A stretch of DNA of 64,000 bases from contig JAAXZN010000054.1 of assembly GCA_012719855.1 (NCBI GenBank), positions 1 through 64,000 of the forward strand, given 5' to 3'. Positions 1 through 64,000 of this stretch are shown here, piece by piece (the stretch's first letter is position 1; each line of letters begins with the position of its first letter). The DNA comes from Serratia liquefaciens (lineage in GTDB: Bacteria; Pseudomonadota; Gammaproteobacteria; Enterobacterales; Enterobacteriaceae). The position numbers were made by a program, and so were the translations under genes. Under the pieces are notes generated by a model that did not search any database, was not told the DNA's origin, and saw only the letters and a program-made list of their open reading frames with translations.

Positions 1-98
1 TAACTGCTCATGTCAGTGATTTCCTTCTTACTTGTGGTGAGTAAGCTGGAATTTTCTGGCATGGGCTTTCTTCAGGCTAGAGCCTCACAGGGACAATC

Positions 99-119
99 AC
101 CACCTCCCCAGGAGGTGGT
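99..119. terminator. Strong hairpin at the left edge
   Basis: The arms ACCACCTCC and GGAGGTGGT are perfectly complementary around a 3-nt loop, followed by TTTAGGG. It could end a plus-strand gene lying left of the window. It could also be the end hairpin of a small repetitive or IS200-like element, but no transposase is visible. There is no true T-run, so terminator function is uncertain. Bases 1-98 hold no gene that I can support. Confidence 0.35.
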
Positions 120-131
120 TTAGGGCTGACA

Positions 132-157
132 ATAAAAAAGGGCGCCTGAGCGCCCTT
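132..157 (-). terminator. Terminator of exbBD
   Basis: The stem AAGGGCGC/GCGCCCTT has a 4-nt loop. Read on the minus strand it is followed by a run of Ts (AAAAAA at 134-139 on the plus strand). It lies 25 bases past the exbD stop, as expected for a factor-independent terminator. Confidence 0.85.
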
Positions 158-182
158 CTAATCCTGGGTGATGACAAGCCCG

Positions 183-605
183 CTACTTGGCGGTGCCTTC
201 CATCCCCACCAGCCCCACTTTCAGGTAGCCGGCCTTACGCAGCGTATCCATTACGCTCATCAGCGTTTCGTAGTCCACGCTCTTATCCGCCTGGAAGAAG
301 ATGGTGGTCTCTTTGTTCGCCTGCGTCCGTTGATCCAGCACCGACGTCAGTTGATCTGCACTGACCGCCTGCTCGCCAACGTAAAGCTGTTTGTCCGCTT
401 TCACCGACAGGAACACCGGCTTTTCCGGACGCGGCTGAGGTTTGGCGGAGGACGCCGGGAGATCGACACGGATATCTACCGTTGCCAGCGGCGCGGCCAC
501 CATAAAGATGATCAACAGCACCAGCATGACGTCGATAAACGGCGTCACGTTGATTTCATGCAGTTCGCCGCTGTCGTCCAGATCTTCATTTAAGCGCATC
601 GCCAT
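183..605 (-). CDS. exbD: ExbD, proton channel subunit of the TonB energy transducer
   Basis: ExbD works with ExbB and TonB in the inner membrane, passing proton-motive force to outer-membrane siderophore and vitamin B12 receptors. The 140-residue length is normal. One transmembrane helix (about residues 23-43, starting NVTPFIDVMLVLLIIFMVAA) carries the conserved membrane Asp of the FIDVMLVLL motif, the proton carrier in this family. A periplasmic domain follows. It begins 3 bases after exbB ends, so the pair is co-transcribed from a promoter upstream of exbB that carries a Fur-like box. It is unlikely to be TolR because it is paired with ExbB and not with tolQ, tolA or tolB. Confidence 0.96.
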   Translation of the reverse strand: MAMRLNEDLDDSGELHEINVTPFIDVMLVLLIIFMVAAPLATVDIRVDLPASSAKPQPRPEKPVFLSVKADKQLYVGEQAVSADQLTSVLDQRTQANKETTIFFQADKSVDYETLMSVMDTLRKAGYLKVGLVGMEGTAK

Positions 606-608
606 AAC

Positions 609-1583
609 TCACCCCACCCGCAGTTGGTGTGAATGCTGTGAGCGTTTGGCTTCCGCCGTGGCGGCCAGATCCAAATCACGGCCCAGCAACAGCAGAACCT
701 GTGCCGCTACGTCGCCAACCTGAGCGCGGTGACCACTGATCACACGGGCAAAGATGTTATAAATCACTACCGCCGGGATCGCGGCAACCAGGCCCAGCGC
801 GGTAGCCAGCAGCGCTTCTGCGATGCCAGGCGCAACCACCGCCAGGTTGGTGGTTTGTGAGTGGGCGATGCCGATAAAGCTGTTCATGATGCCCCAAACG
901 GTACCGAACAGACCGACAAACGGCGAAATGGCACCGATGGTCGCCAGGAAGCCATTGCCGCGCCCCATGTTACGGCTGTAGCCCGCTACGCGACGCTCCA
1001 GACGGAAACCGGTACGTTCCTTGATGCCGTTGTTGTCGTTGGACGCCGCCGACAGCTCCAGCTCGTTTTGCGCATCGTTGAGCAACACGGCGCTGATGCT
1101 CTCGTCCGAGAAGCTCTGCGCCAGTTCGGACGCTTCGTCCAGCGAGCGTACGTTGGCCAACGCCAGCTGTTCGCGGCGCAGACGGCGCTTGGCGCGGAAC
1201 AGTTCGCTGCCTTTGGAGAACAGGATGGTCCAGGTAACGATAGACGCCAGCACCAGGCCAATCATCACGATTTTCACCACGATGTCCGCATGCTGGTACA
1301 TACCCCAGACGGACAGGTCCATACCGCGGGTTTCCGGCGGCTGGATGGTCGGTTGCGGGTTCACCGGAGTGAGTGTTTCAGGCGCTGCCGCGGCAGGCGC
1401 GGTGGCAGCCGGAGCCACGCTTTCGGTAACGGCCGGATTAGCCGCTGGTGCCGCATGAGCACTGCCGGCCAGACCTACCACCAATACCATTGAAGCTAAC
1501 AGACCACGGCCGAACGCCTGGCCCCATTGCGCCCGGCCCTGACCGAACGATCCTTGATATAAATTCTTGCCAGCCGTTTTCAC
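609..1583 (-). CDS. exbB: ExbB, TonB-system proton channel subunit with extended N-terminus
   Basis: ExbB forms the pentameric inner-membrane scaffold around ExbD and TonB. The C-terminal 230 residues carry the three transmembrane segments and the conserved GTVWGIMNSF and EALLATALGLVAAIPAVV stretches of the MotA/TolQ/ExbB family. About 80 residues are added at the N-terminus compared with the 244-residue E. coli protein. These include a signal-like hydrophobic stretch ending AGSAHA and an Ala/Pro-rich linker, a form known in several non-Escherichia genera. I chose the GTG at 1583 because GGAGG stands 6 bases upstream. The open frame extends to a TTG at 1610 without such a site. Confidence 0.94.
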   Translation of the reverse strand: MKTAGKNLYQGSFGQGRAQWGQAFGRGLLASMVLVVGLAGSAHAAPAANPAVTESVAPAATAPAAAAPETLTPVNPQPTIQPPETRGMDLSVWGMYQHADIVVKIVMIGLVLASIVTWTILFSKGSELFRAKRRLRREQLALANVRSLDEASELAQSFSDESISAVLLNDAQNELELSAASNDNNGIKERTGFRLERRVAGYSRNMGRGNGFLATIGAISPFVGLFGTVWGIMNSFIGIAHSQTTNLAVVAPGIAEALLATALGLVAAIPAVVIYNIFARVISGHRAQVGDVAAQVLLLLGRDLDLAATAEAKRSQHSHQLRVG

Positions 1584-1658
1584 GCTGTGCCTCCACCCGT
1601 TACCGATCAAAATTGAGGAATAATTCAGCGTGCGATCATATCAAACCAATCAGGGATT

Positions 1659-1677
1659 GATAGTAGTTCTCATTATT
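1659..1677. promoter_or_regulatory. Fur-like box upstream of exbB
   Basis: The stretch GATAGTAGTTCTCATTATT matches 13 of 19 positions of the Fur consensus GATAATGATAATCATTATC. It lies 76 bases before the exbB start, where iron repression of the operon would be expected. The 431-base gap between exbB and metC otherwise holds only promoter sequence. A short open frame at 1700-1954 looks spurious. Confidence 0.6.
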
Positions 1678-1945
1678 ATTTACCAAATAATCGGGAAAAT
1701 TGCCCCTGCGGCGCACTAAAGGCCTTCTCACTAACCCATTCGCCGCCTGTTCGGGCCTATATGCACCCTTTATAGGGCTATTTCGTCACTTTTACCGCAC
1801 AGGGCTGCAACAAAGACGGGGGATTTGTCGCATTTTACTGTTACATCCCGGACTCACCGATAAACCCGCTTGGTTATCGCCGTCAGGCAGAAGGATGGCA
1901 TGCGAGAGCACGATTGAGCAGAAGATTATAGCCGTTTCTACATTT

Positions 1946-1969
1946 GGATGTTAAAACGTCTGGATGGCT
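1946..1969. promoter_or_regulatory. Possible MetJ boxes upstream of metC
   Basis: AAACGTCT (1954-1961) matches 7 of 8 bases of the MetJ box AGACGTCT, but the adjoining octamers (GGATGTTA and GGATGGCT) match only 4 and 5. It lies about 80 bases before metC, a gene repressed by MetJ in E. coli. The call rests mainly on one octamer and on gene identity. Confidence 0.35.
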
Positions 1970-2041
1970 ATAAGGCGTCATGCTAACGTAAGGGCTATCG
2001 CAAATGACCCGTGAAGATCAAGCAAAGGTGAGCCCGCTCCT

Positions 2042-3238
2042 ATGACGTCTAAAAACATCGAAACTACCCTGATTGGCGCCGGGCGCAGCAAGCGCTATAC
2101 CCAGGGCTCCGTCAACCCCGTCACCCAACGCGCTTCTTCATTGGTATTTGACTCCGTGGCGGCCAAAAAAGAGGCCACCGCCAAACGTGCTCATGGCGAG
2201 CTGTTTTACGGCCGACGCGGCACCCTGACCCACTTCGCGTTGCAGGATGCGATGGTCGAACTGGAGGGCGGCGCAGGCTGCGTGCTCTACCCTTGCGGCG
2301 CGGCGGCGGTTTCCAACGCCATTCTGTCCTTTGTCGGCGCGGGCGACCACCTGCTGATGACCGGTTCCGTCTATGAGCCGACGCAGGACTTTTGTACCCA
2401 TATTCTGAGCCGCATGAATGTGGAAACCACCTATTTCGATCCGCTGATCGGCGCCGATATCGCCGGGCTGATTCAGCCCAATACCCGCGTGGTGTTCCTC
2501 GAATCCCCCGGTTCGATCACCATGGAGATCCAGGATATTCCGGCAATGGTGCAGGCGATTCGCGCCGTGGCGCCTGAAGTGGTGATCATGATCGATAACA
2601 CCTGGGCGGCCGGGGTGCTGTTCAAGGCGCTGGATTTTGATATCGACATTTCGATTCAGGCCGGCACCAAATACATTATCGGCCATTCCGATTACATGCT
2701 CGGCACCGCCGTGGCTAACGAGCGCTGTTGGGACCAACTGCGCGAATACTCCTATTTGATGGGCCAAATGGTGGACGCCGATACCGCTTATATGGCCAGC
2801 CGCGGTTTGCGCACCCTGGGCGTACGCCTGAAGCAGCACCAGCAGAGCAGCATAGAAGTCGCTCATTGGTTGGCCCAGCGATCCGAGGTGGCGGTGGTCA
2901 ATCACCCGGCGCTGCCCGGTTGCAAGGGCCACGAGTTTTACCTGCGCGATTTCAGCGGCTGCAACGGCCTGTTTTCTTTCGTGCTGAAACAGCGCCTGAG
3001 CGACGTGCAGTTAGCCGAGTATCTGGATAACTTCAGCCACTTCAGCATGGCCTATTCCTGGGGCGGCTTTGAATCCCTGATCCTGGCTAACCAGCCGGAG
3101 GAACTGGAAGCCATTCGCCCAGCGGGCGGCGTCGACTTCTCCGGCACCCTGGTGCGCCTGCATATCGGCCTGGAGAACGTGCAGGATCTGATTGCCGATC
3201 TCGCCGCCGGGTTCGACCGCATCGCCAATACGCGCTAA
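2042..3238 (+). CDS. metC: Cystathionine beta-lyase
   Basis: This PLP enzyme cleaves cystathionine to homocysteine, ammonia and pyruvate, the penultimate step of methionine synthesis in the cytoplasm. The protein aligns with E. coli MetC along its full length (398 residues). It has the substrate-loop motif [16 protein letters not shown], the cofactor-binding [11 protein letters not shown], the PLP lysine in [12 protein letters not shown] (about residue 213) and the C-terminal [13 protein letters not shown] of Cys/Met-metabolism enzymes. AAGGTGAG stands about 10 bases before the ATG. It is divergent from exbB, as in E. coli, so the two share the intergenic control region. Confidence 0.97.
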
Positions 3239-3392
3239 CAGAATGCCTGTTTGCATCGGCAACTTTATTCGCCTTGTTTAATGTGTGCTTAAGCTATTAG
3301 CGTTACACTAGGCGAGTAACTGTCAGATACGGCCAACACTGTGCCCTGGATACCCTGAAGCCAGGCGCAACCGGTATGCAACAGGATAAATA

Positions 3393-4055
3393 ATGGATGT
3401 ATTACGAGAGATTGTTCATGCGCTTTGGCAGCAGGACTTCATTGCCCTTGCCAATCCCAGCGTAATTTGGGTGGTTTATGCAGTACTTTTCACCACTCTT
3501 TTTTTAGAAAACGGACTACTGCCAGCTTCCTTCTTACCCGGCGACAGCCTGCTGCTGTTATCCGGCGCGCTGATCGCCAAGGGCGTGATGGCCTTTGTGC
3601 CGACGCTGATCATTTTGACCGTCGCCGCCAGCCTGGGCTGCTGGCTGAGCTACCTGCAGGGCCGCTGGTTGGGCCATACCAATCTGGTCAAAGGTTGGCT
3701 GCTGCAACTGCCCGCTCAGTATCACCAACGCGCGCACAACCTGTTTAACCGCCATGGCCTGACGGCGCTGGTCATCGGCCGTTTCCTGGGTTTCGTTCGT
3801 ACTCTTTTGCCCACCATGGCCGGTATCTCTGGTCTGAACAGCACCCGTTTTCAGTTCTTTAACTGGTTGAGCGCGGTGATTTGGGTGGGTGCAGTGGTCG
3901 GCCTCGGCTACGCTTTCAGCCAGATCCCTTTGGTGAAACGCTATGAGAGCCAGGTGATGACCGGGCTGATGATCCTGCCGCTGGTGCTGCTGCTGGTTGG
4001 CCTGCTCGGCGGCATGTTGGTTATCTGGCGTAAAAAACGCGCCGCCTCTTCCTGA
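3393..4055 (+). CDS. yghB: DedA-family inner membrane protein YghB
   Basis: This DedA/VTT membrane protein is linked in E. coli to envelope integrity, cell division and proton-motive-force homeostasis, partly redundant with YqjA. DedA proteins are now thought to flip or recycle lipid carriers. At 220 residues it matches E. coli YghB over its length. It has the motif [16 protein letters not shown] near residue 35, the [18 protein letters not shown] stretch containing the conserved arginines and the re-entrant proline, and several hydrophobic helices. Its position after metC and before yqhC is the E. coli order. It has its own upstream region of about 150 bases. Confidence 0.95.
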
Positions 4056-4103
4056 TACCCAGACGGGCGGCCATCGTCGCCCATTAGAGGAGCGGGTTCC
4101 GGC

Positions 4104-5021
4104 TTAGCCCTCCATCATTAAAGGGGGGTTGTCGCGCAACCGGGCAACTTCGTCACTTGGCGTCACGCCAAAGAAGCGTTTGAATTCGCGGCTGAACTGC
4201 GAAGCGCTTTCGTAGCCGACGCGGATTGCGGCGGTACTGGCTTTCAGACCGTCGTGCACCATCAGCAAACGCGCCTTGTGCAAACGATAGGATTTCACAT
4301 ATTGCAGCGGCGAGGTGTTGGTCACCGCCTTGAAGTTATGGTGAAACGCCGAGATGCTCATATTCACCTCCCCCGCCAACTGCTCAACGTTGAGGTTGTC
4401 CGCATATTGGTTCTCTATGCGCCGCAGCGCCTTGGCGATTTGGCTGAAGTGGGTATGGCGATTAACCAATTCCTGCAATGATGCGCCACAGGCTCCGCGC
4501 AGTACGTGGTAGAGAATTTCACGCACAATCTGCGGCCCCAGCACGCGTGCATCCAGCGGTTTGGCCATCACATCCAGCAGGCGTTCGGTAGCGCACAACA
4601 GCTCTTCCGACAGCTCGGCCAGGTTCACCCCGCTGCTTTCTCTGCGCGGCTTCACCAGATAGTCGTCATCGCCGATGTCGATCAACAGGTCCTGCAGCAT
4701 TTGGCTGTCGATATTCACCGACAACCCCACCAGCGGCAATTCCGGGCTGGCAAAGGTCTCACACTCAAACGGCAGCGGCACCGTCATCAACAGATAATTG
4801 CGCGGATCGTACTGAAAGACTCGGTTACCGCAGTAACCGACCTTATGCCCCTGAAAAATGATCACGATCCCCGGTTCATACATCACCGGCTGGCGCGGGC
4901 AATGGCGATCAACATAGAGGATTTTCACCAGCGGTACCGGCGAAGGCGTATAACCGTTGCTCTCGGCAAAGCAGGCCGCCTGGCGCGCCATGCGGCCGCG
5001 CAGTTCATCGATTTCGCTCAC
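4104..5021 (-). CDS. yqhC: AraC-family activator of yqhD, YqhC
   Basis: YqhC activates the divergent yqhD (and dkgA) genes in response to aldehydes in E. coli. The 305-residue protein has an N-terminal AraC_N cupin-type sensor region (about 25-190, with [18 protein letters not shown] and [14 protein letters not shown]). Two AraC helix-turn-helices follow at the C-terminus ([32 protein letters not shown] and [21 protein letters not shown], given here in part). The start is a GTG preceded by GAGGG at about 8 bases. A cysteine near residue 17 could relate to electrophile sensing, but that is speculation. Confidence 0.94.
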
Positions 5022-5082
5022 GGAAACACCCTCTTACATTAAGAATAATTCGGCATAAATAATAGTTTAAAACTCTATTTTT

Positions 5083-5098
5083 CTACAACGCTTTGTAG
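5083..5098. promoter_or_regulatory. Inverted repeat in the yqhC/yqhD control region
   Basis: CTACAA-cgct-TTGTAG is a perfect 6+6 inverted repeat in the 192-base divergent gap, 131 bases before yqhD. It is a candidate regulator site, with YqhC the natural partner. AraC-family sites are usually direct repeats, so this may be another factor or chance. Confidence 0.3.
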
Positions 5099-5213
5099 GA
5101 ATAGGCAAGACTCGGGCAGGAATGTGCATTGTGCTGCTGAGCCAAGTTACTGACAATACGCCTCAGATATTTTGCGCCGACGGCGCTGGCCCCATGCAGA
5201 AGAGAAATCACCC

Positions 5214-6377
5214 ATGCAAAACTTTATTCTCCATACCCCAACCAAAATCCTGTTCGGCCAAGACCAAATCGCCGGCCTTGCACAGCAGATCCCTGCCGAC
5301 GCACGCATTCTGATCACCTACGGTGGCGGCAGCGTGAAGAAAAACGGCGTACTGGATCAGGTTTATGCCGCACTGGCGGGCCGCAACGTGCAGGAGTTTT
5401 CCGGCATTGAGCCTAACCCAACCTACGAAACGCTGATGAAAGCGGTCGAGGTGGTGCGTGCAGAAAATATCGATTTCCTGCTGGCGGTCGGCGGCGGCTC
5501 GGTGGTTGATGGCACCAAGTTTATTGCCGCAGCGGCCCACTATCAGGCGGATGCCGATCCCTGGCACATCCTGAAAACCCTGGGCAGTGAAATCAAAGGC
5601 GCGGTGCCAATGGGCTGCGTACTGACACTGCCGGCCACCGGCTCGGAGTCCAACAGCGGCGCAGTGATCACCCGCAAAAGCAGCGGCGACAAACAGCACT
5701 TCTTCTCGCCACACGTGCAACCGCTGTTCGCGGTGCTGGATCCGGTAGTGACCTACTCCCTGCCGCCGCGCCAAATTGCCAATGGCGTAGTCGACGCCTT
5801 TGTCCACACCATCGAGCAGTACCTGACCTACCCGGTCGACGCCAAGGTGCAAGACCGCTTTGCCGAAGGCCTGCTGTTGACGCTGCTGGAAGATGGTCCG
5901 CGCGCGCTGTCCGAGCCGGAAAACTATGCGGTGCGCGCTAACGTGATGTGGAGCGCCACCATGGCGCTGAACGGCCTGATCGGCGCCGGCGTGCCGCAGG
6001 ACTGGGCAACCCATATGCTGGGCCACGAGTTGACCGCGATGCACGGTTTGGATCATGCTCAAACGCTGGCGATTGTTCTGCCCGCGCTGCTGATCGAGAA
6101 AAAAGCCCAGAAACGCGAAAAACTGCTGCAGTACGCCGACCGCGTTTGGGGCCTGCGCGACGGCAGTGAAGACAGCCGCATCGACGGTGCCATTGCCGCC
6201 ACTCGTGCCTTCTTCGAACAGATGGGCGTACCGACCCGCATGGCGGATTACCAGCTCGACGGCAGCTCTATTCCGGCCCTGCTGGATAAGCTGCATCAGC
6301 ACGGCATGACCGCATTGGGCGAGCACCAGGACATCACTCTGGAAGTCAGCCAGCGCATTTATAACGCGGCGCGTTAA
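5214..6377 (+). CDS. yqhD: NADPH-dependent broad-range aldehyde reductase / alcohol dehydrogenase
   Basis: YqhD reduces many short- and medium-chain aldehydes (glyoxal, acrolein, butyraldehyde, 3-hydroxypropanal) with NADPH and serves as an aldehyde detoxifier. It is an iron-type (group III) alcohol dehydrogenase of 387 residues, collinear with E. coli YqhD. Visible motifs are the cofactor loop YGGGSVKKNGVLDQV, the family signature AVGGGSVVDGTKF and the metal ligands in DAFVHT and HELTAMHGLDHAQ. The start at 5214 (MQNFILHTPTK) matches the family. An in-frame start at 5172 would add 14 unrelated residues. Next comes dkgA, which is co-regulated in E. coli. Confidence 0.97.
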   Translation: MQNFILHTPTKILFGQDQIAGLAQQIPADARILITYGGGSVKKNGVLDQVYAALAGRNVQEFSGIEPNPTYETLMKAVEVVRAENIDFLLAVGGGSVVDGTKFIAAAAHYQADADPWHILKTLGSEIKGAVPMGCVLTLPATGSESNSGAVITRKSSGDKQHFFSPHVQPLFAVLDPVVTYSLPPRQIANGVVDAFVHTIEQYLTYPVDAKVQDRFAEGLLLTLLEDGPRALSEPENYAVRANVMWSATMALNGLIGAGVPQDWATHMLGHELTAMHGLDHAQTLAIVLPALLIEKKAQKREKLLQYADRVWGLRDGSEDSRIDGAIAATRAFFEQMGVPTRMADYQLDGSSIPALLDKLHQHGMTALGEHQDITLEVSQRIYNAAR

Positions 6378-6423
6378 TCGCAAAACCGGTATTACCTGCT
6401 AGGCTTTAGTTTCGACTTCTCTC

Positions 6424-6450
6424 CTGCGCCCGACCGATCATCGGGCGCAG
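6424..6450. terminator. Hairpin after yqhD
   Basis: CTGCGCCCGA and TCGGGCGCAG are perfectly complementary around a 7-nt loop, 46 bases past the yqhD stop. There is no T-run. Almost the same stem recurs after dkgA at 7488. The rest of the 280-base gap to dkgA shows no gene. Confidence 0.55.
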
Positions 6451-6657
6451 TTCAGCGCGCTTTCTGCGCTGCCGATCGTTTCGCATGACATCATCTGGTT
6501 AACCCATGGGAGAAAACATGACCTGTAGCCGCCCTGTCCCGACAGCGCTGGAATTTGGTTAGCAAACTCAGCACCACCCCAATTTGCCAACTAGAATTTA
6601 TTAATAGCCGTTTCCGGTGCATGCAGCACTGGGCAATCCGTTGACAAGGAGATACGC

Positions 6658-7482
6658 ATGACAACGCAACAACCCATCATCAAACTCCACGATGGTAATC
6701 TGATGCCGCAGTTGGGTCTCGGCGTTTGGCAGGCGAGTATTTCAGAAACCACCCAGGCGGTGCTTAAAGCACTGGAGGTGGGCTATCGCTCGATCGATAC
6801 CGCTGCAATCTACAAGAATGAGGAAGGGGTTGGCGCAGCACTGCAATCCACCTCAGTACCACGCGATGAGCTGTTTATCACCACCAAACTGTGGAACGAC
6901 GATCAGGGCGACCCGCAAGGCGCGTTGGAAACCAGCCTGGAAAAACTCAAGTTGGATTACGTCGATCTGTATCTGATCCACTGGCCAAAACCGCAGCAGG
7001 ACCAATATGTCGATGCCTGGCGCGGGTTGATCAAACTGCGTGAGCAGGGGCTGGTCAAAAGCATCGGGGTATGCAATTTCCACACCCCGCACCTGCAGCG
7101 CCTGCTGGACGAAACCAATATCGCACCGGTGATTAACCAAATTGAGCTGCATCCGTTGCTGCAACAGCGCCAGCTGCGCGCCTGGAACGCAACCCACCAT
7201 ATTGCGACCGAATCCTGGAGCCCACTGGCACAGGGCGGCGAAGGGGTGTTCGACCAAGCGGTGATCAAAAAGCTGGCGGAAAAATACGAGAAAACCCCGG
7301 CGCAGATCGTGGTGCGCTGGCACCTGGACAGCGGGCTGATCGTGATCCCGAAATCGGTCACGCCAGCGCGCATTCGTGAAAACTTCGAAGTCTTCGACTT
7401 CAAACTGGATAAAGACGAACTGGGCGAAATCGCCAAACTGGATATCGGCAACCGCCTGGGGCCGGATCCGGACTCTCTGTAA
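6658..7482 (+). CDS. dkgA: 2,5-diketo-D-gluconate reductase A (methylglyoxal reductase)
   Basis: This aldo-keto reductase of 274 residues is NADPH-dependent. It reduces 2,5-diketo-D-gluconate to 2-keto-L-gulonate and, in E. coli, methylglyoxal and beta-keto esters. It aligns end to end with E. coli DkgA. The family tetrad is visible: Asp in SIDTAAIYKNEEG with Tyr five residues on, Lys in ITTKLWND, and His in LYLIHWPKP. The NADPH phosphate loop VIPKSVTPARIRENF is near the C-terminus. AAGGAGATACGC precedes the ATG. It follows yqhD in the same direction but is separated by 280 bases and a hairpin, so it probably has its own promoter. Confidence 0.96.
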   Translation: MTTQQPIIKLHDGNLMPQLGLGVWQASISETTQAVLKALEVGYRSIDTAAIYKNEEGVGAALQSTSVPRDELFITTKLWNDDQGDPQGALETSLEKLKLDYVDLYLIHWPKPQQDQYVDAWRGLIKLREQGLVKSIGVCNFHTPHLQRLLDETNIAPVINQIELHPLLQQRQLRAWNATHHIATESWSPLAQGGEGVFDQAVIKKLAEKYEKTPAQIVVRWHLDSGLIVIPKSVTPARIRENFEVFDFKLDKDELGEIAKLDIGNRLGPDPDSL

Positions 7483-7487
7483 TCTCC

Positions 7488-7513
7488 CTGCGCCCGCCTT
7501 CGGTCGGGCGCAG
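7488..7513. terminator. Hairpin between dkgA and the amidohydrolase gene
   Basis: CTGCGCCCG and CGGGCGCAG pair perfectly around an 8-nt loop, 6 bases after the dkgA stop and before the convergent gene. A T-run is missing on both strands, so termination strength is uncertain. Its stem repeats that of the hairpin after yqhD. Confidence 0.55.
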
Positions 7514-7530
7514 CATGATCCAAAATACGC

Positions 7531-8979
7531 TTATTGGCGATAGGCCTCCGCCAGATTTACCGACGCTCGCCGCTCCGCCTCCCTAAGCCAGGCAACCGCT
7601 TCTGCTCCCGTGATCTCTGCACGCCCGAACGCCGCCTGCTGAATACGCGCCAGCGTCTGAGCGGCGCGTTGCCGGATGGCGGCCATATCCTGTCCTACCA
7701 GTTCGCCATGCCGCTTGCGGATCTGGCCGTTGATGATCACCGTATCCACATCGGCGGCATGGGACTGCAACACACTGCTCGCCCTTGGGAAAGAAGAAGG
7801 CACCATCGCCCGCTGATGTTTAAGCATAATCACATCGGCCTGTTTTCCCGGCGTCAGCGAACCAATACTTGTCTCCATTCCCAGCGCAGCCGCGCTGCCG
7901 TGGGTCGCCCAACGCAGCGCATCCCCCACCGAGAGAGAAAGTTCAGAAACAACTTCGCCACGGATATGGTGCTGATGGTTATCCAGGCAGCGCTGGGTTT
8001 GCAGCCCCAACCGCATCTGCGAAAACAGATCGCCAGACCCCACACAGACAATATCGGTGCTGATCGCCGGAGCTATACCGTGATCCAAACAGGCTCTGAT
8101 AGGGGGAAAACCCATGCCCATTTGCATTTCAGTTTCGGGGGCAATGCTGACTTTAGCGCCGGTTTTAGCCAACAGCCGCCATTCAGGATCGGTCAGACCG
8201 GAACAGTGAATATGCAGGTGGCCGGGCTGCAGCAATTGATGATCGTCCAGTTCCTGCAACCCTTTTAATAACCGACTGTTAGGCAGTGCACCGGTATGAG
8301 AAGCAATCAGGATATCCTGCTGCTGCGCCATGCGGATCTCCGCCGCTGTCTGCGTAAAGGGCACGGTGCCGAAATCGCTGAGCAAGGTTCCCATACGCAA
8401 CAAACCCCGATCGTCGCTAAAATAACGCTCGCGCAATTCAGCGGCAAAATTGACGCGTTCTTCATGGCTGGAAAAACCGGCGGGCTGAAAATCATAAACC
8501 TGAAATCCATAGGAATACACGCCACGGATGCCGGATTGTTGCAGTGATTCGATTGCCGCGACGGCATGATCCGGGCTATTAACACAGTCACAGCAGTCGA
8601 GAATGGTTGTGACTCCGCTGTCTATGGCCTCGAGCGCTCCCACCAGGGTGGCAGTGGACAAATCCTCGGCGGTCACCAGGGCCCCCAGTCCATAAAACGT
8701 GTTTGCCAGAAATTCCGGCAACGACATATCGCCCGAGATCCCCCGAAACAACGACATCCAGGTGTGGCGATGGCTGTCGATCATACCCGGCAACACGATC
8801 GCACCACGCGCGTCGATCACCTGAGCCTCCAGGTGGCTGAACGCCTTTTCGTTTTCCGCCAGCGCTGCGATCCGGCCATTTTCAATCAGCAGCGCTCCCT
8901 GGGGCAGTTCCCCATACTCTGCGTCCATGGTGATAATATGACCGCCAGTGATCACCTTGCGATCGGTCTGCATGCTCAT
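7531..8979 (-). CDS. Amidohydrolase (metal-dependent deaminase/chlorohydrolase family)
   Basis: The 482-residue protein belongs to the amidohydrolase superfamily, in the branch of cytosine deaminase, TrzN/AtzB and SsnA-like enzymes that hydrolyse C-N (or C-Cl) bonds on cyclic compounds. Metal-site motifs are in order: GMIDSHRHTW (about 64-73, the HxH pair), SHTGALPNS (about 228), LHIHCSGLT (about 256) and STDIVCVGSGD (about 309, catalytic Asp). The C-terminal GKQADVIML/VIINGQI is the usual beta-sandwich return. A strong AGGAGG precedes the ATG. It stands alone, with no transporter or regulator beside it, so the substrate is unknown. It is not part of the E. coli backbone here. Confidence 0.85.
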   Translation of the reverse strand: MSMQTDRKVITGGHIITMDAEYGELPQGALLIENGRIAALAENEKAFSHLEAQVIDARGAIVLPGMIDSHRHTWMSLFRGISGDMSLPEFLANTFYGLGALVTAEDLSTATLVGALEAIDSGVTTILDCCDCVNSPDHAVAAIESLQQSGIRGVYSYGFQVYDFQPAGFSSHEERVNFAAELRERYFSDDRGLLRMGTLLSDFGTVPFTQTAAEIRMAQQQDILIASHTGALPNSRLLKGLQELDDHQLLQPGHLHIHCSGLTDPEWRLLAKTGAKVSIAPETEMQMGMGFPPIRACLDHGIAPAISTDIVCVGSGDLFSQMRLGLQTQRCLDNHQHHIRGEVVSELSLSVGDALRWATHGSAAALGMETSIGSLTPGKQADVIMLKHQRAMVPSSFPRASSVLQSHAADVDTVIINGQIRKRHGELVGQDMAAIRQRAAQTLARIQQAAFGRAEITGAEAVAWLREAERRASVNLAEAYRQ

Positions 8980-9130
8980 GCTTTACCTCCTGATTACCCA
9001 CTGGAAAACAGGCGTGCACAATGTCGGTGGTTTAATCACGGCAGACAGGCCGAACGACATAAATACGGCTACGCACATTCTTATGATTCTGCTCATCATT
9101 AGGAACGCTGCTGCTACGGCGAGAGGTTTC

Positions 9131-9922
9131 CTAGCCAATAAATGACCGAATTTCCATCACCACTTTGTCCGGCGATTCCAGGGTGGGGAAATGGCTCGCC
9201 CCCGCAATTTTCACCGGGTTGAACCAATGGTGGCGTTGGGAGAATTCGCGCTGCAGCTGGTCATACTCGGCGCTATGCGGTTGTGAATAGAGGTGCATTA
9301 CCGGACGCTCCGGAGTGAGTTGTTCCAGGCGTTGCAGGGGCGAACCGAATTGCCCATAGGCCAACTCGATTTCCCGACAAGAACGGATCCACATCTCCTG
9401 ATCGAACCCGGCCATTTCCTGTTGAACATGGTTGATCACATCCTGGTTATCCGTATGGGCTACCCATTCCGCAAACAGAGCATCTCGCGCCTGTTGCCAG
9501 CTTTCCGGCCGCTGGCTCTGCTGTAAATTCTGCAGCAGATCGGTAAAAGCTCCGATCATCAACCAGTCCACCACAATGGTTTTCGGTACCCGCAACGGGC
9601 CCAACTGCTGGCTTAAAGCGATGTTGGCCCAGCCGCCATGGGATGTAGAGAGCGGAATCAAACGCTCAACATCCAGCCGGTCAAGAAACAGGACCAGATC
9701 GGCCGTAAGATCGTCAATGCCAAAATCGCCATCGTAGCTGCGCTCGGCATTGTGCCCGCGCCAATCAATATTAAGTACGCGATAGTGTTGTGCCAACAGC
9801 GGCATTAGGTGTTTAAAAAGCCGGTGATCCTGGCACCAGCCAGAAAGCAGCAACAAGGTGGTGTCCCCGCTGCCACTGTCCTGGTAGTCGAATGTATTGC
9901 TGCCCAGCGTTATCGTTTTCAT
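9131..9922 (-). CDS. Alpha/beta hydrolase related to cofactor-free 3-hydroxy-4-quinolone 2,4-dioxygenases (HOD-like)
   Basis: The family includes Arthrobacter HOD, which splits 3-hydroxy-4-quinolones with O2 and without metal or cofactor. This 263-residue protein is similar to HOD along much of its length as I recall it. Shared features are the nucleophile elbow TSHGGW (Ser94), KTIVVDWL (Asp119) and SHFPTLE (His244). These fall exactly 7 residues before the corresponding HOD residues S101, D126 and H251, so the catalytic Asp/His pair is kept. I chose the ATG at 9922 because GAGGG stands 8 bases upstream. The open frame runs to 10057. The nearest genes give no pathway, and an ordinary esterase role is possible. 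Confidence 0.72.
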   Translation of the reverse strand: MKTITLGSNTFDYQDSGSGDTTLLLLSGWCQDHRLFKHLMPLLAQHYRVLNIDWRGHNAERSYDGDFGIDDLTADLVLFLDRLDVERLIPLSTSHGGWANIALSQQLGPLRVPKTIVVDWLMIGAFTDLLQNLQQSQRPESWQQARDALFAEWVAHTDNQDVINHVQQEMAGFDQEMWIRSCREIELAYGQFGSPLQRLEQLTPERPVMHLYSQPHSAEYDQLQREFSQRHHWFNPVKIAGASHFPTLESPDKVVMEIRSFIG

Positions 9923-10304
9923 GGTTATTCCCTCATCATGCAGAAAGCGGGATACGGGGGAGAATGGCGATCCGGCCAGCTTTGGTGGTTCCCCAAGGGA
10001 ACTGTAGCAGATGCTTATGCTCTGCCGGCCGGCGAGGAAAATCATGTGGCGGTTCAAGCGGGGAATCGCTCATCTCACCCTCCTGTTTGTGATGGTACGG
10101 TAAGGCAATGATTTGACTATATGGTGTTTTTATAGGCGGTGAATAATGAATAGTCACAACACGGGTATGCCGAAATGGAATAGCAAGAGGCAGTTTTGAG
10201 AAGGGAATGATTGACGGATAGATCGGAGAAAGGGGATAAGTACCTGCCCAGCCTAAAATTTTACCTATCAGCCTGGGACATACAGAGACTTACCCCTGCG
10301 TGAG
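9923..10304. other. Intergenic region without a supported gene
   Basis: 382 bases separate the HOD-like gene from the 6-phospho-beta-glucosidase gene, both on the minus strand. The short open frames here show no family resemblance. The region must hold the HOD-like promoter and the end of the PTS operon. I saw no strong terminator hairpin. Confidence 0.6.
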
Positions 10305-12030
<1,726 letters not shown>

Positions 12031-12034
<4 letters not shown>

Positions 12035-13350
12035 TCGGTGACTCCTTGTGTCTGTTCAATCTGCTCCGCTTCGCTCACTTCCTGATCCAGCAACTGTTGC
12101 TCATAGACTTTGAAGAACGGGTAGTAGATCAACGCCGAAACCGCCGCCAGCAGCAGCACCAACAGCGCAGCGCGGAAATCCCAACCGGTAGCCCAGGCGG
12201 CACCAATCGGCGCCGGAGCAGTCCAGGGCACCACCGAGATCACCCGCCCGATCAGATCCAGCTTCACCGCCGCGTAGGCGATGATCGAATTGACGATCGG
12301 CGCGGTAATAAACGGAATAAAGAAGGTGGGGTTCATCACGATCGGCGTGCCGAAGATCACCGGTTCGTTGATGTTGAAACAACTAGGTACCAGGCTCAGC
12401 TTGCCGATCGAACGCAGGTGTGCCGAACGGCTACGCAGATAAAGCAGCACCAACCCAAAGGTGGCGCCGGATCCGCCGATAACGATAAAGAAGGTCCAGA
12501 AAGCCTCCATAAAGATGTGCGGCATCGGTTGGTTGGCGGCCAGCGCATCCTGATTGATCCCCAGGTTGGTGAGCCAGAAGGCCTGCAGCATGCCGGAAAC
12601 GATCACTGCGCCGTGGATACCTGCAAACCACAGCAGATGTCCGATCAGCACCGCCAGCAGGATCGCCGGCAGCGAATCCGCAGCGGAGATCAAGGGTTGG
12701 AACAGCGCCATGATCGCCTGCGGCAGCAGCAGGTTGAACTGGTGCTGCACCAGCAGGCTCAGCGGATACAAGGTGATCACGACCGCCAGGATCGGGATCA
12801 GCAGATCGAACGACTGCTTGATCTTGGCCGGCACCTGTTCCGGCAGCGAGATGCCGATATTGTGCGCCTTGAGGAAGCGGATCAGTTCGGTGGTATAAAT
12901 CGCCACCAGAATGGCGGTGAAGATCCCCACGCCGCCCAGTGCCGCCGTCGGCAGCATCTTTTCGCTCTGCGGCGCGGCAACCAGCAAGAACGACATCAAG
13001 GCCAGCATCGCCGCCATAAAGGGATCGAGCTTATAACTCTGCGCCAGGTTGTAGGCAATGGCGGCGGTGATATAGATGGACATAATGCCCATCGTCATAT
13101 TAAACGGGGTAAGAATAGCGACCTGATGTTTTTCCGCCGCCCCCAGCCACCATTGGGCAATTCCCCAACTGCTGTCGGCGGAAAAAGGCGGGTAGGCAAA
13201 GACCAATAAAAATGAACCGACTATCATAAAGGGCATCGCGGAAATAAAACCGTCGCGGATCGCCATAATATGTCGCTGAGTCGATAATCTCCCGGCTATC
13301 GGGCTGATGCGATTTTCAATAAAATTGAATGCGGCCTGGCTGATACTCAT
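12031..13350 (-). CDS. PTS cellobiose-family EIIC permease
   Basis: This integral membrane channel of 439 residues has about ten hydrophobic segments. It carries the lactose/cellobiose EIIC signatures HIMAIRDGFISAMPFMIVGS near the N-terminus, LLWFAGIHGA in the middle and FNINEPVIFGTPIVMNP (about 325-341), the substrate-site loop. The C-terminus is charged and cytoplasmic. The gene overlaps the EIIA gene. An 84-base gap with GC-rich complementary segments separates it from the upstream EIIB gene, which may tune expression. Confidence 0.94.
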
Positions 13351-13434
13351 GGTTCAACCCTCGGGACGTTCTGAGTCAATGGTCACAAAGCGGGAACCCG
13401 GCGGAAACAGGCTGTTGCCGGCGCCCCGGCGGGA

Positions 13435-13746
13435 TCAGTGTTGTGCGATCATCTGTAAGGCTTCGGCGAGAATTTTATCGCCGCGCATCATGCCGTAATC
13501 CATGCTGTTTATCACCGCTATCGGCTTATTTTCCCTGTCGGCAATCTTTTTAAAATCGGCCAGCTTATATTTCACCTGCGGCCCAAGCAGACAGCATTGG
13601 TAATTCGCCAACGTGGATTCAAATTCCTCCAGGCCGACGGCGATAATATCAACCTCAATCCCCTGCTGTTCGGCAGACTTTTTCATTTTATTCACCACCA
13701 TACTGGTCGACATTCCGGCGGCGCAGCATAAAAATATTTTTTTCAT
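13435..13746 (-). CDS. PTS lactose/cellobiose-family EIIB
   Basis: This 103-residue phosphotransferase domain protein carries the phosphocysteine motif FLCCAAGMSTSMVV. Cys8, which directly precedes AAGMSTS, should be the active site, as Cys10 is in E. coli ChbB. The start at 13746 has AGGAG 5 bases upstream. An upstream in-frame codon would add 6 residues with no signal. It is the first gene of the operon, so the promoter lies at 13747-13809. No regulator gene of the BglG, LacI or ChbR type adjoins it. Confidence 0.92.
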   Translation of the reverse strand: MKKIFLCCAAGMSTSMVVNKMKKSAEQQGIEVDIIAVGLEEFESTLANYQCCLLGPQVKYKLADFKKIADRENKPIAVINSMDYGMMRGDKILAEALQMIAQH

Positions 13747-13806
13747 CCGTTCTCCTGGGGGCATAGATACAAATGATTCAGTTGAAGAATGAGTATGGTT
13801 TCAAAA

Positions 13807-13842
13807 ACGAAAAAACCGCAACCGGTTTCAGTAACCGGTTGC
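13807..13842 (-). terminator. Terminator of the upstream sugar ABC operon
   Basis: GCAACCGGTT and AACCGGTTGC form a perfect 10-bp stem with a 5-nt loop. On the minus strand it is followed by GGTTTTTTCG. It lies 50 bases past the aldose-epimerase stop and before the PTS operon, closing the 13.9-19.4 kb operon. Confidence 0.9.
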
Positions 13843-13891
13843 AGAGTTTGAATGGGTTCTGTGAAGGAGATCCGAATTTTAATTTTCGGGC

Positions 13892-14779
13892 TTAAACCGC
13901 GGAATAACTGAGCAACATCGTCTGGCTAAACCGCTCTCCTTTTGCCAGGCGGCGCAGCCCACCCAGGTCAGCCATGTTATGCCCGTTGGCCGCATGGGAC
14001 ATGGGTTCCAGACAGAAAAAGTCGAATTGATACCCCGGATCGAACGCCGGATCCGAGACGAACAGGAAATAAACCGGACAGGCCGGCTGAGTGTTCATTC
14101 GTAACCGAGCTCCCTGCTCCGGCCACTGGATCTCCGCCTCGCCATTCCAGCCGCTAAAGCCGTTGTTCACCCAATGACGCGGCAGTGGCCCCGGCTGGGA
14201 AAAATCCATCTCCCCGGTTAATGCCGCCTGCTCGCCCGCCAGCCAGTCTTCGGCTTCTCGCCAGTAAGCCCCGGCGGATGCCTGTACCCGAGTATTCGCC
14301 GTTAACGGGAAGTACGGATGCCAACCCAGACCATAGGGCATCGGCCTTTCACCGCGGTGCTCTACCGCCAGTTCGATACTGAGTTGCTGCTGATGAAGCG
14401 TGAAATATTGCTCTACCTGATAACGGTAAGGGCCATCCTCATGCCTATAGCGCAAGTGAAGGGCATCGTCGCCTTGCTCAACACATTGCCATTCCTGCAG
14501 CCAGCCGTCACCATGCAGATAATGCCGATCCCAGTCGGTATTGGCGCTGAGCCGGTAGTCTTGCTGCTCGAAGCTGAAGCGGTTTTGATTGACCCGATTG
14601 CCGAAGGGAACCAGAGGAAAACATCCCGATTGCAGCGCCGGTGTGGCGTCGCTCACTGCCGCAGGCCGCAGCAGAGGGATCTCTCCCTCCGGTGTGTGGG
14701 CGGTGAATTTCAGCACGCTGCCGCCCAGCGAGGAAACCACCAGCGAGACGCAGCCGTTATCCAAACGAAACAGTGCCAT
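13892..14779 (-). CDS. Aldose 1-epimerase (mutarotase) family protein
   Basis: It probably interconverts the anomers of the aldose handled by this operon. The 295-residue protein has the galactose-mutarotase-like beta-sandwich pattern: PLVPFGNRVNQNRF (about 57, substrate Arg), GDGWLQEWQC, YGLGWHPYFPL (about 148-158, catalytic His) and FFCLEPMSHAANG (about 260, catalytic Glu region). It is the last gene of the ABC/dehydrogenase operon, 14 bases after the dehydrogenase, and a strong terminator follows it. The substrate anomer is not predictable. Confidence 0.88.
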   Translation of the reverse strand: MALFRLDNGCVSLVVSSLGGSVLKFTAHTPEGEIPLLRPAAVSDATPALQSGCFPLVPFGNRVNQNRFSFEQQDYRLSANTDWDRHYLHGDGWLQEWQCVEQGDDALHLRYRHEDGPYRYQVEQYFTLHQQQLSIELAVEHRGERPMPYGLGWHPYFPLTANTRVQASAGAYWREAEDWLAGEQAALTGEMDFSQPGPLPRHWVNNGFSGWNGEAEIQWPEQGARLRMNTQPACPVYFLFVSDPAFDPGYQFDFFCLEPMSHAANGHNMADLGGLRRLAKGERFSQTMLLSYSAV

Positions 14780-14793
14780 AGTGCCTCCTGACG

Positions 14794-15852
14794 TTAATCG
14801 GCGAAGTTAATCACCACTTTGCCGCACTGTCCGGAAGCCATCAGCGCATAGGCTTGCGCGGCCTGCTCGAGCTTAAAACGGTGGGTAATGGCCTGATGCG
14901 GATGCATTTTCCAGTCGTGCAGATCGGTGCAGCATTTTTCCATATGGTACAGGCTGGTGACCCAGGAGCCGATGATCCGCCGCTGGTGATGCATCAGGTC
15001 TGCGCTGACTTCAAATTCCACCTTGCCGGTTTCACCGATGTAGACAACCCTTCCCCAGTCCGAAGAAGCCTGCAGCGCCAGCAGGCGCCCTTTGGCATTG
15101 CCGGAACAGTCGAGGGTGACGTTGGCGCCGCCCGCGGTCAATTCGCGAATGCGTTCGGTCACGCCCTCGCCGGTCAGAAAACCGTGATCCATCAGCCCCA
15201 GCCGCTTCGCGGTCGCCAGACGCTCCGGGATAACATCGACGCCAATCACCGTTTTTGCCCCGCGTCCCTTCGCCAGCATCATCGCCATCATGCCGACCGG
15301 GCCCAACCCCACCACCAGCACGTGATCGCTGCCGGACACTTCGCCGCGCACAATGCCTTCATAGGCCGTGCCGACGCCGCAGGAAATAAAAGCCCCGTCT
15401 TCGTAACTGAGCGAATCAGGCAGATGAATCAAATCTTTTTCCTCCGCCAACAGGTAGTCGGCGTGGCCACCATCCCGCTGCCAGCCATAGGCGGCCTTGC
15501 CGGCGCCGGTACAGGAAATCGGATAGCCCCGGCGACAGTTGCTGCAAAAACCGCAGCCGGAAATATGGTACACCAGCACGCGATCGCTCTCGCGGAAGTG
15601 GCGGCAACCGGCCCCCAACGCGACAATCTGCCCACAAGGTTCATGGCCGTTAATAAACCCCCGGTACAAAGGCTGATCCGGTGCGGCCGCCGTACCACGG
15701 TGCTGATGATAAATATAATGAATATCGCTGCCGCAAATACCGGACGATTTCATTTTAATTAACACCTGGCCAATGCCCGGTTGCGGAATATCTACCTCGC
15801 GCAGCTCTGCCGTGGAGTTTCCGGGTAAATAAGCCGCCAACATTTTTCCCAT
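14794..15852 (-). CDS. Zinc-dependent medium-chain sugar/polyol dehydrogenase
   Basis: This NAD(P)-dependent alcohol dehydrogenase of the MDR family has 352 residues. The catalytic zinc ligands are the Cys in SSGICGSDIHY and the His/Glu of NGHEPCGQIV. The four structural-zinc cysteines are in CGFCSNCRRGYPISC (about 96-110). The Rossmann glycine motif is VVGLGPVGMMAMML (about 172), followed by an acidic residue (VIGVDVIPERL) that favours NAD+ over NADP+. It sits between a sugar ABC permease and a mutarotase, so oxidation of a free imported sugar is a likely first step. No sugar kinase is present in the operon. Confidence 0.86.
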   Translation of the reverse strand: MGKMLAAYLPGNSTAELREVDIPQPGIGQVLIKMKSSGICGSDIHYIYHQHRGTAAAPDQPLYRGFINGHEPCGQIVALGAGCRHFRESDRVLVYHISGCGFCSNCRRGYPISCTGAGKAAYGWQRDGGHADYLLAEEKDLIHLPDSLSYEDGAFISCGVGTAYEGIVRGEVSGSDHVLVVGLGPVGMMAMMLAKGRGAKTVIGVDVIPERLATAKRLGLMDHGFLTGEGVTERIRELTAGGANVTLDCSGNAKGRLLALQASSDWGRVVYIGETGKVEFEVSADLMHHQRRIIGSWVTSLYHMEKCCTDLHDWKMHPHQAITHRFKLEQAAQAYALMASGQCGKVVINFAD

Positions 15853-15900
15853 AATATTTTCCTTCCAGATTTAAAGCGTTATTTTTAGTGGTACATGAGG

Positions 15901-16887
15901 CTATTGCTTATTGTTCTTCTGCATCACGATAATATTGGCCAGCACCGCCAGTACGATAATCACCCCTCTGACCACCTGTTGGAAAAAAGAGTTAATTCCC
16001 AGCAAGACCAGGCCGTTGCCAATCAGGGTGATCACCAGCACGCCGAGCAGCGTGCCGAGCATCGAACCGCGGCCGCCGGACAAGGCGGTACCGCCCACCA
16101 CCACGGCGGCGATCACGTCAAACTCCAGGCCGCTCGCCGCACCGGCATTGCCGGAGCCCAGGCGTGCCGCCAGCAGAATACCGGTGACGGCAGCCAGCAG
16201 GCCGGCCAGGGTGAATAACAGGACGCGAATGCGCTTGACGTTAATGCCGCACAGCTGGGCGGCGCTGGCGTTACCGCCAATGGCGTACACCGAGCGACCA
16301 AAAGCGGTTTTCTTGCTGATAAACTGAAAAATCACAAACAGGATCAGCATAATCACCGCTGAAACCGGCAGGCCCAACACCTGTCCGCCCAGCCAGTCCA
16401 GCACCGCATTTTCGTCGATCGGCACCGGCAAGGCGTTGGTCATAAACAACCCCATACCACGTAGAGCACTCCAAAGTCCCAGCGTGGCGACAAAGCTGGG
16501 CACGTTGAACCAGCCACGTAATACTCCGGCGACCGAGCCTAACGCCGCCCCCAGGCACAAGGCCAGGATCAACGCTAATGGCAGCGGGATGGCGTATTGC
16601 ATTAAATAAGCCAGGATCACCGAAATGAAGGCCACCATCGGGCCAACGCTGACGTCTATTTCCCCGGAAATAATAATCAGCGTCATGGCCCAGGCGGCAA
16701 TGCCGATAGTGGCGGTATCGCGTAAAATATTCATTTGGTTATTCAGTGAAATAAACCCGGTGGCATAAATAGAAAACACCAGGTAGAGCACGATAATAAT
16801 CGCCAGTAAGCCAAGTTCATTGGCGTGCTTTGATAGCTTTCTGGTTTTGGCTATATTGACTTCCGGTACCAATGTGGACATTGTCAT
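15901..16887 (-). CDS. Sugar ABC transporter permease (RbsC/XylH type)
   Basis: This inner-membrane permease of 328 residues belongs to the branched-chain-like/ribose group (BPD_transp_2). It has about eight to ten transmembrane helices. It carries the family motifs MTLIIISGEIDVSVGPMVAF near residue 65 and VVGGTALSGGRGSMLGTLLG near residue 270, the loop contacting the ATPase. GGAGG stands 3 bases before this ATG and 9 before a second ATG at 16881, so the true start may be two codons later. It lies in one operon with the ATPase and binding protein. Confidence 0.92.
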   Translation of the reverse strand: MTMSTLVPEVNIAKTRKLSKHANELGLLAIIIVLYLVFSIYATGFISLNNQMNILRDTATIGIAAWAMTLIIISGEIDVSVGPMVAFISVILAYLMQYAIPLPLALILALCLGAALGSVAGVLRGWFNVPSFVATLGLWSALRGMGLFMTNALPVPIDENAVLDWLGGQVLGLPVSAVIMLILFVIFQFISKKTAFGRSVYAIGGNASAAQLCGINVKRIRVLLFTLAGLLAAVTGILLAARLGSGNAGAASGLEFDVIAAVVVGGTALSGGRGSMLGTLLGVLVITLIGNGLVLLGINSFFQQVVRGVIIVLAVLANIIVMQKNNKQ

Positions 16888-16917
16888 TACCTCCGGTGCC
16901 TTCGAATGCGGGCAGAA

Positions 16918-18456
16918 TTATTGGATCATCAGCACTTCAGACATCAGCTGTTCAACATCCACGGGTGAGATAAATTCCTTCACTATCCTTCCTTGCTGCA
17001 ACAATAAGATCCGGTCGCAGACCTGCGGCAACTCCTCCACTTCGCTCGACACGAAAATAATGCTTTTCCCCTCCGCCGCCAGCTCACGCGCAATACGGTA
17101 GATTTGATTTTTCGCTTCGACATCCACCCCGCGCGTCGGCTCATCCAGCAACAGGATCCGGCTTCTGGCGTAAACCCAACGGCCAATCACCACCTTCTGC
17201 TGGTTACCACCGGAGAGCGTCATGATCGGCGTGCCGGTTTCCGCGGTTTTCACCCGCATGCGGGCGACGATCGCTGAGGTAACCTGTTTGATCTTCGGCC
17301 AGTTCAGCACGCCAAAGCGGCTGACTGAAGGGCTGTCGGTCATCACGGTATTTTCATCCACGCCCAGCAACGGCATGATGCCCTCAGCCTTTCGGTTTTC
17401 CGGCGTGTAGGCCATACCGCGTTTGAGCATCTGGGCGTAATTGGGGTAGATCAGCGTTTCACCGTCTAGGATCAGCTCGCCTTCGCTGAACGGCGTCAGG
17501 CCGACAATGGCTTTCAGCAATTCACTGCGGCCTGCGCCCAGTAATCCGGCGATACCCAACACTTCGCCACGCCGCAGCTCAAAACTGACCTGGTGCAATT
17601 TGGGCGGCAGCGATAATTGTTTAACTTCAAAAACCTTGTCCCCGCCCTTCGGGGCTGTGACGGTTTGCGTATGGTGGTCCTGATGGCCCAGCATCAGGTC
17701 GACAATTTGCTGGGTGGAGGTGTTGTCCAGCGCCACGTCACCCGCCACGCGGCCGTCGCGCATAATGGTGCAGGACGATGCCAGCCGGCGGATCTCGTTC
17801 ATTCGGTGGCTGACATACACCACCGCAATCCCGGCGGCGGAGAGGCGCATGACCGCCGCCGCGACCAGATCCGCCTCGGCGTTGGCCAGCGAACTGGTTG
17901 GCTCGTCGAGGATCACCACTTTGGGATCCCCCTGGCAGGCCCGGGCGATCTCCACCAGTTGCTGCTGCGCCGGGCTGAGATCGCGAACCCATTGTTGAGG
18001 ATCGATATCCACCCCGAGCAACGCCAGTGCAAGGCGTGCCTGCGTCAGCATGCCTTGCGCATCAATCACTCCGGCGCGCTGCGGCCAGGCCCCCAGACAC
18101 AGGTTTTCCGCCACGCTCATGTCCTGAACCAGGCTCAGTTCCTGATAAACAGCCCGAACGCCAAGCTCACCGGCCCGACGCGTCAACAGCGCCTCTGGCC
18201 CATCCAGCAACTGCTCGCCGATAAACACCTGCCCGGTATCCGGCCGCTCACTGCCGGTCAACATGCGGATCAAGGTGGACTTGCCCGCGCCGTTTTTCCC
18301 CAGCAAAGCGCGCACCTCGCCACGCCGCAGGGTAAAACTCACATCCTGCAGCGCCACCACTCCCGGATATCGCTTATGCCCGGATTGAATACGAGCCACC
18401 ACCGGTTGCTGCGCCAATTCGTTTAAGGCTCTGTCGCTCATGGGGGTCACCGACAT
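16918..18456 (-). CDS. Sugar ABC transporter ATPase, tandem-domain (RbsA/MglA type)
   Basis: This 512-residue ATPase has two ABC domains. The first has Walker A GKNGAGKSTL (about 54), signature LSPAQQQLVEIARA and Walker B VVILDEPTSSL. The second has a degenerate Walker A GLLGAGRSELL (about 303), signature LSGGNQQKVVIGRW and ILLLDEPTRGVDV. One full and one degenerate site is usual for monosaccharide importers. The start overlaps the stop of the binding-protein gene (TAATG). A second ATG lies six codons in (MSDRALNEL). Confidence 0.94.
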   Translation of the reverse strand: MSVTPMSDRALNELAQQPVVARIQSGHKRYPGVVALQDVSFTLRRGEVRALLGKNGAGKSTLIRMLTGSERPDTGQVFIGEQLLDGPEALLTRRAGELGVRAVYQELSLVQDMSVAENLCLGAWPQRAGVIDAQGMLTQARLALALLGVDIDPQQWVRDLSPAQQQLVEIARACQGDPKVVILDEPTSSLANAEADLVAAAVMRLSAAGIAVVYVSHRMNEIRRLASSCTIMRDGRVAGDVALDNTSTQQIVDLMLGHQDHHTQTVTAPKGGDKVFEVKQLSLPPKLHQVSFELRRGEVLGIAGLLGAGRSELLKAIVGLTPFSEGELILDGETLIYPNYAQMLKRGMAYTPENRKAEGIMPLLGVDENTVMTDSPSVSRFGVLNWPKIKQVTSAIVARMRVKTAETGTPIMTLSGGNQQKVVIGRWVYARSRILLLDEPTRGVDVEAKNQIYRIARELAAEGKSIIFVSSEVEELPQVCDRILLLQQGRIVKEFISPVDVEQLMSEVLMIQ

Positions 18457-19439
18457 TAAGGCAAGCCATCTTTATGAGTCGCCAGCCAATCAGTGGCGCT
18501 CTGCGAGGAGGCATAAAGATCGATCGGCACCTGCACCACTTTTTGGCCGACCGGTTGGCGGTTGATGGCATTCATCGCCTGAGCAAAGACCAGAGCCCCC
18601 ATTTTCTTGCCCGAGATATCCACCACCGCCTGCAGTACCTGGCGGTTCACCAGCTCCTGCGCGATTTCAGTGGTCATGTCCGAGCCGAACACCACCGTTT
18701 GGCCTACCTTGTTCTGGTTGCGCACGGCTTTAACCGCGCCAAGCGTAGCGCCGCCGGACTCGCCGAAAATGGCATCGATTTTCCCGGAGGAGATCAGCAG
18801 CTTCTCACCGACCGAGATCGCCTTGTCCAGCACCGTGCCTTCCTGATTAGCGACGATTTTCATGCCCGGCACTTTCGCTTTTAACGCCACTTCAAACCCT
18901 TTACGCCGTTGCACGCACACTTCGAAAGCTTCGCAATTAATAACCGCAATCGCAGGCTCGGTGATTTTCTTTTCAATAAAGTAATCAGCGGCGGTATTGC
19001 CCAGTTTTTTGCCAAACTCATAAGGATCACCCACCAGATAGGCATAAACATATTTATCTACGCCTTTCTCATTAATGCAGGTGTTGTAACAAATCACCGG
19101 AATATTCGCTTCGTTGGCGCGCTTGATGGCCCGCACGCTGCCATTGACCGATACAGCGGAAAGCACGATGGCATTCACGTCGCGCGCAATCATGGTATCG
19201 ATAAACGAACTTTCTTTAGAAACATCCCCCTGCGCATTGGTTTCTATGATTTCAATTTTTCCTTCGCCCTTGGCAGCGCCGTCTTGCACGCCCCAGCGAA
19301 CGCCGGCGTAATACCCCTGGGTATCGAGATAAATAGCGCCAAGGGTAGTTTTATCGTTTTTAGCCTGTGCGCCTGCACTGCAAATAATCAGGCCCCCGGT
19401 AATGGCTAACAGCACGTGTCTTATTTTTTTTAGCAACAT
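18456..19439 (-). CDS. Periplasmic sugar-binding protein of the ABC importer
   Basis: This type-I periplasmic binding protein (RbsB/TorT-like, Peripla_BP_4) delivers a monosaccharide to the adjoining permease. I placed the start at 19439 because GGAG stands 7 bases upstream. The resulting signal peptide (KKIRHVLLAITGGLIICSA, cleavage after AQA) is ideal. The mature part begins KNDKTTLGAIYLDTQGYYAG. Hinge-region motifs include ANIPVICYNTCINEKG and VVFGSDMTTEIAQELV. Two cysteine-containing loops (CYNTC and CEAFEVC) could form disulphides. It is the first gene of a five-gene operon. Confidence 0.9.
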   Translation of the reverse strand: MLLKKIRHVLLAITGGLIICSAGAQAKNDKTTLGAIYLDTQGYYAGVRWGVQDGAAKGEGKIEIIETNAQGDVSKESSFIDTMIARDVNAIVLSAVSVNGSVRAIKRANEANIPVICYNTCINEKGVDKYVYAYLVGDPYEFGKKLGNTAADYFIEKKITEPAIAVINCEAFEVCVQRRKGFEVALKAKVPGMKIVANQEGTVLDKAISVGEKLLISSGKIDAIFGESGGATLGAVKAVRNQNKVGQTVVFGSDMTTEIAQELVNRQVLQAVVDISGKKMGALVFAQAMNAINRQPVGQKVVQVPIDLYASSQSATDWLATHKDGLP

Positions 19440-19601
19440 CGTTATTCTCCAGTTAATGTTCATTAACCTCTTGCTGCCTATTTTTATTATTCCGCCGGAG
19501 AGCTTTACCGCTGTTCCCCCTCGGCGGAGCACAGACTCATTACACTAAATGATCAAACTGATTACTTACCGCCACAGGATCACGCATTAAACTAAACAGG
19601 G

Positions 19602-21023
19602 TTAAGTAAACTCTTTCTCCTTGATGGCAGTAGCGTCTGCTGCGCTGAGCTGCTCCTCCAGCGCCTCCAGCGTGATGCCCTTGGTTTCCGGCACTCTGGC
19701 GTAAATAAACCCTGCGCCAGCCAGGCAAATGACGCCATACAACAGGAAACTGCCCGCCGCGCCCAATGCCGCATTCAGCAACGGGAAGCTATAGGTCAGG
19801 ACAAAACAGGCCACCCACAGCGCAAAGGTACCGGCAGCCATCGCCGCGCCGCGAATGCGGTTGGGGAAGATTTCAGACAGCAGCACCCAGGTGACGGGAG
19901 CAAGCGTGACGGCATAAATAGCGATGGCAACCAACACCAACAGCAAGACCGGCAACCCCAACAACCCATAGGCATAAGCCGCTGCCATCAGCAGGTAGAT
20001 CACCGTTAATCCGCTGGCACCGATCAGCATCAGCCGGCGGCGGCCTATGCGATCCACCAGCGGCAGGGCCAGCAGGGTGAAGATCAGATTGATCAACCCG
20101 GTGGCGACGATCGATTTCAGCGTGTCGTTAATATCAAACCCTGCCGAAGCGAAGATCTCCTGCGCATAGTTAAAGATCACGTTGATGCCGCACCACTGCT
20201 GGAATATCGCCAACACAATGCCAATCACCAGCACCGGCCGCACGTCGCTGCGCAACAGTGCGCTGAGCGGCACCTTGCGACTGTCCTTGTCCAGCGTATG
20301 GCGGATTTCCGCCAGCGTTTGCTGCGCATAACCTTCATTGCCGATGCGTCGCAAGACCTTCTGCGCCTGCTCGTGGCGACCGACCTTCGCCAGCCAGCGC
20401 GGCGACTCCGGCACCGCCAACATCAACAGCAGGAAGGCCAGCGCCGGCACCAGCTCGGCGCCAAACATGTAGCGCCAGCCAACCTGACCGTTCCAGCTGG
20501 CCAACAGCTCCGCCTGACCGGCATTGGTCGCCACCGGATCGGCAATCAGCAGGTTGATCAACTGCGCTGCCAGCACCCCAATCACAATGGTCAGTTGGTT
20601 CACCGCAACGAAGCGACCCCGCTGCGCCGCCGGGCTGATTTCGGCGATATACACCGGCGACAGCGCCGAAGCCAGGCCAATACCGACGCCACCGACAATG
20701 CGGTAAATGATAAAGGCGTCAAAACTGGTGGCCACGGCGGTGCCCCAGGCCGAGATCACAAAGGTCAAAGCGGCGATCGCCAGCGGCAACTTGCGGCCAA
20801 AGCGATCCGACAGCAGGCCCGAGATCACCGCGCCGAAAATACAGCCCACCAGCGCCGAGCTCATCGCCCAGCCGGACTGGGCGGGATCGGTAATGCCAAA
20901 ATAGGCCTCGTAGAAGGGTTTGGCTCCGCCGATGACCACCCAGTCGTAGCCGAACAGCAGGCCACCGCAAGCGGCGACCAGGCAGATAGTCCAGACATAG
21001 GGCATGTTCAGTTTATTCGTCAC
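19602..21023 (-). CDS. Sugar porter of the major facilitator superfamily (XylE/GalP type)
   Basis: This 12-helix proton-coupled sugar symporter has 473 residues. Family signatures are GGLLFGYDWVVIGG in helix 1, SDRFGRKLPL in the 2-3 loop, PVYIAEISPAAQRGRFVA after helix 4, PESPRWLAKVGR in the middle loop, the QQWCGINVIFNYAQEIF sugar-site motif of helix 7, and PETKGITLEALEEQL at the C-terminus. The start is a GTG with GGGGA 6 bases upstream. The gene follows the DUF5107 gene by 18 bases, so the two form an operon divergent from the ROK regulator. An ABC importer lies immediately downstream, giving two transport routes in one block. Confidence 0.93.
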   Translation of the reverse strand: MTNKLNMPYVWTICLVAACGGLLFGYDWVVIGGAKPFYEAYFGITDPAQSGWAMSSALVGCIFGAVISGLLSDRFGRKLPLAIAALTFVISAWGTAVATSFDAFIIYRIVGGVGIGLASALSPVYIAEISPAAQRGRFVAVNQLTIVIGVLAAQLINLLIADPVATNAGQAELLASWNGQVGWRYMFGAELVPALAFLLLMLAVPESPRWLAKVGRHEQAQKVLRRIGNEGYAQQTLAEIRHTLDKDSRKVPLSALLRSDVRPVLVIGIVLAIFQQWCGINVIFNYAQEIFASAGFDINDTLKSIVATGLINLIFTLLALPLVDRIGRRRLMLIGASGLTVIYLLMAAAYAYGLLGLPVLLLVLVAIAIYAVTLAPVTWVLLSEIFPNRIRGAAMAAGTFALWVACFVLTYSFPLLNAALGAAGSFLLYGVICLAGAGFIYARVPETKGITLEALEEQLSAADATAIKEKEFT

Positions 21024-21041
21024 ATTCGTCCCCTTTCGGCA

Positions 21042-24000
21042 TCAGTTGGCCAAAGCTTCGGCCAACAGGCTGAATAAATGCGCTTTGTCATGCGCAGGAT
21101 TGATCGCCAGCAACTCGCTCAACGTCTGCTGCGCCGCCGATAGCTGCCCTAACCCCAGCTGCGCCAACGCCGTAACCAGCAGGCAGTGCTGCTGATGCGC
21201 CTGTTGCAGGTCATTGTCCAAGGCCATCAGATCCGGCAGCGAAACGGCAAAGAAATCGGCGCCAGGCGCGGCCCCTGACTGCTGGCTTGCCCATTGCTGC
21301 ATTTGCCAGAATTGCTGTTCGGCCTGCGCCGACTGCCCGAGTTGCTTTTGCGCCATGCCGCGATAGAACAAATAATCCACCGGCTGGTCGTTGTAGTAGC
21401 GGCTTTCCGCCAGATCGCTGTGCCCGACGCAGGCCCGTTGCCAGTAGCCGGCGGCCGCATCGAGCTTGCCTTGTCGCGCGGCGCAGATACCCAGCCAATA
21501 GTAGATGTCGTTGTCGCTTTGCCCGGCCAGGCGGCCTTCCCCCAGATTCTGCGGGTAGTGCAATGCCGCCTGCAGCAACTCATGCGCCTGCTGCGGTTCC
21601 CCCCGCTGCAATGCCTGATATGCCAGCCGCTGCAGGTTGATCAGATACTGACCGGTTACTTTGCCTTCGCCGCCTTCCCACGGGTGGAACTCACGCTGTT
21701 GCAGGATCCGCTGCGCATCGCTCAGCCGACCGCATTGGTTGTAAAGGCTGAGCAATTCGGCGGTCAGGTCGTCCCGACGGGCCACTACCGGCAAATGTTG
21801 CTCCAACATCGCCAGCCGTTGCTCAGGCGCAGTACCCAGGCGCTTATTCAACTGATCCAGTTCGAACAGCAGGCGAGCGTCATCAGGCTGCAGGGCAAAA
21901 GCCCGCTGCAGATGAGCCAGCGCCACGTCATGCTGCTGGAGTTTGTTGAAGGCGTAGATCCCCAGATTGCGCCAGGCGTCGGCAAACGTCGGCTCCCGCT
22001 CCACGCATTGCTGCCACAGGGCTACCGCCTGCGAGTAGTTGCGTTTGCTGTAATGGAAACAGGCCAGCAGATACTGCGCGAAATCGCACTCCGGCAGTTG
22101 GCTTAGCATCTGCACTTCGTTCAGGGTATTGGGGAAACGTACCTGCCGGGCAAAGCTGTTGCGCGCCTGCGTCAATAACCGGTGGTATTCCTCGTCGCTT
22201 ACCGCGCCTTTGCGCAGGCTGGCCAACATATAGCGCGGCAAGGTTTCCTGGCTGTCCAGCAGCGTCAATAATTCAATCGCCTGCTCTTTGGCTCCCCATT
22301 CACCGAGTTGGCCGGCGATGGTCAACGCATTGATCCCGCGGCAGCCGGTCACCGCCTTCAGGCGTTGCAGATCGGCCTCCGCGCGGGTTTGCGCATAGCG
22401 CAAGTAGTACAGGCTGTAATGCAACGGACGGGCGACAAGCTGGTCATCGATATAGTCCAGGCTCTGTGCCCCTTTCCCCAGGCGTTGCAACAGCAGCGCC
22501 TTCAGGGCAATCAGCGGATAATGGCTGGCGTTCACGCTCAGGCTACTTTCACAAAACTCGAGTGCCTGCTGATACTCCCCGCGCCGCGCCGCAATCCGCG
22601 CCAGGCCATAGAAACCGCCCGGTTTGCCATTACCGCTCCAGATGGCGCGGTAGAAATCTTCGTAGGCGGCATCGTCGTTACCCAATTGTTCCTGAGCGCA
22701 GGCACGGATCAGACTGGCTAACCCGCACTGTGGGTTACGGTTAAGGTTGTGGGCCCGCGCCAGCGCGTCATCCGCGTAGGCAATGGCAGGTTTAAAATTG
22801 GCGCGGTTATATTCCAGCGTGGCCAGTGCCAGATTGCAGCGGTAATCGAGAGGATCCAACGCCAGACCCCGCTGGTAGTAATCGAACGCCGAACGGCTGG
22901 CGTGGTGATACTGCTCCAGATGCTGGCCGATAAACCAGGCCTCATCGGCACTGGCGATCTGCTCTGCCGCCAACGGTGCCCTGGCAGGCTGCGGCAACTC
23001 GGCGCTTTCGCTCGCCTGATGCTGGCGATAGCTGAGTACGCTGCGGCCCTGGGCGTCCTGCAATTCAATCGTCAGCCGGCCAGAGAAATCGCCGGTCATG
23101 GTCTCCAGCAACGCCGCACCTGGGGTGAGATCGACACGCCGGTCGAGCAGCAACTGCTGGTCGCTGTCGCTGCGGATCACCAAGCGGTGCTGTGCCAGTG
23201 GCGCGACCGCATACAATCCCCACACCAGCTGCCGCCCGTCGCTTTCCAGTTTTAGCGCGGCACGGGTGTTGGCGTTTTGCACCATGCCCAGGGTGTTGTA
23301 GGGCAGGAAATTCTGCACGAAGCATTTTTCTTCGTAGGCGTCGAGCCAGGTGAAATCCGGTTGGTTATCAGTGTAAACCCCGGTCATCAGCTCAATGTAA
23401 GGGCCGTTATTGTCGGTCAGGTTGCGATCCCAGGCCTGACCAAATTCGCCGTGGCCCCAGCTCCACTGTTTCTTGCCGGGCGAGACGTGGCGATCGGCGA
23501 TATGCAGCAATCCGCCCTGCTCATCGTGGCTGTAAGCTCCCACAAAGTCATAGTCCGACTTATGCGCCATGTAAGACGTCGGTACCGGGATATTCTTGTA
23601 GCGTGAAATATCCACGCCGGCCGAATAATCCACCTTGTAATAGGTGCCGGTGGCAATAGGGAACGAAGAGACATCGCGCTTGCCATGGTCAAAAACGGCG
23701 GTCACATCCGGCGGGAATACGCTCTGGTGATCGTCTCCGCCTTTCACCGCCGGGTTGGCCCACCACAGGAAATGGCGCGGCGTCGGGTTAGGGTTAAAGA
23801 TCTTGGCGCTGATTTCAATCAGCGCGCGGTCAGGATACAGCGTGAAACCGGCCATCACCTGCAGCCCGCGCATCGGCTCCACTTCCCCCAGCCAGACGGT
23901 CTGCGCCCCGCTATCGTGCTGCTGGATCTGGCAGTCCACCGGCATATAGGTGGTCGGGCGATGGTGTTGCGGCCAGTTGAACTCGATCCCCCCCGAGATC

Positions 24001-24332
24001 CACGGCCCCAGCAACCCCACCAGCGCCGGCTTCACCACTTCGTTGTGATAAACAAAATCACGCTGCTGCACTTTGTCGTAAGCCCGATGAATACGCCCGC
24101 CCAGCTCCGGCAACAGCATCACGCGCAGGTAGTCGTTTTCCAGATACACCGCCTGATAGCGACGCAGGGATTTTTCACCGCTCAGGGTGTCAATAACGCC
24201 ATAGGGATAAACCGCACCGGACGATCCCTGATAGACCCGATTTTCCAGGAACATCGGGTGCGAGTCCTGCTCGCCGGTGCCATAAGTGGGTAATTCAACC
24301 TGCTCTTGCCAAACCTTGACTGTCCCGTGCAT
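21042..24332 (-). CDS. DUF5107 domain protein with long TPR tail
   Basis: This 1096-residue protein has no signal peptide. The first ~330 residues match the DUF5107 type: VYQGSSGAVYPYGVIDTLSG, LLPELGGRIHRAYDKVQQ, GGIEFNWPQHHRPTTYMP and HADRHVSPGKKQW-like stretches. These resemble mutarotase or glycan-binding beta-sandwich folds. From about residue 440 onward it consists of tetratricopeptide-like helical repeats, for example AIAYADDALARAHNLNRNPQ and YSQAVALWQQCVEREPTFAD. The biochemical role is not established. Linkage to a sugar porter and a ROK regulator suggests carbohydrate sensing or processing in the cytoplasm. Confidence 0.85.
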   Translation of the reverse strand: MHGTVKVWQEQVELPTYGTGEQDSHPMFLENRVYQGSSGAVYPYGVIDTLSGEKSLRRYQAVYLENDYLRVMLLPELGGRIHRAYDKVQQRDFVYHNEVVKPALVGLLGPWISGGIEFNWPQHHRPTTYMPVDCQIQQHDSGAQTVWLGEVEPMRGLQVMAGFTLYPDRALIEISAKIFNPNPTPRHFLWWANPAVKGGDDHQSVFPPDVTAVFDHGKRDVSSFPIATGTYYKVDYSAGVDISRYKNIPVPTSYMAHKSDYDFVGAYSHDEQGGLLHIADRHVSPGKKQWSWGHGEFGQAWDRNLTDNNGPYIELMTGVYTDNQPDFTWLDAYEEKCFVQNFLPYNTLGMVQNANTRAALKLESDGRQLVWGLYAVAPLAQHRLVIRSDSDQQLLLDRRVDLTPGAALLETMTGDFSGRLTIELQDAQGRSVLSYRQHQASESAELPQPARAPLAAEQIASADEAWFIGQHLEQYHHASRSAFDYYQRGLALDPLDYRCNLALATLEYNRANFKPAIAYADDALARAHNLNRNPQCGLASLIRACAQEQLGNDDAAYEDFYRAIWSGNGKPGGFYGLARIAARRGEYQQALEFCESSLSVNASHYPLIALKALLLQRLGKGAQSLDYIDDQLVARPLHYSLYYLRYAQTRAEADLQRLKAVTGCRGINALTIAGQLGEWGAKEQAIELLTLLDSQETLPRYMLASLRKGAVSDEEYHRLLTQARNSFARQVRFPNTLNEVQMLSQLPECDFAQYLLACFHYSKRNYSQAVALWQQCVEREPTFADAWRNLGIYAFNKLQQHDVALAHLQRAFALQPDDARLLFELDQLNKRLGTAPEQRLAMLEQHLPVVARRDDLTAELLSLYNQCGRLSDAQRILQQREFHPWEGGEGKVTGQYLINLQRLAYQALQRGEPQQAHELLQAALHYPQNLGEGRLAGQSDNDIYYWLGICAARQGKLDAAAGYWQRACVGHSDLAESRYYNDQPVDYLFYRGMAQKQLGQSAQAEQQFWQMQQWASQQSGAAPGADFFAVSLPDLMALDNDLQQAHQQHCLLVTALAQLGLGQLSAAQQTLSELLAINPAHDKAHLFSLLAEALAN

Positions 24333-24439
24333 GTTTTCCTCACTAAAAATACTGAAAGTTGCGTTTCAGGCAGTCTAGATGACAGAATTGCTGACTTTCT
24401 GCGCTACCATCACGCAATACAGTAAACGAGGTTTAATGA

Positions 24440-25642
24440 ATGGCATTGCAAGGGTTGAATAACCAACGGGTGCGCAATTTTAATAAACGGGTGCTGTGCG
24501 CGCTGCTGTATCGGGAAAAGGTGGCCAGTAAATCAACGCTGGCGCGGCTTTCACAGCTGTCTATTCCTGCCGTCGGCAAAATTCTCGATGAGCTGCAGGA
24601 AGAACGGCGGGTTGAGCACGACCAGCAAAATTTACACCGCCGCGGCTTGGGGGGCGGCAGTTACCGCATCGCCGCCGCCGGGCAACGGATCCTGTGCCTG
24701 AACGTGTCGCCCTATCTGATTGAAAGCATCGTGGTGGATGGCCTGATCACGCCGTGCAGCGCCTTCACACCGCAACCGATCGTGGCCACCACGCCGCAGG
24801 CGATGCTGCAGGAAATGGTGCAAATCTATCATCTGCACAGCCGCCAACAGGGCATGCCGCTGAAAATAGCCTTGTCGATCCACGGCCAGGTCAACCCGCT
24901 GACCGGCGTGTCGCAGCGTATGCCACAGGCCCCGTGGGAAGGACCGGTGGAGATAAAATACCTGCTGGAAGAGCGCCTGAAGACCGAGGTCTTGCTGGAT
25001 AACGACTGCGTGATGCTGGGGCTGGCGGAAAAGTGGCAAAATAACGCCAATGCGCAGGACTTCTGCGTGATTAACGTCGATTACGGCATCGGCTCGTCGT
25101 TCGTGATTAACCAGCAGATTTACCGGGGCAGCCTGTTCGGCAGCGGCCAGATTGGCCACACCATCGTCGATCCCGATGGCAGCCTGTGCTCCTGTGGCCG
25201 TTACGGCTGTCTGGAAACCGTCGCCTCGCTGTCGGCACTGAAAAAAAAGGCGCGCATCCAGCTAAAGGTCGCCCCCAGACTGCCGCCCGAAGGCGAAAGG
25301 CTTAAAACCCCCACCACCGCCGAATTGATCGCCCGTTACCATCAAGGGGATGCAGCCTTGCAGGTGTTGGTGCAGCGTGCCGCCCAGGCGATTGGCCTGA
25401 GCCTGTATAACTTCCTTAACATCTTAAATATTAACCGTATTTACCTTTATGGCCGCAGCTGTGGCTTTGGTCAGGCCTGGCTGGAGACCATCGTCAGCCA
25501 GACCGGGTTCAACCCCTTCGATCGTCACGACCAGATCCAGACTCAGGCCACGCACATCGGCTTTGGCCAACTCACGCGCGCGCAGCAGGTGATGGGAATT
25601 GGCTATCTGTATGTCGAACAGGCACTGACGGAGATGTTATGA
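24440..25642 (+). CDS. ROK-family transcriptional regulator
   Basis: The 400-residue protein combines an N-terminal winged helix (about 15-75: VLCALLYREKVASKSTLARLSQ and on) with a ROK sugar-sensing domain. ROK motifs are the Zn-binding GQIGHTIVDPDGSLCSCGRYGCLET (about 230-255, given in part; CSCGRYGC cysteines intact) and INVDYGIGSSFVIN. An ATP/sugar loop of kinase type is weak, so it is a regulator like NagC/Mlc rather than a kinase. It is divergent from the DUF5107-MFS operon with a 107-base gap, so control of that operon (and perhaps the ABC operon) is the natural inference. Confidence 0.9.
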   Translation: MALQGLNNQRVRNFNKRVLCALLYREKVASKSTLARLSQLSIPAVGKILDELQEERRVEHDQQNLHRRGLGGGSYRIAAAGQRILCLNVSPYLIESIVVDGLITPCSAFTPQPIVATTPQAMLQEMVQIYHLHSRQQGMPLKIALSIHGQVNPLTGVSQRMPQAPWEGPVEIKYLLEERLKTEVLLDNDCVMLGLAEKWQNNANAQDFCVINVDYGIGSSFVINQQIYRGSLFGSGQIGHTIVDPDGSLCSCGRYGCLETVASLSALKKKARIQLKVAPRLPPEGERLKTPTTAELIARYHQGDAALQVLVQRAAQAIGLSLYNFLNILNINRIYLYGRSCGFGQAWLETIVSQTGFNPFDRHDQIQTQATHIGFGQLTRAQQVMGIGYLYVEQALTEML

Positions 25643-25680
25643 TGCCGACTTTTATCCCAGCAAAAACAATACGGAGCACC

Positions 25681-26286
25681 ATGAAACCCACCCTACGACA
25701 CTGGTCGCGCGCAGGCGTGATATGCCTGATGCTGATCCTGGCCGGTTGTTCCAGCAAAAAACCGCGCACCAGCTATGATGCTCATGCTTTTGACGATGCG
25801 ATCGAAGATGCTGCGGATAAATACGATGTCGATCAAAAACTGATCGCCGCGATGATCAAGGTGGAGTCCGGCTTTAATCCGGCGGCAATCAGCCGCTCCA
25901 ATGCTATCGGCCTGATGCAGTTGAAAGCCGACACCGCCGGCTGTGACGCCTACCGCTACAAAGGGAAACGCGGCTGCCCGGACGATGACGATCTGCTGGA
26001 TCCGGATACCAATATCGACCTCGGCGCAGCCTATCTGGCCGTGCTGCAAAAGCAGCAGCTTAAAGGCATCGACGATCCTGTCACGCTGCGTTACGCCACC
26101 ATCATCGCCTACGTCAACGGCACTGGTGCGCTGCTGCGGACCTTCTCCAGCAACCGCCAGCAAGCCATTTCGATGATTAACAATCTGTCGCCGGAAGCCT
26201 TTAACTGGCACGTGCGCAAATATCATCCCGCCCCGCAGGCGCCGCGCCATTTGATGAAAGTCGAAGCGGCCTACGAGCAGCTCTGA
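25681..26286 (+). CDS. mltE: Membrane-bound endolytic murein transglycosylase (EmtA/MltE)
   Basis: This outer-membrane lipoprotein cleaves glycan strands of peptidoglycan internally, forming 1,6-anhydro ends. The start at 25681 gives a lipoprotein signal ending LILAGC (lipidated Cys23). The SLT domain has catalytic Glu62 in MIKVESGFNP, then SNAIGLMQLKADTAG and AYVNGTGALLRTFSSNRQ, as in E. coli EmtA (203 residues; here 201). The C-terminal HPAPQAPRHLMKVEAAYEQL also matches. It follows the ROK gene closely, but in E. coli it lies elsewhere (near ldcA), so its place here is not the E. coli backbone order. Confidence 0.93.
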   Translation: MKPTLRHWSRAGVICLMLILAGCSSKKPRTSYDAHAFDDAIEDAADKYDVDQKLIAAMIKVESGFNPAAISRSNAIGLMQLKADTAGCDAYRYKGKRGCPDDDDLLDPDTNIDLGAAYLAVLQKQQLKGIDDPVTLRYATIIAYVNGTGALLRTFSSNRQQAISMINNLSPEAFNWHVRKYHPAPQAPRHLMKVEAAYEQL

Positions 26287-26299
26287 TTTTCAAAAGCAA

Positions 26300-26327
26300 A
26301 AAAGGAGAACCCGAGGGTTCTCCTTTT
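26300..26327. terminator. Bidirectional terminator between mltE and ygiQ
   Basis: AAAAGGAGAACC and GGTTCTCCTTTT form a long stem between two convergent genes, with A-rich sequence on the left and T-rich on the right. It can therefore terminate both mltE and ygiQ transcripts. Confidence 0.9.
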
Positions 26328-26349
26328 CATTTAAGCCAGTGCCTGACCG

Positions 26350-28515
26350 TTATGGTTTACCGTTGCGAATCGGCTTACGCGGCGGCTTATTGGACGGCGT
26401 ACGCTGACGGGTGATGTCAGTGTGCTTGGTCAGCGCCGGACGAGTATGGCGCTGCAGCCGCTTGGCTTCGCGCTGTTCGTCAATGCTTGGCGCCGGCACC
26501 AGACACTCGCGACGGCTGCCGATCAGGTGTTTCATGCCCATATCTTCCAGCGCGGTACGGATCATCGCCCAGTTGGCTGGATCGTGATAACGCAGCAACG
26601 CCTTGTGCAGACGACGCTGACGATCGCCTTTCGGTATCACCACATCTTCACTCTTATAACCCACTCTGCTCAACGGGTTCTTGCCGCTGTAATACATGGT
26701 GGTGGAGTTCGCCATCGGTGACGGATAGAAGTTCTGAACCTGATCGAGACGGAAACGGTTTTTCTTCAGCCACAGCGCCAGATTCACCATATCCTCATCG
26801 CGGGTGCCCGGATGCGAGGAGATGAAATACGGGATCAGATACTGCTCTTTGCCCGCCAGCTTGGAGTAATGGTCAAACAGCTGTTTAAACCGGTCGTAGC
26901 TGCCCATGCCCGGCTTCATCATTTTCGACAGTGGGCCTTCTTCGGTGTGTTCCGGCGCAATCTTCAGGTAGCCGCCAACGTGGTGGGTAGCCAGCTCTTT
27001 GATATAACGCGGATCTTCTACCGCCAGATCGTAACGCACGCCGGAGGCGATCAGGATCTTCTTGATGCCTTCCAGCGAGCGCGCACGACGATACAGCTTG
27101 ATGGTCGGTTCGTGGTTGGTGTCCATGTAGGTGCAGATTTCCGGGTACACGCACGAGGCGCGGCGGCAGGTCTGCTCAGCGCGCGGGTTGGTACAGCGCA
27201 GCATGTACATGTTGGCGGTCGGGCCGCCCAAATCGGAGATCACACCGGTAAAGCCCGGTACTTTGTCGCGAATTTCTTCGATCTCGCGAATAATTGAGTC
27301 TTCCGAACGGCTCTGGATGATGCGCCCTTCGTGCTCGGTGATCGAACAGAATGAACAGCCGCCATAGCAACCGCGCATGATGTTGACCGAGAAGCGGATC
27401 ATGTCATAGGCAGGAATGGTTTCCTTGCCGTAGGACGGGTGCGGAATACGCTGGTACGGCAGGGCAAACACGCTGTCCATTTCCGGCGTGGTCAGTGGGA
27501 TCGCCGGTGGGTTGATCCACACGTAACGGTCGCCGTGCGACTGCATCAGCGCACGGGCACAGCCTGGGTTGGTTTCATGGTGCAGAATGCGCGAAGTGTG
27601 GGCATACAGGACCTTGTCGGCTTTCACCTTTTCAAAAGACGGCAGCAGCACATAGGTTTTTTCCCACGGCTTGGGCTTGGCGGCGCGCACGGTGACCGGT
27701 TTGGCCTCCGGCTCTGGTTTACCACCGTCGGCGCACGGCAGATCGTCGCCGTAAGGGTTCGGGATAGGCTCAATGCGGCCCGGCTTGTCCAGACGGGTAG
27801 AATCCACGCCGGTCCAGCCCGGCAATGCGCCCTTGCGCATCACCGCGGTGTTACGGATGTCGTGGATTTCACTGATTTTCTCGCCCGCAGCCAGGCGGTG
27901 CGCCACTTCCACCAGCGGACGCTCGCCGTTGCCGTAAATCAGCATGTCAGCTTTGGAGTCCACCAATACCGAACGGCGCACGGTATCCGACCAGTAATCG
28001 TAGTGAGCGATGCGACGCAGGCTGGCTTCAATGCCGCCCAGCACGATCGGCACGTCTTTATAGGCTTCTTTGCAGCGTTGGCTGTAAACCAGCGTCGCGC
28101 GATCCGGACGCTTGCCGCCCACGTTGCCGGCGGTGTAGGCATCATCGTGGCGCAGTTTGCGATCGGCGGTATAACGGTTGATCATCGAATCCATGTTACC
28201 GGCGGTGATGCCGAAGAACAGGTTCGGTTTGCCCAACCGCATGAAATCTTCTTTATTGCTCCAGTCCGGCTGCGCAATGATGCCGACGCGGAAGCCCTGC
28301 GCTTCCAACATGCGGCCGATGATCGCCATACCAAAACTCGGGTGGTCGACATAGGCGTCACCACTGATAATGATCACATCGCAGCTATCCCAGCCCAGTT
28401 GATCCATCTCTTCGCGCGACATCGGTAAAAACGGTGCGGTGCCATAACATTCGGCCCAATAAGGCTTATAGGAAAACAATTCACGATCGGGTTGGATCAG
28501 GCTGGTAGTGCTCAT
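26350..28515 (-). CDS. ygiQ: YgiQ-family radical SAM protein
   Basis: This 721-residue protein is collinear with E. coli YgiQ. The N-terminal ~300 residues (YgiQ N-terminal/B12-binding-like region with [18 protein letters not shown]) precede a radical SAM core. Its cluster motif is [12 protein letters not shown] (CX3CX2C, about residue 375), followed by [14 protein letters not shown] and a Cys-rich [12 protein letters not shown]. The basic C-terminal tail ([12 protein letters not shown]) is disordered. The reaction is not established. The gene is highly conserved in gammaproteobacteria and lies at its normal place upstream of ftsP, except that a kinase/xap insert follows. Confidence 0.95.
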
Positions 28516-28696
28516 TCTGGTGCTCTTTCACAGGTTAATTAATCGCCGGGCGGCGATTATACGCACTAGTGACAAAAAGAGCATGGTTATTTCACCGCTG
28601 GCCACAGCATATCGGGCTTCCCTCTCGACTCCACGCGCCTGCGCGGTCATCATAGGGGATTCTGTTCGGCCCACCGGCCGACAGCGGAGGAGATCA

Positions 28697-29584
28697 ATGA
28701 GTGAGTTTTTAGCAGTAAAACCGATTCTGGCCCTGGGCAGCGCGATCGTTGAGGTAGCGCTGACGCAGGAGCAAAAAATAGGTGGCTGCGCGTTTAATGT
28801 CGCACGGGCGCTCAGACGCCTGCAGGTCCCGGTGATCAACGGCATGCCGGTTGGCAACGGGGTATCGGCTGCGGCGGTTGAGGCCGAAATGAATCAGCTG
28901 GATATGCCGGTGCTGCTGCGCCATGGTCAAATGGACAATGGCCGCCGCCAGACGCGGATGCAACCGAGCGGCGAGTCGCTGTCGGTGGTCGAACCCGGCT
29001 GCGAAACCCAGTGGAATAAAGCCCAGTTGGGCACGTTGCCCCTAACGGAAGACACGCTGATTTACATCAGCGGCGAGCAGTTGGCCGGAGAAAGCGGCGA
29101 GGCCGTACGCGAATGGCTGACCAGATTGCCGTTCGACCAGTGGCGACTGATCGATCCCGGCCCGGGCATCGCTCAATTGGATGAAGATTTCTTTGCCATG
29201 CTCAGCGACAGCCATAGCCTGCTGACGCTGAACCGTAGCGAAACAGTAACGCTGTGCGGCGCAGGTGATACGCTCACCCTGGCCCAGGAGTTTGCCAGCG
29301 CGCACAATATCACGCTGATCTGTCGGTTGGATTGCGATGGCGTCTGGATATGCCGTAGAGGCACCCCGCCGCTCCAAATAGCGGCCTACCCGGTGGACGT
29401 CGTCGACACACAGGGTGCAGGCGACGCCCACTGCGCCGGCCTGCTGGCCGGGCTCTCCGCCGGTTGGCCGCTGCCGCAGGCGGTCGATTTGGCTAACCGC
29501 GTGGCCGCCTGCATGGTGGCAAATCAGGGCGCAAGCTGCGCACCGGACTGGCAACAGCTGCAACGGCGTTTTCCCGGCGTTTGA
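28697..29584 (+). CDS. PfkB-family sugar kinase, YegV-like
   Basis: This ribokinase-family kinase of 295 residues phosphorylates a sugar or nucleoside with ATP. It has the substrate loop GGCAFNVARALRRLQVPV (about 25) and the ATP/catalytic motif VVDTQGAGDAHCAGLLAGL (about 236-254, catalytic Asp in GAGD). It resembles E. coli YegV through shared features such as GGCALNIA, DNG and ENQWN-like segments. It is shorter at the N-terminus by about 30 residues. GGAGGAGATCA precedes the ATG at 28697, so the short N-terminus seems real. It faces the nucleoside permease gene convergently. A nucleoside-linked substrate is possible but unproven. Confidence 0.85.
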   Translation: MSEFLAVKPILALGSAIVEVALTQEQKIGGCAFNVARALRRLQVPVINGMPVGNGVSAAAVEAEMNQLDMPVLLRHGQMDNGRRQTRMQPSGESLSVVEPGCETQWNKAQLGTLPLTEDTLIYISGEQLAGESGEAVREWLTRLPFDQWRLIDPGPGIAQLDEDFFAMLSDSHSLLTLNRSETVTLCGAGDTLTLAQEFASAHNITLICRLDCDGVWICRRGTPPLQIAAYPVDVVDTQGAGDAHCAGLLAGLSAGWPLPQAVDLANRVAACMVANQGASCAPDWQQLQRRFPGV

Positions 29585-29592
29585 CGCCAAAT

Positions 29593-29621
29593 GGGCACGG
29601 TTTGCGTGCCCCTATCCTTTT
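29593..29621 (+). terminator. Terminator after the sugar kinase gene
   Basis: GGGCACG and CGTGCCC pair around a 5-nt loop and are followed by CTATCCTTTTTC. It lies between the convergent kinase and xapB genes and fits termination of the plus-strand gene. Confidence 0.75.
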
Positions 29622-29622
29622 T

Positions 29623-30882
29623 CTAATGCGCTCGCTCGACCGGCCCAACGTACTCCTCCGGCCGGTGCTGATAGTTGAAGGTCAGCGCAAAGATGATCCC
29701 CAGCACCAAGGTATACAGCGCGAAGATCAACCAGATGGTCTGCCAATCTTTTACGCCGTCGTGGGTGAAGAAATCCACCACTTCGCCGCTGGCTATCGCC
29801 CCCAGATACGCACCGATACCGTTGACCATGGTCATGAATAACCCCTGTGCGCTGGCACGGATGCGGCTATCGGCCTCTTTCTCAACGAAGATAGCCCCGG
29901 AAATATTAAAGAAATCAAAGGCACAACCGTAAACGATCATCGAAAGCAGCAGCAGCACAAAGCCGAAACCAACCGGGGTGCCATAGGCCAGGAACAGGAA
30001 GCGCAGCGTCCAGGCCGCCATACTGATCAGCATCACCTGTTTGATGCCGTATCGGCGCAGGAAGAACGGAATGGTGAGGATAAAGAACACCTCGGAGATT
30101 TGTGACAGCGACAACAGCACCGCCGGGTACCTGACGCTTATGCTGTCCTGATACAGCGGGTTGCTCGCAAAATCATGCAGGAAGGGATTGCCGAAGGTGT
30201 TGGTGACCTGCAGTGCCGCACCCAGCAGCATGGCAAACAGGAAAAACAGCGCCATACGCCGTTGGCGAAACAAAACCAACGCATCCAGCCCCAGTACGCT
30301 GAACCAGCTTTTCGATTTTTCAACTTTGCTGGTCGGGCAATTCGGCAGCGTCAGAGAATAGCAGGCCAGCAACAGTGACACGGCAGAAGCCAGATACAGC
30401 TGCATATTGCTCAGCTCAATTCGGCTAAAGCCGATTAGCCACATCGCCACAATAAAGCCCAGGGTGCCGTACACCCGCACCGGGGGGAAATCTTTCACCG
30501 TGTCGTAACCGTGCTTTTCCAGGCAGAAATAGGCAATGGCGTTGGAAAGCGAAATGGTCGGCATATACACCATGGCGTTGAACAACATGACCCAGAACAT
30601 CACCATCGGCTGCTCAACCTGGGCGGCGCAATACAGCGCAAGCGCACCGAACAGATGACACAGTGCGTACAGGTAATTGGCCCTGATCCAGCGGTCGGCA
30701 AGAATGCCCGCCAGTCCCGGCATAATCAGCGCCGCGACGCCTTTGGCGCTGTACACCATGCCCACCTGCAACCCGCTGAAATGCAGGGTATTAATCATGT
30801 AAGATCCCAGCGTCACCAGCCAGGCACCCCAAATAAAAAACTGCAGAAAAACCATTACCTTCAGTCGCGTTTTTATTGCCAT
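29623..30882 (-). CDS. xapB: Nucleoside:proton symporter, XapB/NupG family
   Basis: The 419-residue protein has 12 transmembrane helices and aligns along its length with E. coli XapB (xanthosine permease). It shares RLKVMVFLQFFIWGAWLVTL at the N-terminus, DFPPVRVYGTLGFIVAMW in the middle, FGNPFLHDFASNP, and SMIVYGCAFDFFNISG near residue 340. I chose the ATG at 30882, with AAGGTG 9 bases away. Another ATG lies two codons upstream. It follows xapA with an 81-base gap, forming a xapAB operon. NupG is the main alternative, but the linkage to xapA and a xapR-like gene favours XapB. Confidence 0.93.
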   Translation of the reverse strand: MAIKTRLKVMVFLQFFIWGAWLVTLGSYMINTLHFSGLQVGMVYSAKGVAALIMPGLAGILADRWIRANYLYALCHLFGALALYCAAQVEQPMVMFWVMLFNAMVYMPTISLSNAIAYFCLEKHGYDTVKDFPPVRVYGTLGFIVAMWLIGFSRIELSNMQLYLASAVSLLLACYSLTLPNCPTSKVEKSKSWFSVLGLDALVLFRQRRMALFFLFAMLLGAALQVTNTFGNPFLHDFASNPLYQDSISVRYPAVLLSLSQISEVFFILTIPFFLRRYGIKQVMLISMAAWTLRFLFLAYGTPVGFGFVLLLLSMIVYGCAFDFFNISGAIFVEKEADSRIRASAQGLFMTMVNGIGAYLGAIASGEVVDFFTHDGVKDWQTIWLIFALYTLVLGIIFALTFNYQHRPEEYVGPVERAH

Positions 30883-30963
30883 CACCATCACCTTATTATT
30901 TTGATTAAAACGATGATTCACGCGGCCAGGCCCCTGCACCTCGCCGCGAGGGAGTTTGCAGCG

Positions 30964-31785
30964 TTACAGCGTTTTGAAGAACTCACGGATCAGGCGCATA
31001 AAGTCCTCTGCCGCCAGGGCTGCGCAGCTCAGCGTTTGCTCGTGGGACAGTGGCGTATCGGACAGCCCTTCGGCGTAGTTGGTCATCGCCGAAACCACCA
31101 GGACTTTCAGCCCGCAATGGCGCGCCGAGAGCACTTCCGGCACGATAGACATGCCGACCACGTCACACCCCAGCGTTTGCATCATGCGGATTTCTGCCGG
31201 GGTTTCGAAGTTGGGCCCGGTGTAGGCGGCAAACACCCCTTCCGCCAGCGGAATACCCACGCTCTGCGCCACCTGGGTCAATTGGCCACGCAGCTCGCTG
31301 TCATAGGCATTGGCCAGGCTGAAGAAGCGCGGACCGAAACGCTCGTCGTTATCGCCAACCAACGGCGACTCGGGCATAAAGTTGATGTGATCGGTGAGTG
31401 CCACCAGGCTGCCCGGCGGCACCGACTGGCGCAACGAACCGGCGGCGTTGGTCGCCAGCAGGAATTCGCAGCCCAACAGTTTGAAGGTGCGCACGGCGGT
31501 GGTCATCACCTGCATACCGCGCCCTTCGTAGTAATGACCACGCCCTTTCATGCACACGACAGGAACGCCTTCCAGCCAACCGGCAACCAACTGACCGGCA
31601 TGCCCCACCACGCTGCTGACCGGGAAGCCCGGCAGTTCGGCGTAGTCGATGGTCAGGGTGTCGGTCATCACCTCCGCCAGCGCACCCAGCCCGGAGCCCA
31701 GGATCAAAGCCGCTCGCGGTTGGAAGCCCGGCATGCGGGCGCGGACAATTTCAGCACAGGAAAAAGCATCTTCTTGATTAAACAT
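30964..31785 (-). CDS. xapA: Purine nucleoside phosphorylase II / xanthosine phosphorylase
   Basis: This trimeric PNP cleaves purine nucleosides, including xanthosine, with phosphate to base and ribose 1-phosphate. It has 273 residues. Motifs are ALILGSGLGALAE (phosphate site), PGFPVSSVVGHAGQLV, CMKGRGHYYEG, LLATNAAGSLRQS (purine site) and CDVVGMSIVPEVLSARHCGL (ribose/phosphate). It is the low-molecular-weight mammalian-like PNP class, distinct from DeoD. The start at 31785 matches the family (MFNQEDAFS). It is divergent from the LysR gene, as xapA and xapR are both in the E. coli xap locus. Confidence 0.94.
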   Translation of the reverse strand: MFNQEDAFSCAEIVRARMPGFQPRAALILGSGLGALAEVMTDTLTIDYAELPGFPVSSVVGHAGQLVAGWLEGVPVVCMKGRGHYYEGRGMQVMTTAVRTFKLLGCEFLLATNAAGSLRQSVPPGSLVALTDHINFMPESPLVGDNDERFGPRFFSLANAYDSELRGQLTQVAQSVGIPLAEGVFAAYTGPNFETPAEIRMMQTLGCDVVGMSIVPEVLSARHCGLKVLVVSAMTNYAEGLSDTPLSHEQTLSCAALAAEDFMRLIREFFKTL

Positions 31786-31858
31786 AGTATTCTCTTCTGT
31801 GGAAGGGTGAAATAATCCCCATAGTAGAGAGCGATGCGCACCGGCGACCAATACATTA

Positions 31859-32833
31859 TTGGCGGCTGATTTATTCCATTCACCTATAAATTGCTCGCAT
31901 CAGGAGGCCATCATCAACCTAAAACAGCCACAGCAACTGCCGGATCCCAGCCGGATTAACTTCCGCCTGCTGCACTATTTTCGCGTGGTGGCAGAAGAGA
32001 TGAACTTCACCCAGGCCGCACTGCGGCTGAACATCTCTCAGCCCCCGCTCAGCAAGCACATCAAGGAGCTGGAGAGCCAATTGGGCGTCGAGCTGTTCAA
32101 ACGCACCACCCGTTCGATGGCGCTGACGCTGGCGGGCCGAACCTTGTTTCACAACGTCGAGATGCTATTGGATCAGGCGGGTAATGCACTCAATCAGGTG
32201 CAGCAATTGGGGCGTGGCGAAGCGGGACACATGGTGATTGGCATGGTCGGCTCTTCGGTGTGGGGCGGGCTGATACCGGCGCTGAAGCGCTTTACCGAAC
32301 AAACGGCCAACGTTACCTGGGCGTTGAACGAACTGACGCCCAGCCAGCAGATCACCGCGTTGCAAAAGCGTCATATCGATATTGGCGTCTGGCGGGAAGC
32401 CAGGGAACAGATACTGCCGGGGCTGACATGCCAACTGCTGGCACGGGAGAACATTGCGCTGGTGCTGCCGCAGGACCACCCGCTAGCACAGGCAGAAAGT
32501 CTGCCGCTGGCGGCGCTGCGGCATGAAAAATTCATCGTACTGCCGCCCCATGAAGCCAGTCTGGGGTTGTACCTGCATAATCTGTGTCTGCAGCAGGGCT
32601 TCAAACCGGATATCGCCTATCAGGTCAACGAACCGCAAACCCTGATGGCGCTGGTGGCCGAAGGCTATGGCATTACGCTGTTGCCGGACAGCTATGGCCG
32701 CATTCCGTGGCCCGGCGTACGTTTCTGTCCGCTGCAGCAGGCACCGTCGGCGGATCTGTACGCTATCCATCACGCCGACAGCGCAACACCAGTGGTTCAG
32801 GCCTTTCTGGCGATGCTGCGTAAGGCGACTTAG
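31859..32833 (+). CDS. xapR: LysR-family regulator of the xap operon, XapR-like
   Basis: XapR activates xapAB with xanthosine in E. coli. The protein has a LysR helix-turn-helix (FRVVAEEMNFTQAALRLNIS and on) and a co-inducer domain (GMVGSSVWGGLIPALKRF, LVAEGYGITLLPDS). The start is uncertain. The formal open frame begins with a TTG at 31859 that lacks a ribosome site. A perfect AGGAGG (31902-31907) stands just before in-frame ATC codons at 31910 and 31913, and no ATG, GTG or TTG is near. The first ATG lies within the DNA-binding helix, so it cannot be the start. Divergent orientation to xapA supports the role. Confidence 0.87.
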   Translation: MAADLFHSPINCSHQEAIINLKQPQQLPDPSRINFRLLHYFRVVAEEMNFTQAALRLNISQPPLSKHIKELESQLGVELFKRTTRSMALTLAGRTLFHNVEMLLDQAGNALNQVQQLGRGEAGHMVIGMVGSSVWGGLIPALKRFTEQTANVTWALNELTPSQQITALQKRHIDIGVWREAREQILPGLTCQLLARENIALVLPQDHPLAQAESLPLAALRHEKFIVLPPHEASLGLYLHNLCLQQGFKPDIAYQVNEPQTLMALVAEGYGITLLPDSYGRIPWPGVRFCPLQQAPSADLYAIHHADSATPVVQAFLAMLRKAT

Positions 32834-32849
32834 CAACGTACCGGCGAAT

Positions 32850-34265
32850 TTACAGCGCCGGCTGCACCATAAACTGGCCTGCGCTGCCGCGATCCGCCAT
32901 TTCCAGCGTCTGGCTGTAGTAGAGGAACGGGAAATGTTCCGAGGTGGACTGGTTGAAGTAAACCAGCAGCTCAACGTCCCCGTCGATCCACACCGTGTCT
33001 TTCCAACCGCGATCTTCCGCCATTGGCTGTGCACCGTTAACGCGTTTAACCAGGAACTGTACGCCCTGAATGTGGAACGCCTGCGGAGTATCCGCATGGA
33101 TATTCCAGCGTTCCCAGCTCCCCTGCTGAGTTTGCACATCGATGCGGTTCATGTCCCAGATCGCCCCGTTGATCCCGGCCTGGCTATCGCCCAAACGGAA
33201 TTCGCGGGTGCGGCTGACGCTGCCGTCCAACAGCTGATCCGCCAACAGGCGCATCGGCAGGTTATCGGTCACCAGCGGCAATAATCCGGTCGGCTTCAAC
33301 GTCAGCACCTGGGTAGAAACCAGAATGCTCGAAGGCTCAAACAGACCGCGCAGGCGATCCATAATGCCCGCAGCTTCGCCGGCGGTGATGGTCACCTCAT
33401 CGCCTTTTGACATGTCGATCAAGACTTCGCGGCGTTCGCCCGGTGCCAGTGAAAGCTGCTGTACCGCGACCGGCGCAGGTAAAAAGCCCTGATCGCTGGC
33501 GATCACGTTGAGCGGTCGGCCGTCGCTCAGTTGCAGCATGTAGCGGCGTGAGTTGGAAGCGTTAAGCAGGCGCAGGCGCACCCAACCGCGGGAAACTTCG
33601 ATGTATGGGTTTTGCACGCCGTTAACCAGCAGCGTATCGCCGACAAAGCCCCCCTGCGACGGCGGATCGTATTCCGGGGTGCCAAAGTTATCGAGCCGCT
33701 TGTCTTGAATGATCAACGGGAAATCATCTACACCATAGTGATTCGGCAACGGCAGTGATTTGCTGACCTCGTCTTCGACCAGCCACAGCCCGGTCAAGCC
33801 ATTGTAAACATGGGGTGCCATGCGATTGGGGGTGCTGGCGTGATACCAGCACGTCGCCGCGTTCTGGCGGATCGGCAGCACCGGCGACCAGTCAACGTTG
33901 GGAGACATCATGCGCGGCGCGCCGCCCACCAACGTACCCGGCACTTGCAGGCCGCTGATGGTCATTGCCACCGGCTCCGGCAGGCGGTTGCTGTAAATCA
34001 GCTTTACGTCATCACCGTTGTAAACCCGCACCGTCGGCCCAAGGTACATGCCGTTGATCCCCCACACCGACGCCTTGCGGTTATCCATAAATGCCCAGTG
34101 GGCGCGCTGCAAGGTTAAAAACAGCGGTTGGCCACGGCGGGATTCCAGCAACGGGGGGACAGGTAACGGGGTCTGCGTTCCGCTCGCCTCAGCCCTCAGC
34201 GGCACGGCTCCCGCGCACAGCGCCAAGCCCGATGCCTGAATAAACTGACGTCGACTGAGTGACAT
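32850..34265 (-). CDS. ftsP: FtsP (SufI), Tat-exported cell-division protein
   Basis: FtsP is a periplasmic multicopper-oxidase-like protein that stabilises the divisome under stress and binds no copper in E. coli. The 471-residue protein begins SLSRRQFIQASGLALCAGA, a clear twin-arginine signal peptide, and aligns throughout with E. coli SufI. Cupredoxin domains are visible, for example YNGDDVKLIYSNRLPEPV. The copper-ligand His clusters of true laccases are absent at the C-terminal end (SEHFPFLYYSQTLEMADRG). It lies 132 bases downstream of plsC in the same direction, as in E. coli. Confidence 0.96.
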   Translation of the reverse strand: MSLSRRQFIQASGLALCAGAVPLRAEASGTQTPLPVPPLLESRRGQPLFLTLQRAHWAFMDNRKASVWGINGMYLGPTVRVYNGDDVKLIYSNRLPEPVAMTISGLQVPGTLVGGAPRMMSPNVDWSPVLPIRQNAATCWYHASTPNRMAPHVYNGLTGLWLVEDEVSKSLPLPNHYGVDDFPLIIQDKRLDNFGTPEYDPPSQGGFVGDTLLVNGVQNPYIEVSRGWVRLRLLNASNSRRYMLQLSDGRPLNVIASDQGFLPAPVAVQQLSLAPGERREVLIDMSKGDEVTITAGEAAGIMDRLRGLFEPSSILVSTQVLTLKPTGLLPLVTDNLPMRLLADQLLDGSVSRTREFRLGDSQAGINGAIWDMNRIDVQTQQGSWERWNIHADTPQAFHIQGVQFLVKRVNGAQPMAEDRGWKDTVWIDGDVELLVYFNQSTSEHFPFLYYSQTLEMADRGSAGQFMVQPAL

Positions 34266-34397
34266 ATTTTCTCCATGAAAAGCAATGACTAAACCGTGTG
34301 CGAAGACCGGGCCCCTGTTAATCAGATTAGCAGGAGCCCCGGCGTTAACGGCATTTGGCGCCGTTTAAAAGTTCATTCTTTGAAGCCGGTAGGAATA

Positions 34398-35132
34398 TTA
34401 TTTTCCGGCGGCATTGCGCTGGGCGACTTCCGCATCCAGCTCGGCGATTTTCGCCAGCATCAGCTCATGACAATGGGCCGCCAGCTCACGCACATTTTCT
34501 CTACCATAGCCGCTGATATCGACCGGCTCCAACATTTCGACGATCGCATGACCATTATTCCAACGGTTAAGATTAATTTTACCGCTGGTGGTGGAAACGC
34601 AGATGGGCACAATCGGCACCCCGGCGGCGATTGCCGCATGGAATGCGCCGGTTTTAAACGGCATCAGCCCGCGCCCGCGGCTGCGGGTGCCTTCCGGAAA
34701 CATCCAGATCGAAATGTCGCGTTTTTTAAACTGTTCGGCGACCTGTGCGATGGTGCCGTGCGCTTTGGCGCGATTATCACGGTCAATCAGCAGGTTACCG
34801 GTCAGCCAATACAGCGGGCCGAAGAACGGCACCCACAGCAGGCTTTTTTTACCCACGGTCACGGTACGCGGCTGTACCGCTTTGGCGGCGGTCACCATAT
34901 CGTAGTTATTCTGGTGGTTGGCGATGTAAATGCAGTTGCCATTTTTGGCCGCATCGGCCGGTACGCGGACTTCCACCTTTAAACCGAATAACCCGGAAAG
35001 GCGGCCAAACAGATGACCGAAGGTCGCCACATGGCGAGGATCGCGCGGGCTGAACAAACAGTAGATAGAACCGAAGATGCACACCAAAATACAATACAGA
35101 GTGGCAAGAATGGCACGCAAAATTAATAACAT
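34398..35132 (-). CDS. plsC: 1-acyl-sn-glycerol-3-phosphate acyltransferase
   Basis: PlsC acylates lysophosphatidic acid to phosphatidic acid in the inner membrane, an essential step of phospholipid synthesis. The 244-residue protein has an N-terminal membrane segment (LILRAILATLYCILVCIFGS). The acyltransferase blocks are block I NHQNNYD (HX4D), block III MFPEGTRSRGRG and block IV GVPIVPICVS. Its place between parC and ftsP is the conserved order. Confidence 0.97.
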   Translation of the reverse strand: MLLILRAILATLYCILVCIFGSIYCLFSPRDPRHVATFGHLFGRLSGLFGLKVEVRVPADAAKNGNCIYIANHQNNYDMVTAAKAVQPRTVTVGKKSLLWVPFFGPLYWLTGNLLIDRDNRAKAHGTIAQVAEQFKKRDISIWMFPEGTRSRGRGLMPFKTGAFHAAIAAGVPIVPICVSTTSGKINLNRWNNGHAIVEMLEPVDISGYGRENVRELAAHCHELMLAKIAELDAEVAQRNAAGK

Positions 35133-35318
35133 AACAACCTCATTAGCACACTGCCGACGCAGCCTGAAACGCTGCGCAGATCCCTTTACTCATTCTTTGA
35201 TTGCAGGGGCTGAAAACCTGCCCTGCATTTTTTTGCTATTTTCCCGCCAGCCGGCGATACGCACAATAATTTTATGCAGAGAAATGTTAACTATTTGAAA
35301 ATAATTGCCGGTTACGTG

Positions 35319-35350
35319 AAAAAAAGCGGGCGCAATATGCTGCGCCCGCT
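35319..35350 (-). terminator. Terminator of parC
   Basis: AGCGGGCGCA and TGCGCCCGCT form a perfect 10-bp stem with a 6-nt loop. On the minus strand it is followed by a run of Ts. It lies 17 bases past the parC stop. Confidence 0.92.
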
Positions 35351-35366
35351 GGTTATTCCCTCTGGG

Positions 35367-37640
35367 TTACTCTTCGCTGTCGCCCGTCGGCGCTCGCGCA
35401 GGGGCGTCGATCTCCACGCGATCGATACGCTGCAGACCACGTGGCAGTGATGTGCCTTTACGGCCCCGCTCCGCACGGAATTTCTGCAAATCTTCCGGAC
35501 GCAGCGTCAGCTTGCGTTTACCCACATGCAGCGTCACGGAGGTCTGCGGCGGCAACACGAACAGCCATGTCAGCTTGTCTTCACCGGAGGCGGCCTGCGC
35601 CGATGGGATAGAGACAATCTTGTTGCCCTTGCCCTTCGACAACTGAGGCAGATCGGCAACCGGGAACAGCAACATGCGGCCCGCCGCGGTGATCGACAGC
35701 AGCATATCGTCGTCGCCGTGAATTTCCATAGGCGCCAGCACTTTGGCGTTGTCCGGCAGGGTTATCATCGCCTTACCGGCACGGTTGCGTGCCACCAAAT
35801 CGTTGAAGGTACAAACGAAGCCGTAACCGGCGTCGGAAGCCATCAGCAGTTTTTGGTCGTCCGCCGCCATCAGCACCTGCTCAATGGTGGCGCCCGGCGG
35901 TGGTGTCAGCTTGCCGGTCAGCGGCTCGCCCTGCCCACGTGCCGAAGGTAGCGTCAACGGATCCAGCGCGTAGCTGCGTCCGGTGGAGTCGATAAACACC
36001 ACCGGCTGGTTGGTCTTGCCGCGTGCCGCGCTACGGTAGCTGTCGCCGGCCTTGTAGCTCAGGCCGCTTGGGTCGATATCGTGGCCCTTGGCGCTGCGCA
36101 CCCAGCCCATTTCAGACAGCACAATGGTCACCGGCTCAGAAGGCACGAAGTCGTGCTCACTCATCGCCTTGGCTTCCGCACGCTCGGTAATCGGCGAGCG
36201 GCGATCGTCGCCGTAGGCCAATGCATCGGCCTGGATTTCTTTCTTGATCAGGGTGCTAAGCTTACGCTCGGAGGCCAGCAGCGCCTGCAGCTGATCGCGC
36301 TCTTTAGCCAGTTCATCCTGCTCACCGCGGATCTTGAACTCTTCCAGCTTCGCCAAGTGACGAAGTTTCAGTTCGAGTATCGCTTCGGCCTGAGTGTCTG
36401 TAATGCCAAAACGCGCCATCAGCACCGGCTTGGGCTCGTCCTCACTGCGGATGATGTGGATCACTTCATCGATATTGAGGAACGCCACCAGCAAACCTTC
36501 GAGGATGTGCAGGCGTTTCAGCACTTTTTCCAGGCGGTAATTCAGGCGGCGGCGCACCGTGTCGCGACGGAACGCCAGCCACTCGGTCAGGATTTCCACC
36601 AGCCCTTTGACCTGCGGGCGGTTGTCCAGACCGATCATGTTCATGTTGATGCGGTAGCTGCGTTCCAGATCGGTGGTTGCGAACAGGTGGTTCATCACCT
36701 GATCCAGATCGATGCGGTTAGATCGCGGCACAACCACCAGTCGCGTTGGGTTCTCGTGATCGGATTCATCACGCAGATCTTCAACCATCGGCAGCTTTTT
36801 GGCGCGCATCTGGCTGGCGATCTGCTCCAACACCTTGGCGCCGGAAACCTGGTGCGGCAAGGCGGTGATCACCGCGCTGCCGTCTTCTTTCTTCCAAACG
36901 GCGCGCATACGTACTGAACCGCGGCCATTTTGATAAATTTTGCGAATTTCGTCGCGCGGCGTGATGATCTCGGCTTCGGTCGGGAAGTCCGGCCCCTGCA
37001 CGAATTCGAGCAGGTCTTCAAGCGAAGCTCCCGGTCGTTCGAGCAGCTCCACCGCGGCGGCAGCCACTTCACGCACGTTGTGCGGAGGGATATCGGTCGC
37101 CATGCCCACGGCAATGCCGGTGGTGCCGTTCAGCAGAATGTTGGGCAGGCGTGCCGGCAACATCTTCGGTTCCTGCATCGTGCCGTCAAAGTTCGGCACC
37201 CAGTCAACGGTGCCCTGGCCCAGCTCGGCCAGCAACACTTCCGCATACTTGGACAGGCGCGATTCGGTATAACGCATCGCGGCGAAGGATTTCGGATCGT
37301 CCGGTGCCCCCCAGTTCCCTTGGCCGTCCACCAACGGATAGCGATAAGAGAACGGCTGCGCCATCAATACCATGGCTTCATAACAGGCGCTGTCGCCGTG
37401 CGGATGGTATTTACCCAGCACATCACCTACGGTACGGGCGGATTTTTTGAATTTGGCGCTGTTGCTCAGCCCCAGTTCCGACATGGCGTAGATGATGCGG
37501 CGCTGTACCGGCTTCAAACCGTCACCGATGTACGGCAACGCCCGATCCATGATGACGTACATGGAATAGTTCAGATAGGCGTTTTCAGTGAATGTGTGCA
37601 GCGGTAAACGCTCTACACCGTCATGAGTCAGATCACTCAT
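35367..37640 (-). CDS. parC: DNA topoisomerase IV subunit A
   Basis: ParC with ParE decatenates daughter chromosomes. The 757-residue protein shows the winged-helix/tower core with the catalytic Tyr in [15 protein letters not shown] (about residue 120). The quinolone-determining region [18 protein letters not shown] keeps the wild-type Ser and Glu (positions 80 and 84 in E. coli numbering). The C-terminal beta-pinwheel includes [20 protein letters not shown]. The acidic end TGDSEE matches the E. coli C-terminus. No sequence-level sign of fluoroquinolone resistance is seen at those two positions. Confidence 0.98.
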
Positions 37641-37955
37641 TACTCAATTTTCCTCAGACCGTGGCTTGGCAATCCCTGGACGACAAAGGGTTGATTCTGC
37701 CTGCGATAGTAACTCATCAGCGGGGTAGCTGTCACAGATGGCGCAGCAATCATCCGGCGAAGCCGGCGTATCAGGCAGTTTTATGCAAAATAGCGCTATG
37801 CGGCGACGCATTTATTGACTCACAGTCAACACTGTTGTGCGCTGGATCGCATTTTTACTTGTATTGCTAACGATTACACTCCTTATCAGCGAAATGTTTC
37901 CCGCCCCTGACGCGGAGAACATCACACATTTTAATTCTGACAGGAGCCGTGAAAG
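37641..37955. promoter_or_regulatory. Divergent parC/mdaB region with TTGACT inverted repeat
   Basis: This 315-base gap has no supported gene. It contains TTGACT-cac-AGTCAA (37815-37829), a perfect 6+6 inverted repeat that may bind a regulator. In E. coli this gap holds ygiW, qseBC and ygiZ, which are absent here. Confidence 0.45.
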
Positions 37956-38537
37956 ATGAGCAATATCCTGATTATCAATGCTAAAAAGCAGTTTGGCCAT
38001 TCCAACGGCGAACTCAACCAAACCCTGAGCGACGTGGCGGAAAGCTTCCTGCGCGATGTACAGCATCAGGTGCAGGTCACCGTCGTCGACGACGGTTACG
38101 ACATCGATGCCGAGGTGCAAAAATACCTGTGGGCTGACGTGGTGATTTATCAGATGCCGGGCTGGTGGATGGGCGAGCCGTGGATCCTGAAAAAATACAT
38201 TGATCAAGTGTTCACCGCTGGGCACGGCAGCCTGTACGCCAGCGACGGTCGCACCCGTTCAGACGCCGGCAAGAAGTACGGCTCCGGCGGCCTGATCCAG
38301 GGCAAGAAATACATGCTGAGCCTGACCTGGAACGCCCCGCTGGAAGCCTTTACCGACCCGGATCAGTTCTTCCATGGCGTCGGCGTCGACGGTGTGTATC
38401 TGCATTTCCATAAGGCCAATCAGTTCCTGGGAATGGAAGCGCTGCCGACCTTTATCTGTAATGATGTGATTAAACAACCGGATATCGACAGCGACATCGC
38501 ACGTTATCGCGCGCATCTGACCGAAATTTTTGCTTAA
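37956..38537 (+). CDS. mdaB: NADPH quinone reductase MdaB
   Basis: This FAD-dependent two-electron NADPH:quinone reductase prevents semiquinone formation in the cytoplasm. The 193-residue flavodoxin-fold protein starts SNILIINAKKQFGHSNGELN (phosphate loop with the family's HSNGELN). It contains QMPGWWMGEPWILKKYIDQV and the GGLIQGKKYMLSLTWNAPLE segment typical of MdaB. CAGGAG precedes the ATG by about 9 bases. It is followed by ygiN in 33 bases, forming an operon for quinol cycling. Confidence 0.96.
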   Translation: MSNILIINAKKQFGHSNGELNQTLSDVAESFLRDVQHQVQVTVVDDGYDIDAEVQKYLWADVVIYQMPGWWMGEPWILKKYIDQVFTAGHGSLYASDGRTRSDAGKKYGSGGLIQGKKYMLSLTWNAPLEAFTDPDQFFHGVGVDGVYLHFHKANQFLGMEALPTFICNDVIKQPDIDSDIARYRAHLTEIFA

Positions 38538-38570
38538 CTGGCATTATGCACGTCAATCAATGAGGTAATG

Positions 38571-38879
38571 ATGATCACCGTAATTGCAGAAATCAAAACC
38601 AAGCCGGGCCACCGTGAAACGGTTCTGAAGGCGATTGAGAAACTGGTTCCGCTGGTACTGGCAGAGGATGGCTGTAGCGAATATACGCCGATGATCGACA
38701 GCCACACCCAGGCGCCATGGCAGAAGCTGTCGCCGGACTCGGTGTTTATGCTGGAGAAATGGGCCAGTCAGGCGCATCTGGAAAAGCATCTGGATATCGC
38801 TCACATGCACCGTCATCGCGACACCATCAAAGACAGCGTGCTGGGCGTGACCATTCACGTGCTGGGCAACGCCCTGTAA
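38571..38879 (+). CDS. ygiN: Quinol monooxygenase YgiN
   Basis: This small ABM-fold (dimeric alpha/beta barrel) enzyme oxidises quinols to quinones and completes a redox cycle with MdaB. It is about 102 residues, with ITVIAEIKTKPGHRETVLKA at the N-terminus and VFMLEKWASQAHLEKHL in the middle, as in the family. Two adjacent ATGs (38568 and 38571) are possible. The second is 5 bases from GAGG and aligns better with the E. coli start. Confidence 0.94.
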   Translation: MITVIAEIKTKPGHRETVLKAIEKLVPLVLAEDGCSEYTPMIDSHTQAPWQKLSPDSVFMLEKWASQAHLEKHLDIAHMHRHRDTIKDSVLGVTIHVLGNAL

Positions 38880-38905
38880 GCCCCGTGGGGACCGTCAATC
38901 GGTTC

Positions 38906-39802
38906 CTACAGCGTCTGCGCATCAATATGCGCACTGACGTAGTCCAGAAAACAGGTAATACGCGCCGCCAACTGGGTATTGCGGTAATACACCGCATTAA
39001 TCGGTTGGCGCACGTCCAGCGTTTCCTGTTCCAGCAAGGGGATCAGTCGCCCCGCATGCTGATCGTCTCGCGTCATGAAATCAGCCAACTGCACTATCCC
39101 TTCCCCCCGCAGCGCCAACTGACGCAGAGTTTCACCACTGGAAGCCGATATTGTCGGGGTGATGGCAAAATGCTGCGCCTGTTGATAGCGCAACGGCCAC
39201 AGATTGAGCGACTCCGGCTGGGTGAACCCAAGCAGGCAGTGCTCGCGCAGCGCTTCCACACTGCCCGGCGTACCATAACGCGCGAGATATTCCGGGCTGG
39301 CGAGAATGCGTAAGCGGCTGGAACCCAACAGGCGCGCATGAATGGTCGAATCCCGCAGCGCACCAATGCGAATGGCAATATCGGTGCGCTTTTCCAGCAG
39401 ATCGATGATCAGGTTATCGGTATTCAGCTCCAGCTCAATCTGCGGATAGCTTTGCCGGAAACCGGCCACCAGCGGCACGATCACATGCTCCATAAACGGA
39501 GCGGCAGCGTTGACCCGCAGTTTCCCGGCAGGGATCAACCTGCGCAGCGCCATTTGCTCTTCGGCATTTTCCACCGAGTGGATAATCTCGCGTGCATGGC
39601 TGAGAAAGTTCTGACCTTCTTCGGTCAGCTCAAGTCTACGCGTGGTGCGGCGCATCAGAGTCGTATCGAGTTTTTTTTCCAACCGGCTGAGTGCGCGGCT
39701 GATGCCGGAGGTGGTCTGACCGAGCTGTTCTGCTGCGGCAGTGATGGAGCCACTGTCAACGACGGTGGTAAAGGCCAGTAATTCTTCGAGGGTGATTTTC
39801 AT
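38906..39802 (-). CDS. LysR-family transcriptional regulator
   Basis: This 298-residue regulator has an N-terminal helix-turn-helix (FTTVVDSGSITAAAEQLGQT and on to SRLEKKLDTTLMRRTTRRLEL) and a periplasmic-binding-like effector domain (GKLRVNAAAPFMEHVIVPLV, DIAIRIGALRDSTIHARLLG). It is in the DmlR/AaeR-like subgroup of LysR proteins. It is convergent with ygiN and upstream of the parE operon. No target is evident. Control of mdaB-ygiN is possible by linkage, with the TTGACT repeat at 37815 a candidate site. Confidence 0.85.
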   Translation of the reverse strand: MKITLEELLAFTTVVDSGSITAAAEQLGQTTSGISRALSRLEKKLDTTLMRRTTRRLELTEEGQNFLSHAREIIHSVENAEEQMALRRLIPAGKLRVNAAAPFMEHVIVPLVAGFRQSYPQIELELNTDNLIIDLLEKRTDIAIRIGALRDSTIHARLLGSSRLRILASPEYLARYGTPGSVEALREHCLLGFTQPESLNLWPLRYQQAQHFAITPTISASSGETLRQLALRGEGIVQLADFMTRDDQHAGRLIPLLEQETLDVRQPINAVYYRNTQLAARITCFLDYVSAHIDAQTL

Positions 39803-39853
39803 GCATGCCGCCCAGAGTGGTCGGGTGCCGCACGCAGCGCCCCTGCGGAAAGA

Positions 39854-39877
39854 AGGCCCGGCGGGGAAGCCGGGCCT
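39854..39877 (-). terminator. Terminator after parE
   Basis: AGGCCCGGC and GCCGGGCCT form a perfect 9-bp stem with a 6-nt loop just past the parE stop. On the minus strand it is followed by TTCTTTCC, a moderate T-tract. It ends the nudF-to-parE operon. Confidence 0.8.
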
Positions 39878-39882
39878 GACAG

Positions 39883-42406
<2,524 letters not shown>

Positions 42407-42407
<1 letters not shown>

Positions 42408-43234
42408 CAGTACCCATCCGAATCCATGTCGGGGCGGAAATCGTCGTTTTCCAATCGGAAAACCTGCGTCTCGATACGGCCGTCCGGCAACAGGTCAAGA
42501 TAGCGCCAGCCGGGCGAAACATCGTCGATGGTAAAATTGGTGCAGTGCGGCTTGAACTGTACGCAGGTCGACGGCGACGCCAGCAGACGACGCCCCTGCC
42601 ACTCCAGATCCAGCTCCTGGTGAATATGCCCGCACAGCAGCGTGTTCACTTTCGGGTAGCGCAGCAGCACCGCACCCAGCATATGTGGGTTGCGCAGGCT
42701 GTGCTGATCGAGCCAGGTGCAGCCGGAAGGCAGCGGATGATGGTGCAACAGCATCAGGGTATAGCGCTCGGGATAGGCCTGCAGGCAGCGCTCCATCCAC
42801 TCGAGCTGGTACTCGCTCAGTTCGCCGTGCGGTACGCCGAAAACCTGACTGTCCAGCAGCAACACCTGCCAGTGGTCGCCCACCAGCACCTGCTTTGACG
42901 GGGTGATACCGGCGTCGGCCAATGCGTCGACCATCGCCGGCTGAAAATCATGATTACCCGGCAACCAGACGCAAGGCGCCGGCAGACGGGCAATACCTTC
43001 GGCAAAGTGCCGGTAGGCAGCCAATGAATGATCCTGGGCCAAATCGCCGGTTGCGACGACCAAATCAAAATCACGCTGCTGCGCCAAAATGGCGTCCAAC
43101 ACCGCGTGATAGCTGCGATAGGTATTGATGCCGAGCAAAGTCTCGTTTTCGCCGGCAAAAAGGTGGGTATCTGTTATTTGCAGAATCCTGACCCTGGCCC
43201 CACTTACCACGGTCGGTTTAAACAGGCTTTCCAA
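42407..43234 (-). CDS. cpdA: 3',5'-cyclic-AMP phosphodiesterase
   Basis: CpdA hydrolyses cAMP and so lowers CRP activity. The 275-residue metallophosphoesterase has all metal motifs: [22 protein letters not shown] (about 93-97), [10 protein letters not shown] and [13 protein letters not shown]. The start codon is TTG (43234), with AGGA six bases upstream. The resulting MESLFKP start parallels the E. coli MESLLTL. A weak TTG start fits the low expression wanted for a cAMP-degrading enzyme. Confidence 0.96.
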
Positions 43235-43261
43235 ATGGTGTCCTTTGTTATCTCAGTCTGT

Positions 43262-43687
43262 CTAACAAACCGGAACCGCCATCGCTCCATGCGCCAAACA
43301 GTAGCGCAACCAATCAGCAAGAAACTGGTTAATTTGATGCTTTTCGTCGCGTTGATGCAACTTTTTGTTGGGATAATCATAACGCGCTTTAAAGCGATAG
43401 ATCTGCTGACTTGAACACACTTCCGCAACCATCGCGTCATGATACAGGCGCACCGTCATGGCAGGCAGGCTCCAATAGCTGACCGCCGGGGCGGTCTGCT
43501 CAATCTGCACCAGCGAGGTATAGCGCATGGATTCCACAATAGTCAGACGATAACTGGCGCCACTCACCTGATAAGTCACCGTTTCACCCACTTCATCGTT
43601 GCGCGGCAGCAAGCGGCGCAATTGCGCGAAGTTGGTTTCGCACAATCTCATCATTTCGGGGAAATCAGGGGTATAGCGCTGTTTCAT
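43262..43687 (-). CDS. yqiB: DUF1249 protein YqiB
   Basis: This 141-residue cytoplasmic protein of unknown function matches E. coli YqiB nearly throughout ([20 protein letters not shown] at the N-terminus, [20 protein letters not shown] in the middle, [19 protein letters not shown] at the end). The ATG at 43687 shares its A with the nudF stop (TAATG), so it is translationally coupled in the nudF-yqiB-cpdA-yqiA-parE operon. A start four codons upstream is possible but would overlap nudF further. Confidence 0.95.
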
Positions 43688-44319
43688 TAGTTGGCCCACT
43701 CTTTTCTCAACGATTCATGGTGCAACGCCAGCCACTGCAATGCAATCACTGATGCCGCGTTATCAATCGCGCCCTCTTCAACCCAGCGGTAAGCCTGTTC
43801 GCGGCTGACCACATGGACACGGATATCTTCATGCTCTTCTTCCAGTCCATGGATGCCTTCCGCCGTGGTGGCGTCCACCTCGCCGACCATGATCGACAAG
43901 CGCTCGCTGGTGCCGCCGGGGCTCGCCAGATAGCTCAGCACCGGCTTGCAGCGCCCGACCACCACGCCGGCTTCTTCCTGCGCTTCGCGGCGGCATACGT
44001 CTTCAACGCTCTCGCCGGTTTCGATCATACCCGCCACCATTTCCAGTAGCCAGGGCGAGCTACTGGTATCGACCGCAGCGATACGCAGTTGTTCAATCAG
44101 CACCACCTCGTCACGCACCGGGTCATAAGGCAACAGCACCGCCGCGTGCCCACGCTCGAAAATTTCGCGCTTAATCTCCGGGCTCATGTCGCCGTTGAAC
44201 AAACGGTGACGAAAGCGATATAAATTGAGTGAAAAAAAACCACGGTAAAGTGTCTCACGTGCAATAATTTCTACATCATTTTTATCGAGAGTAACGGGCG
44301 ATGGCTGCGAATGACTCAT
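43687..44319 (-). CDS. nudF: ADP-ribose pyrophosphatase
   Basis: NudF hydrolyses ADP-ribose to AMP and ribose 5-phosphate. The 210-residue protein carries the full Nudix box ([20 protein letters not shown] followed by AGV, about residues 96-118) and the N-terminal swapped beta-domain of the NudF dimer. It is the first gene of the operon that ends with parE and is divergent from tolC. The 286-base gap to tolC holds both promoters. Confidence 0.96.
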
Positions 44320-44492
44320 AAGCGAATTCTCCTGCGTGAGTATGCCGATAAAATAAACAGTTTTGATGACAGAAACGGCGGGATAATCTTCCGCGGCTTT
44401 ATGATAGATTGTGAGCCATGATATCAGGTGTGACGTACGCAGCCAGTTGAACTAAGGTAAACAGGCGGCCTGAAAGGTAAAAGTTACGCAAG

Positions 44493-44512
44493 ATGGCACA
44501 TTCCGCCACCTT
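44493..44512 (+). promoter_or_regulatory. Candidate marbox for MarA/SoxS/Rob upstream of tolC
   Basis: ATGGCACATTCCGCCACCTT fits the marbox pattern (GCAC core, then RYYA) at about 12 of 14 defined positions. It lies 94 bases before the tolC ATG. In E. coli, tolC is activated by MarA, SoxS and Rob through such a site, so the match is expected. Confidence 0.55.
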
Positions 44513-44605
44513 ATGCGTACAACAGACTCTGTTAGAATCGGCAACTATTTCGTCTATCGTCAGCGCTAACAACATAGCAATATTGCTGCACAACAAGGAA
44601 TGCAA

Positions 44606-46129
44606 ATGAAGAAACTGCTCCCCCTTCTTATCGGACTGAGCCTGGGCGGCTTCAGTGCAATGAGCCAGGCAGAGAACCTGCTGCAGGTCTACAAACAGGC
44701 CAGGGAAAGTAACCCGGATCTGCGCAAAACCGCCGCTGACCGTGACGCCGCATTCGAAAAAATCAACGAAGCGCGCAGCCCATTGCTGCCACAGCTGGGG
44801 TTAACCGCGGGTTACGATTACACCAATGGTTATCGTGACAGCAATGGCGTAAACAGTAACGTCACCAGCGGCTCACTGGCGTTGACCCAGACCATCTTCG
44901 ACATGTCCAAATGGCGCGCGCTGACGCTGCAGGAAAAAACCGCCGGTATTTCCGACGTGACTTTCCAGACTTCGTCACAACAGCTGATCCTCGATACTGC
45001 CACCGCCTATTTCAACGTGTTGAGCGCCATCGACTCACTGTCCTATACCCAAGCGCAGAAACAGGCGGTTTATCGCACCCTGGATCAAACCACCCAACGC
45101 TTTAACGTTGGCCTGGTAGCGATCACCGACGTGCAAAACGCCCGTTCCAACTACGATACGGTACTGGCGGCGGAAGTGACCGCCCGCAACACCCTGGATA
45201 ACGCGTTGGAAAAACTGCGTCAGGTGACCGGTACCTTCTACCCGGAACTGGCTTCGCTGAATACCGACCGTTTCAGCACCCAGCGCCCGGAAGCGGTCAA
45301 TAACCTGCTGAAAGAAGCGGAAAGCCGCAACCTGAGCCTGTTGTCCGCTCGCCTTAGCCAGGATCTGGCTCGTGAGCAAATCCGCTCAGCGCAAACTGGC
45401 TATATGCCAACAATAGACGTCAGCGCATCTACCGGCATCAGCAATACCAAATATAACGGTTCCGCTACTAGTGGCCCGGCGAATTCAACACGTTACAGCG
45501 ATTCCGATGCTGGTCAGAATAAGGTTGGCATCAGCTTTAACTTGCCACTGTACAGCGGCGGCCGGACCAATTCGCAGGTGCAACAGGCGCAGTACAACTT
45601 CGTCGGCGCCAGCGAACAGTTGGAAAGCGCACACCGCAGCGTAGTACAGACCGTTCGCTCCTCGTTCAACAACGTGAACGCCTCAATCAGCAGCATCAAC
45701 GCCTACAAACAGGCGGTAGTGTCTGCCCAGAGTTCACTGGATGCGATGGAAGCCGGTTATCAGGTAGGTACTCGTACCATCGTCGACGTGTTGGATGCCA
45801 CCACCACGCTGTATAACGCCAAGCAACAGCTCTCCAGCGCGCGTTATACCTATCTGATCAACCAGTTGAACATCAAGTCTGCGCTCGGCACCCTGAACGA
45901 GAACGACCTGCTGTTGCTGAACGGCGCATTGGGCAAACCGATTTCTACCTCGCAAGACGTGGTAGCGCCACCGACCGCGGCACAAGACGCTTATGCTGAC
46001 GGTTATCAGGACAATGCCCCTGCTCAGCAAAGCGCAGCGCCGGCACCGGTTGCCGCTACCCGGACATCTGCGCCGGTGAGCACAACCACTCCGCCTGTTC
46101 GCAACAGCGGCAATCCGTTCCGCAACTGA
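44606..46129 (+). CDS. tolC: Outer membrane efflux channel TolC
   Basis: TolC is the trimeric outer-membrane/periplasmic tunnel for RND, MFS and ABC efflux pumps and type I secretion. The start at 44606 gives 507 residues with the signal KKLLPLLIGLSLGGFSAMSQA and a mature N-terminus ENLLQVYKQARESNPDLRK. AAGGAA stands 5 bases upstream. The two OEP repeats are clear (about 25-220 and 245-440). The C-terminal Pro/Ala/Thr-rich tail ends NSGNPFRN and is variable in the family. It does not start an operon with ygiB here; a terminator follows. Confidence 0.98.
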   Translation: MKKLLPLLIGLSLGGFSAMSQAENLLQVYKQARESNPDLRKTAADRDAAFEKINEARSPLLPQLGLTAGYDYTNGYRDSNGVNSNVTSGSLALTQTIFDMSKWRALTLQEKTAGISDVTFQTSSQQLILDTATAYFNVLSAIDSLSYTQAQKQAVYRTLDQTTQRFNVGLVAITDVQNARSNYDTVLAAEVTARNTLDNALEKLRQVTGTFYPELASLNTDRFSTQRPEAVNNLLKEAESRNLSLLSARLSQDLAREQIRSAQTGYMPTIDVSASTGISNTKYNGSATSGPANSTRYSDSDAGQNKVGISFNLPLYSGGRTNSQVQQAQYNFVGASEQLESAHRSVVQTVRSSFNNVNASISSINAYKQAVVSAQSSLDAMEAGYQVGTRTIVDVLDATTTLYNAKQQLSSARYTYLINQLNIKSALGTLNENDLLLLNGALGKPISTSQDVVAPPTAAQDAYADGYQDNAPAQQSAAPAPVAATRTSAPVSTTTPPVRNSGNPFRN

Positions 46130-46146
46130 TTCGCGCACAGCATTGA

Positions 46147-46182
46147 AAACGGGGTATGGCATCTGCCAGCCCCGTTTTTTTT
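46147..46182 (+). terminator. Terminator of tolC
   Basis: ACGGGG and CCCCGT pair, with an inner TGGC/GCCA stem, and are followed by a run of eight Ts. It lies 18 bases past the tolC stop. Confidence 0.92.
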
Positions 46183-46276
46183 GTCTCTGCTTATAGGTTT
46201 GGATCCTCAGCCCCAATGGCAGGAGTACACTTCCGTGCGTTTGGGCTGAAGATCTGGCTGAAGATCGAGAAAGGGC

Positions 46277-47338
46277 TCAAATAACCTGCATAAGTGCTTT
46301 CATGTATCCCATCGCATAGGCCATACCCGAGTGCCATGGCGCCTCACAGCTCATCTGCGGCGAATGATCGGGGATCAGAACACCGTCAAATTTGCACTCT
46401 TTTAGCACTCGCAACACCTTCGGCATGTCTATGTCGCCTTCATCGATAAAGGTTTCATGGTAGTACGGCACTTTGCCCTTCACATTGCGAAAGTGGATAT
46501 AGGCAATGGCATCCTGCTGTGCATACTGCTCCACCGCCTGGTAAACATCCCCCTCTGACATTTCGGCGATAGTGCCAAGGCAGAATTCCAGGGCATTGGC
46601 GCAGCTGGGTTGCAAATCCAGCAGTTTTTGATACAAATGCGGTTGATTGACCAACCGTGGCTGACCTCGTACAAACTCGAGCGGCGGATCATCCGGATGC
46701 GCTGCCAGCCTGACGCCAGCCTCTTCCGCTACCGGGATAATCTGCGCCAGGAACCACTCAAGACGCTGCCAAAGCTGCTCTGTCGTCGTCACCTCTCTCA
46801 ACCCCGTAGCCTCTTCATCCACCACCATATTCCACGCCATGCTGGCCGGTAGCGGGCTTTCTGTTTGCTCATTGGCCCCGTTCAGCCCAACGGTTTTTGC
46901 TCCGCCCCGCGCTTTATTTTCCTCTATTCGACCGGCGACGCCGGCCAGGCTGAAGTTATAGCCAAAAACGGGAATACCCGCGGCGCCCACGTTGCGAATA
47001 ATTTGTTTAACCGTTTCTATCTGCTGAGTTTTTTTGGGGCCATCAAACAGAATGTCGTCCCAATGGCAGGGATCGAAGTTTTCGATGGCAAAAAATGTCA
47101 GGCCGAATTTCTCCATCCGGGCACGAATGTCGAGCAGCTCTTCCGTGCTCCAGATCTCCGCCTGTGCCGTTCCCCACCCTTGAGTATCGCCCACGGGCTG
47201 ATTCGAACGAGAAAAGCGATCGTTTCGATGAAAATAATCCACCATGTGCACCACGATATGCGTCGCACCGCACTGGCGAGCAAAGGCAAAGTGCTCATCA
47301 TCCAGCATATGCTTGTACAGACCGAAACCCAGTTTCAT
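46277..47338 (-). CDS. Mannonate dehydratase-like protein (UxuA family)
   Basis: UxuA-type enzymes dehydrate D-mannonate to 2-keto-3-deoxygluconate in hexuronate breakdown. This TIM-barrel protein of 353 residues has family features: FGLYKHMLDDEHFAFARQCG, FFAIENFDP, RLAAHPDDPP (about 222, metal His) and YIHFRNVKGK (about 303). Also present are TFIDEGDID and VLIPDHSP, which hold further metal ligands. The size is nearer the shorter UxuA forms than the 394-residue E. coli enzyme. No uxuB, uxaC or transporter adjoins it, so it may act on another sugar acid. GTG at 47341 is an alternative start. Confidence 0.83.
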   Translation of the reverse strand: MKLGFGLYKHMLDDEHFAFARQCGATHIVVHMVDYFHRNDRFSRSNQPVGDTQGWGTAQAEIWSTEELLDIRARMEKFGLTFFAIENFDPCHWDDILFDGPKKTQQIETVKQIIRNVGAAGIPVFGYNFSLAGVAGRIEENKARGGAKTVGLNGANEQTESPLPASMAWNMVVDEEATGLREVTTTEQLWQRLEWFLAQIIPVAEEAGVRLAAHPDDPPLEFVRGQPRLVNQPHLYQKLLDLQPSCANALEFCLGTIAEMSEGDVYQAVEQYAQQDAIAYIHFRNVKGKVPYYHETFIDEGDIDMPKVLRVLKECKFDGVLIPDHSPQMSCEAPWHSGMAYAMGYMKALMQVI

Positions 47339-47414
47339 CACGTTATCTCCTGAAGAAAAAATTTTATTTATAACCGATTACGGATTCGTACCCTGCCCTC
47401 AGGTAAAAGCTATC

Positions 47415-47431
47415 AACCTGTAGGACAGGTT
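47415..47431. promoter_or_regulatory. Operator-like inverted repeat upstream of the uxuA-like gene
   Basis: AACCTGT-agg-ACAGGTT is a perfect 7+7 inverted repeat with the GT-N3-AC core often seen for FadR-type GntR regulators. It lies 77 bases before the uxuA-like start and 140 before dhaR in the 232-base divergent gap. No GntR gene is in the window. Confidence 0.4.
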
Positions 47432-47570
47432 ATGAGAAATAAAAATAACAGAAAAGAGGCAAATCACCGCGATGTGATCTTCATCGTCAATATGGCAACG
47501 GTAAACCGTCGGAAAGAAGAGGGGGTGATATCATCACGGCTATCGCTTTATCTCGTTTGGATGGGATCCG

Positions 47571-49517
47571 ATGGAGAACACTTCAAGCTGGCAACGCCTG
47601 ATCGAAGGCGAACTGCCGCCGGCTCAGCGCCCTGCTCCGGCAATCTATGCTTCCTGGCTGCGTTGTCGCAACCTGATGCAGCCTGCGGTGTGGAAAGCGC
47701 CCCACTGCGCGCTGGGCGCCACTTTCACGTCAATCTGCCAGCGTAAGAACGATCTGCTGACGCTCGGCCAGGCGGCGCTGGAAGACGCCTGCGAATACAT
47801 GGAGCAGCGCCGCTGCCTGCTGGCTATCCTCGACGAAAGCGGCTGCATGCTGTGGTTGTGCGGCGATGCCCTGACCCGCGAACGTCTGCAGCAGTTGGGG
47901 TTTATCCCCGGCGCCTACTGGGCGGAAGGTGATATTGGCACCAATGCACCGTCGCTGGCGGCGGCGGAGGGTCATCCGATACAGGTACGCGGCAGCGAGC
48001 ACGTGCGTCAGGCGCTGCACGACTGGTCATTCTGCGCCACCCCGGTCTATGACAACAGCGGCCGCCAGCGCGGGTCGATTGCGCTGGGCTGCCTGCAGGC
48101 CGACTGCGCCGCCGGCGATCTGTCCCTGACGCTGGCACTGGCACGCGAAATCGGCAATTCGCTGAATGCCGACGGCCTCCTCGCCGAGTCCAACCGCCAC
48201 CTGAATCAGCTTTACGGCCTGCTCGACGGCGTGGATGACGGCGTCATGGCCTGGGACCATCGCGGCTACCTGCAGTACATCAACCAGCGTGCCGCCACCC
48301 TGTTGAAACTGGATGAGCAGCAAAGCCAGGGCAAACCGCTGACACAATTGCTGACGCTGCCCGCGTTGCTCAACCGAGCCATCGCCCAGCGTCAGGCGCT
48401 GCAGCACGTTGAAGTCACCTTCGAAAGCCAACGGCAGTTTATCGCCACGCTATTGACCCTGAAGCCGATCTTCGACGGCGAGCGCTGCAGCTTTATCGCC
48501 CTGCTGCACCCGCTGGAAAGATTGCGCCAGTATGTGAGCAGCCAATTGGGGCGCGTCAGCCACAGCTTTGAACAGATGCCGTCCGCCTCGCTGGAGATGC
48601 GCCGGCTGATCCGCTACGGCCAGCAGGCGGCGAAGGGGCAGCATCCCATTTTGCTGTGTGGCGAAGAAGGCGTCGGCAAGGAACAACTCAGCCAGGCGAT
48701 CCACAATGCCAGCGATCGCGCCGCCGGGCCTTATATCGCCCTCAACTGCCAGCTATTGCCGGAGGCCCAGGGGTTGCGTGAGCTGCTGGGCAGCGACGCC
48801 AACGAAGAAGAAGCGGGCCAGCTCAGCAAGTTTGAACTGGCCAACGGCGGGACGCTGTACCTGGAGCAGATCGAGTATCTGCCGGTAGAAATGCAGTCGG
48901 CGCTGCTGCAGGTGCTGAAAACCGGTGTGGTAATGCGGCTCAACTCGAACCGGGTGATCCCGGTCGATGTGCGGGTGATCGCCAGCAGCGCCGCCAATCT
49001 GCCGCTGTTGGTGCAGCAAAATCGCTTCCGTCGTCAGCTGTTTTACAGCCTGCAGGCGTTCGAGATCCAGATCCCGGCGTTACGCCAGCGCCTGAGCGAT
49101 ATTCCGCTGTTGGTGAAACATCATTTGCGTACGCTGGAACAGCATTTCCAGTGCCGATTCCGGGTGGATGACGAGGTGATGGCCCAACTTGGGCTCTATC
49201 TGTGGCCCGGCAACGATCTGGAGCTCAAAGGCGTGGTGGAGCGCACGGCGATGATGTGCCACGGCCACCACCTGCAACTGGCCGATCTGCCCGAGCACCT
49301 GCTCGGTCAACAGCCCTTACTGGAGAGCGATCCGCAGCCGGGTATGCCGCTATTAACATTGGCGGAAATGGAGCGTCAGGCAATCATTCGCGCGGCCAAC
49401 GTCAGCCGCGGACAGTTGAACGAAATGGCGCAGCTGCTGGGGATTGGTCGTACTACGCTGTGGCGGAAAATCAAACAGTATCAGATTGATATCCACCAGT
49501 TTAAACTGCGCGCCTGA
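47571..49517 (+). CDS. dhaR: Dihydroxyacetone operon activator DhaR
   Basis: DhaR senses the DhaK/DhaL phosphorylation state and activates dhaKLM. The 648-residue protein has a GAF-like region (about 60-200), a PAS region (about 205-290), an AAA+ domain of the bacterial enhancer-binding type (about 340-560; Walker A GEEGVGKEQL, GGTLYLEQIEYLP) and a Fis-type helix-turn-helix (NEMAQLLGIGRTTLWRKIKQ) at the end. The GAFTGA loop used to contact sigma-54 is absent; LGSDANEEEAGQLSK stands there. The protein should therefore not act on sigma-54 promoters. It is convergent with dhaM, 8 bases away. Confidence 0.94.
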   Translation: MENTSSWQRLIEGELPPAQRPAPAIYASWLRCRNLMQPAVWKAPHCALGATFTSICQRKNDLLTLGQAALEDACEYMEQRRCLLAILDESGCMLWLCGDALTRERLQQLGFIPGAYWAEGDIGTNAPSLAAAEGHPIQVRGSEHVRQALHDWSFCATPVYDNSGRQRGSIALGCLQADCAAGDLSLTLALAREIGNSLNADGLLAESNRHLNQLYGLLDGVDDGVMAWDHRGYLQYINQRAATLLKLDEQQSQGKPLTQLLTLPALLNRAIAQRQALQHVEVTFESQRQFIATLLTLKPIFDGERCSFIALLHPLERLRQYVSSQLGRVSHSFEQMPSASLEMRRLIRYGQQAAKGQHPILLCGEEGVGKEQLSQAIHNASDRAAGPYIALNCQLLPEAQGLRELLGSDANEEEAGQLSKFELANGGTLYLEQIEYLPVEMQSALLQVLKTGVVMRLNSNRVIPVDVRVIASSAANLPLLVQQNRFRRQLFYSLQAFEIQIPALRQRLSDIPLLVKHHLRTLEQHFQCRFRVDDEVMAQLGLYLWPGNDLELKGVVERTAMMCHGHHLQLADLPEHLLGQQPLLESDPQPGMPLLTLAEMERQAIIRAANVSRGQLNEMAQLLGIGRTTLWRKIKQYQIDIHQFKLRA

Positions 49518-49525
49518 GGCGGCCG

Positions 49526-50959
49526 TCAGTGGCTGAGCTGTAATACCCCGCGCGCCGCATCCAGCATCGCTTTTTGGCCGTTGCGGGTTTTGCTCATGCA
49601 GTCATGCATGCCAATCACCATCGGGATCCCCATCGCCTTCGCGAGGATCGCGCTGTGCGACAGCGCATTGCCACCGCTCAGGCAAATGCCCAGTACCAAG
49701 CGGCGATCTAACATCACCACGTCAGACGGCATCAGTTCGTCCATGACCAGGATCGACGGAGCGGTCAGCGTGATTAACGGCAACGGCTGCTGCTGCAGAT
49801 GGCTCAAGGTACGGCGCAGCATATCGCGCACATCCAACTCGCGCGCCCGCATATATTCGTCGTCCAGCGCGCGATACTCCTCGGCTATCGCCTCCATTTC
49901 CTGCTGCCAGGCCTGCTCGGCGCTGCATTGCTGACGGGCAATGCGAGTATAGGCCGCCTGCTGCAGGTCCGGATCGTCCACCAGCATGCTGTGTGCGCCG
50001 AAGATCGCCGCCTGCGGCTTGCCAATCAACGAGCCGGTGCGTTCCGCCAGGCGGTTCAAATCACTCAAGGTGTGTTGCAGTGCTTCACGGAGCCGCTGCT
50101 GTTCGTTCAGTACCTCGTCGGCGCCAATCTGGCGTTCGATGACCGTAGGACAGAAGCTGTGCGCCTGCCACACCGGGCCGCTGGTGACGCTTTCCGCCAC
50201 CGGGATACCGTGCAGCGAAGGCAAGCTTTGCTCAGAGACCGTCTCGCCAAAGTGTTGCTCCGCCAGTGCGCTAAAGGCCGCTAACGCCTGATCGGCCTGC
50301 GCCCCGTCGGCAATCAGCCGGATGGTGTCGCCATGACGCACCTGCAACAATGCCAGCTGGTTAAGGCTGCGAGGGTTGGCGCACTGGCCCTGCTTTTCCA
50401 GCACCAGTTCGGCATCGAACGGCGCCAGCGTTTCCGCCAACCGCGCCGCCGGGCGGGCGTGCAGCCCATGGGGGTTCTGCACCGTCCAACTGACGCTTTT
50501 CCCCTGCGTCAGCGGTAATTCAACGTTTTTGACTACGGGAGGAACGGCCTCGCCCAGCTGCGCCTGTTTGGCCTGCAGCGCGCCCTGCGCCTCGGCCAGC
50601 ACCTGCTCCAGCCCCGCGCCGGCATTGGCGGCAACCACGGCGGCCAGCGTCCCTTCCACCAACGGCGCCGAACACAGCCTGACTTTGGCGGCCAGCGCCG
50701 GATCCAGCAGATCGATGGCGGTTTCGGCGCTCAACAACGCGCTGCCCAAGTCCATCAGCACAACAATGCCCGCGCCCTCGGCCACCGACTCTATCGCTTC
50801 CATCACCTTGATCGCATCGGTGCCAATCGGGTGTTCCGCGTCATCGACACCCGCCGCCAGCGCCAGCTTGCAGCCGTCGCCACGCATCATCTGCAATGCC
50901 AGTTCCTCAACGCCGCGAGCCAACTGCGCGCTGTGTGAAACTACAACGATATTGATCAT
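49526..50959 (-). CDS. dhaM: PTS-dependent dihydroxyacetone kinase phosphotransferase subunit DhaM
   Basis: DhaM relays phosphate from EI/HPr to DhaL-ADP in a dihydroxyacetone kinase that uses PEP rather than ATP. The 477-residue protein has three parts: EIIA-mannose-like (1-130, His9 in VVVSHSAQL), HPr-like (about 152-240, His167 in HGLHARPAA) and a truncated EI N-terminal domain (about 255-477, His in GGNALSHSAILAKAMG near 430). All three phosphorylatable histidines are kept. It is the last gene of the gldA-dhaKLM operon. Confidence 0.96.
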   Translation of the reverse strand: MINIVVVSHSAQLARGVEELALQMMRGDGCKLALAAGVDDAEHPIGTDAIKVMEAIESVAEGAGIVVLMDLGSALLSAETAIDLLDPALAAKVRLCSAPLVEGTLAAVVAANAGAGLEQVLAEAQGALQAKQAQLGEAVPPVVKNVELPLTQGKSVSWTVQNPHGLHARPAARLAETLAPFDAELVLEKQGQCANPRSLNQLALLQVRHGDTIRLIADGAQADQALAAFSALAEQHFGETVSEQSLPSLHGIPVAESVTSGPVWQAHSFCPTVIERQIGADEVLNEQQRLREALQHTLSDLNRLAERTGSLIGKPQAAIFGAHSMLVDDPDLQQAAYTRIARQQCSAEQAWQQEMEAIAEEYRALDDEYMRARELDVRDMLRRTLSHLQQQPLPLITLTAPSILVMDELMPSDVVMLDRRLVLGICLSGGNALSHSAILAKAMGIPMVIGMHDCMSKTRNGQKAMLDAARGVLQLSH

Positions 50960-50970
50960 CTCGCCTCCTG

Positions 50971-51603
50971 CTATTGGCCGGCGACCTCTGCCAGCGTTTT
51001 CATCATCAGCATCACCGAAGTCGCGCCCGGATCCTGATGACCGATGCTGCGCTCACCCAGGTAGCTGGCTCGCCCTTTGCGTGCCTGCATGGTGATGGTG
51101 CTTTCGACCGCCTGCTCCGCCCGCTCACTGGCGCGCTGCAGGGCTTCCGCCACGCTGAGCTGCTGCTCAACCGATTGACCAAGGCTGTCCACCACCGCCC
51201 ACCAGGCGTCGCACATGGTTTTATCACCCGGTTCCGCCTTGCCGCGCATCACTACGCCGTCAACGCCTTCCTGCATCAGTTGATGCAGCTCCGCCAGATC
51301 CAGGCTCTGCTTTGCGTTGGCCGCCTGTGCCGCACGGATGAAGAAGGTGCCAAACAGCGGACCGCTGGCGCCGCCCACGCTGGAAAGCAGCGTCATGCCG
51401 GTGTTTTTCAGGATAAAACCAATGTCTTTGTCCGCCACCGAAGGCAGTTTCTCCACCACCTTGTTGAAGCCGCGGTTCATGTTCAGCCCGTGGTCGGCGT
51501 CGCCGATCTCGGTATCCAGCCGGGTCAAGAAATCGCGCTGCTGAGTGAACACTTCGCCGCAACGCATCAGCCAATCGACCACTTGTTGTTTGGTTAACGC
51601 CAT
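50971..51603 (-). CDS. dhaL: Dihydroxyacetone kinase ADP-binding subunit DhaL
   Basis: DhaL holds ADP as a cofactor that is rephosphorylated by DhaM and transfers the phosphate to dihydroxyacetone on DhaK. The 210-residue helical protein has the Mg/nucleotide motif LDTEIGDADHGLNMNRGF (about 25-42), the glycine/serine loop LSSVGGASGPLFGTFF and GRASYLGERSIGHQDPGATS near the end. Gaps of 9 and 11 bases separate it from dhaK and dhaM. Confidence 0.96.
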   Translation of the reverse strand: MALTKQQVVDWLMRCGEVFTQQRDFLTRLDTEIGDADHGLNMNRGFNKVVEKLPSVADKDIGFILKNTGMTLLSSVGGASGPLFGTFFIRAAQAANAKQSLDLAELHQLMQEGVDGVVMRGKAEPGDKTMCDAWWAVVDSLGQSVEQQLSVAEALQRASERAEQAVESTITMQARKGRASYLGERSIGHQDPGATSVMLMMKTLAEVAGQ

Positions 51604-51612
51604 AATTCCTCC

Positions 51613-52683
51613 TCAGCAACCCCAACGCAGCGCAGGCGTTTTCACCGGCGCATCCCACAGGGACAACAGTTCGTCATCCACCTTCAGCAGCGTGATTGAT
51701 ACCCCTTGCATATCCAGCGACGTGCAGTAGGAACCGATCAGGCTGCGTTCGACGATCATCCCCGCTTCGGCACAGCGTTCCGCCAGACGGTGATAGACTC
51801 CATACAGCTCGGACAGGGGCGTCGCGCCCAGGTTGTTCACCAATGCAATCACGCGATCGCCACGCGTCAGCGGCTGTTTGGTTTGCGCTTCATCACGCCA
51901 TTCTCCCTGCTGACGATCCCAGACGCGGAGGGTGCGCTGGTAGTGGCCATGGTCTATCAGGGTATGGAACATGTCGTCCACCGCCGCATTGAGGGTGGTA
52001 AACGGACGCCGCGCAATGCCCGGCTCGCCATGAATGCCGACGCCAAACTCCATCTCGTTTTCCGCCAGCACGAACGAGGGCTTGCCGGCGGCCGGTACGG
52101 TACAGGCCCCCAATGCGATGCCGATCGAATGCCCGTGATTATTGATGCTGTGACCCAACGTCACCAGGCTATCCAGATCGTCGCCGCGCGCCGCTGCCGC
52201 ACCGAGCAGTTTTTCCATCAGCACGGTATTGGCCACCCCACGACGTCCGGCGGTGAACAGGCTGTCTTTGACCGCCACGTCATCGTCCACCAGCACCGTC
52301 GCCACCTGGACGCCGCTGTCGTGCAACAGCTCGGTGGCGGTTTCAAAGTTCAGCACGTCGCCGGTGTAGTTTTTAATCAGCAACAGCACCCCGGCACCGC
52401 CGTCGATCGCCTGGCCGCACTCGTACATTTTGTCCGGCGTTGGCGAGGTGAAAATTTCGCCCGGGCAGGCGCCGTCAAGCATACCTTCGCCAACAAAACC
52501 GCAGTGCATCGGCTCATGGCCGCTGCCGCCGCCGGACAGGATCGCCACTTTGCCCGCGACCGGCGCGTCGGCGCGAGTGACGAACACCGGCTCCTGATGC
52601 ACCAACAGTTCCGGGTGCGCCTCCGCCAGCCCCAGCAGTTGCTCTTCCAGTACCGACTCCACCTTATTAATCAGTTTCTTCAC
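51613..52683 (-). CDS. dhaK: Dihydroxyacetone-binding kinase subunit DhaK
   Basis: DhaK binds dihydroxyacetone covalently through a hemiaminal to His. The GTG start at 52683, with GAGG 8 bases upstream, gives 356 residues, the E. coli length. Motifs are ILSGGGSGHEPMHCGFVGEG (about 48-67) and MEFGVGIHGEPGIAR, whose His (about 219) is the substrate-binding residue. Also present is LLLIKNYTGDVLNFE. The frame extends upstream to 52764 without a ribosome site. Confidence 0.96.
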   Translation of the reverse strand: MKKLINKVESVLEEQLLGLAEAHPELLVHQEPVFVTRADAPVAGKVAILSGGGSGHEPMHCGFVGEGMLDGACPGEIFTSPTPDKMYECGQAIDGGAGVLLLIKNYTGDVLNFETATELLHDSGVQVATVLVDDDVAVKDSLFTAGRRGVANTVLMEKLLGAAAARGDDLDSLVTLGHSINNHGHSIGIALGACTVPAAGKPSFVLAENEMEFGVGIHGEPGIARRPFTTLNAAVDDMFHTLIDHGHYQRTLRVWDRQQGEWRDEAQTKQPLTRGDRVIALVNNLGATPLSELYGVYHRLAERCAEAGMIVERSLIGSYCTSLDMQGVSITLLKVDDELLSLWDAPVKTPALRWGC

Positions 52684-52735
52684 GGTTATTTCCTCGTTTG
52701 GTCCACGGGACGCAGCCTGCTGCGCCCCTGCGGTA

Positions 52736-53842
52736 TCAGCTTGAGTGTCGTTGCAGCCAGGCATTGCCCAGTCGATCTGCCGTCAGAATGGCCGCCTGAA
52801 CGCTGGCCGGCGTGACCTTGAACGGCATGTTGTGAATTGTTTCGCCGGCGGCGCAGCTGGCTTCGGCAACCGCCATGATTTTCTCTGCCGCATCGCCGCT
52901 AACCCCCATTTGCGCCAGCGTGATCGGCAAACCGAGCTGCTGACAGAAATCCAGCACCGTTTCGATCTGCTCCATGCTGCTGTTTTGCAGCACCAGCTGC
53001 GACAGCGTGCCAAAAGCCACTTTCTCGCCGTGGTACAGATGATGGCACTCTTCAAGCACGGTAAAGCCGTTGTGGATGGCATGCGCCCCCGCCAACCCGC
53101 TGCTTTCAAAGCCTATGCCGCTCAGGTAGGTATTGGCCTCGATAATGCGTTCGACCGCCTCCGTCACTACCCCGGCCTCTACCGCCAGCTTGGCCTTGAC
53201 GCCCTCCGCCAACAGCGTCTCATAACACAGGCGCGCCAGGTTGAGGGCTGCCAGCGTCGATTTTCCGCCCGCCATGCTGGTGGCCTGCGCATCGAAACAC
53301 GACTGAGCCTCAAAATAAGTCGACAACGCATCGCCCATGCCCGCCACCAGCAGCCGCACCGGGGCCTTGGCGATAATGGCACTGTCCATCACCACCATGT
53401 CCGGATTGCGCGGGTAAATCAGGTATTCGGCAAATTCGCCCTGTTCGGTATAAATCACCGACAACGCGCTGGTCGGCGCATCGGTAGAGGCAATCGTCGG
53501 GATCAGCACCACCGGCAGGTGCTGGTAATACGCAATCGCTTTGGCAGTATCCAGCGTTTTGCCGCCGCCGATGCCAATCACACCGCGACAGCCGTGAGCC
53601 TTGAGCTCCTGGCCGAGCCGGTCGATTTCCTTATGGCAGCATTCGCCGTTGAACACGCAGGCATGGTGCTTCACCCCGTGCTGTTGCAGGCTGCCCATCA
53701 GGGTATCGCCCGCCAGCTTCATCACGAAGTCGTCGGCAATCACGAAATAATGGTCGGCAAGGTTTTTTGCGTATTCACCCACGGCGGCCAATGCGTTGGC
53801 GCCTTGAATGTACTTGCCTGGAGACTGGATGATTCTCAACAT
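52736..53842 (-). CDS. gldA: Glycerol dehydrogenase (GldA/DhaD type)
   Basis: It oxidises glycerol to dihydroxyacetone with NAD+, feeding the dhaKLM kinase. The 368-residue metal-dependent dehydrogenase begins LRIIQSPGKYIQGANAL. It has the NAD loop GIGGGKTLDTAKAIAY, the metal ligands Asp in AGMGDALSTYFEA, His in GLAGAHAIHNGF and His in LYHGEKVAFGTL. It is the promoter-proximal gene of the dha operon (52 bases before dhaK). Together these allow oxidative use of glycerol independent of glpK, as in Klebsiella and Citrobacter dha systems. No dhaB or dhaT genes are present. Confidence 0.93.
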   Translation of the reverse strand: MLRIIQSPGKYIQGANALAAVGEYAKNLADHYFVIADDFVMKLAGDTLMGSLQQHGVKHHACVFNGECCHKEIDRLGQELKAHGCRGVIGIGGGKTLDTAKAIAYYQHLPVVLIPTIASTDAPTSALSVIYTEQGEFAEYLIYPRNPDMVVMDSAIIAKAPVRLLVAGMGDALSTYFEAQSCFDAQATSMAGGKSTLAALNLARLCYETLLAEGVKAKLAVEAGVVTEAVERIIEANTYLSGIGFESSGLAGAHAIHNGFTVLEECHHLYHGEKVAFGTLSQLVLQNSSMEQIETVLDFCQQLGLPITLAQMGVSGDAAEKIMAVAEASCAAGETIHNMPFKVTPASVQAAILTADRLGNAWLQRHSS

Positions 53843-53933
53843 AACCGGATCCTTGTAGGGAAATTGGCGATGGTAACGTTCAGATATCAGGTGATGCTGC
53901 GTCGGTCTTGTGCCGCCGCGTTGTTATGGACTG

Positions 53934-54022
53934 ACTATAGGGCTTGCCGCTCGCTTTGCGATCTCGGGATTTTTCGTTTCATTATGGAACATTGCTTTCC
54001 CCATGACGTTCCATAATGAAAC
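53934..54022 (-). promoter_or_regulatory. dha operon control region: TATAGT box and 15-bp perfect inverted repeat
   Basis: GTTTCATTATGGAAC (53976-53990) and GTTCCATAATGAAAC (54008-54022) are exact reverse complements 17 bases apart. A TATAGT box (53939-53934, minus strand) gives a likely start near 53927, placing the arms at about -49 to -95, as expected for activator sites such as those of DhaR. The remaining gap to ygiB shows only its promoter region. Confidence 0.6.
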
Positions 54023-54194
54023 CCTGACGCCGCTTTTTTCGTCAGTAAAGCGAGCTGGCGCACAGCCCAACGTATAACTGCGTAAAGAGTGGATTCTGTG
54101 GGCGTTTCAGCTTTAATTTTGACCATCTTTCCCCTATTCTTACGGCCACTACTGGGAAAGGGCGAAAACAGCCCGACTGATGGGATTACTAACG

Positions 54195-54863
54195 ATGAAA
54201 CGGACAAAAAACATCAACCAAGAGACGTTCCGCAAATCCTGGCGCAACTACCGTGTTGCCCCCGTTGCTTTGGCGATCAGCGCAGTCTTTATGCTAGCCG
54301 GCTGCGAGAAGAGCGATGAAACTGTCTCCATGTATCAGAATGCCGACGATTGTTCGCGCAACAACCCTTCCATGAGCGAGCAGTGCACCACCGCCTATAA
54401 CAACGCCCTGAAAGAAGCCGAGAAAACGGCGCCGAAATACGCGACCCGCGAAGACTGCGTCGCCGAGTTCGGCGAAGCTCAGTGTACTCAGGCACCTGCT
54501 CCGGCTCAGGCCGGCATGGCCGCAGAGTCGCAGAGCAGCGGCAGCTTCTGGATGCCGCTGATGGCCGGTTACATGATGGGCCGCATGATGGGAGGCTCCG
54601 GTTTTGCTCAGCAGCCGCTGTTCACCTCCAAAAATGCAGCCAGCCCGGCTAACGGCAAATTCGTTGACGCCAGCGGCAAGAGCTATGGCCCCGCCACCGC
54701 CGGCGGTCGCACCATGACGGTGCCGAAAACCGCGATGGCACCTAAGCCGGCAGTGACCAATACCGTCACCCGTGGCGGCTTTGGCGAATCCGTGGCCAAG
54801 CAAACCAGCATGCAGCGCAGCAGCGCGACGTCCAATTCCGGCTCACGCAGCATGGGCGGTTAA
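54195..54863 (+). CDS. ygiB: DUF1190 lipoprotein-like protein YgiB
   Basis: The 222-residue protein matches E. coli YgiB throughout. A basic N-terminus and hydrophobic stretch end [15 protein letters not shown], a probable lipoprotein box with Cys after AG. Conserved segments follow: [40 protein letters not shown] and the Ser-rich end RSMGG. Its function is unknown; it is often linked with biofilm and envelope genes. It is paired with ygiC 3 bases downstream. Confidence 0.94.
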
Positions 54864-54866
54864 TGC

Positions 54867-56027
54867 ATGAAACGCGTTGCGATTACCGAGCGTCCGGACT
54901 GGCGCGAAAAAGCCACCGAATTCGGCTTCCGTTTCCACACCATGTACGGCGAGCCCTACTGGTGTGAGGATGCCTATTACCAATTCACGCTGGCGCAGAT
55001 TGAAGAAATTGAAAACGCCACCGCCGAATTGCACCAGATGTGCCTGCAGGTGGTAGAGAAAGTGGTCAGCAGCGATGCGCTGATGACCAAGTTCCGCATC
55101 CCGAAACACACCTGGGAATTCGTGCGCAGTTCATGGCGCACCAACCAGCCTTCGCTGTATTCGCGTCTCGATCTGGCCTACGACGGCGTTAACCCGCCCA
55201 AGCTGCTGGAAAACAACGCCGATACGCCGACCTCATTGTATGAAGCGGCCTTTTTCCAATGGCTGTGGCTGGAAGATCAGATCAATGCGGGCAATCTCAG
55301 CCCGGAATCCGATCAGTACAACAGCCTGCAGGAAAAGCTGATCGAGCGTTTCGCCGATCTGAAAGCGCACCACGGTTTTGGCCTGCTGCACATGGCCTGC
55401 TGCCAGGACAGTGAAGAAGATCGCGGGACAGTGCAGTATCTGCAAGATTGCGCGCTGGAAGCTGGCGTGCCGACCGAATTCCTGTTTATGGAAGAAATTG
55501 GCCTGGGTGAGAAAGGTCAGTTTACCGACCTGCAGAATCAGGTCATCGGTAACCTGTTCAAGCTTTACCCGTGGGAGTTCATGCTGCGCGAGATGTTTTC
55601 CACCAAGCTGGAAGACGCCGGCGTACGCTGGCTGGAGCCGGCATGGAAAAGCATCATTTCCAACAAGGCGCTGCTGCCGATGCTGTGGGAAATGTTCCCG
55701 GATCATCCAAATCTGCTGGCGGCCTACTTTGCTGAAGACGAGCATCCGCAGCTTGACCACTACGTCACCAAGCCGCTGTTCTCACGCGAAGGTGCCAATA
55801 TCCAGATCGTGCAAAACGGCCAGCAAGTCGCGAGCGTCGATGGCCCTTACGGCGAAGAAGGCATGATCGTGCAGCAGTTCCACCCGCTGCCCCAGTTTGA
55901 AGGCAGCTATACGCTGATCGGCAGTTGGTTGGTCGACGATCAACCCTGCGGGATCGGCCTGCGCGAAGATCGTGAACTGATCACCCAGGATCTGTCGCGT
56001 TTCTATCCGCATATCATTCTCGGCTAA
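54867..56027 (+). CDS. ygiC: ATP-grasp glutathionylspermidine-synthase-like protein YgiC
   Basis: This 386-residue ATP-grasp ligase is related to the synthetase domain of Gss but lacks the amidase domain. E. coli YgiC does not make glutathionylspermidine, so the true substrate is unknown. Features are [17 protein letters not shown]-like N-terminus, [19 protein letters not shown] and CDS-final segments [19 protein letters not shown] and [20 protein letters not shown], which hold Mg/ATP residues. It forms a unit with ygiB. A terminator follows. Confidence 0.93.
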
Positions 56028-56044
56028 CGGCTCAGTTGGTGAGT

Positions 56045-56073
56045 AAAAAGCGCGATCGTATCGCGTTTTTTTT
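56045..56073 (+). terminator. Terminator of ygiBC
   Basis: CGCGAT-cgt-ATCGCG forms a stem followed by nine Ts, with As on the left. It lies 18 bases past the ygiC stop and separates ygiBC from the cupin operon. Confidence 0.92.
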
Positions 56074-56085
56074 ATGCTTTTCGTC

Positions 56086-56114
56086 TGGTGATTAATCGAT
56101 TAACCTCCTATACT
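56086..56114 (+). promoter_or_regulatory. Promoter of the cupin operon with LacI-type operator in its spacer
   Basis: TATACT (56109-56114) is a good -10, and TGGTGA (56086-56091) 17 bases upstream a weak -35. The perfect palindrome TTAATCGATTAA (56092-56103) lies exactly in the spacer. The same core occurs twice near the lacI-type gene at 62.1 kb. Confidence 0.75.
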
Positions 56115-56150
56115 CGAAGCGTCTGTTCTCCTCGGGCGGAGCAACCAGAT

Positions 56151-56714
56151 ATGAAACTGACGTCCATGATCCCACCGCAGGTCAACCTGGCGGACGGATG
56201 CTTTACCGCACCTGATATCCAACGCAAATCCACGACGCTGGGCAGCCTGGCGGGGATCTTTGCCGATCCCGTGGCCTGGCAAAGCTTGCCGGCGGAGCTT
56301 GCCGTCTATCAGGTAGAAATGTTGCCTTCCGTGCAGCAGGAAGGCGAACTGTTTGTCGGCACCACTCATCTGCAACCCGGTCGGGTGGGCGACGAATTCT
56401 TTATGACCCGCGGGCATTTTCACCAGCGGCCAGAACAGGCTGAGTTCTATTTTGGCCTACGGGGCCAGGGCTTGCTGTTGCTGCAACACCAGGACGGCGC
56501 TTGTTCGCTGGAACAGGTTTCCCCCGGTAGCGTTCACCATATCCCCTCCTTTACCGCACACCGTTTGATCAACACCGGTAATGACGTGCTCTCTGCGCTG
56601 GCGGTCTGGCCAACGGTCGCCGGCCACAACTACGATGCATTGCAGCCTCAGGGATTCAAGCTGCGGGTCTTTGCCGACGGCGAAGGTTGGAAGGCGGAGG
56701 CGCAGTATGAGTGA
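56151..56714 (+). CDS. Cupin-type phosphoglucose isomerase family protein (first of a pair)
   Basis: Archaeal-type cupin GPIs interconvert glucose 6-phosphate and fructose 6-phosphate with a metal ion. This 187-residue protein has FFMTRGHFHQRPEQAEFYFGLRG (about 82-104), where HxH and the later Glu match the metal ligands, and SVHHIPSFTAHRLINTG, carrying a further His. The start at 56151 follows CGGAG at 10 bases. The last 8 bases overlap the next gene (ATGAGTGA), so the two are translationally coupled. Being an extra isomerase in a sugar PTS regulon, it may act on an uncommon hexose phosphate. Confidence 0.8.
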   Translation: MKLTSMIPPQVNLADGCFTAPDIQRKSTTLGSLAGIFADPVAWQSLPAELAVYQVEMLPSVQQEGELFVGTTHLQPGRVGDEFFMTRGHFHQRPEQAEFYFGLRGQGLLLLQHQDGACSLEQVSPGSVHHIPSFTAHRLINTGNDVLSALAVWPTVAGHNYDALQPQGFKLRVFADGEGWKAEAQYE

Positions 56715-57489
56715 CTCGATGCTGCGATTTGGGCTTGATGTCCGCATTAGCGACAGCCCGATGGGGTTCGGCTATGGCGATGACGTCATTGGCCCTTTGC
56801 CGGAGATCCGCACGCTGGAGCAAATCCGCCGCTCCCTGCGCGATCCTGACTGCCACGGACCAGAGCAGGTGTATGCCATCGCGATGGACGTCGCCAAACA
56901 GCAACATTTGGCCGAATTGAAGAAGCGCATGTTGCTGTTCGGCATTGTCACCTATGCCAAAGGTCAGTTGGGTCAGGAGCCGATACGCAGCCAGGGACAC
57001 GTGCACCGTATCAGCGCGCACAGCGGTTGGTCACCACCGGAGCTGTATGAAATCTGGCAGGGAAAGGCGATCATTTACATGCAGGAACGGGTGGAATATG
57101 AACCGGGCCGCTGCTTCGCCGTCCATGCCGGGCCCGGCGAGAAGGTGCTGGTGCCGCCGGGCTGGGCCCACGCCACGATTTCTGCCGACCCTCACCAGCC
57201 GCTGACCTTCGCTGCCTGGTGCGATCGTGAATATGGCTTTGAATACGATGCCGTGCGTGAATACAAAGGACTGGCGTGGTACCCGCTGTTGCAGGGCGAC
57301 AATATTATCTGGCAACAGAACCCGCGTTATCAATCCGGCCGGCTGCACGCCATCGGCCCACGCCAATACCATGAATTCGGTCTGAGTGATGCCCCGTTAT
57401 ACTCGCAGTTTGAGGCCGATCCGGCGCGCTTCCAGTTCATTTCCAAACCGGGCAGCGTAGCGGAAAAATGGCAGCGGTTTGAGCCATAA
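56707..57489 (+). CDS. Cupin-type sugar-phosphate isomerase family protein (second of a pair)
   Basis: This 260-residue protein is of the same broad GPI-cupin type as its upstream partner but is clearly divergent. Metal-ligand candidates are in QGHVHRISAHSGWSPPELYE (about 96-115) and the later PPGWAHATI. The C-terminal ~75 residues (YHEFGLSDAPLYSQFEADPA and nearby) add a tail absent in its partner. It overlaps the upstream gene by 8 bases. Two adjacent different cupins could form a hetero-oligomer or catalyse successive isomerisations. It ends before a strong terminator. Confidence 0.75.
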   Translation: MSDSMLRFGLDVRISDSPMGFGYGDDVIGPLPEIRTLEQIRRSLRDPDCHGPEQVYAIAMDVAKQQHLAELKKRMLLFGIVTYAKGQLGQEPIRSQGHVHRISAHSGWSPPELYEIWQGKAIIYMQERVEYEPGRCFAVHAGPGEKVLVPPGWAHATISADPHQPLTFAAWCDREYGFEYDAVREYKGLAWYPLLQGDNIIWQQNPRYQSGRLHAIGPRQYHEFGLSDAPLYSQFEADPARFQFISKPGSVAEKWQRFEP

Positions 57490-57492
57490 CAA

Positions 57493-57528
57493 AAGCGGGG
57501 GCGAATACAGGTACATTCGCCCCCGCTT
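57493..57528. terminator. Bidirectional terminator between the cupin and PTS operons
   Basis: AAGCGGGGGCGAAT and ATTCGCCCCCGCTT form a perfect 14-bp stem with an 8-nt loop between convergent genes. T-rich sequence is modest (TTCTCTATTC on the right). It separates the two halves of the same regulon. Confidence 0.88.
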
Positions 57529-57545
57529 CTCTATTCAACGACAGA

Positions 57546-58367
57546 TTAAGAGAACAAACCGCAGGCCACCCCTGCCGCCGCCAGGGCCAGCAGCCCCAAC
57601 ATCGCTTTCACCGGTGACAACCCCCGCTTGGCCATCAGGTACCAGGTCATCAGCACCACGATCAGCGGCATCAGGTTAGGGAAAATGCCGTCCAGCATTT
57701 GCTGCAGGTGAATATTCACCCCGTCTTTGGTGACGAACTCCAGGCCGGTGCCCAGCTTGACGTAGCTCGCGGCTACGCCGCCCATAACGAACACTCCCAG
57801 CAGGGAAAGCGCTTCCCGCAGACGTGAGGACTTGCTGCTGACCAGCATTTCCACCGAGCCGGAGCCCATATGGTAGCCCTTCATAAACAGCCAGTAAGAG
57901 CCGGGAATGACGATCAGGCTGAACGCCATAATATAGAATAACGGGCCAATCACGCTGCCGCCGGCTGCCAGCGCCATACCGATGCTCAACAAAATGGGCA
58001 ACAGCATGCCCGGCACCATGGAGTCGCCGATACCCGCCACCGGCCCCATCAGGCCGACCTTGAGCGTATTGATGGTTTCACCGTCGATCGGCTCACCGTT
58101 GGCACGTTTTTCCTCCAGCCCGATCACCATGCCGTTAACAATCGCGCCCAGCTGCGGCTCGGTGTTATAGAACGAGGTGTGGCGGCGAATGGCCTCAATG
58201 CGCTGTTGTTTTTCCGGATACAGCTTTTTCAGCGCCGGCATCATGCTCAGGCAAAAACCGTAAGATTCCAGACGTTCAAAGCTCATCGATGACAGGTTGT
58301 ACATCATCCAGCTGCGCCAGCAACGACGCAGGTCCTGCTTATTCAATTTTGGTGTTGGCGTATCCAT
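57546..58367 (-). CDS. PTS mannose/sorbose-family EIID
   Basis: This integral membrane partner of EIIC has 273 residues and is unique to the mannose PTS family. Family marks are LRRCWRSWMMYNLSSMSFER at the N-terminus, FYNTEPQLGAIVNGMVIGLEE and LMGPVAGIGDSMVPGMLLPI. The C-terminus is hydrophobic. It shares one base with the EIIC gene (TGATG). It is the last gene of the manA-like-IIA-IIB-IIC-IID operon. Confidence 0.94.
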   Translation of the reverse strand: MDTPTPKLNKQDLRRCWRSWMMYNLSSMSFERLESYGFCLSMMPALKKLYPEKQQRIEAIRRHTSFYNTEPQLGAIVNGMVIGLEEKRANGEPIDGETINTLKVGLMGPVAGIGDSMVPGMLLPILLSIGMALAAGGSVIGPLFYIMAFSLIVIPGSYWLFMKGYHMGSGSVEMLVSSKSSRLREALSLLGVFVMGGVAASYVKLGTGLEFVTKDGVNIHLQQMLDGIFPNLMPLIVVLMTWYLMAKRGLSPVKAMLGLLALAAAGVACGLFS

Positions 58368-59167
58368 CAGAATTCATCCTCATCGTCAGCCTGAGGCGCG
58401 GCCTGTGCGGCAGCCACCTGCGGCTCTGGCTTATAGTTGTAGTGAATCAATGCCAGCAGCGCGCCGACAATCACCAGCGCCACCATATTCAGCTTGAGGA
58501 AAACAATGCAGATGAACCCCACCAGGAAGTAAATCAGCATGCTGTAGCTTTTGATAATCTGCTTAAGAAGAATGGCGATACCGACCGCAGGCAGAATGCC
58601 GCCGACCACGTTCATGGTAGTCAGCACCAGCGTCGGCAAGCTGTCCATAAAGGCGTTGATATAGCGCGCCCCGAAAAAGACGGCGATAAACGTCGGCACA
58701 AAGCGCAGCAGGAAGTTGGTGACCTGCGGCCAGATGGCGCTGTTGAGGTAAATGCCCTGTTCATCCCCGCGTTCCACCGCCAGATCCGCACGGTGGTTCC
58801 AGTAGGAATTGAGTACCATCATGGCATTGAACAGCACGGTGCCCATGATGCCGATAGTTGCCGCCAGGGCGACGGCCACCTCGGGCCCTTTACCGGAAAG
58901 AATGCCCAGCGCAATCGCCGGGAAGGCCACAAAGTTGAGGTCGGCCGGCATCGATCCGCCCGGTGTCACCATGGCGATATAAACCGCCTGTACCGCCACA
59001 CCGATGATGATGCCGGTCTGTACATCGCCGAGGATAGCCCCCACCAGCATGCCGGAGACCAGCGGACGGCTGAGAATATACCAGCCTCCGGTCAGTCCCA
59101 GCAGCCAGGGGCTGCTCAGCGCGCCGAGATAGCAAAGTATCCCGATAAGCGTCGCTTCAAACCACAT
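58367..59167 (-). CDS. PTS mannose/sorbose-family EIIC
   Basis: This membrane channel subunit of 266 residues has the family motifs LVSGMLVGAILGDVQTGIIIG and VTPGGSMPADLNFVAFPAIA, then several helices. The C-terminal tail after about residue 245 is Ala/Gln-rich and acidic (ends DDEDEF), cytoplasmic. It lies 22 bases after the EIIB gene. Confidence 0.93.
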   Translation of the reverse strand: MWFEATLIGILCYLGALSSPWLLGLTGGWYILSRPLVSGMLVGAILGDVQTGIIIGVAVQAVYIAMVTPGGSMPADLNFVAFPAIALGILSGKGPEVAVALAATIGIMGTVLFNAMMVLNSYWNHRADLAVERGDEQGIYLNSAIWPQVTNFLLRFVPTFIAVFFGARYINAFMDSLPTLVLTTMNVVGGILPAVGIAILLKQIIKSYSMLIYFLVGFICIVFLKLNMVALVIVGALLALIHYNYKPEPQVAAAQAAPQADDEDEF

Positions 59168-59189
59168 AGTTCACTCCTGCCGTTCAGGC

Positions 59190-59684
59190 TTATTTGAGTT
59201 TCTTTTTTGCGTCCAGCCAACTGAAATGGCTGGCATCCGGGACTAAACGGAATTCGATGGCATGGCCGTGTTCGGTCAGAAAATCGAAGGCTTCCGACTC
59301 TGTCACAGTCACGGATTGATTCGGGCCGATAGTCACCGTGTCCTTGCGGGCAGACATAGGGCCGACGTTGATTTTCTTGTTGCGATTGCTGAGATCGATC
59401 CCTGCCTCCATCAGTCGGCGCAGCGTGACCGGCGATTTGCCAATCACGAAGTACTGCTTGTCGCTGGCGATCACCTTCGGCAATTTTTCTATCGCCTGCT
59501 GTACGGTGAACAGCCATACCTTGGTGTCCTGCACCGCCCCTTTCATCACCGATGACAACAGCGGATCTGCCGCGACCTCATCATCAATCGCCACGATGCC
59601 ATCGCAGGGCAGCTCTTTCGCCCAGCGGGTCACCAGTTGACCGTGAATGACCCGGTCGTCGATACGTACGAATGAAATAGCCAT
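59190..59684 (-). CDS. PTS mannose/sorbose-family EIIB
   Basis: This soluble phosphocarrier of 164 residues starts AISFVRIDDRVIHGQLVTRW, where His14 is the expected phosphorylation site. It then shows the family order KGAVQDTKVWLFTVQQA. In this operon EIIA and EIIB are separate proteins, whereas E. coli ManX fuses them, so it is nearer the sorbose/agl type layout. The gap to the EIIA gene is 9 bases. Confidence 0.94.
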   Translation of the reverse strand: MAISFVRIDDRVIHGQLVTRWAKELPCDGIVAIDDEVAADPLLSSVMKGAVQDTKVWLFTVQQAIEKLPKVIASDKQYFVIGKSPVTLRRLMEAGIDLSNRNKKINVGPMSARKDTVTIGPNQSVTVTESEAFDFLTEHGHAIEFRLVPDASHFSWLDAKKKLK

Positions 59685-59693
59685 ACTCTCTCC

Positions 59694-60122
59694 TCAGAAA
59701 TCGTCCATTTGCGCCGTTGCCGCCGGACGGGCAAGCGCAATCGCCTCACCGCCCTGCGCCACCAGCTCCTGTGCCGCCAGTTGAACATCCTTTCCTTCCA
59801 GCAATTCGGCACTCATCAGCAACATCGGGAAATTCACGCCGGTCACCACCGCTATCGGCACTGGCGTATTGGGATCAAAGGCGTGACGGCAGGCCACGTT
59901 GTACGGCGTACCGCACAGCATGTCGCACAGCACCAACACGCCATCGGCCCCGTCGCTCACCCGGAGCAGTTCGTCAGCAAAATCCTGCTTGAAAGCCTCG
60001 ATACCGGCGCCTTCACTCAGACCGACATGGCTGGTCCCCGGCAACTCGCCGTAAACCATGTGCGCGCTGCTCAGTAACGCCTCGGCCAGCGGCCCATGAG
60101 AAGTCACAATCACTCTCAACAT
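59694..60122 (-). CDS. PTS mannose/sorbose-family EIIA
   Basis: This 142-residue EIIA domain protein begins LRVIVTSHGPLAEALLSSAHMVYG, with phosphorylatable His9. It then has VLVLCDMLCGTPYNVACR and VVTGVNFPMLLMSAELLEG, family segments. It starts 5 bases after the manA-like gene stops, so it is transcribed with it. Confidence 0.94.
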   Translation of the reverse strand: MLRVIVTSHGPLAEALLSSAHMVYGELPGTSHVGLSEGAGIEAFKQDFADELLRVSDGADGVLVLCDMLCGTPYNVACRHAFDPNTPVPIAVVTGVNFPMLLMSAELLEGKDVQLAAQELVAQGGEAIALARPAATAQMDDF

Positions 60123-60127
60123 AATGT

Positions 60128-61897
60128 TTATCCCCTTACCCAGGCTTTGATGGTGCCCAGGGTTTTACCCAGGCTGCGGCCATGAGGACTGATGCGATAC
60201 GCCCCTACCGCAGCCGGGACGATGAAGGTTTCCGCGTAATGCACCACGAAGGGAGCAAAATGGCCCTCAGGGCTTTCAACCACGGCCTCTTCCCCTTCCA
60301 CCAGGTTCAGCACGTTCACTCGTCCTTCGGTATGGTGCAACACCGGTTCACTGAACCAGTGACGGCGGGTTTCGATAAATTCGCGCTCGTGCAGGCCGGT
60401 TCGCTCTTCCTGCCAGCCTTGCCCTTCAGCAACCGTTTCAATCCGGTTGACCAGATGCTCCGTTGCCCAGTCGGTGTCGCATTGCCAGTTGATCACCTGC
60501 TCACCGTGCTGCAGATGCACCGGGCGCGGCAGGCCATCTAACCCCACACGGCCCCAGTCCCACAGTTTGAAGGTGAAAATGTACGGCGTAGCGCTGATCT
60601 CCAGCACCATGGTACCCGCACCTGAGCAGTGCACCGTTCCTGCCGGGATCAGGAAGTGGTCGTGTTTGCGCGCCGGGAAGCGGTTCACAAAACGGCGATC
60701 GTCGAACGCCTTTTCGCCTCTTTGGGCGGCGGCCAGATCGGTCATCATCGCCTGCGGATCGGTGCCGTTTTTCATCCCCAGATACACTTCGGCATCCTGC
60801 TCTGCCGCCAGAATGTAATAGCTTTCATCCTGGGTATAGTGCATACCGAAATGCTGTTGGATGTATTCCGTCAGCGGGTGCACCTGGAAGCTGAGGTTTT
60901 GCCCGCCGACGGTGTCCAGCAGGTCAAAACGGATCGGGAATTCGGCGCCGAAGCGTGCGTGCACCCGATCGCCCAGCAGGGGCCTAGGGTATAACAGCAC
61001 CAAATCTTGTGAGGGGATCTCGACCCGAACGTCACCAAAACGCATTAGCAGGCTGTTTTCCTCGGGCACGCAGTCAAAACACCACGCGTAGTTGGCTGCC
61101 GTCGGGTCGAGATCGAACTGTTGTTTCATCCATTGACCGCCCCAGATGCCGGGGTCAAAAAAGGGCACGACGCGGAACGGACGTTGGGTGACCTGCTGCA
61201 AACCAGCGTGGAATGCTTCACCGCTCACGGCCTTGGGCTTACCTGCCTGGTTGGTATCCAACACCAGGTCCGCACGCTGCAACAACGGGGTTTTATGGCG
61301 ATCGAACACCCGCCATTCCACAAAAAAGGCCCGCTTGTAACGACGCAACACGTCTTCGTCCACATTGGTTACGCCCCAGTTGCCCAGTTCGCCACGGCGA
61401 AAACGCTGCTGGATTTCCCAGCGAGCCATGTCGGCATACACCAGCACATCGCCCTCGGCGATCAACGCCGCACCGGGTCCGTAAATCACTACCAGGCCAC
61501 TTTCGACGCTCGCAATTTGATCGCGCAGCTGCTTCACGCGCTCATCATCAAAAAACTCAGGCAGTTGATGGCATGACAACACGCCAAAAACACGATCATC
61601 GGTTAAGTTGCGCTCAATCATCGCGTGAATATGCGATTCATCATGTTTGGCAAACTCGGCGTTAATACTGCTGGCTGGCTGCAGCGGATGGATAAAATTC
61701 TCGCTCAGCTCTGCCAAATTCACCCCAGGGTAGCAATCCACCACCAACAGGGTTTTGCGTAACCCGAGGGCGGCAACCTTGCGGCTGACAGCCTCGACCA
61801 CCGCCGGCCAACCTTGCCAGGCGGCATGATCAAAGCCCTGAACCGCCACTTCCGGGTGCTTGTCATAGCTCGTTGCGTTGCACTGTTGCTCTGTCAT
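60128..61897 (-). CDS. Class I mannose-6-phosphate isomerase-like protein with extra N-terminal domain
   Basis: The C-terminal ~380 residues are a type I ManA domain: GGQNLSFQVHPLTEYIQQHFG (about 335, metal ligands), YYILAAEQDAEVYLGM, LIPAGTVHCSGAGTMVLEIS (about 422), and the C-terminal cupin FAPFVVHYAETFIVPAAVGAY. The N-terminal ~200 residues (VEAVSRKVAALGLRKTLLVV and on) form a separate domain that recalls nucleotide/uridine-kinase-like folds but has no P-loop. Total 589 residues, against ~390 for E. coli ManA. It heads the PTS operon, so its substrate is probably the imported sugar phosphate. The ATG at 61897 is preferred over a GTG at 61915. Confidence 0.85.
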   Translation of the reverse strand: MTEQQCNATSYDKHPEVAVQGFDHAAWQGWPAVVEAVSRKVAALGLRKTLLVVDCYPGVNLAELSENFIHPLQPASSINAEFAKHDESHIHAMIERNLTDDRVFGVLSCHQLPEFFDDERVKQLRDQIASVESGLVVIYGPGAALIAEGDVLVYADMARWEIQQRFRRGELGNWGVTNVDEDVLRRYKRAFFVEWRVFDRHKTPLLQRADLVLDTNQAGKPKAVSGEAFHAGLQQVTQRPFRVVPFFDPGIWGGQWMKQQFDLDPTAANYAWCFDCVPEENSLLMRFGDVRVEIPSQDLVLLYPRPLLGDRVHARFGAEFPIRFDLLDTVGGQNLSFQVHPLTEYIQQHFGMHYTQDESYYILAAEQDAEVYLGMKNGTDPQAMMTDLAAAQRGEKAFDDRRFVNRFPARKHDHFLIPAGTVHCSGAGTMVLEISATPYIFTFKLWDWGRVGLDGLPRPVHLQHGEQVINWQCDTDWATEHLVNRIETVAEGQGWQEERTGLHEREFIETRRHWFSEPVLHHTEGRVNVLNLVEGEEAVVESPEGHFAPFVVHYAETFIVPAAVGAYRISPHGRSLGKTLGTIKAWVRG

Positions 61898-61930
61898 ATC
61901 CTTCTGCCTATGCACTGAATAGATAGAAAA

Positions 61931-61948
61931 AGATTAATCGATTAACCT
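61931..61948. promoter_or_regulatory. LacI-type operator upstream of the manA-like/PTS operon
   Basis: AGATTAATCGATTAACCT is an 18-bp near-perfect palindrome (one mismatched pair) around the core TTAATCGATTAA. It lies 34 bases before the manA-like start. It matches the cupin-operon operator, which is identical over ATTAATCGATTAACCT. Confidence 0.8.
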
Positions 61949-62019
61949 CAAGACAAACAGGCTGATTAACGAGATTAACTTCATATAACTGATAATAACC
62001 TGATGAAAACCCCATAAAT

Positions 62020-62035
62020 TGTGATGTTCATCACA
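62020..62035. promoter_or_regulatory. CRP site in the manA-like/lacI divergent region
   Basis: TGTGATGTTCATCACA is a perfect match to the CRP consensus TGTGA-N6-TCACA. Its centre lies about 58 bases before the probable lacI-type transcript start, near the class I position, so cAMP-CRP activation of the cluster is expected. Confidence 0.85.
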
Positions 62036-62050
62036 CTTTATTTAGCGAGA

Positions 62051-62081
62051 TTACACAGACAAAGGTTAATCGATATACCTT
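62051..62081 (+). promoter_or_regulatory. Promoter and operator of the lacI-type gene
   Basis: TTACAC (62051) and TATACC (62074) with a 17-base spacer form a weak sigma-70 promoter. AAGGTTAATCGATATACCTT (62062-62081) is a 20-bp palindrome with two mismatched pairs and overlaps the -10. It shares the core of the other two operators, implying autoregulation. Confidence 0.7.
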
Positions 62082-62112
62082 GATGCAAGAGCCAGTATCG
62101 ACAGGAGATAAA

Positions 62113-63138
62113 ATGAGCACCATAACCTTGGCGGATGTCGCCGCATACGCAAAAGTCTCCACCGCCACGGTTTCGATGGTATTGCGCAACCGTGGCCGTA
62201 TTTCGGATGAAACACGCAAGCGTGTACTGAGCGCCATCGATCATCTGGGCTACGTTTATAATCAGACTGCGGCAAACCTGCGCAATCGCAGCAGCAACCA
62301 GGTCGGCCTGCTGCTGCACGATATCACCAACCCCTTTTATGCCGAGATGACCGCCGGGCTGAGCCAGGAAATGGAGCGTCATCAACTGATGCTGTTTCTG
62401 GCCAACAGCGAAGAGTCGGCCGACAGGCAGCAAAAATTTGTCGACTCGCTGCTGCAAAACAGTGCCAGCGGCATGGTGCTGTGCGCCGCACGCCAGACGC
62501 CGAGCCTGTTTTTTGAAACGCTGAAACGCCGTAAGATCCCGGCCATCATGGTGGTCAGGCCGGTGGCCGATGCGCACTTTGACTTTGTCGGCACCGATAA
62601 CTTCCTCGGCACGCAGTTGGCAACCCAGCATCTGTTGGATCTCGGTCACCGCAATATCGCTTTCATCGGGGGCTCCATCAACTCCACCACCCGCGCGCAG
62701 CGATTGGGGGGTTACACCAGCAAACTGCTGGAACGGGGCATTATGGTCAAGGGAGAATGGATCGTGGACAGCGAAGCCAGCCAAAGCTCCGGCGCCAAGG
62801 CCGCGGAACAGTTGTTGATGGCCCGTCCGGAAATCACGGCGGCATTATGCTATCAGGACATTGTCGCGTTGGGCGTTATGCAGACATTACGCAAACTCGA
62901 CCGCCAGATTGGCCGTGATTTCGCGCTGATAGGGTTTGATGATATTACCGAAGCGTCATTGGTGCAGCCGGGTTTGACCACCGTATCGGTGGCCTCACGC
63001 GAGATCGGCCGCAAAGCGGGGGAACTGCTGTATAGCCGTATTCAGGGCAATGATGAACCGCCAAAACGCATCATCCTGCCGCCTTCGTTGGTGATCCGTC
63101 AATCCTGCGGCTTTGCCGATCAATCTACGCCGGCCTGA
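62113..63138 (+). CDS. LacI-family repressor of the sugar PTS/isomerase cluster
   Basis: The 341-residue protein has a LacI helix-turn-helix and hinge helix at the N-terminus (TLADVAAYAKVSTATVSMVL, then ISDETRKRVLSAIDHLGYVY and NQTAANLR) and a periplasmic-binding-like effector domain (VGLLLHDITNPFYAEMTAGL, FVGTDNFLGTQLATQHLLD, ALIGFDDITEASLVQPGLTT). The ATG at 62113 follows AGGAGA by 7 bases; an earlier in-frame ATG at 62080 lies on the operator. It is divergent from the manA-like/PTS operon. The three shared palindromes are its likely targets. Confidence 0.92.
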   Translation: MSTITLADVAAYAKVSTATVSMVLRNRGRISDETRKRVLSAIDHLGYVYNQTAANLRNRSSNQVGLLLHDITNPFYAEMTAGLSQEMERHQLMLFLANSEESADRQQKFVDSLLQNSASGMVLCAARQTPSLFFETLKRRKIPAIMVVRPVADAHFDFVGTDNFLGTQLATQHLLDLGHRNIAFIGGSINSTTRAQRLGGYTSKLLERGIMVKGEWIVDSEASQSSGAKAAEQLLMARPEITAALCYQDIVALGVMQTLRKLDRQIGRDFALIGFDDITEASLVQPGLTTVSVASREIGRKAGELLYSRIQGNDEPPKRIILPPSLVIRQSCGFADQSTPA

Positions 63139-63149
63139 TGCCGGCGTAG
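63125..63149 (+). terminator. Terminator hairpin overlapping the lacI stop codon
   Basis: CTACGCCGGC and GCCGGCGTAG form a perfect 10-bp stem with a 5-nt loop, and the lacI-type TGA is inside it. A short T-tract (ACCTTTAACC) follows. It lies between convergent genes and may serve both. Confidence 0.65.
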
Positions 63150-63154
63150 TACCT

Positions 63155-63937
63155 TTAACCGACCTGTACCGACAGCATACTCAGTGCGCTCATCTCGATA
63201 CCCTCCACCGGCAGGGTTATCGCCTCTTTGCCGTCCCAACTGCCCAGTACGTATAACAGCGGCAGGTAGTGTTCCGGCGTAGGGTTAGACAGCGCCGCGC
63301 CTTCATGCTGCATAAAATTGACCAGCGGGTGGTTATCCCCCTGATAATTCAGGTTATCACGCACAAACCGATCAAACGACGTTGCCCACGGATAAGGGGT
63401 AGCGTCACCCTGCCATTTCACCATCCGCAGGTTATGCACCACGTTGCCGCTGGCGACGATCATCACCCCCTGGTCACGCAGCACCGCCAGTTTACGGCCC
63501 AGTTCATAATGGTATTCCGCCGGTTTGGTTCCGTCGATGCTGAGCTGCACGATGGGAATATCCGCCTCAGGATACATTTTAATCAACACGCCCCAGGTGC
63601 CATGATCCAAGCCCCATTCACTGTCGTCTGCCGTGACGGCGATCGGCGCCAACACTTGCTGGATCTGCGCCGCCAGCTCAGGGGAGCCGGGCGCCGGATA
63701 CCGGGTATCGAACAGCGCCTGCGGGAAGCCGCCAAAGTCATGAATGGTTTTTGGGTTTTCCATCGCGGTCACTGCGGTGCCACGAGTGTACCAGTGAGCG
63801 GAAACGGCAATGATGGCCTTCGGGCGCGGCAGCGTTTCACCCAGATGACGCCAGGCCTGGGTATAGCGGTTTTCTTCCAGCGCGTTCATCGGACTACCGT
63901 GGCCGAGAAAAAGTGCAGGCATACGAGAGCTGTTCAT
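63155..63937 (-). CDS. ygiD: 4,5-DOPA dioxygenase extradiol family protein YgiD
   Basis: This LigB-type class III extradiol dioxygenase of 260 residues is collinear with E. coli YgiD, which can cleave L-DOPA between C4 and C5 to betalamic-acid precursors. It starts SSRMPALFLGHGSPMNALEE (first metal His). It has IAVSAHWYTRGTAV (second His, about 54) and the later MIVASGNVVHNLRMVKW. A start at 63937 matches the family; the open frame extends 9 codons further. It sits after ygiC in E. coli and here is pushed apart by the sugar cluster. Bases 63938-64000 hold its promoter side. Confidence 0.93.
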   Translation of the reverse strand: MNSSRMPALFLGHGSPMNALEENRYTQAWRHLGETLPRPKAIIAVSAHWYTRGTAVTAMENPKTIHDFGGFPQALFDTRYPAPGSPELAAQIQQVLAPIAVTADDSEWGLDHGTWGVLIKMYPEADIPIVQLSIDGTKPAEYHYELGRKLAVLRDQGVMIVASGNVVHNLRMVKWQGDATPYPWATSFDRFVRDNLNYQGDNHPLVNFMQHEGAALSNPTPEHYLPLLYVLGSWDGKEAITLPVEGIEMSALSMLSVQVG

Positions 63938-64000
63938 ACAAGATCCTTGGTCAGTCGCAAACATGATGGGGACTAGACTACGCCGTTTGCCACGGCGACA

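Follow-up and report, generated by a model that had tools for sequence, protein, structure and literature searches.

In Bacillus subtilis mannose is used by way of a PTS and ManA, the genes of which (manP-manA) lie side by side, and in Escherichia coli mngA-mngB constitutes the mannosylglycerate system. LacI-family sugar regulons are governed by local repressors with palindromic sites, and for mannose and mannosides a table in PMC4052901 has five orthologous groups, ManR; the words Serratia and isomerase are absent from the main text of that paper, and the regulon described here may already be in RegPrecise. Literature searches covering main texts gave no published description of the cluster. 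It lies in the 64,000-nucleotide stretch of Serratia liquefaciens DNA that was analysed (the window), and we propose, with a probability of roughly 0.6, that it is a second, regulated pathway by which mannose or a hexose like it is used.

The gene content is as the initial annotation had described it: two PF06560 cupins, a mannose-family EIIABCD, a ManA-like protein and a LacI-type regulator were all found. On the forward strand are CupA (187 residues, 56151..56714), assigned to PF06560 as a probable cupin-type glucose-6-phosphate isomerase, and CupB (260 residues, 56707..57489), a diverged PF06560 cupin. The reverse strand carries EIID (57546..58367), EIIC (58367..59167), EIIB (59190..59684) and EIIA (59694..60122) of a mannose/fructose/sorbose-family PTS, recognised in the Pfam/NCBIfam search by PF03613, PF03609, PF03830 and PF03610, respectively, and since every NCBIfam score of these genes is under the cut-off, no named PTS subfamily can be given. 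The same strand holds the gene of a 589-residue ManA-like protein (60128..61897), for which we coin the name ManX, and on the forward strand follows the LacI-type regulator (341 residues, 62113..63138), in which PF00356, PF00532 and PF13377 all score above cut-off and denote a LacI helix-turn-helix joined to a sensor resembling periplasmic binding proteins. The cluster contains no hydrolase gene in the window, and the sole match of an Rfam scan, STnc320 at 57479-57536, is sub-threshold (25.2 bits against 50) and taken as chance.

Three predicted operators of LacI/GalR type, palindromic with a central CG and assigned to no strand, link these genes. The core TTAATCGATTAA has two exact copies, 56092-56103 and 61934-61945, and a third at 62066-62077 that departs from it by two mismatches, which bears out the palindromes initially annotated, and the extended 16-bp sites, with the consensus GGTTAATCGATTAACC, are operator 1 (56090..56105, 5' of cupA), operator 2 (61932..61947, 5' of manX-PTS) and operator 3 (62064..62079, 5' of the lacI-type gene). 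Counting exact matches, the core occurs twice in the whole 5.46 Mb genome, both times inside the cluster; a scan of the 64 kb allowing up to two mismatches gave four matches against 0.96 expected, the fourth being at 46439, beyond the cluster. The CRP site annotated as perfect is likewise present at 62020..62035, again with no strand, as TGTGATGTTCATCACA (TGTGA-N6-TCACA). Of the placing of operator 1 in a -35/-10 spacer less remains, since a TATACT does lie at 56109-56114 but is accompanied by a poor -35 (TGGTGA), and a promoter scan gives nothing above threshold. The 20-21 nucleotides between the end of the operator 1 core and the cupA leader motif discussed below are nevertheless constant in 33/33 loci, which fits a fixed promoter position.

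About 35 enterobacterial loci share the operators, the gene content and the CRP-like site. The operator 1 core is exact in 27 of 33 loci including the window, with one mismatch in five and three in one, while operator 2 has one mismatch to the 16-mer in 35/35 loci and operator 3 one to three in 35/35; the CRP-like site is perfect in 22 of 35 other loci and carries one, two and three mismatches in 6, 6 and 1, respectively. In a family sample of 79 genomes (29 of them below 3 Mb), full-length ManX at 72% identity or more is encoded by six, the own genome included, and all six have two exact palindromes 5.8-6.2 kb apart that flank the stretch holding manX, one of them with a third exact copy elsewhere. 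None of the 73 genomes lacking such a ManX has two exact palindromes within 10 kb (Fisher p 3.6e-9, a value that ignores phylogeny), and the possibility that the palindrome merely occurs at chance frequency is thus not what the genomes show for paired copies (6/6 against 0/73), although at least one exact copy is present in 20 of the 73 and single copies therefore do occur without the cluster. Two of the 73, one with a manX-like gene of 49% identity (G004) and one with a broken manX (G054), lack the exact palindrome and have near-matches at the locus. In Buttiauxella B2 the cupin pair is relocated and still preceded by a perfect operator, and a Photobacterium locus has three operators with two or three mismatches each, against 0.03 expected. 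That a single LacI-type repressor governs the three units is hence a prediction well supported by comparison, and the same conservation supports the wider annotation of one repressor, three operators and a PTS with isomerases that would deliver a glycolytic intermediate with neither kinase nor aldolase. The repressor would occupy GGTTAATCGATTAACC upstream of its own gene, of manX-PTS and of cupAB, and the sugar or its phosphate would make it release these operators, and to judge from its site CRP probably activates the regulon. The repressor/operator pair furthermore constitutes a ready-made reporter for the regulon.

A second layer of regulation may be considered from the cupA leader, where the motif GTTCTCCTYGGGC is followed by the ribosome site (56125..56141, forward strand). 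The invariant 13-nt motif is present in all 33/33 enterobacterial cupA loci examined (the window, 31 adjacent and one relocated), and in its strict form occurs once in five of the six ManX genomes and in 0/73 others. Single-sequence folds of the leader have the ribosome site paired in a pattern that varies by lineage, and RNAalifold gives the alignment a weak four-pair structure with covariation absent. New here is that a conserved segment inside the manX coding sequence, at about codons 262-295 (61017..61113, reverse strand), can form a predicted hairpin, which is present wherever the cupA leader has the 13-nt motif. Nowhere in the gene is synonymous constraint stronger than where the hairpin lies; three pairs have changes on both sides (439/500 shuffles are as high) and there are 19 pair types (288/500 as high), neither figure exceeding the shuffles. 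The hairpin segment 61052-61067 is complementary to the cupA leader, and when the 22-nt leader core is matched against all of manX, the best duplex falls at the hairpin site in 33/37 loci. Duplexes of equal strength arise from at most one in 60 synonymous shuffles in 15/37 loci only, and in the window from 26/60. An ungapped count makes the hairpin site best in 34/37 loci, with a complementarity of 14-16 in 16 (G-U allowed) that 0 to 125 of 200 synonymous shuffles equal depending on the locus (58/200 in the window). The pairing, once entertained as a firm result, was downgraded on these weakly supportive shuffle tests, and the complementarity suggests weakly that leader and manX segment pair.

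The effects of the manX hairpin are probably confined to cis: it might, for example, influence how fast translation proceeds where the N-terminal part meets the isomerase part, or how stable the operon mRNA is, and it would match the cupA leader by coincidence. This notion is in agreement with the frequency at which synonymous shuffles reach the same complementarity and with a site at codon 252 that pairs with the leader nearly as well. It is in poorer agreement with the occurrence of GTG CCC GAG at the hairpin site in 37/37 loci that have the leader motif and 0/10 gammaproteobacterial loci that lack it, a distribution which does however track phylogeny. GTG CCC GAG is found in 0/40 distant ManX homologues yet is present in Parabacteroides L086, and among distant leader-less homologues 12/13 letters match the complement of the leader motif in 7/42. 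A trans interaction, in which a structured RNA within the manX coding sequence would base-pair with the cupA mRNA at its 5' end, push aside the arm that masks the ribosome site of cupA and thereby couple two separately transcribed units RNA to RNA, appears unlikely. Should hairpin and leader interact, the enzymes of one pathway would be balanced in an unusual manner; what the sequences point to is a conserved RNA structure in a sugar-catabolic coding sequence whose occurrence is tied to an invariant leader of another operon in the same regulon.

As to the enzymes, ManX matches no Pfam or NCBIfam family at E 0.001 and was recognised by its structural homologues. Residues 236-463 are related to class I mannose-6-phosphate isomerase (E 1e-11 against the solved structure 1qwr), the N-terminal part being without such a match. 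H340, E358 and H423, the aligned His, Glu and His, are invariant in 42 rows and are presumably metal ligands, and K444, likewise invariant, takes the place of an Arg in 1qwr. Identity to ordinary ManA proteins is 26-33% over partial stretches, a distance at which specificity cannot be read off, and manX has no blastn match in the E. coli collection. A PF20511 search of the genome found the ordinary ManA as its sole match and missed ManX. A testable function can thereby be proposed for a widespread isomerase-like protein unseen by Pfam and NCBIfam. Most of CupA can be aligned with cupin phosphoglucose isomerase structures (E down to 9.7e-35), its metal residues HxH, E and H are invariant in 51/51 rows, and it looks like a cupin glucose-6-phosphate isomerase. 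In CupB the same residues are invariant (49/49 rows), but 94% of rows have Phe where CupA carries the His of AGHDY, and CupB is accordingly classed solely as a PF06560 relative and not as a cupin-type phosphoglucose isomerase. In the proposed route the PTS would import mannose or a mannose-like hexose as its 6-phosphate, ManX, as a long class I isomerase relative, would convert the sugar 6-phosphate to fructose-6-phosphate, CupA would interconvert this with glucose-6-phosphate, and CupB may perform a related metal-dependent isomerisation. What speaks against mannose is that the genome also encodes an ordinary ManA and an ordinary Pgi, which would make a second set for plain mannose redundant, and that CupB, and the AGE-type epimerase present in cluster relatives of other lineages, lack an obvious place in plain mannose catabolism.

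The initial annotation had favoured an uncommon hexose, and it is conceivable, if rather unlikely, that the PTS imports an uncommon aldohexose whose 6-phosphate CupB, CupA and ManX convert in two or three steps to fructose-6-phosphate. The second full set beside ManA and Pgi does suggest another substrate, as does CupB, which retains its metal residues without the His conserved in CupA and is 52-60% identical across ten distinct distant loci displayed (three further rows of its search, cupins beside ptsG-type genes, reach 24-26%). The neighbourhoods of ManX point the other way, since its relatives in distant phyla adjoin ROK kinases and mannosidases. Among the matches listed, 45 such loci were examined and a manX gene was called in 42, with a ROK kinase within the fetched stretch in 27/42 and a GH38, GH92 or GH2 gene in 20/42; one representative of each mannosidase cluster was verified by Pfam, and a Pfam tally of 54 of the 82 unassigned same-strand neighbours has no mannosidase among the 25 of 81 families listed. 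In two loci (L126, L128), near-operators, ManX, a PTS and a LacI-type gene (56 and 69% identity to that of the window, respectively) stand beside an MngB-like GH38, a combination that should yield mannose-6-phosphate. These mannosidase contexts lower the rare-hexose reading. Three genomes (L018, L023, L027) moreover keep repressor, ManX and PTS with no CupB match in the genome, and neither cupin was found at the loci L084, L126 and L128, so that at least CupB seems dispensable for the core path and the annotated chain of isomerisations is conjectural. That the regulator is MalI and the cluster part of the maltose regulon is most improbable: the regulator does pass the MalI subfamily model with 316.3 bits (cut-off 310), but exact operators are confined to this cluster and the neighbour genes differ from malX/malY.

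The second mannose route thus resembles the B. subtilis manP-manA system in placing PTS import beside a class I mannose-6-phosphate isomerase, but it differs in its mannose-family EIIABCD, its 589-residue isomerase relative, its two cupins and its LacI-type repressor. The likeness to E. coli mngA-mngB is found in the relatives in which the repressor/ManX core is joined by a PTS and an MngB-like GH38, whereas in the window the hydrolase is absent. The two GH38 proteins reach 631 and 620 bits against the mannosylglycerate hydrolase model (cut-off 1138), and the PTS of the Photobacterium locus, for which the mannosylglycerate PTS is the top model, 424.6 (cut-off 763), scores under cut-off by which these relatives need not use that compound. 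CupA aligns with the archaeal cupin-type phosphoglucose isomerases, 1j3p and 2gc0 among others, and keeps their metal residues, but would be the second such enzyme, and a regulated one, beside an ordinary Pgi of the same genome. With the ManR regulons tabulated in PMC4052901, finally, the cluster has in common a local LacI repressor of sugar genes and palindromic sites.

Conserved across genomes, the regulon almost certainly forms a genuine unit. The gene content proposed in the initial annotation matches the genes found in the window: cupA (56151-56714) and cupB (56707-57489), encoding a PF06560 cupin and a diverged relative, lie on the + strand and converge with manX-EIIA-EIIB-EIIC-EIID on the - strand, where manX (60128-61897) encodes a 589-residue ManA-like protein, and the lacI-type gene diverges from manX. 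The palindrome proposed there as a shared operator likewise held up, with just two exact copies in the entire 5.46 Mb genome, both within the cluster. In an enterobacterial comparison set of 35 loci (L003-L036 and L041) drawn from the matches listed, the manX-side operator always has one mismatch to GGTTAATCGATTAACC and the lacI-side operator always one to three; at L029 extra genes sit between the promoter region of these divergent operators and manX. The two are spaced 121-123 bp apart in 26 of the 35, 131-132 in eight and 112 in one, classes near single helical-turn steps that may reflect DNA looping or merely shared descent. A CRP-like site keeps an almost constant position between them (perfect in 22 of the 35, with one mismatch in six, two in six and three in one), and the cupA-side core is exact in 27 of 33 loci, the window and a relocated copy included, with one mismatch in five and three in one. 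The cupins do not adjoin the PTS operon in 4/35 loci (L017, L018, L023 and L027), and in Buttiauxella sp. B2 (L017), a natural check on co-regulation, they lie on a separate contig with an exact GGTTAATCGATTAACC immediately upstream of cupA. Furthermore, a Photobacterium locus combines a regulator 62% identical to that of the window with ManX, a fructose-type PTS and three operator-like sites (two to three mismatches) between lacI and manX, where 0.03 are expected per locus. Among the matches listed, Serratia proteamaculans, S. quinivorans and S. grimesii have the closest clusters (ManX identity 90-91%). The cluster of the window is flanked by PF03738 and PF02900 genes, presumably ygiC and ygiD; similar genes border it in the seven loci from Serratia (L003-L009) and in that of Chimaeribacter (L035) and are missing at the remaining enterobacterial loci. 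The LacI-type protein (62113-63138) scores 316.3, above the NCBIfam MalI cut-off of 310, so that automatic annotation may misname it MalI. At L114 (8301-13621) both ManX and the LacI-type gene are interrupted and the PTS genes are 81-94% identical to the others, so that this locus looks like a copy of the system in decay.

A predicted RNA hairpin at about codons 262-295 of manX is likely to be real. Of 56 windows in the gene spanning four invariant codons each, the top eight all fall in codons 273-283, and the 30-pair consensus fold predicted from 37 manX sequences of leader-bearing genomes, i.e. those with the cupA motif described below, leaves 98.6% of their cells paired, compared with 73.0% in ten leader-less sequences, among which L125 has an intact lower stem as judged by eye. 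In the 37 sequences 38 cells are changed on both sides of pairs, compared with 10.3 under shuffling, and the covariation score exceeds 500 of 500 shuffles; neither the covarying pairs (3) nor the pair types rise above shuffles. Folding energy is below the mean of 100 synonymous shuffles in all 37 (median z -1.82, range -3.95 to -0.71; window -2.56), with no shuffle as low for 12 of them, whereas nine leader-less loci give z values from -2.06 to +1.32 (the ten minus L114). The region also has the highest structure-conservation index of 55 manX stretches scanned (0.63 against a median of 0.12), partly because the sequence there is so conserved. Short stretches of high synonymous conservation occur in EIIC and EIID as well (within 57546-59167); single windows reach 0.41 at EIIC codon 229 and 0.45 at EIID codon 175 versus 0.46 in manX, and frozen codons are therefore not by themselves unique to manX.

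The cupA leader carries the invariant GTTCTCCTYGGGC immediately upstream of the ribosome site in 33/33 cupA loci, and an unvarying 20-21 nt separates it from the core of the operator; no comparable block is conserved in the manX leader of the 17 loci displayed. Its reverse complement maps to the manX codons for VPEENS, which read GTG CCC GAG GAR AAY AGC in all 33 sequences from leader-bearing genomes and agree in four additional ones (six new loci less two duplicates). GTG CCC GAG is found in none of ten related loci where a search for the motif gave no match (L018, L023, L027, L084, L113, L114, L125-L128), a search that covered the locus and, in the case of L113 and L114, the genome as well, and in none of 40 distant ManX loci among the matches listed; it does occur in L086. 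That the hairpin region pairs in trans with the cupA leader is only a possibility, and the link between the presence of the two tracks phylogeny and may stem from few events.

CupA aligns to cupin phosphoglucose isomerases; its HxH, Glu and His set is retained in 51/51 rows and the AGHDY histidine in 98%, while CupB keeps the metal set in 49/49 rows (at least one a duplicate) and has Phe in place of that histidine in 94%. A Parabacteroides record has CupA-ROK-CupB-MFS beside a cellulase-like and a GH2 gene; ManX is absent from the 25 kb displayed, the same strain carrying it on another record, which suggests that the cupin pair can form an independent, stand-alone module. No CupB match was found in the Mixta and Pantoea genomes of L018, L023 and L027, all with repressor, PTS and ManX. 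Full-length ManX occurs in 12 of 394 genomes sampled across the order, and CupB accompanies it in 8/8 within the window's family and 0/4 outside. Two of the latter four, L125 and L127, have CupA without CupB, alongside a LacI-type gene, ManX, the EIIABCD of a mannose-family PTS and an AGE-family epimerase; since AGE and CupB co-occur in none of these ManX loci, they may do comparable jobs. A divergent paralogous cluster, L113 (3311-14774), contains a LacI-type gene, a mannose-family PTS, an MtlD-like dehydrogenase, a ManX-like protein (48-49%), an AGE epimerase, a 553-residue zinc alcohol dehydrogenase-like protein and near-operators. A Deinococcus plasmid (L085, 3581-14994) similarly has ManX alongside AGE and alcohol dehydrogenase, with a ROK kinase and an ABC transporter, the dehydrogenase and an FGGY kinase being on the opposite strand. 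A Salmonella plasmid operon (L095, 5171-8906) comprises a ptsG-type EIIBC, a PF06560-like cupin with 24.5% identity to CupB, and then hxlB and hxlA, possibly coupling a PTS to ribulose-monophosphate-type enzymes; similar cupins recur on one E. coli record and on four further records of Salmonella plasmids.

No description of this regulon was found in the literature searched, including the portions of PMC4052901 available. No Pfam or NCBIfam model recognises ManX; the part of the protein before residue 236 has many invariant residues kept across phyla and matches no recognised domain, and residues 236-463 are related to a solved mannose-6-phosphate isomerase. A scan of genome contigs gave at least 588 relatives, of which 80 were retained; 45 of these are distant loci, with a manX gene called in 42. 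Within stretches of at most 10 kb per side, with representatives verified, and among the matches listed, a ROK kinase is near manX in 27 of the 42, an MFS sugar porter in 18, GH38 in nine, GH92 in eight and GH2 in three, with at least one of these hydrolases in 20; a Parabacteroides locus reads manX-ROK-GH92-MFS-GH38. The other two of the four ManX genomes outside the window's family, L126 and L128, combine ManX, near-operators and an MngB-like GH38 with a PTS of the glucose type and a LacI-type gene (56 and 69% identical to that of the window). These mannosidase, ROK and MngB-like neighbours and the 1qwr-type relation of ManX favour mannose-6-phosphate as the most economical candidate for its substrate, and mannose or a mannose-like hexose would most economically be that of the PTS. 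The genome of the window additionally encodes a single Pgi and a single ManA of the ordinary kind. The cluster most likely provides a second, inducible route for mannose or a near relative.
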